From a bacterium (GTDB lineage: Bacteria; Thermosulfidibacterota; Thermosulfidibacteria; Thermosulfidibacterales; Thermosulfidibacteraceae), in assembly GCA_027022065.1 (NCBI GenBank), contig JALVZS010000083.1:15880-22299 (forward strand): DNA of 6,420 nucleotides, read 5' to 3'. Numbering within the stretch: position 1 is the stretch's first letter; each line of letters starts with the position of its first letter. Under the pieces are notes generated by a model. The model saw only the letters and a program-made list of their open reading frames with translations. It did no database searches and was not told the origin of the DNA. Position numbers and translations under genes: made by a program. Of the stretch, positions 1 through 6,420 are shown piece after piece.

Positions 1-16
1 CCTCTGCTAGAAGAAA

Positions 17-442
17 CTAGAATGTGGTGTTGTGGGGATATTTCTTTGTTAATCTTTCCAGCTCTTTAATGGCGTCGTCAATGTAGCCGTATTTTAGGGC
101 AACCGCGCTGTATATGAACTTTTCCTGGACCTTTACCTGAAGGAACTTGTAAACGGCAAAGGAGGAAAGGGCCATAAGTGCCAGTGTGCTTGCTATGAAA
201 GCGATCTTCAAAAACCATCCTGCGCTCTTGAACTGCTCCCAAAAGGGGGCTTCTCTTGTCAGCTCAAGGACCTTTTCAATGTCTATTTTCTCTTCTTCTG
301 GAGGCGGTTTTGTTTTAGATGTTTTTTTCTTTATTATGAAGGTTGTGCCGCACTTGGAGCACTTGACCTTTATGCCCTTTTCAGTGACCAGCTCGTCCTT
401 TATGAAGTATGTGGTGCCACAGCCCTTACACCTTATCCTCAT
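17..442 (-). CDS. Zinc-ribbon, single-pass membrane protein (MJ0042-type N-terminus)
   Basis: A 141-residue protein of unknown role. The N-terminus carries two CxxC pairs, Cys5/Cys8 and Cys28/Cys31, about 20 residues apart. This is the pattern of the short zinc ribbon called MJ0042/zinc_ribbon_4-5, found at the N-terminus of many bacterial membrane proteins. A basic/proline-rich linker (about 36-50) and an acidic helix (51-66) follow, then one hydrophobic segment at about 76-99. The last 35 residues look like a single TPR-type helical hairpin (AVALKYGYIDDAIKELERL), which suggests a protein contact. With the ribbon in the cytoplasm, the C-terminus would lie outside the membrane (inference). 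The ATG overlaps the mtnA stop as ATGA, so translation is probably coupled. The stop TAG lies at 17-19, and no terminator is visible in the remaining 16 bases. Function unknown; confident as a gene, only moderately for the family. Confidence 0.85.
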   Translation of the reverse strand: MRIRCKGCGTTYFIKDELVTEKGIKVKCSKCGTTFIIKKKTSKTKPPPEEEKIDIEKVLELTREAPFWEQFKSAGWFLKIAFIASTLALMALSSFAVYKFLQVKVQEKFIYSAVALKYGYIDDAIKELERLTKKYPHNTTF

Positions 443-1473
443 GAAAACAGCTCTTTTATGCTTTTGGCAAAGGGAGGTCTTAATACCCCCTTTTCTGTGA
501 CTATGTAGCTTATAAGCTCACTTGGGGTTACATCAAAGGCGGGATTAAAAGCATGCGCTTTTTGCGGGGTGGTTCTTTTGCCGGCAAAGCAGAGCACCTC
601 TTCCTCTTTTCTCTCCTCTATGGGTATCTCGCTACCCTTTTTTATGGAGAGATCAAAAGTGGAGGTGGGGGCCACCACCATGAAGGGTATGCCGTGGTGC
701 TTTGCCAGCACCGCAAGAGCATATGTCCCTATCTTGTTTGCCACATCGCCTTCTGCTGTTATTCTGTCTGCCCCCACTATAACCATGTCAACAAGCCCTT
801 TGCTCATAACATAACCTGCCATGTTGTCGCATATCACTTTGTAAGGAATGCCTTCCTTTTCCATTTCCCAAGCTGTAAGTCTTGCTCCCTGAAGCAGTGG
901 TCTGGTTTCATCCACCCACACCAGCTCAACCTTTCCCTCCTCGTGAGCCTTTCTTACAACGCCTAAAGCCGTTCCGTATCCCGCTGTGGCAAGGGCACCT
1001 GCGTTGCAGTGGGTAAGTATTCTGGCGTTTTTGGGAACGAGCGAAGCTCCGTGTCTTGCCATGTTTATGCAGGCTTCTAAATCTTCTTCCTGTATTCTTA
1101 GCGCTTCAGCCCTCAGTTTGTTGATTATTTTGTGGACGGGGCTTACGGGATACTCCGCTACAGACATCATCCTTTCCAGCGCCCAGAACAGATTTACCGC
1201 TGTGGGTCTCGTTGATCCAAGAAGTTCTCTGAGGTATCTGCATCTTTTTAGAAATTCTTCTCTCGCTGCTTCTTTATAGTCCTTAACTCCTAAGTAAAAA
1301 CCGTAAGCCGCTGCTATGCCTATGGCTGGTGCGCCTCTGACTGCTAGGGTCTTTATTGCTTCTGCTACCTCTTCAGGGGTGCGAAGCCTCAGCCACACCT
1401 CTTCCAGAGGTAGTCTTCTCTGGTCCAGAAGAACAAGTTCGTCATTTTTATCAAGATACAGGGGCTTTAGCAT
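439..1473 (-). CDS. mtnA: S-methyl-5-thioribose-1-phosphate isomerase
   Basis: MtnA (344 residues, full length) converts 5-methylthioribose 1-phosphate to 5-methylthioribulose 1-phosphate in the methionine salvage pathway, in the cytoplasm. It belongs to the eIF2B alpha/beta/delta-like superfamily. Visible signatures are RGAPAIGIAAAYG (46-58), the catalytic-cysteine segment THCNAGALATAGYGTALG with Cys156, DETRPLLQGARLTAWE (188-203), the catalytic Asp236 in GADRITAEGDVANKIGTY, and NPAFDVTP near the C-terminus. The Cys and Asp match the pair defined for B. subtilis MtnA. The ATG overlaps the end of the DUF167 gene by 7 bases. A GGAG-like ribosome site lies inside that gene about nine bases upstream. 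No other methionine-salvage gene is in the window. In some bacteria MtnA also isomerises 5-deoxyribose phosphate. The related ribose-1,5-bisphosphate isomerases are an alternative assignment, but the whole-length motif pattern favours MtnA. Confidence 0.95.
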   Translation of the reverse strand: MLKPLYLDKNDELVLLDQRRLPLEEVWLRLRTPEEVAEAIKTLAVRGAPAIGIAAAYGFYLGVKDYKEAAREEFLKRCRYLRELLGSTRPTAVNLFWALERMMSVAEYPVSPVHKIINKLRAEALRIQEEDLEACINMARHGASLVPKNARILTHCNAGALATAGYGTALGVVRKAHEEGKVELVWVDETRPLLQGARLTAWEMEKEGIPYKVICDNMAGYVMSKGLVDMVIVGADRITAEGDVANKIGTYALAVLAKHHGIPFMVVAPTSTFDLSIKKGSEIPIEERKEEEVLCFAGKRTTPQKAHAFNPAFDVTPSELISYIVTEKGVLRPPFAKSIKELFS

Positions 1474-1751
1474 CCCAGCCTCTCCTTCACAAGCTTGGCA
1501 TCAACACCCTTTATGAACAGCAACTTTTCCCTTGACTTCTCTCCCTTTTCTATTACCACGCTGCTCTTTTTCACGCCTATTATCTTGGATATGTACTCTA
1601 CTAGAGCTTCGTTGGCCTTTCCCTCAACTGGAGGGGAGGTGATCCATACCTTCAGCTTTTCTCCTTCAATGCTGTGCCTGTTTCTTGATGCTTTTGGCTG
1701 CACCCTAACACTTATCAGAACGCCGCCTTCCCTTTCCCGGAGCCACTCCAT
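1467..1751 (-). CDS. yggU: DUF167/YggU family protein
   Basis: A small cytosolic protein of 94 residues, the usual size for DUF167 (UPF0235, YggU). The family has known structures but no settled biochemical function. The signature is clear: VRVQPKASRNR (15-25), LKVWITSPPVEGKANEAL (33-50), then a helix and the strand-loop VVIEKGEKSREKLLFI (65-80). The SPPVEGKAN loop and the KGEKSREK loop are the most conserved parts of the family. It starts four bases after the yggT stop, with a GAGGT ribosome-binding sequence in the last codons of yggT. Its own stop overlaps the mtnA ATG. In E. coli yggU directly follows yggT, and that order is kept here. The family is certain; the molecular role is not known. 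Confidence 0.92.
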   Translation of the reverse strand: MEWLREREGGVLISVRVQPKASRNRHSIEGEKLKVWITSPPVEGKANEALVEYISKIIGVKKSSVVIEKGEKSREKLLFIKGVDAKLVKERLGC

Positions 1752-1755
1752 TTAT

Positions 1756-2052
1756 CTACCTCACACTGTAGGCAAGCTGGTAAAGGGAGGGAACAAGCCA
1801 CAGCTGCAGAAAGTAGATGATTATCAAAACAACAACAGGCGATATGTCTATCCCTCCTATGGGGGGTATAACCCTTCTTATGGGCCTGAGGACAGGTTCA
1901 GTTATGTGGTATAGAAACCGCACTATAGGATTGTAGGGATCGGGGTTTACCCATGAGATAATGGCCCTAATGATGATTATCCACACGTAAATCCTCAGCA
2001 CAAGGTCAACCACTGCCGCAAGCGCTCTCAGTAGGTTGGAAATAACAAACAT
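1756..2052 (-). CDS. yggT: YggT family integral membrane protein
   Basis: A 98-residue inner-membrane protein of the YggT family (PF02325, also called YCF19 in plastids). It has two hydrophobic stretches, about residues 7-32 and 70-90, joined by a conserved polar loop. The loop contains the family signature ISWVNPDPYNPIVRFLYHIT (32-51) and EPVLRPIRRVIPP, followed by GGIDISPVVVLI. Related proteins have been linked to osmotic tolerance, cell division or membrane-protein assembly, but no enzymatic activity is established. The ATG follows the ugd stop directly with no spacer, and an AGGAGG sequence sits in the last codons of ugd only three bases from the start. Translation is therefore likely coupled to ugd. 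The neighbouring yggU supports the assignment. Confidence 0.93.
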   Translation of the reverse strand: MFVISNLLRALAAVVDLVLRIYVWIIIIRAIISWVNPDPYNPIVRFLYHITEPVLRPIRRVIPPIGGIDISPVVVLIIIYFLQLWLVPSLYQLAYSVR

Positions 2053-3360
2053 CTACCTCCTCCCCATGCCCGTGTATTTGAAGCCTAAAGATTTTGCCTT
2101 TGATGGATCGTATATGTTCCTCAGGTCAACGAGAACATTGCCCTTCATAACATTTTTTAGCTTTTTTAGATCCAGGCTTCTGAACTGATTCCACTCCGTT
2201 ACTATGACTACGGCATCTGCATCCCTTGCGGCGTCGTAGGAGTCCTTTGCGTAGTATATGTTATTTCCAAACACCTTTTTTACATTTTCCATGGCGGCGG
2301 GATCATAAGCCTTGATCGTTGCTTCCTCTTCAATCAGCCTTTTGATAATGTACAGGGAGGGGGCTTCTCTTATATCATCTGTGTTGGGCTTGAAGGAAAG
2401 TCCGAGTACGGCAACGGTTTTTCCCGATACGCTTCCATTAAGCATGCTCTTTATCTTGGAAAAGGCCACCTCCTTCTGCCTCTCGTTCACCTCAATGGTG
2501 GCTTTCACCAGCTTGAACTCGTATCCCTGGCTTTCTGCTATCTTTAGTAAAGCCTTGGTGTCTTTGGGGAAGCAGGAGCCTCCAAAACCGGGTCCGGGAT
2601 GCAAAAACTTGGGGCCTATGCGCCCGTCTAGACCCATGGCCCTTGCCACCTCGTGCACATCCGCACCCACTATGTCGCAGAGGTTGGCAATCTCGTTTAT
2701 GAAAGAGATCCTCATGGCTAGATAGGAGTTGGATGCGTACTTTATAAGCTCGGCTGTTTTTATGTCTGTGAACACAAATGGAGTATCCCTTAAGTATAAA
2801 GGTCTGTAAAGATCCTTTAAAATGGCTCTGGCAGAGTCACTTTCGGTGCCTATCACCACCCTGTCGGGGTGCATGAAGTCATAAACGGCGGATCCCTCTC
2901 GCAGAAATTCGGGATTGGATGCCACATCAAAGGACACGCTGTTCTTCTTGGTCTCCTCAATGATCTTCTTTATCCTGTAGCCTGTACCCACGGGAACTGT
3001 GCTTTTTGTAACTATAACCTTGTAGTCGTTAAGGTTTTCTGCAATCTTTCTCGCCACCTCTTCAACATAGGTGAGATCTGCCGAGCCGTCTCCCCTCGGG
3101 GGTGTTCCCACAGCTATGAAGATAACAAGAGAATCCTTGATGGCGGAGTTAATGTCTGTTGTGAATGAGAGCCTTCCCTCTTTTAGATTTCTTTTTACCA
3201 GCTCTTCCAGTCCAGGCTCGTAGAAAGGAACCTTTCCACTTTTAAGGCTTTCTACTTTCTCCTCCACCTTATCAACGCACACCACCTCGTTTCCAAATTC
3301 AGCAAAGCAGGCTGCCGTTACTAATCCCACATAACCTGCTCCTATAACCGCTATCTTCAT
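2053..3360 (-). CDS. ugd: UDP-glucose 6-dehydrogenase
   Basis: A member of the UDP-glucose/GDP-mannose dehydrogenase family (435 residues, full length). It performs the NAD-dependent four-electron oxidation of UDP-glucose to UDP-glucuronate, a precursor for extracellular or envelope polysaccharide. The N-terminal Rossmann domain opens with IAVIGAGYVGL (3-13) and has Asp30 at the end of beta-2, favouring NAD. Further family marks are NPEFLREG (149-156), Lys207 and Asn211 in ELIKYASNSYLA, and the catalytic Cys263 with Asp267 in GFGGSCFPKDTKAL. The second nucleotide-binding domain begins near VAVLGLSFKPNTDDIREAPS (319-338). GDP-mannose or UDP-N-acetyl-sugar dehydrogenases are alternatives, but the overall motif set is Ugd/TuaD-like. 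The ATG overlaps the upstream LysM gene stop as ATGA. No glycosyltransferase or other sugar gene is nearby to reveal the product's fate. Confidence 0.95.
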   Translation of the reverse strand: MKIAVIGAGYVGLVTAACFAEFGNEVVCVDKVEEKVESLKSGKVPFYEPGLEELVKRNLKEGRLSFTTDINSAIKDSLVIFIAVGTPPRGDGSADLTYVEEVARKIAENLNDYKVIVTKSTVPVGTGYRIKKIIEETKKNSVSFDVASNPEFLREGSAVYDFMHPDRVVIGTESDSARAILKDLYRPLYLRDTPFVFTDIKTAELIKYASNSYLAMRISFINEIANLCDIVGADVHEVARAMGLDGRIGPKFLHPGPGFGGSCFPKDTKALLKIAESQGYEFKLVKATIEVNERQKEVAFSKIKSMLNGSVSGKTVAVLGLSFKPNTDDIREAPSLYIIKRLIEEEATIKAYDPAAMENVKKVFGNNIYYAKDSYDAARDADAVVIVTEWNQFRSLDLKKLKNVMKGNVLVDLRNIYDPSKAKSLGFKYTGMGRR

Positions 3361-4157
3361 CTAACCACCTCTACAAATCTTTTGGGTTTTATGGGCCTGT
3401 TTTTGGTTCTTATCCATAGCCTTAACACTGTATTTCTTACAGCATATCCCATTTGCTGTCCTTTTCTCAACATCATTCCTTTTCTGATGGTCCAGGCTAT
3501 CCCGTCTGCCACATAGACAGAGTATAGTCCTCCTGGGTGCTTTAGCAGAACGAAGCTGTTCATACCGTTTATGGATCTTTCCAGATACACGACCTTTCCC
3601 CTTGCTACCGCAAGCACCTTCTCCCCTTTTAACAGGGGTATGTCCACCCTGTTTCCCACAACGGCTACCGTCATGGTTCTTCCTATGGGGGAAAGAAGCG
3701 AAACTCCTTTAACCTTAAAGTGCTTTTTCAATAAGCCCTCGCTGGCAGTGAGCTTTACCTTTTGGGTTATCTTCCAGTCAAGGAGCTTGTCGCAGGGAAG
3801 GTATATGGGCCTTCCCGCAATGAGTGGCTTTTTTACAGAGAGATTGTTGTACAGGGCGATTTTCTTTACTGGGATCCCGAAGCGTATGGAAAGCCCTATC
3901 AGGGTATCTCCTCTTCTCACTTTATAGGGGCAAAGTCCTTCTAAATCTGCCACGACCTTGCAGGGAAGCAGTATCTTTTGGCCGGGCCTGAGCCTTCTGG
4001 GATCTTTTATGCGGTTTATGTATTGAAGCTTTTTTATTGGAACTCCTGAAAGCCTGGACAGGGAGTAAAGGGTGTCTCCCTTTCTTATGGAGTACCTGCA
4101 CCATGATGCATGCGAGGTTGCTGGGATGACAAGTATAAGGAGGAAGGCTATGAGCAA
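3357..4157 (-). CDS. Exported LysM-LysM-degenerate LytM (M23-like) protein, NlpD-like
   Basis: A 266-residue envelope protein. A hydrophobic signal peptide (1-17, ending SHA before Ser18) suggests signal-peptidase I cleavage. There is no lipobox, unlike E. coli NlpD. Two LysM peptidoglycan-binding domains follow (about 20-66 and 76-122), each with the RKGDTL/RRGDTL start and a PGQKILLPC/AGRPIYLPC end. Each is bracketed by cysteines (20/66 and 76/122), so a disulfide staple is likely. The C-terminal part (about 153-264) reads like an M23/LytM fold (VDIPLLKGEKVLAVARGKVVY, VLLKHPGGLYSVYV, LRLWIRTKNRPIKP). All three expected zinc histidines are replaced (Gly168, Ala217, Arg246); only Asp172 remains. 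It should bind peptidoglycan without cutting it, perhaps activating an amidase as NlpD/EnvC do. The start is TTG, chosen for the strong AAAGGAGGT seven bases upstream and because it gives the signal peptide. Confidence 0.9.
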   Translation of the reverse strand: MLIAFLLILVIPATSHASWCRYSIRKGDTLYSLSRLSGVPIKKLQYINRIKDPRRLRPGQKILLPCKVVADLEGLCPYKVRRGDTLIGLSIRFGIPVKKIALYNNLSVKKPLIAGRPIYLPCDKLLDWKITQKVKLTASEGLLKKHFKVKGVSLLSPIGRTMTVAVVGNRVDIPLLKGEKVLAVARGKVVYLERSINGMNSFVLLKHPGGLYSVYVADGIAWTIRKGMMLRKGQQMGYAVRNTVLRLWIRTKNRPIKPKRFVEVVR

Positions 4158-4594
4158 CCCAGGACCTCCTTTATCCTGCTGAAGGCTTCTTCAACGGAGC
4201 TTGCTTTTATCACCCCTGGTATGTCCCAGCTCATAAGGGATATTACGGGCTTCCCCATCTTGAGGGCAAAGGCTATTTCAGAGAGCGTTCCGTATTCTCC
4301 TCCAACTGCCACAAGCACATCCGCTGTTGCTGCTATTATCACATTCCTTGCGTGCCCCAGCCCTGTGGCTATGGGAATGTCAATATACGGGTTGGCGTCG
4401 TTTCTGTTGTAGGTGGGAACCACTCCTATGGTGATTCCACCTGACTCTTTTACACCTTTTGCGGCGGCTTCCATAACGCCGCCCAAACCACCACATATAA
4501 CAGGATAGCCCAAGGTGCCGAGGAGGCGTCCAAGGGAAAGGGCGTTTTCCAAATCCCTGGGGGATGCCTGGGATGCTCCTATGACGCCTATTAT
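4148..4594 (-). CDS. SLOG/LOG-family (TIGR00725-like) protein, start codon unresolved
   Basis: A cytosolic Rossmann-fold protein of the SLOG superfamily, close to the TIGR00725/LDcluster4 group once called lysine decarboxylase-like. Relatives include LOG phosphoribohydrolases, which release a base from nucleoside monophosphates; the activity of this subgroup is not established. The core begins with IIGVIGAS. Numbered from there, it has GGLGGVMEA (35-43), GHARN (80-84) and the nucleotide-site motif GGEYGTLSE (98-106, a variant of PGGxGTxxE). Length is about 148 residues, roughly that of the family. There is no ATG, GTG or TTG at the expected start. The bounds given run from the ATA at 4592-4594, the first whole codon after the tRNA. 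The frame is open back through the whole tRNA-Pro to an ATG at 4688-4690 with a weak AAGG site. The next usable start inside is TTG at 4550-4552, but that removes the first beta-strand. It overlaps the next gene by 10 bases. The family call is firm; the start is not. Confidence 0.8.
   Translation of the reverse strand: MIGVIGASQASPRDLENALSLGRLLGTLGYPVICGGLGGVMEAAAKGVKESGGITIGVVPTYNRNDANPYIDIPIATGLGHARNVIIAATADVLVAVGGEYGTLSEIAFALKMGKPVISLMSWDIPGVIKASSVEEAFSRIKEVLGCS
4164..4172 (-). promoter_or_regulatory. Strong Shine-Dalgarno deciding the TTG start of the LysM/LytM gene
   Basis: AAAGGAGGT lies inside the end of the upstream LOG-family gene, seven bases from the TTG at 4155-4157. It is the strongest ribosome-binding sequence in the window and supports the unusual TTG start. 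The first in-frame ATG falls well inside the mature protein, so a start there would lose the signal peptide. Confidence 0.8.
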
Positions 4595-4595
4595 A

Positions 4596-4672
4596 TGGTC
4601 GGGGCGGCCGGATTCGAACCGGCGACCCCCAGCTCCCGAAGCTGGTGCGCTGCCAAACTGCGCTACGCCCCG
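4596..4672 (-). tRNA. tRNA-Pro (anticodon CGG)
   Basis: A complete 77-base cloverleaf with encoded CCA. The acceptor stem is CGGGGCG/CGCCCCG, the D stem GCGC/GCGC, the anticodon arm CCAGC-TTCGGGA-GCTGG with CGG at the anticodon, and the T arm GCCGG-TTCGAAT-CCGGC. The discriminator is A73. C1-G72, A73 and G35/G36 are the bacterial proline identity elements. It decodes CCG. It begins one base after the pcm stop codon and its CCA ends one base before the conserved LOG-family coding region, so it can only be made by cutting the polycistronic transcript. Nearly all stem pairs are G-C, consistent with a thermophile. Confidence 0.97.
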
Positions 4673-4673
4673 T

Positions 4674-5321
4674 CTATTCTGGCCATCCATACCTTCCCTT
4701 TAGCTTAACAAACACACAACCGCCCAGATTTTCCTTCCTGATCTTTCCCCCTGGAAGCTTTCTAATTCTTAAAAGCTCCTGTGTCAATTCACTTCCTACG
4801 GGTATAACCAGCACCCCTCCCTCTTTAAGCTGTTCTACAAGGGGCTCGGGAACTTTTGGAGCTGCCGCTGTTACTATTATGGCATCGTAAGGAGCGTGTT
4901 CCTGCCAGCCCTCTGTGCCGTCTCCCAGCTTAAACTTTATGTTTTTATATCCCAGCTTGTCCACTAGAAGCTTTCTTGCCCTTTCCAGCAGCTCTGGAAT
5001 ACGCTCAACTGTATAAACCTCCTTGGCTATTTCCGCTAAAATAGCGGCTTGGTAGCCACTTCCGGTTCCTATCTCCAGCACCTTTGCCTCTTCGGGAAGC
5101 TCCAGCGCTTCCGTCATAAGTGCCACTATGTAAGGCTGGGATATGGTCTGTCCGTATCCTATGGGCAGGGGCCTGTCGTCATAGGCGGAATCCCTTATGT
5201 ACTCCGGGACAAACAGATGGCGGGGAACTTTAAGCAGTGCATCTATGACCCTTTTATCCCTTATACCGCGCCTCTCTATAGACTTTACAAGCTCTGCTCT
5301 TTCCCTGTCGTAGTCTACCAT
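4674..5321 (-). CDS. pcm: Protein-L-isoaspartate O-methyltransferase
   Basis: Pcm (215 residues, typical length) uses S-adenosylmethionine to methylate L-isoaspartyl residues, starting repair of damaged proteins in the cytoplasm. The N-terminal region has [10 protein letters not shown] (32-41) and the substrate-loop motif GYGQTISQP (55-63). The SAM-binding motif I is [13 protein letters not shown] (81-93), followed by TVERIPEL (104-111). Motif II is [21 protein letters not shown] (133-153 region). The C-terminal strand [10 protein letters not shown] resembles the family's usual ending. The ATG overlaps the surE stop by 7 bases, and purine-rich AGGAGA and GAGA sequences upstream lie within surE. 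surE and pcm are neighbours in many bacteria. Isoaspartate forms faster at high temperature, which fits a thermophilic host. The gene ends right against tRNA-Pro(CGG). Confidence 0.96.
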
Positions 5322-6076
5322 AACTTAATCTCTTCTCCTTTTACTTTCTCAAGGAAGTCAAAGTCCGTAAGCTCCAGCTTTATAGGGGTGATGGAAACAT
5401 AGCCCTTTTTAACAGCCTCTATATCCGTGTTGCTGTCATTCCCCAGCCTTTCATCATCCACAGGGATGCCTCCAATCCAATAATACACATTGCCCCTTGG
5501 GTCTTTCAATTCGTAGATATAGTCCGTGTAAATTCTTCTTCCCTGTCTCGTCCACTTAACACCCCTTATTCTCTCAATGTTTTCCACATCGGGTACATTT
5601 ACGTTTAACAGCACTCCTTGAGGAAGTTTTCTTTCTGCAACCCACTGAACCACCTTGACGGCTATTTGAGCAGCCACTTCAAAGTTTTTGTAACCTGCCA
5701 CGGCAAGAGAAACTGCTATTGAAGGCACTCCAAGGATGGTTCCCTCCATGGCTGCCGCAACCGTCCCGGAATATGTTATGTCATCGCCTAAGTTGGGTCC
5801 GTCGTTTATTCCTGAAACCACAATGTCAGGTTTTTCGGGAAGCAACTTGTTAATGCCCAGAATAACAGCATCGGTAGGGGTTCCGTCCACTGCCCATACT
5901 TTTTCCTCTACTTCTTTTACCTTTAAAGGCCTGTGGAGTGTTAAGGAGTGGCTTGCGGCGCTCTTTTCTCTGTCTGGGGCTACGACGAAGACCTCTCCCA
6001 GCTGTGATAAAAAGCGTCTTAGTACATTTATCCCTGCAGCATAAACACCGTCATCGTTGGAGAGGAGTATGCGCAT
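5315..6076 (-). CDS. surE: 5'/3'-nucleotidase SurE
   Basis: SurE (253 residues, full length) is a metal-dependent phosphatase that removes phosphate from nucleoside 5'- and 3'-monophosphates, and in some species from short polyphosphate. It is a cytoplasmic survival factor. It opens with [16 protein letters not shown], giving the metal ligands Asp8 and Asp9. Ser39 lies in [14 protein letters not shown] and Asn91 in [26 protein letters not shown], completing the metal site. DGTPTDAV (64-71) is another family signature. The start is fixed because the NDDG motif sits six residues from the ATG in this family. It begins 20 bases after the 3' end of tRNA-Pro(GGG). Only a weak GAGAG precedes it. After tRNA processing the surE message would have about a 20-base leader. 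Co-transcription with pcm matches a widespread pairing. Confidence 0.97.
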
Positions 6077-6096
6077 TGGATACTCTCAGAGGGGAA

Positions 6097-6173
6097 TGGT
6101 CGGGGCGACCCGATTTGAACGGGCGACCACTGGCCCCCCATGCCAGTGCTCTGCCAGGCTGAGCTACGCCCCG
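6097..6173 (-). tRNA. tRNA-Pro (anticodon GGG)
   Basis: A complete 77-base cloverleaf with encoded CCA. The acceptor stem is CGGGGCG/CGCCCCG, the D stem GCTC/GAGC, the anticodon arm CTGGC-ATGGGGG-GCCAG with GGG as the anticodon, and the T arm GCCCG-TTCAAAT-CGGGT (last pair G-T). Discriminator A73 and C1-G72 match proline identity. It reads CCC and CCT. The acceptor stem is identical to that of tRNA-Pro(CGG) in the same unit, while the D, anticodon and T stems differ with compensating changes. It lies nine bases after tRNA-Leu and 20 bases before surE. Confidence 0.97.
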
Positions 6174-6182
6174 ATAAAAAAA
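6174..6182 (-). terminator. T7 run directly after tRNA-Leu, possible attenuator
   Basis: Reading along the transcript, the CCA of tRNA-Leu is followed by seven T residues, then AT and the next tRNA. A GC-rich stem (the tRNA's acceptor/T-arm coaxial helix) followed by a U-run resembles an intrinsic terminator. The genes continue immediately downstream without a new promoter that I can see. If it works, it is therefore likely partial, setting a higher level of tRNA-Leu than of the downstream genes. It may also simply be an AT-rich processing spacer. This is inferred from layout only. Confidence 0.3.
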
Positions 6183-6270
6183 TGGTGCCGGAGGCGGGAT
6201 TTGAACCCGCACGGGCACGAGGCCCACTGTCCCCTCAAGACAGCGCGTCTTCCAATTCCGCCACTCCGGC
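6183..6270 (-). tRNA. tRNA-Leu (anticodon GAG)
   Basis: An 88-base class II tRNA with encoded CCA. The acceptor stem is GCCGGAG/CTCCGGC with discriminator A. The anticodon arm is CTGTC-TTGAGGG-GACAG, giving anticodon GAG, which reads CTC and CTT. A long variable arm (GGGC-CTCGT-GCCC) and the T arm GCGGG-TTCAAAT-CCCGC confirm a leucine-type tRNA. It is the first gene after the promoter at 6284-6312, so its 5' end lies only a few bases from the predicted transcription start. Confidence 0.97.
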
Positions 6271-6283
6271 AGATCCAGCAATT

Positions 6284-6312
6284 TATTTAGACCCGAACAT
6301 TTATCTTGTCAA
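6284..6312 (-). promoter_or_regulatory. Sigma-70-type promoter for the tRNA-led operon
   Basis: On the minus strand a perfect -35 box TTGACA (6307-6312) is followed after exactly 17 bases by TAAATA (6284-6289), an AT-rich but imperfect -10 box. A start about seven bases downstream would fall near 6277, leaving a leader of about seven bases before tRNA-Leu. The perfect -35, ideal spacing and position just ahead of the first tRNA support it. The weak -10 lowers certainty. I see no other comparable promoter upstream of a gene in the window, so it probably drives the whole unit. Confidence 0.65.
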
Positions 6313-6340
6313 GAAGTGGCTTGAGGCTGTTCGAAAAATC

Positions 6341-6420
6341 TCAGGTGGACTCCAGAAACAGTAGATCCTGAAAGAGAAGTAGCCAAGAGATAAAGATAAC
6401 CCAGATGTACATGTTATACA
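6341..6420 (-). CDS. Possible C-terminal end (or tiny ORF) of a hydrophobic protein, cut by the window edge
   Basis: One minus-strand frame is open from the window edge to a TGA at 6341-6343. From an ATG at 6410-6412 it reads MYIWVIFISWLLLF, then a short polar/hydrophobic tail ending in LEST. The segment looks like a transmembrane helix. It could be the C-terminus of a larger membrane protein upstream or a 23-residue peptide; too little is visible to choose. It ends 28 bases before the -35 box of the tRNA promoter. A chance open frame of this length is quite possible, so confidence is low. The other two minus frames hold stops or unconvincing peptides. Confidence 0.25.
   Translation of the reverse strand, partial: YNMYIWVIFISWLLLFQDLLFLEST

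Follow-up and report, generated by a model that had tools for sequence, protein, structure and literature searches.

A complete tRNA-Pro(CGG) gene as a candidate in-frame beginning of a conserved SLOG-domain protein

One known setting in which a tRNA gene lies inside an mRNA operon is the tRNA-tufB operon of E. coli, and the locus described here resembles it in that the tRNA gene and a protein gene are co-directional and likely belong to one transcript that is cut by processing. In the known operons of this kind, the protein gene possesses its own ribosome-binding site and start codon past the tRNA; this is also the arrangement in the sister family of the one considered here, while the latter lacks such a start. 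A second setting is that of overlapping, translationally coupled gene pairs (PMC10666635), in which, as with the candidate start here, the downstream frame opens shortly before the upstream gene stops, but the overlap in this case is 17 nt, longer than the usual 4 or 1 nt, and the downstream frame contains a complete tRNA. A third is presented by the spurious open reading frames on tRNA genes, of the AntiFam type (PMC9710616), that arise because one frame of a tRNA is usually open. The same sense translation (RGVAQPGSAPASG...RPDH) is encountered here, but the frame runs into a conserved domain that is under selection and that has no other ordinary start (ATG, GTG or TTG), in three genomes. An open-access search of the literature found no bacterial precedent for a tRNA read in frame by a conserved protein, and, as far as found, such in-frame use of a whole tRNA would add a new form to the known overlapping sequences with a dual function.

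The window, the entire stretch of 6,420 nucleotides analyzed, is part of contig C83 of a 1.57-Mb draft genome (G000), and its minus strand carries, all in the same orientation, tRNA-Leu(GAG), tRNA-Pro(GGG), surE (assigned from sequence), pcm, tRNA-Pro(CGG), a LOG-like gene, a LysM/M23 gene and further genes. The comparison set comprises nine genomes, all of one order (searches of the class and the phylum added none): the window's family is represented by G000, G001 and G002 (public records for the two relatives are JAADEW010000018.1 and JALVKL010000041.1), a second, sister family by five genomes, and a third family by G008. The order of pcm, tRNA-Pro(CGG) and the LOG-like gene is the same in all nine. 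Three tRNA genes, at two sites of the window (6097-6270 and 4596-4672), are found inside one apparent protein-gene operon (surE, pcm, LOG-like, M23), and in G002 the frame of tRNA-Pro(GGG) is also open into surE (L012:146-300), which has its own ATG. In the Nitrospirota loci L013 and L014, tRNA-Pro(CGG), at about 2122-2200, is also positioned upstream of a LOG-like gene; in L013 another small open reading frame lies between the two, and pcm is not adjacent. At the far end of the LOG-like gene, the LysM/M23 gene (3357-4157, minus strand) has a TTG start and a very strong Shine-Dalgarno sequence (-12.1 kcal/mol) located inside the end of the former (4148-4157, a 10-nt overlap), so the two may be translationally coupled.

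All features of the junction are on the minus strand. The pcm gene (4674-5321), encoding protein-L-isoaspartate O-methyltransferase (NCBIfam NF001453, 274 bits with a cut-off of 188; Pfam PCMT), ends with a TAG stop (4676-4674), which also closes the 17-nt overlap with the following frame as counted from its candidate start. This candidate start is an ATG inside pcm (4688-4690), 18 nt before the tRNA, and it is preceded, likewise inside pcm, by a Shine-Dalgarno-like sequence, AAGGGAAGG (4692-4700). The tRNA-Pro(CGG) gene (4596-4672; ARAGORN; Rfam RF00005, 66.2 bits, over the cut-off) is intact, and its covariance-model score, its cloverleaf and its compensatory changes predict a functional tRNA, with both sides of the T-stem changed relative to the second family (GCCGG/CCGGC against GGCCG/CGGCT). 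The CCA end is encoded in the window genome and is not encoded in G001 and G002. A spacer of 4 nt, CCAT (4595-4598), leads from the discriminator base to the first isoleucine codon, and the initial annotation was correct in placing ATA ATA (4589-4594) one base past the encoded CCA: a single T is followed by ATA ATA GGC GTC ATA GGA GCA TCC, encoding the conserved strand IIGVIGAS. It was also correct in naming the ATG inside pcm as the sole ordinary start, as the frame (4690-4148) has no stop from this ATG through the tRNA into IIGVIGAS, and no ATG, GTG or TTG is present in the LOG-like frame between this ATG and the TTG at 4552-4550, the first NTG past the tRNA. The proposed coding sequence (4148-4690) would specify 180 amino acids, a 32-residue basic, Gly/Arg-rich extension followed by a 148-residue TIGR00725/SLOG-4 domain. 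Most of the extension would indeed be sense translation of the tRNA, although not all of it, as first described: about 26 residues come from the tRNA and the spacer, and about 6 from the end of pcm. The sequence RFESGRPDHIIGVIGASQASPR is a predicted peptide that spans the tRNA-encoded part and the domain. When the junction was folded, its minimum free energy was not below that of shuffled sequences (z 0.38).

The assignment to the LOG family made at the outset is a loose one. The protein matches TIGR00725 (138 bits, cut-off 106.9) and Pfam PF18306, LDcluster4/SLOG cluster 4 (153.5 bits, cut-off 26.3), and it fails the models for cytokinin LOG, riboside 5'-monophosphate phosphoribohydrolase (NF058542, 29.3 bits versus 300; TIGR00730, 53.3 versus 96.35). 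The nearest solved structures are those of Moco carrier proteins (6y01 and 2iz5-2iz7), with 6y01 and 2iz5 at the top of both sequence and fold searches; the Moco carrier protein of Rippkaea orientalis (MCP, 6y01) has the same domain and fold (TM 0.78/0.85, 42% identity). By these comparisons the LOG-like protein appears closer to Moco carrier proteins than to cytokinin LOGs, Moco binding being only putative. What the LOG-like frame possesses in addition to the Moco carrier proteins, TIGR00725 and SLOG cluster 4 is the extension derived from the end of pcm and the tRNA. In the AlphaFold model of the 180-residue frame, residues 1-30 have a pLDDT of about 46-55, which rises to about 95 at residue 31 and beyond, with strand 1 at residues 34-37 and the first helix at residues 44-59, suggesting that the conserved domain begins where the tRNA ends. 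The SLOG motif GGEYGTLSE is intact.

The LOG-like protein, its first 8 codons included, is under strong purifying selection. Across the three genomes of the family, dN amounts to 0.18-0.20, with dS at saturation (1.56-1.58, or out of the method's range). For the first 8 codons dN is 0-0.06 while third positions differ freely, indicating that the glycine-rich first strand is translated as codons. The first of these acts as an ordinary isoleucine codon, ATA being the commonest isoleucine codon of the region (102/152).

The initial annotation proposed aligning the junction in close relatives, and both other genomes of the family turned out to share the tRNA and the missing start, with LOG domains 75-77% identical to that of the window. 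In place of a start, the three genomes have ATA ATA, ATT ATC and ATT GTT, and the strand IIGVIGAS (or IVGVIGAS) begins exactly 4 nt past the discriminator base in each of them, so that the frame is kept while the bases of the spacer change (CCAT, TTTT, TATA). The upstream ATG with its AAGGG site is likewise found in all three, in frame and at an equal distance from the tRNA. As the missing start is common to two further genomes, a sequencing or assembly error has been rejected as an explanation; the observation that would have pointed to one, a normal ATG before the strand at the same tRNA position, is confined to the sister families, suggesting a lineage-specific loss. Of the 78 loci surveyed, which include the two family relatives, 74 have an ordinary start no more than 12 codons from GVIGA; the remaining four are the two family relatives, L028, with its ATG at 17 codons, and L086, which lies at a contig edge. 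No other convincing start-less gene past a tRNA was found among the sampled tRNA loci of the window's family.

In the sister family, all five genomes have the tRNA, then a leader of 30-35 nt, a Shine-Dalgarno sequence (-10.8 to -11.4 kcal/mol in the three genomes scored) and an ATG before the conserved strand (for example, MAKAVVGVIGAS), indicating that it is in the window's family that the start was lost. The phase of the protein relative to the tRNA drifts in these genomes (2, 2, 1, 0, 1), and in all five the open tRNA frame (frame 2) is without an upstream ATG; one genome has a TTG there, and in G006 an ATG occurs in a different tRNA frame. In G008 the frame is also open through the tRNA into the LOG-like gene (L096:1384-1497); its upstream ATG has a Shine-Dalgarno-like site (-6.6 kcal/mol) while the ATG of the domain has none, so G008 may use either. 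Overall, all 4 genomes without a Shine-Dalgarno-led downstream start carry the upstream ATG, and none of the 5 that have one does (exact probability 1/126), a contrast that reflects two or three independent events at most. In a tree of the domain, the three start-less genomes group together (96/95), and the second and third families are joined more weakly (93/76). From these sequences, the simplest history would be that the ancestor of the family lost its leader and start once.

Such an ancestor would have lost the leader, the Shine-Dalgarno sequence and the start codon between the tRNA and the LOG-like gene, probably by deletion, as the comparison of families suggests, and the deletion join would have brought the open sense frame of the tRNA into phase with the protein. 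One tRNA frame is open in 9/9 genomes, and landing in it would therefore be about a 1-in-3 chance. The ribosome would then start at the ATG in the 3' end of pcm, aided by AAGGG and perhaps also by termination at the pcm stop a few codons further on, unwind the still unprocessed tRNA and read into the domain, which would gain about 32 residues that are basic and probably disordered. We favor this initiation at the upstream ATG, with reading through the unprocessed tRNA, over a start at AUA or AUU, and on the sequence evidence consider it fairly probable. The arrangement expected of dual coding, a frame that stays open across the tRNA and leads into a domain under selection without another ordinary start, is what is found at this locus, and of the options listed in the initial annotation dual coding is the best supported, by architecture, conservation and selection, although it falls short of proof. 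The codons of pcm also explain the ATG. The stable structure of the tRNA, which would have to be unwound before processing, speaks against read-through, and the case for it in the window's family is built on three genomes.

The signals at the upstream ATG are modest. With the 3' end of the 16S rRNA found (GGCTCACCTCCT) and used for anti-Shine-Dalgarno duplex energies, the AAGGG site scores -7.7 (window), -4.6 (G001) and -4.6 (G002) kcal/mol and the sequence before ATA/ATT only -1.7, which amounts to no site, whereas most neighboring genes have strong ones (-7 to -13; weaker for surE, -3.2, and for the first gene, -2.9). Moreover, both the ATG and AAGGG fall within conserved pcm codons (KG[RK]YGW, with TAT as 26 of the 69 Tyr codons here) and could thus exist for pcm alone. 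Third positions of the six pcm codons at the ATG are invariant in the family (permutation p 0.026), but in the same region of the normal-start sister family the block is stronger still, with 10 of 12 third positions conserved (five genomes, 12-codon window, p 5e-5), so the family signal is not specific, and synonymous constraint has been set aside as proof of a start. Some other constraint, perhaps a tRNA promoter or a leader element, may act on the 3' end of pcm in both families. In the sister family the final 15-20 codons of pcm (L091, L092, L095, and the reverse of L093 and L094) mostly contain TTTACGGTAAA, and this block may serve the tRNA as a promoter or a processing element. A sigma-70 promoter, sought at the end of pcm in the window to explain the synonymous constraint, was not found.

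The alternative that survives best is a start at AUA (AUU in the relatives) just past the tRNA, on a polycistronic mRNA or on a nearly leaderless one freed by 3' processing of the tRNA. This codon sits exactly at the beginning of the first strand, AUU is a known rare initiator, and excision of the tRNA would place a 5' end 1-4 nt away, with RNase Z cleavage being plausible in G001 and G002, where no CCA is encoded. Against this, the codon has no Shine-Dalgarno sequence and varies (ATA, ATT, ATT), never having turned into ATG across two genera though one change suffices. Published findings also count against it: a switch to AUU was estimated for about 1.6e-5 of the AUG starts reconstructed (PMC5622118), leaderless messages in E. 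coli are translated far less efficiently even when they begin with GUG, UUG or CUG (PMC9031893), and IF3 discriminates in vitro against AUU when the anticodon is CAU (PMC10158994). AUA initiation, as originally listed, is therefore a weakened option, and we regard it as unlikely. Less probable still, and by a good measure, is a +1 frameshift close to the pcm stop that would make the domain an extension of Pcm, or some other unrecognized initiation: the tRNA/LOG frame is indeed +1 relative to pcm, with the 17-nt overlap, but inspection revealed no slippery motif, and the C-terminus and stop of pcm vary (TAG/TAG/TAA) with no common shift signal. Two further options of the initial annotation are both rejected as highly improbable: a shortened protein from the TTG at 4552-4550, which, although the first NTG past the tRNA in the window, is AAG in G002, corresponds to residue 47, within the first helix, and would cost the protein its predicted first strand and its glycine loop, which are encoded by codons under purifying selection; and a decayed or untranslated gene, which the lack of an ordinary start past the tRNA might suggest, but which dN of about 0.2 with saturated dS, the intact GGEYGTLSE, the absence of stops and the identical state in three genomes contradict.

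Returning to initiation at the upstream ATG, the only ordinary start precedes an intact tRNA, and the same RNA would thus probably supply both the tRNA and the opening codons of the protein. Cleavage of this transcript by RNase P and by 3' processing would release tRNA-Pro and cut off the upstream ATG from the domain, so each transcript would yield either the tRNA or the protein, not both. RNase P RNA is found in 8 of the 9 genomes, and a protein-only RNase P, as in Aquifex, need not be invoked. A tRNA-Pro(UGG), whose wobble pairing could cover CCG codons, turned up in G002 but not in the incomplete samples of G000 and G001. On balance we lean toward a whole functional tRNA that doubles, when read in sense, as coding sequence for part of a conserved protein, a state kept across two genera, with maturation and synthesis competing for each transcript.

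The alternative of a conserved AUA/AUU start without a Shine-Dalgarno sequence would also be unusual. Sense translations of tRNAs are routinely discarded as annotation noise; if, in this family, the tRNA is truly the sole ordinary route to a conserved protein, then selection can keep such frames, and competition between RNase P and the ribosome would be testable on one transcript.
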